From Chloroflexota bacterium (GTDB taxonomy: Bacteria > Chloroflexota > UBA6077 > JACCZL01), in NCBI GenBank assembly GCA_020845495.1, contig JADLFM010000194.1:1-7335 (forward strand): a DNA stretch of 7,335 nucleotides, in the 5' to 3' direction. This document shows, in pieces, positions 1 through 7,335 of this stretch (positions are counted from its first letter, which is position 1; each line of letters begins with the position of its first letter). Below the pieces are notes generated by a model, which ran no database searches, was not told the origin of the DNA, and saw nothing but the letters and a program-made list of their open reading frames with translations. A program made the position numbers and the translations under genes.

Positions 1-2074
1 AGTTGCCCATGAGCTGCATGGTCGCCGGCACGAGCAGCAGGCGAACGACCGTGGCATCCACGAACACGGCTACGGCGAGCCCCAGCCCGAACTCCTTCAC
101 GACCCGCTGGTCGTTCAGGACGAAGCTGAGGAAGACCACGATCATGATCGTCGCCGCGGCCGTGATCACGCTGGCAGTCGAGGCCAGTCCGTGCGCCACC
201 GACTGCGCGTTGTCCTTGGTGCGCAGGTATTCTTCCCGAATCCGGCTCACCAGGAAGACCTCGTAATCCATCGAAAGCCCGAACAGGACCGCGAAGAGCA
301 TCATCGGCAGGAACGACTCGACCGGGCCGGTCTTGTCGGCGCCAGTGAGGTCCAGCAACCAACCCCACTCGAACACCGCCACCACAACTCCATAGGCCGC
401 GCCGATCGAGAGCAGGTTCATCAGCGCGGCCTTGAACGCGATGACGAGCGAGCGAAACACCATGGTCAACAGCAGGAAGCTGATTCCGACCACGATGGCA
501 AAGAACAGCGGCAGCCGTGCGCCGATCCGGTCGGCGATGTCGATGTAGCGCGCCGTCGTCCCTGCGATGTACACGTCGGCGTCGCTGCCGTCCATCGCGC
601 CAGGGATCGTCTCGTCACGCAGGCGGTGCACGAGTTCGGTCGTCGCGGCGTCCTGCGGTGCGCTCTCGGGGATGACGGAGAAAATGGTGAGGCGGCCGTC
701 GGGGCTCGTCAGCGCCTGTCCGACCGAGGCCACACCGTCTTCGTCTGAGATGGCCAGCTGGAGTTGCTGGAGCTCCGCCTCGCTGCCGGCGTCGACAACG
801 ATCTGCAGCGGGCCGTTCGCGCCGGGGCCAAACGCCTCCGCCGTCAGGTCGTAGGCGCGTCGGGTGGTCGAGGAGGTGGGGTTATTGCCGGCGTCAGCCG
901 AACCGAGGCGGATGTCGAGCAGGGGGATGCTCAGGACGAGCAGCACCAGGGTGCTCAAGCCAAAGAACACATAGGGCCGCCGCATGATGCGCTGGCCGAG
1001 CGCGTACCAGGGGCTCCCTTCATGGTGGAGGTCGGGTTCAGTCCGGCGGCGACCTTTGAGGGAGAGGATTCGCGTGCCAGCAAGTCCCAAGAGCGCGGGC
1101 AGCAGCACAATCGCCACGAGCACAGCGAGCGCGACCATCAGGGCCGCGGCCACTCCGATCCACCCGACGAAGGGGATGCCCATGAACGATAGTCCGAGCA
1201 GCGACGTGATGACGACGACGCCCGCGAAGATAACGGACTTCCCGGCGGTCGCGAGCGCGGTCCCGGCCGCTGCCTCGATCGACATGCCGCGAGCAACGTT
1301 CTCGCGGTGCCGGGCAACGATGAAGAGCGCGTAGTCGATTCCGACGCCGAGTCCCAGCATTGCCGCGATGTTCGGCCCGAACTTACTGAGCTCGACTACC
1401 GACGTCATTGCGAAGACCGCGGCGAAGCCGGCAGCCAGCCCGAACAGTGCCGTGCCAACCGGCAACGCGGTGGGGACGAGCGTGCGGAAGAGGACGTAAA
1501 GGATCACGAACGCGGCGATGAGCCCGAGCACCGTCGATTCGTTCGGCCCCTCGTGCTCTTGGGCGGAAGCGACAGGGCCGCCGAACTCCACCTGGAGACC
1601 AGCCTCCGCTGCGGCGGCCATCGCCGCCTCGACTCCGTCCACCTGCTCGGTTGGCACCTGATCGGCGCTCTCCGAGAACTGCACCCGGACGATCCCTGTC
1701 GTGCCGTCAGCCGAGAGGAGTCCCGACTGCGGCGCGAACGGCGATGCCACCGAGGTGACCCCGGACACGGAGGAGACATTGGCGACGAGCGTGTCGATCA
1801 CGGCGCGCGAGCCCGGGTCAGAGATTCCGTTGGGCGAATACAGGACGATGTCGCCGTAGTCGCCCGATCGCTGCGGAAACGCGTCTTCGAGCAGGGACAC
1901 TGCCTCCTGCGATTCCGCACCGGGTATGTCGAGGCTGCTCACCGTCCCTTCATTCAGTGAGCGAGCGGCCAGCGCCAGGAACACAACGACGACAACCGAT
2001 GCGCCGAGCACGTACCAGCGCTTCCGCACTGCGAATGCGCCCCATCGTTCTAGGAGAGTGACTCTTCGGATCAT
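1..2074 (-). CDS. MMPL-family (RND superfamily) transporter, C-terminus cut by window edge
   Basis: Inner-membrane, proton-driven exporter of the MmpL/YdfJ type, probably for lipids or hydrophobic compounds; the substrate cannot be read from sequence. The frame is open for 691 codons from the ATG at 2074 to the left edge without a break. A cytoplasmic start (MIRRVTLLERW) leads into TM1 (about 21-37), then an extracytoplasmic loop (about 40-178), then a five-helix bundle (about 181-330). A second helix (about 368-386), a second loop (to about 518) and a second bundle (about 521-685) repeat this plan, the internal duplication typical of RND proteins. Both proton-relay motifs are present: GIDYALF (Asp247-Tyr248) and SMDYEVF (Asp603-Tyr604). 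Family members are usually about 700-750 residues, so only a short tail is missing. The start is supported by GGAGG (2081-2085) with a 6-base spacer. It is divergent from the Crp/Fnr gene. Confidence 0.95.
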   Translation of the reverse strand, partial: MIRRVTLLERWGAFAVRKRWYVLGASVVVVVFLALAARSLNEGTVSSLDIPGAESQEAVSLLEDAFPQRSGDYGDIVLYSPNGISDPGSRAVIDTLVANVSSVSGVTSVASPFAPQSGLLSADGTTGIVRVQFSESADQVPTEQVDGVEAAMAAAAEAGLQVEFGGPVASAQEHEGPNESTVLGLIAAFVILYVLFRTLVPTALPVGTALFGLAAGFAAVFAMTSVVELSKFGPNIAAMLGLGVGIDYALFIVARHRENVARGMSIEAAAGTALATAGKSVIFAGVVVITSLLGLSFMGIPFVGWIGVAAALMVALAVLVAIVLLPALLGLAGTRILSLKGRRRTEPDLHHEGSPWYALGQRIMRRPYVFFGLSTLVLLVLSIPLLDIRLGSADAGNNPTSSTTRRAYDLTAEAFGPGANGPLQIVVDAGSEAELQQLQLAISDEDGVASVGQALTSPDGRLTIFSVIPESAPQDAATTELVHRLRDETIPGAMDGSDADVYIAGTTARYIDIADRIGARLPLFFAIVVGISFLLLTMVFRSLVIAFKAALMNLLSIGAAYGVVVAVFEWGWLLDLTGADKTGPVESFLPMMLFAVLFGLSMDYEVFLVSRIREEYLRTKDNAQSVAHGLASTASVITAAATIMIVVFLSFVLNDQRVVKEFGLGLAVAVFVDATVVRLLLVPATMQLMGN

Positions 2075-2080
2075 GATGTA

Positions 2081-2085
2081 CCTCC
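2081..2085 (-). promoter_or_regulatory. Ribosome binding site of the MMPL gene
   Basis: On the minus strand GGAGG lies 6 bases before the ATG at 2074. It fixes the transporter start. It partly overlaps an 8-bp palindrome, CAGTACTG (2085-2092), whose role is unknown. Confidence 0.8.
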
Positions 2086-2121
2086 AGTACTGTCATGGTG
2101 GCGGCTGTCGGCACGCGAATC

Positions 2122-2137
2122 TCTGACTTTTGTCGTG
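2122..2137. promoter_or_regulatory. Degenerate Crp/Fnr-type box in the divergent intergenic region
   Basis: TCTGACTTTTGTCGTG matches the perfect box at 3276-3291 (TGTGACATTTGTCACA) at 11 of 16 positions, including the symmetric GAC-N4-GTC core. Its centre is at 2129.5. That is 55.5 bases upstream of both the proposed regulator start (2185) and, on the other strand, the MMPL ATG. It could serve autoregulation or transporter control. The right half (GTCGTG) is poor, so this is an inference from similarity and position only. Confidence 0.4.
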
Positions 2138-2172
2138 CTCTTTGGGGGCCGCTGGTCTCCCGGGCGGCGGCG

Positions 2173-2178
2173 TACAAT
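2173..2178 (+). promoter_or_regulatory. -10 element of a probable leaderless promoter for the Crp/Fnr gene
   Basis: TACAAT matches the TATAAT consensus at 5 of 6 positions and ends 6 bases before GTG 2185. A transcript starting about 7 bases after the hexamer would begin at the G of that GTG. No convincing -35 is visible 17 bases upstream (CGCTGG), and no Shine-Dalgarno precedes the GTG. TANNNT placed 5-8 bases before a start codon is the known signature of leaderless mRNAs in several high-GC and deep-branching phyla. Confidence 0.6.
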
Positions 2179-2184
2179 CGACCG

Positions 2185-2871
2185 GTGCCCGCCCAGAACC
2201 CCCACGAGGAGCTCAAGGATCGGCTGGGGGCGTTCTCGTTGTTCCAGGGGCTTGCCGGAGAGACGCTCGCTCTCCTGGCCGGTGCGAGCCGTCGCCGTGA
2301 GTGCGCCCCTGGCGAGGTCGTGTTTATGGAGGGGGAGCCGACCCAAGGTCTCTACATCCTCGAGTCCGGCTGGGTCCGGGTGGTGAAGACGTCCGAGCAG
2401 GGCCGCGAGCAGGTCCTGCAGTTCGTGGGGCCGGGCGAAGCCTTCAACACCGTGAGCATCTTCACGCGGGGACTGAGCCCCGCCACCGCGGTCGCACTCG
2501 AGCCGAGCACCGCCTGGTTGGTCCCGCGGGAAATCATACTCCGCCTCTTGCAGGAACGGCCAGAATTTGCGCAGAGGGTGCTTGAGAACATGGCCGAGCG
2601 CATGCTCCACTTGGTTGGCCTGGTGGCCGACCTCTCGCTGCGGACTGTCAGCGAGAGGCTGGCCGATCTCATCCTTGCGCAGGCGGAAGGCGGTGTGCTG
2701 AACCGCCCGAAATGGTTCACAATCGCCGAGCTCGCGGCGCGTCTCGGGACCGTCCCCGATGTCGTCCAGCGGGCCATCGGCAAATTCCAGTCCGATGGCC
2801 TTTTGGACGTTAGCCGTCGAGAAATCCGCGTGCTCGACGAGGCCGGGCTTCGTCAGCTGGCGCGCCGCTGA
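2185..2871 (+). CDS. Crp/Fnr-family transcriptional regulator
   Basis: Cytoplasmic DNA-binding regulator of 228 residues, usual for the family. Residues about 13-125 form a cyclic-nucleotide-binding-type beta-roll with the GEAFNTVSIF segment (84-93). A long dimerisation helix (about 125-155) and a winged helix-turn-helix (about 179-215) follow. The cAMP-contacting Arg-Ser/Thr pair appears replaced by Ser98-Pro99, so cAMP is an unlikely ligand. There is only one cysteine (Cys40), so an FNR-type 4Fe-4S cluster is excluded. In the recognition helix (TVPDVVQR) the usual Glu is Asp192 while Arg196 is kept. The signal sensed is unknown; haem, NO or a redox cue would fit the DNR/NNR-like GExF pattern but is not shown. 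GTG 2185 is preferred to in-frame ATG 2095: it gives normal length, lies just after a -10 element, and avoids a 30-residue extension with no domain. It is divergent from the MMPL gene. Confidence 0.9.
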   Translation: MPAQNPHEELKDRLGAFSLFQGLAGETLALLAGASRRRECAPGEVVFMEGEPTQGLYILESGWVRVVKTSEQGREQVLQFVGPGEAFNTVSIFTRGLSPATAVALEPSTAWLVPREIILRLLQERPEFAQRVLENMAERMLHLVGLVADLSLRTVSERLADLILAQAEGGVLNRPKWFTIAELAARLGTVPDVVQRAIGKFQSDGLLDVSRREIRVLDEAGLRQLARR

Positions 2872-3275
2872 GCGCGAGTCGCACATCTGCCGGCGGCGGA
2901 CCGCGAGCGAGACCCCGCCCCGACAGGATCGGCTTCCTGCGGTAGTTCCCCTCTCGGCAGTGCAAGCAGAACGTCTTCTGGTCATGGCAAACCCTCCGGC
3001 CCAGTGCCCCAATGGTCAGTGGCGGGAGTCGCTCGCACTCTGACTTTTCTCGGCTTACCGAGGGCAGCGATCGGTGTGCGTGAGGCCAGGAGGCGGCCGC
3101 GCATCGCCCATCACGACGCCCGCTCAGAGCAGCCCAGCCGTGAATCGTAGGAGTCATTGATCAACTGACGCCGCTCCTGGGTGGACAGTCGGATACCAGC
3201 GCGCCAGTCCACAAGCTACGAACCCTGACCCGATTCGAACACCCGTACCGGGTTCGGGGCGTTAGGGAAGAGGGT

Positions 3276-3291
3276 TGTGACATTTGTCACA
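3276..3291. promoter_or_regulatory. Perfect palindromic Crp/Fnr-type operator
   Basis: TGTGACATTTGTCACA has 7-bp perfect arms (TGTGACA/TGTCACA) around TT. It matches the classical CRP consensus TGTGA-N6-TCACA completely. It lies 405 bases downstream of a Crp/Fnr gene. Its centre (3283.5) is at -41.5 relative to the start site predicted from the -10 candidate at 3313-3318, the class II activator position. That the neighbouring regulator binds it is an inference, since its recognition helix is not the canonical RE..R of CRP. Confidence 0.8.
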
Positions 3292-3312
3292 TCCGTATCC
3301 ACAGACGGTGAT

Positions 3313-3318
3313 TAGCAT
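3313..3318 (+). promoter_or_regulatory. Candidate -10 element of the Crp-type promoter
   Basis: TAGCAT matches TATAAT at 4 of 6 positions. Taken as -12 to -7 it predicts a start at 3325, leaving a 24-base leader before TTG 3349 that contains the Shine-Dalgarno. No -35 hexamer is needed or seen, because the palindrome occupies that position, as expected at an activator-dependent class II promoter. A weak hexamer by itself. Confidence 0.45.
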
Positions 3319-3335
3319 CGCGCTGCCAGGGGCTC

Positions 3336-3340
3336 AGGAG
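3336..3340 (+). promoter_or_regulatory. Ribosome binding site deciding a TTG start
   Basis: AGGAG lies 8 bases before TTG 3349. It supports TTG over the internal ATG at residue 31, which would remove half of the first membrane helix. Confidence 0.65.
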
Positions 3341-3348
3341 AATCGGCC

Positions 3349-3813
3349 TTGTCCGTTGCACCACCAGCACCAAAGTCACTCTCCGCACTGGCAGCGAGGC
3401 CTTTGGGACGCGTCAACATCGCGGTCGGCCTCTGGTACATGGCCGGGTTTATGGTGTACGGCTTTGTGCTGATTTACCTGCGTGACTTCGCGCCTGACAA
3501 AGAAGCGTGGATAGCTGAGAGTCTTGATGGTGACCACTTCGAGGCGCGCCTCGCCCACGTCCACGGGAACCTGTTTGCCCTCCTCAACATTACGTTCGGA
3601 TTCCTGATGTCAAAGCTTCCAGTGCGCGCTGATCTCGGGGCGTGGGCGTCCCGGCTGATACTGGCGGGTCTGCTCATGCCAATCGGGATTCTCGCGGAGG
3701 TATACCTTAACTTACCGCCGGTGCTCGTCCTTGCTGGCGGTATCTCAATCCTGGCGGGCACGATCTTGCTCGGGTGGGCAGTTCTCACCTCGGGCGAAGT
3801 CCGAACCGGCTAG
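3349..3813 (+). CDS. Small four-helix membrane protein with HVHGN motif (haem-copper oxidase subunit I-like?)
   Basis: 154-residue integral membrane protein. Four hydrophobic segments are seen at about 22-44, 67-89, 100-120 and 123-147. A polar loop (about 45-65, DFAPDKEAWIAES) separates the first two. Helix 2 begins with LAHVHGNLFALLN, placing His70 and His72 at the membrane face, with His63 just before. The layout, one helix then a loop then HxHxN opening the second helix, resembles short stand-alone proteins related to the N-terminal part of cbb3/NO-reductase subunit I (HAHLNLLG-type) and the DUF2871-like class. Those histidines may bind haem or metal, but this is inference. The gene lies alone behind a strong Crp/Fnr-type box, which fits a role in respiration or a redox/NO response. 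It looks more AT-rich than its neighbours. It starts at TTG with a good ribosome site. Coding is near certain; function is weak. Confidence 0.85.
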   Translation: MSVAPPAPKSLSALAARPLGRVNIAVGLWYMAGFMVYGFVLIYLRDFAPDKEAWIAESLDGDHFEARLAHVHGNLFALLNITFGFLMSKLPVRADLGAWASRLILAGLLMPIGILAEVYLNLPPVLVLAGGISILAGTILLGWAVLTSGEVRTG

Positions 3814-3973
3814 GGCTCTAGCAGTTCGCGGGAATTGGGAGTTGGAGCGAGTTGAGAGCGAATTTGGAACAGCCAGCCCCAGATTGGAACGGGCGGAGCG
3901 GAATCCTGGAACACTGAGGGAACGCCCATTCGCAAGCTGACTCATCACGGCCTCCTGGCCGCTGGAGTCAGAC
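3814..3973. promoter_or_regulatory. Leader of the T4SS operon with GGAAC direct repeats
   Basis: This 160-base gap must hold the operon promoter unless the operon reads through from the upstream gene; no clear -35/-10 pair was found. TTGGAAC occurs at 3864-3870 and 3884-3890, exactly 20 bases apart, with CTGGAAC at 3906-3912 and GGGAAC at 3918-3923. GGAAC is also the -35 core of many ECF sigma promoters, but no matching CGTC-type -10 lies 16-17 bases downstream. A small hairpin, CGGCC-TCCT-GGCCG (3948-3961), ends just before the Shine-Dalgarno GGAG (3964-3967), which is 6 bases from ATG 3974. Confidence 0.4.
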
Positions 3974-5206
3974 ATGCGCATCCTCACCCTCACCGCCTTT
4001 GTACTGGGATTGGCCTGCGCGCTGGTGGTTGGCGCAACTTCCGCCGCCGCGCAGGAAGCCGACGACACGCTGGATGGGCTGTCGTCGGCCGGCATCCCGC
4101 TCCTCAACAGTCCGCCTGCGCCAGCCCCGCAGCAGGTCCCACCTGGCCAGCCTGGCCCTGAAGGTCAGCCGCCGCCTGACACGCTGGTCGACCTCCCGAT
4201 CCCCGACCCGACCGACTGGATTCCCAATCCCCTGGACTGGCTTCCCGGCGGCCTCAACCCCGTCAACTGGGCGAAAGACATCGTCAACGCGGTGTTCACG
4301 CTCATCGGCCAGGCGATGCTGGAGGCGATCCGCGGGTTCGTCGACTGGGCGCTGGGCATGGGCGGCTCATCGCTCAACTTCGTCACGCGCACCCCGGCGG
4401 AAGGCACCTACGACAGCCCGACGGTCCGCAGCCTCTACGACTTCTCCCGCGCCATCGTCAACGTCGCCCTCGCGGTCGTCGTCATGTGGGGCGGTTTCAA
4501 CGTCATCATCAAGGAGCACACGAGGTCGCCCTACCACGAGGCGATGGAGCTCCTCCCGCGCGTCATCCTCGCCGCGCTCGCCGCCAACCTGACGCTTGAG
4601 TTCGCGCGGATGCTGATCGACATCAACAACGCCCTCGCCGCCGGCGTCGGTGATGTCGGGCTCCCCGGGTACGACCAGGCGACACCCTCGCAGGAAGGCC
4701 TCGCGCTCATCTTCACCGCCGTCGCCTACGGCATCGTGGCGATCCTCCTCGTCTTCCAGATGCTGATGCGCCTCGCCCTCCTGGCGATGCTCATCGTCCT
4801 CGGGCCAATTGCTGCACTGCTGTGGGTGCTGCCCCAGACCCAGCAGTGGACGCGCTGGTGGACCGACCTCTTCGTGATCACTGTCTTCCAGCAGGCCGTC
4901 CAGGTCATGGTGCTGGCGCTCGGCACGGCGCTGATGGTCGAACTGACCCCCGGCAGTGTCTCCAACGCCCTGCTGACGATGCTTCTTGGTCTCGCGGTCT
5001 GCTGGCTGACCCTCAAGGTCCCTTCGCTCTTGCGTTCGGCCCGCAGCCAAGCCGGCATCACCAACGTCCTCACGTTCGCCATGGCCACCCACGCACTTGG
5101 CGCGATGGCCGGAGCGGGCCGAGCCGGTGCTGCTGCGGGCGGCGCAGGGGCCGCTAGCGCTGGAGGTGGCGGGGCAGCTCCGCGGCCAGCGGCGGGAAGG
5201 GCTTAA
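3974..5206 (+). CDS. TrbL/VirB6-like polytopic T4SS channel protein
   Basis: Membrane component expected to form part of the translocation channel of a type IV secretion or conjugation machine. The 410 residues begin with a signal peptide (about 1-26, ending ATSAAAQ). A Pro-rich segment (about 47-80) and a stretch with repeated DW/NW pairs (Trp82, Trp89, Trp99) follow. About six membrane helices then run over roughly 158-178, 193-212, 243-264, 266-288, 296-320 and 332-347. The GPIAALLWVLPQTQQWTRWW segment (277-296), followed by FQQAVQVMVLALG, is the typical TrbL/VirB6 core, where a short polar loop sits between helices. The tail (about 376-410) is Ala/Gly-rich and low in complexity. GGAG six bases before the ATG supports the start. 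First gene of a four-gene operon; its TAA overlaps the next gene's Shine-Dalgarno. Family assignment rests on topology and this motif. Confidence 0.85.
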   Translation: MRILTLTAFVLGLACALVVGATSAAAQEADDTLDGLSSAGIPLLNSPPAPAPQQVPPGQPGPEGQPPPDTLVDLPIPDPTDWIPNPLDWLPGGLNPVNWAKDIVNAVFTLIGQAMLEAIRGFVDWALGMGGSSLNFVTRTPAEGTYDSPTVRSLYDFSRAIVNVALAVVVMWGGFNVIIKEHTRSPYHEAMELLPRVILAALAANLTLEFARMLIDINNALAAGVGDVGLPGYDQATPSQEGLALIFTAVAYGIVAILLVFQMLMRLALLAMLIVLGPIAALLWVLPQTQQWTRWWTDLFVITVFQQAVQVMVLALGTALMVELTPGSVSNALLTMLLGLAVCWLTLKVPSLLRSARSQAGITNVLTFAMATHALGAMAGAGRAGAAAGGAGAASAGGGGAAPRPAAGRA

Positions 5207-5211
5207 GGAGG
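5205..5211 (+). promoter_or_regulatory. Ribosome binding site deciding the hydrolase GTG start
   Basis: AAGGAGG shares its first two bases with the TAA stop of the upstream gene and is 5 bases before GTG 5217. This selects GTG over an in-frame ATG at 5097 inside the upstream gene. It implies that terminating ribosomes reinitiate directly. Confidence 0.85.
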
Positions 5212-5216
5212 ACGCC

Positions 5217-6152
5217 GTGAACGCGAACCCACCCACCGGCGACATCTTCGGCAGCGTCGGGAGCGAGGGCCTCAAGGTCGCGGGCGTTGTCGGCGTCGTC
5301 ATGCTCGCACCGATGCTCTTCGTGATGGCCGCGCTTGGCGGCACTCCGGGCATCGCCCAGTCTCCAGTTTCCGCCGCGGCGCTCACCGAGATTCCTGCCG
5401 AGCACCTCGCTGTCATGCAACAGGTTGCAGCTGCGACGGGCGTCCCCTGGCAGGTCCTGGCGGCCATCGCCAAGGTCGAGTCGGGCTTCGGCGCGAACAT
5501 GGGCCCGAGCTCGGCCGGCGCCCTCGGATACTGCCAGTTCATGCCGGCGACCTGGGCCCATTACGGCGTTGATGGCGACGGCGACGGTGTGGCCGACCCG
5601 TTCAACTACCACGACTGCCTGCCCGCCGCTGCCCATCTCCTCCTCAACAGCGGAGCGCCCGGTGACCTCCGCAGCGCGCTCTACGCGTACAACCACTCCT
5701 GGTCCTACGTGGACCACGTCCTCAGCATCGCCACCAGCTACGGCTACCTGGACCCGGCGGGCATCCGAGCCCAGGCGGTCGCGCTCGCGCGATCCCGGCT
5801 CGGACTGCCGTATGTCTGGGGCGCGGCGGGGCCGGAGAGCTTCGACTGTAGCGGCCTGACGCAGTGGGTCTACGCCCAGCTCGGCATCTCCCTGCCGCGC
5901 ACATCGCAGGCGCAGTTCAACGCGACGATGCCCGTGGCGCTCGAGTTCCTCCAGCCGGGCGACCTCCTCTTCTACGAGGACACCTACCCCTCGCACGAAC
6001 GCATAACCCACGTCGGCATCTACGCCGGGAACGGCGTCGTGATCATGGCCACACAGCCCGGCGAGTTCGTGAAAGAGGTGTCGCTGGACAACCCCTACTG
6101 GGCCAGGCATTTCGCCAGTGCCGGTCGCCCGGTGAAAGCACCGATCGCATGA
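5217..6152 (+). CDS. Bifunctional cell-wall hydrolase: lytic transglycosylase + NlpC/P60 (VirB1-like)
   Basis: Membrane-anchored, 311-residue peptidoglycan hydrolase that likely opens the wall for the T4SS, as VirB1 does in Gram-negatives and Tn916 Orf14/CwlT does in Gram-positives. A single N-terminal helix (about 20-40) places the rest outside. The transglycosylase domain (about 60-175) has AKVESGFG with catalytic Glu88, then SSAGALGYCQFMPATW, DGDGDGVADPFNYHDC and ALYAYNHSWSYVDHV. The NlpC/P60 domain (about 182-305) has FDCSGL (nucleophile Cys211) and THVGIYAGNG (His265). The third catalytic position, 12 residues after the His, is Met277 rather than the usual His/Asn/Gln/Glu. The start is GTG 5217 with AAGGAGG five bases upstream. 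ATG 5097 would give an untypical 40-residue extension inside the upstream gene. The TGA stop overlaps the next gene's ATG (ATGA). Confidence 0.93.
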   Translation: MNANPPTGDIFGSVGSEGLKVAGVVGVVMLAPMLFVMAALGGTPGIAQSPVSAAALTEIPAEHLAVMQQVAAATGVPWQVLAAIAKVESGFGANMGPSSAGALGYCQFMPATWAHYGVDGDGDGVADPFNYHDCLPAAAHLLLNSGAPGDLRSALYAYNHSWSYVDHVLSIATSYGYLDPAGIRAQAVALARSRLGLPYVWGAAGPESFDCSGLTQWVYAQLGISLPRTSQAQFNATMPVALEFLQPGDLLFYEDTYPSHERITHVGIYAGNGVVIMATQPGEFVKEVSLDNPYWARHFASAGRPVKAPIA

Positions 6153-6667
6153 CCGGCGGCCGCGGACTGATGGTCATCCTCGGCGGCCTCGCGGCCACCC
6201 TGCTGGTGATCGCCATCGTGAGCGGCTGGCAGGGCGCGAACCGTCTCCGTGGCCAGGGCGAGGGTATGAGCGAGGTGGAGGAAGCTGCCCGCCTCTTCGT
6301 TGAGGCCTACGGGACCTTCGACTTTCGCGAGCCCACTGCCTACCGCGAGCGGCTGCTGAGCCTGAGCACCGGCGACGTACACGCTGCGGTCGCCGCCTCA
6401 CAGGTCGATCCGAGCGCTCTCGGCCAGCAGCAGACCATGACGACGGGCACGGTCTCGATCCAGGTCACCGCCTACTCCGACACCGAGGCAACCGTGTCAG
6501 CGACCACAGAGCAGACCCGGCGCGCCGTTGACTCGGCGACTGGACAGCTCCGCGAGCAGCGGCTCCGTCAGCACGTGACCTGCCGGCTCGTTCGCGTCGA
6601 CAGTCGCTGGCTCGTGACCGAGTTCCGGCTGCGGTCGGAAGAACCCCTTCAGAACACCGGCAGATAG
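6149..6667 (+). CDS. Single-pass NTF2-like protein, probable VirB8/TcpC-type T4SS component
   Basis: 172-residue protein with one N-terminal helix (about 7-25, LMVILGGLAATLLVIAIVSG) and a soluble domain outside the membrane. Residues about 41-160 follow an NTF2-like plan. A helix (SEVEEAARLFVEAYGTFDF), a second helical part with YRERLLSLSTGDV, then strands TGTVSIQVTAYS, EATVSATTEQTRR and LRQHVTCRLVRV, and finally RWLVTEFRLR. This matches the shape of VirB8 and Gram-positive TcpC/TraM, scaffold proteins of T4SS. No catalytic motif is seen, and sequence-level family evidence is weak; position in the operon supports the call. The ATG overlaps the upstream stop as ATGA and has no good Shine-Dalgarno, so translation probably depends on coupling. 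Longer in-frame starts upstream lie inside the hydrolase gene and are rejected. An alternative is an unrelated lipid- or substrate-binding NTF2-like protein. Confidence 0.8.
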   Translation: MTGGRGLMVILGGLAATLLVIAIVSGWQGANRLRGQGEGMSEVEEAARLFVEAYGTFDFREPTAYRERLLSLSTGDVHAAVAASQVDPSALGQQQTMTTGTVSIQVTAYSDTEATVSATTEQTRRAVDSATGQLREQRLRQHVTCRLVRVDSRWLVTEFRLRSEEPLQNTGR

Positions 6668-6676
6668 GAGGCCGAC

Positions 6677-6916
6677 GTGATGGAACAGATCAACACCCTC
6701 TTCGAGAACCTGCTCAACATCGGCATGGGCGTCGGCGCCGCCGTGGCCGCGTTCTTCGTGATGTGGGGAGCCTTCCTCTATATGAGCGCCGCCGGCAGTC
6801 CCCACCAGATGGAGCGCGGTAAGTCGGCGATCGTTAACGCCCTGATCGGCTTCTCGATCGTCCTGCTGGCCCGGGTGATCGCTGGGATGATCCAGGATTC
6901 GATTGGATCGCCGTAG
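6677..6916 (+). CDS. VirB2/TrbC-like T4SS pilin-type small membrane protein
   Basis: 79 residues from GTG 6677, or 78 from the adjacent ATG 6680; AGGAGG (6666-6671) sits 5 or 8 bases before them and overlaps the upstream TAG stop. Two membrane helices are seen (about 15-37, IGMGVGAAVAAFFVMWGAFLY, and 53-74, VNALIGFSIVLLARVIAGMI). They are joined by a short loop, SAAGSPHQMERGKSA, with the positive charges next to helix 2. The helix, G/S-x-P/Q loop with Lys/Arg, helix plan is that of VirB2/TrbC and the T4SS pilin family of monoderms, where the protein forms the pilus or a channel lining. No cleavable signal peptide precedes helix 1, unlike classical VirB2. Last gene of the operon and placed after the VirB6, hydrolase and VirB8-like genes, whereas VirB2 is usually near the front. 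Family call is by topology and context. Confidence 0.82.
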   Translation: MMEQINTLFENLLNIGMGVGAAVAAFFVMWGAFLYMSAAGSPHQMERGKSAIVNALIGFSIVLLARVIAGMIQDSIGSP

Positions 6917-6973
6917 CGATCCCATGAGCAGATCTGGCGCGGACCGTGGAGGAAGGAGAACTCGTCCCTGATG

Positions 6974-7020
6974 GTCGGCGGATGTTGCCGACAGGGTGCC
7001 TCCGCCTAGTGGCTGGAGCG
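6974..7020. terminator. Hairpin pair between convergent genes, possible terminator
   Basis: GTCGGC (6974-6979) and GCCGAC (6987-6992) form a perfect 6-bp stem with a 7-base loop. A second, bulged stem follows: GCCTCCGCC (6998-7006), loop TAGT, then GGC-t-GGAG-cg-GC. It lies between the pilin stop (6916) and the convergent gene's stop (7022), where a bidirectional terminator is expected. There is no T-run on either strand, so an intrinsic terminator of the classical type is not shown. Confidence 0.35.
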
Positions 7021-7021
7021 G

Positions 7022-7335
7022 CTAAATGTCGGACGCGTCGCCCAGCTCGTGCCACGGGAGGCGGCGGCGCAGGTGCTTCTCGAAGAGATGTGCGACAGTG
7101 CACCCCGTGAGGTTGCGCCGGATAAGCCTCCAGCGGTCGTTCACGGTGAGCCCAGGTGCCTCGGTCCATCCTCGGTAGCCGAACAGCTCCTCCTCTGCGT
7201 CCTCGATCGTCTTGCCGATGGCTTGGAAATGACTTTGCGTGTAGTGGACGTGCGCGTCCACCTCCGGCGCGAAGTGGACGTATGCGTCGTAGACCAGCGA
7301 TACAAGGGTGACAAGGAAGGCGCGACAGGCTGTTA
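7022..7335 (-). CDS. Hypothetical protein, C-terminal part only (N-terminus outside window)
   Basis: The minus-strand frame is open from the right edge to TAG at 7022-7024, giving the last 103 residues or so. G/C is strongly favoured at third codon positions, as in the neighbouring genes, which supports real coding. The visible part starts with a moderately hydrophobic piece (AFLVTLVSLVYDAYVHF). Then come His-rich VDAHVHYTQSHF, an acidic helix (KTIEDAEEELFGY), WTEAPGLTVNDRWRLIRRN and a basic helix (FEKHLRRRLPWHEL). I do not recognise the family. A GTG at 7261 could start a 79-residue protein, but the frame continues upstream without a stop and no Shine-Dalgarno precedes it, so an N-terminus outside the window is preferred. 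It converges on the T4SS operon and closes it on the right. Confidence 0.65.
   Translation of the reverse strand, partial: TACRAFLVTLVSLVYDAYVHFAPEVDAHVHYTQSHFQAIGKTIEDAEEELFGYRGWTEAPGLTVNDRWRLIRRNLTGCTVAHLFEKHLRRRLPWHELGDASDI

Follow-up and report, generated by a model that had tools for sequence, protein, structure and literature searches.

Genes and features of the window

In this work we have analysed a 7,335-nucleotide stretch of Chloroflexota DNA, which we call the window throughout. A gene for a Crp/Fnr-family regulator lies divergent to one for an MMPL-family exporter and is followed by the gene of a small membrane protein, in front of which stands a 16-bp palindrome (Table 1).

Table 1. 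Positions of the genes, boxes and promoter elements of the window, with the basis of each assignment.
Feature	Position	Strand	Basis and remarks
MMPL-family exporter	2-2074	-	domain search; divergent from crp
CACCAT	2095-2100	-	weak -10-like hexamer, MMPL side, 29 bases from centre of 2124 box
TGACTTTTGTCG	2124-2135		predicted operator of the neighbouring Crp's type, in divergent MMPL/crp intergenic region
Crp/Fnr-family regulator	2185-2871	+	domain search, helix alignment; recognition helix GTVPDVVQR (Pro-Asp-...-Arg)
CTCTGACTTTTCTCGGCT	3038-3055	+	imperfect box of the neighbouring Crp's type, one core mismatch; 12.4 on neighbour-clade matrix
TGTGACATTTGTCACA	3276-3291	+	16-bp palindrome; predicted Crp/Fnr class II activator site
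TAGCAT	3313-3318	+	predicted -10 hexamer; first base 29 bases from palindrome centre
AGGAG	3336-3340	+	probable ribosome site, read from sequence; upstream of TTG 3349
154-aa membrane protein (MEM)	3349-3813	+	target gene; homologue search, alignment

The membrane protein MEM had been called an orphan in a preliminary description of this DNA, a status ruled out by its 3135 homologues at E <= 0.001. The residues invariant in an alignment of 61 sequences include H63, E65, H70, H72, G73 and N74. Searches of Pfam and NCBIfam returned no match to the protein, only sub-threshold rows at chance level, and the best PDB hit by sequence had an E of 2.4. Its predicted structure is a helical bundle with generic fold matches only, and these matches were excluded from the evidence. 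The family is patchily distributed, being found in 6/393 genomes in the class of our reference genome G002 and 6/396 in the class of G003 (two of them weak); orthologues occur in 2/38 genomes in the order of G002 and 3/400 in the phylum. About 160 bases past the MEM gene, at 3974-6916, lie TrbL-type, SLT plus NlpC/P60 and T4SS pilin genes, the start of a conjugation-type secretion module. Comparison of the window with plasmids and with Rfam gave no matches, and that with viral contigs no useful result.

The palindrome has perfect arms of 7 bp, TGTGACA (3276-3282) and TGTCACA (3285-3291), and its centre falls between 3283 and 3284, as the preliminary description had it. The full pattern TGTGACN4GTCACA matches once in the window against 0.01 expected from 200 dinucleotide shuffles. 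The looser TGTGAN6TCACA with up to 2 mismatches yields 3 matches for 2.16 expected, which is near chance, so that only the exact site at 3276-3291 is special. Its inner YGACWTTTGTCR has two copies in the window against 0.01 expected, at 3278-3289 and again at 2124-2135, a second box absent from the earlier description. TAGCAT agrees with TATAAT at 4/6 positions, and the start site that it predicts, at 3325, would put the palindrome centre at -41.5; the site thus resembles the class II promoters of E. coli CRP, described as carrying TGTGA-N6-TCACA centred at -41.5 (PMC5957442). A promoter scan of 2800-4000 found no sigma-70-type promoter with both hexamers, which is the expectation if an activator compensates for the missing -35. 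The ribosome site and the TTG start follow in the order first proposed. With the distance of 29 bases from centre to TAGCAT, a spacing common to relatives, the class II position that had been claimed is supported as far as the predicted start allows, and the designation of 3276-3291 as a putative Crp/Fnr class II activator site for the MEM gene holds well. We infer that a dimeric Crp/Fnr protein binds here, touching RNA polymerase where it sits on the weak promoter with TAGCAT, and that it would thereby switch on the membrane protein gene.

Conservation and spacing of the box in relatives

Named genomes were scanned and gave 128 relatives, of which the best 80 loci were kept. By their record titles 19 of the loci belong to Chloroflexota groups and 61 to others, and all locus counts given here are raw, with kinship among loci ignored. 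The core GAC-W4-GTC stands upstream of the MEM orthologue or of its presumed operon in 15/19 Chloroflexota loci, at 20 sites, compared with a mean of 0.74 loci (maximum 4) and 0.76 sites (maximum 4) in 100 shuffles. Among the other loci it was found in 1/61, where 50 shuffles gave a mean of 1.9. Two further Chloroflexota loci (L017, L024) have CCGACTTGAGTCGG or CCGACTTGAGTCGT in its place, and in another two (L009, L033) no box was found upstream of the membrane protein gene. In each of the 17 Chloroflexota loci with a box at the head of the MEM gene or of its module, that box has the type found beside the neighbouring regulator's relatives (the neighbour type). Box and gene are between about 100 and 3150 bases apart, and the operon structure is therefore inferred.

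Relatives also link the membrane protein gene to the regulator. A Crp gene of the neighbouring kind lies within the fetched stretch in 13/19 Chloroflexota loci, with the helix GTVPDV in 12 and GTVTDV in L017, and L001 and L002, the relatives closest to the window, encode their Crp orthologue (60 and 57%) at another place in the genome. Among the other loci a Crp match of any kind at E <= 1e-4 was seen in 1/61, at 27% identity. In the order of G002, 7/38 genomes have a Crp of this type (E <= 1e-60).

The position of the box is conserved together with its core. Among 40 box orientations listed by hand, TAnnnT begins 29 bases past the centre in 19 and 30 bases past it in 3, and the other 63 offsets examined gave 8 matches. 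All 22 cases at 29 or 30 belong to the 26 boxes which face the target gene or operon, against none of the 14 which face crp or MMPL. These orientations, like the 31 sites of the matrix described below, were hand-picked from the box listing; those passed over include CGACCTGGGTCG and CGACCTGAGTCG in L104/L117 and the site in L118. Without hand selection TAnnnT at 29 or 30 was found in 19/62 W4 and 3/164 non-W4 orientations; in this control two contigs (L009/L124, L033/L123) were each counted twice, which inflates the non-W4 sites only. Could the palindrome of the window nevertheless have arisen by chance or lack a function? With 4/6 bases TAGCAT is poor as a -10, but the palindrome was expected 0.01 times, its 29-base spacing is common to 18 other target-facing boxes, and the promoters of L001 and L002 have a box at the same place, so that we regard this explanation as very improbable.

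According to the preliminary description, conservation of the box upstream of orthologues would support its proposal. For the core this is what we found, in 15/19 Chloroflexota loci, but the outer bases do not follow: L001 and L002 carry the neighbour-type box CGACTTTTGTCA, not the TGTGAC spelling, at the same promoter position, 30 bases before TAGGTT. This suggests that the promoter of the window was re-spelled at a fixed position, and it may be read by both kinds of protein.

Boxes of a related kind occur outside the Chloroflexota. GTGAC-N4-GTCAC with at least 9/10 bases precedes the MEM family gene in 9/61 non-Chloroflexota loci (mononucleotide shuffles: mean 0.18, maximum 1), all of them titled as Bacteroidota groups and 7 as Flavobacteriales; at 8/10 bases the count is 11 loci against a shuffle mean of 2.77 and maximum of 11. 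In 8/9 of these Bacteroidota loci TAnnTTTG or TAnTTTG, which we take to be the Bacteroidota promoter element, comes next, at 30 or 31 bases. A gene of one TetR cluster is present in 6/9 of them (25/80 loci overall), which makes the TetR protein a rival regulator there; an RND pump cluster is represented in 16/80 loci and 1/9 Bacteroidota box loci. In most of these loci (L051, L052, L057, L062, L064, L067, L069, L072, L075) we also observed, after the box, a TTAGTGTTCACTTA stretch that resembles a TetR operator, together with a promoter-like element. In Maritimibacter and Sinisalibacter (L045, L058, L066) the MEM family gene is preceded by GTTATA-N4-TATAAC palindromes, with two copies in L058 and L066.

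Genome-wide matches to CCGACWWWWGTCGG, present in 13/20 genomes, were rejected as a regulon count: many CCGACTTAAGTCGG matches sit in a repeated palindrome without TAnnnT at 29. This repeat, often TAC-edged and frequently near apparent gene starts, was seen at L166, L167, L172 and L175-L180 (G794, G795, G796, G799). In G800 and G803, the matches that precede flagellin-like genes (assigned by eye) have no TAnnnT at 29 either.

Which regulator fits the spelling of the palindrome

That a Crp/Fnr gene adjoins the target, as had been noted before, is borne out by domain matches above cut-off (PF00027, 89.9 bits; PF13545, 42.7 bits). The best NCBIfam match of the neighbouring regulator is FtrB (NF006901), and at 74.8 bits, far under the cut-off of 211, we rejected this identity. 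Its helix segment VPDVVQR aligns with SRETVNK of the actinobacterial Crp structure 3i54, onto whose positions we assume that the E. coli residue numbering (180, 181, 185) can be transferred. So numbered, Pro and Asp replace the Arg180 and Glu181 which, with Arg185, mark a reader of TGTGA. Thus, unlike in E. coli CRP, the Arg-Glu pair associated with TGTGA is lacking in the regulator next to the predicted 3276 site. Arg180 is described as going with G at the third base of the box, and TTGAC boxes as going with Pro or Ser at that residue (PMC1274295).

What, then, is the box of the neighbouring Crp? Beside the Crp genes of its clade the palindrome is typically CCGACAAAAGTCGG and most often ACCCGACAAAAGTCGGGG. 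C precedes GAC at a frequency of 0.82 (matrix with pseudocounts). T stands there in 4/62 half-sites (L001, L002 and two L006 sites), as well as in the 2124 box of the window, and never on both sides; the clade is in this respect unlike the TTGAC/TTGCG type of DNR, NnrR and HcpR. The divergent MMPL/crp pair recurs in five relative genomes (G001, G002, G300, G305, G315; 59-66% identity), with GAC-W4-GTC between the genes in G001, G002 (two), G305 and G315 and GAC-N4-GTC sites of different core in G300. Four other MMPL-facing boxes have CACGAT, CACGCT, CACGCT and CATGCT at 29, that is, CAnnnT and not TAnnnT, and on the crp side of the MMPL/crp boxes nothing is conserved at 29. The 2124-2135 box is therefore likely the better candidate operator for the neighbouring Crp, although its promoter logic is harder to make out than at the other targets. 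From there this Pro-Asp-...-Arg protein would regulate the MMPL gene and its own.

A matrix of 31 neighbour-clade sites (leave-one-out minimum 13.5) was compared with a matrix of 14 TGTGAC sites from 14/20 loci, L182, L187 and L197-L200 being omitted by judgement. The 2124 box scores 13.9 on the former and 5.5 on the latter. The 3276 box scores 7.6 on the neighbour-clade matrix, below all 31 sites, and 28.1 on the TGTGAC matrix, equal to the best leave-one-out value of that matrix, which favours the TGTGAC spelling because its sites were collected with the pattern GTGACN4GTCAC. Together with the Pro-Asp helix of the neighbour, these scores suggest that the spelling of the 3276 box points to a reader of TGTGA.

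A candidate for such a reader is a paralogue (L194:2507-3211) whose helix, GSVREVVSR, has the Arg-Glu-...-Arg of predicted TGTGA readers and which is present in 20/38 genomes of the order of G002 (E <= 1e-40). At least 11/12 bases of TGTGACN4GTCACA are found upstream of 8/20 of its orthologues, L201-L203 among the 8 having also fed the TGTGAC matrix; for the other 12/20 genes the best box has only 6-10 of the 12 bases. The TGTGAC class of boxes would accordingly belong, at least in part, to this paralogue. TAnnnT lies at 30 in 3/14 TGTGAC-class sites (L183, L188, L191) and at 29 in none, and class II use by the paralogue is thus weakly shown. In L190, L192 and L194 the paralogue is divergent from a molybdopterin oxidoreductase-like gene (in L194 TIGR03479, 320 bits, below cut-off). 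A third Crp paralogue, with GTGAC-N4-GTCAC upstream, was seen in L189, L193, L195 and L196; in L189, L193 and L195 its gene and a transporter-like one, identified by eye, diverge, with TATGAT 38 bases on.

On balance, we lean towards reading the 3276 box as a class II activator site used by the Arg-Glu-...-Arg paralogue and not by the neighbour, the helix GSVREVVSR fitting TGTGAC-N4-GTCACA. The promoter would then have been re-spelled in place from the box of one Crp paralogue to that of another. Against this stand the end of the neighbouring gene, only 477 bases before the TTG, and the neighbour type of the box in all 17 Chloroflexota loci with a box heading MEM or its module, and one may ask whether the neighbour itself binds and activates here, its clade tolerating T and G outside the GAC core. 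Its box occupies this class II position in both L001 and L002 and lies upstream in 15/19 loci, GTCAT occurs on one side in L001 and L002, the 3276 box has kept the GAC-W4-GTC core, and a matrix of the closest sites (8 relatives and the window's 2124 box) still gives it 10.7. However, the members of that closest-sites matrix score 18.1-21.5, the 7.6 lies under every site of the class, none of the 31 sites has T before GAC in both halves, and the Pro-Asp helix misfits TGTGA by the rule in PMC1274295; we consider the neighbour an unlikely reader. The dedicated regulator-target pair of the preliminary description survives only in part: the MEM gene is indeed linked to this Crp clade in 13/19 Chloroflexota loci, but the low score and the helix separate the window's own box from it. 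Might both proteins use the site, the neighbour weakly and the TGTGA reader strongly, so that two signals meet at one promoter? The 3276 box does have the core TGAC-W4-GTCA common to both classes, flanked by the outer bases of the second, and a near-site of the neighbour type, possibly a decayed box, lies upstream at 3038; but no collected site scores well on both matrices, the highest cross-scores being 11.0 and 11.5, and such double use seems to us quite unlikely.

Gene module, signal and significance

In relatives the MEM gene belongs to a module that also comprises genes for a cupin, ferredoxin, cytochromes and a 400-aa NnrS-like membrane protein. Ferredoxin, cupin and the NnrS-like protein are encoded behind neighbour-type boxes, as is, at one locus (L011), a nirS-type protein of 675 aa that contains a cytochrome d1 domain and whose box has no TAnnnT at 29 or 30 on the nirS side. 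The 400-aa partner carries H-x-H-[AG]-N, as does MEM; against the NnrS model (PF05940, cut-off 28) its homologue P0319 scores 25.4 bits, and seven other members scanned gave no NnrS row. From this module we would guess that nitrogen oxides or low oxygen are the likeliest signal. In L118 (at 9657; G301), some 4 kb away from the membrane protein gene, CGGTGACTTTAGTCACTG stands in front of genes for a DUF2249 protein and a hemerythrin.

The system resembles the HcpR, DNR and NnrR regulons as described in PMC1274295: their regulators are likewise Crp/Fnr proteins, in part with Pro or Ser at 180, the boxes of HcpR have a GAC-N4-GTC core, and ferredoxins, cytochrome c, nnrS and nir genes are among the targets. 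It differs from them in phylum and in the neighbour-clade box, where CCGACAAAAGTCGG takes the place of TTGACN4GTCAA or TTGCGN4CGCAA, and the genes named in the loci include no hcp. Among the best literature matches no title or abstract concerned the operator of a Chloroflexota Crp/Fnr protein, and a study of Crp/Fnr proteins in a wastewater community (PMC8510549) does not have the word Chloroflexi in its main text.

Our analysis proposes an operator, CCGACAAAAGTCGG, and a small set of targets for a Chloroflexota Crp/Fnr clade, and it points out a frequent companion gene which has no family model. It also indicates that helix and DNA box differ together, and adjacency alone can suggest the wrong regulator. 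More tentatively, Crp/Fnr paralogues might exchange a promoter without moving it, CGAC-N4-GTCR giving way to TGTGAC-N4-GTCACA while the geometry is kept, and the HxHxN protein may perhaps be a widespread companion of NnrS-like proteins in dealing with nitrogen oxides, under the control of Crp/Fnr regulators.
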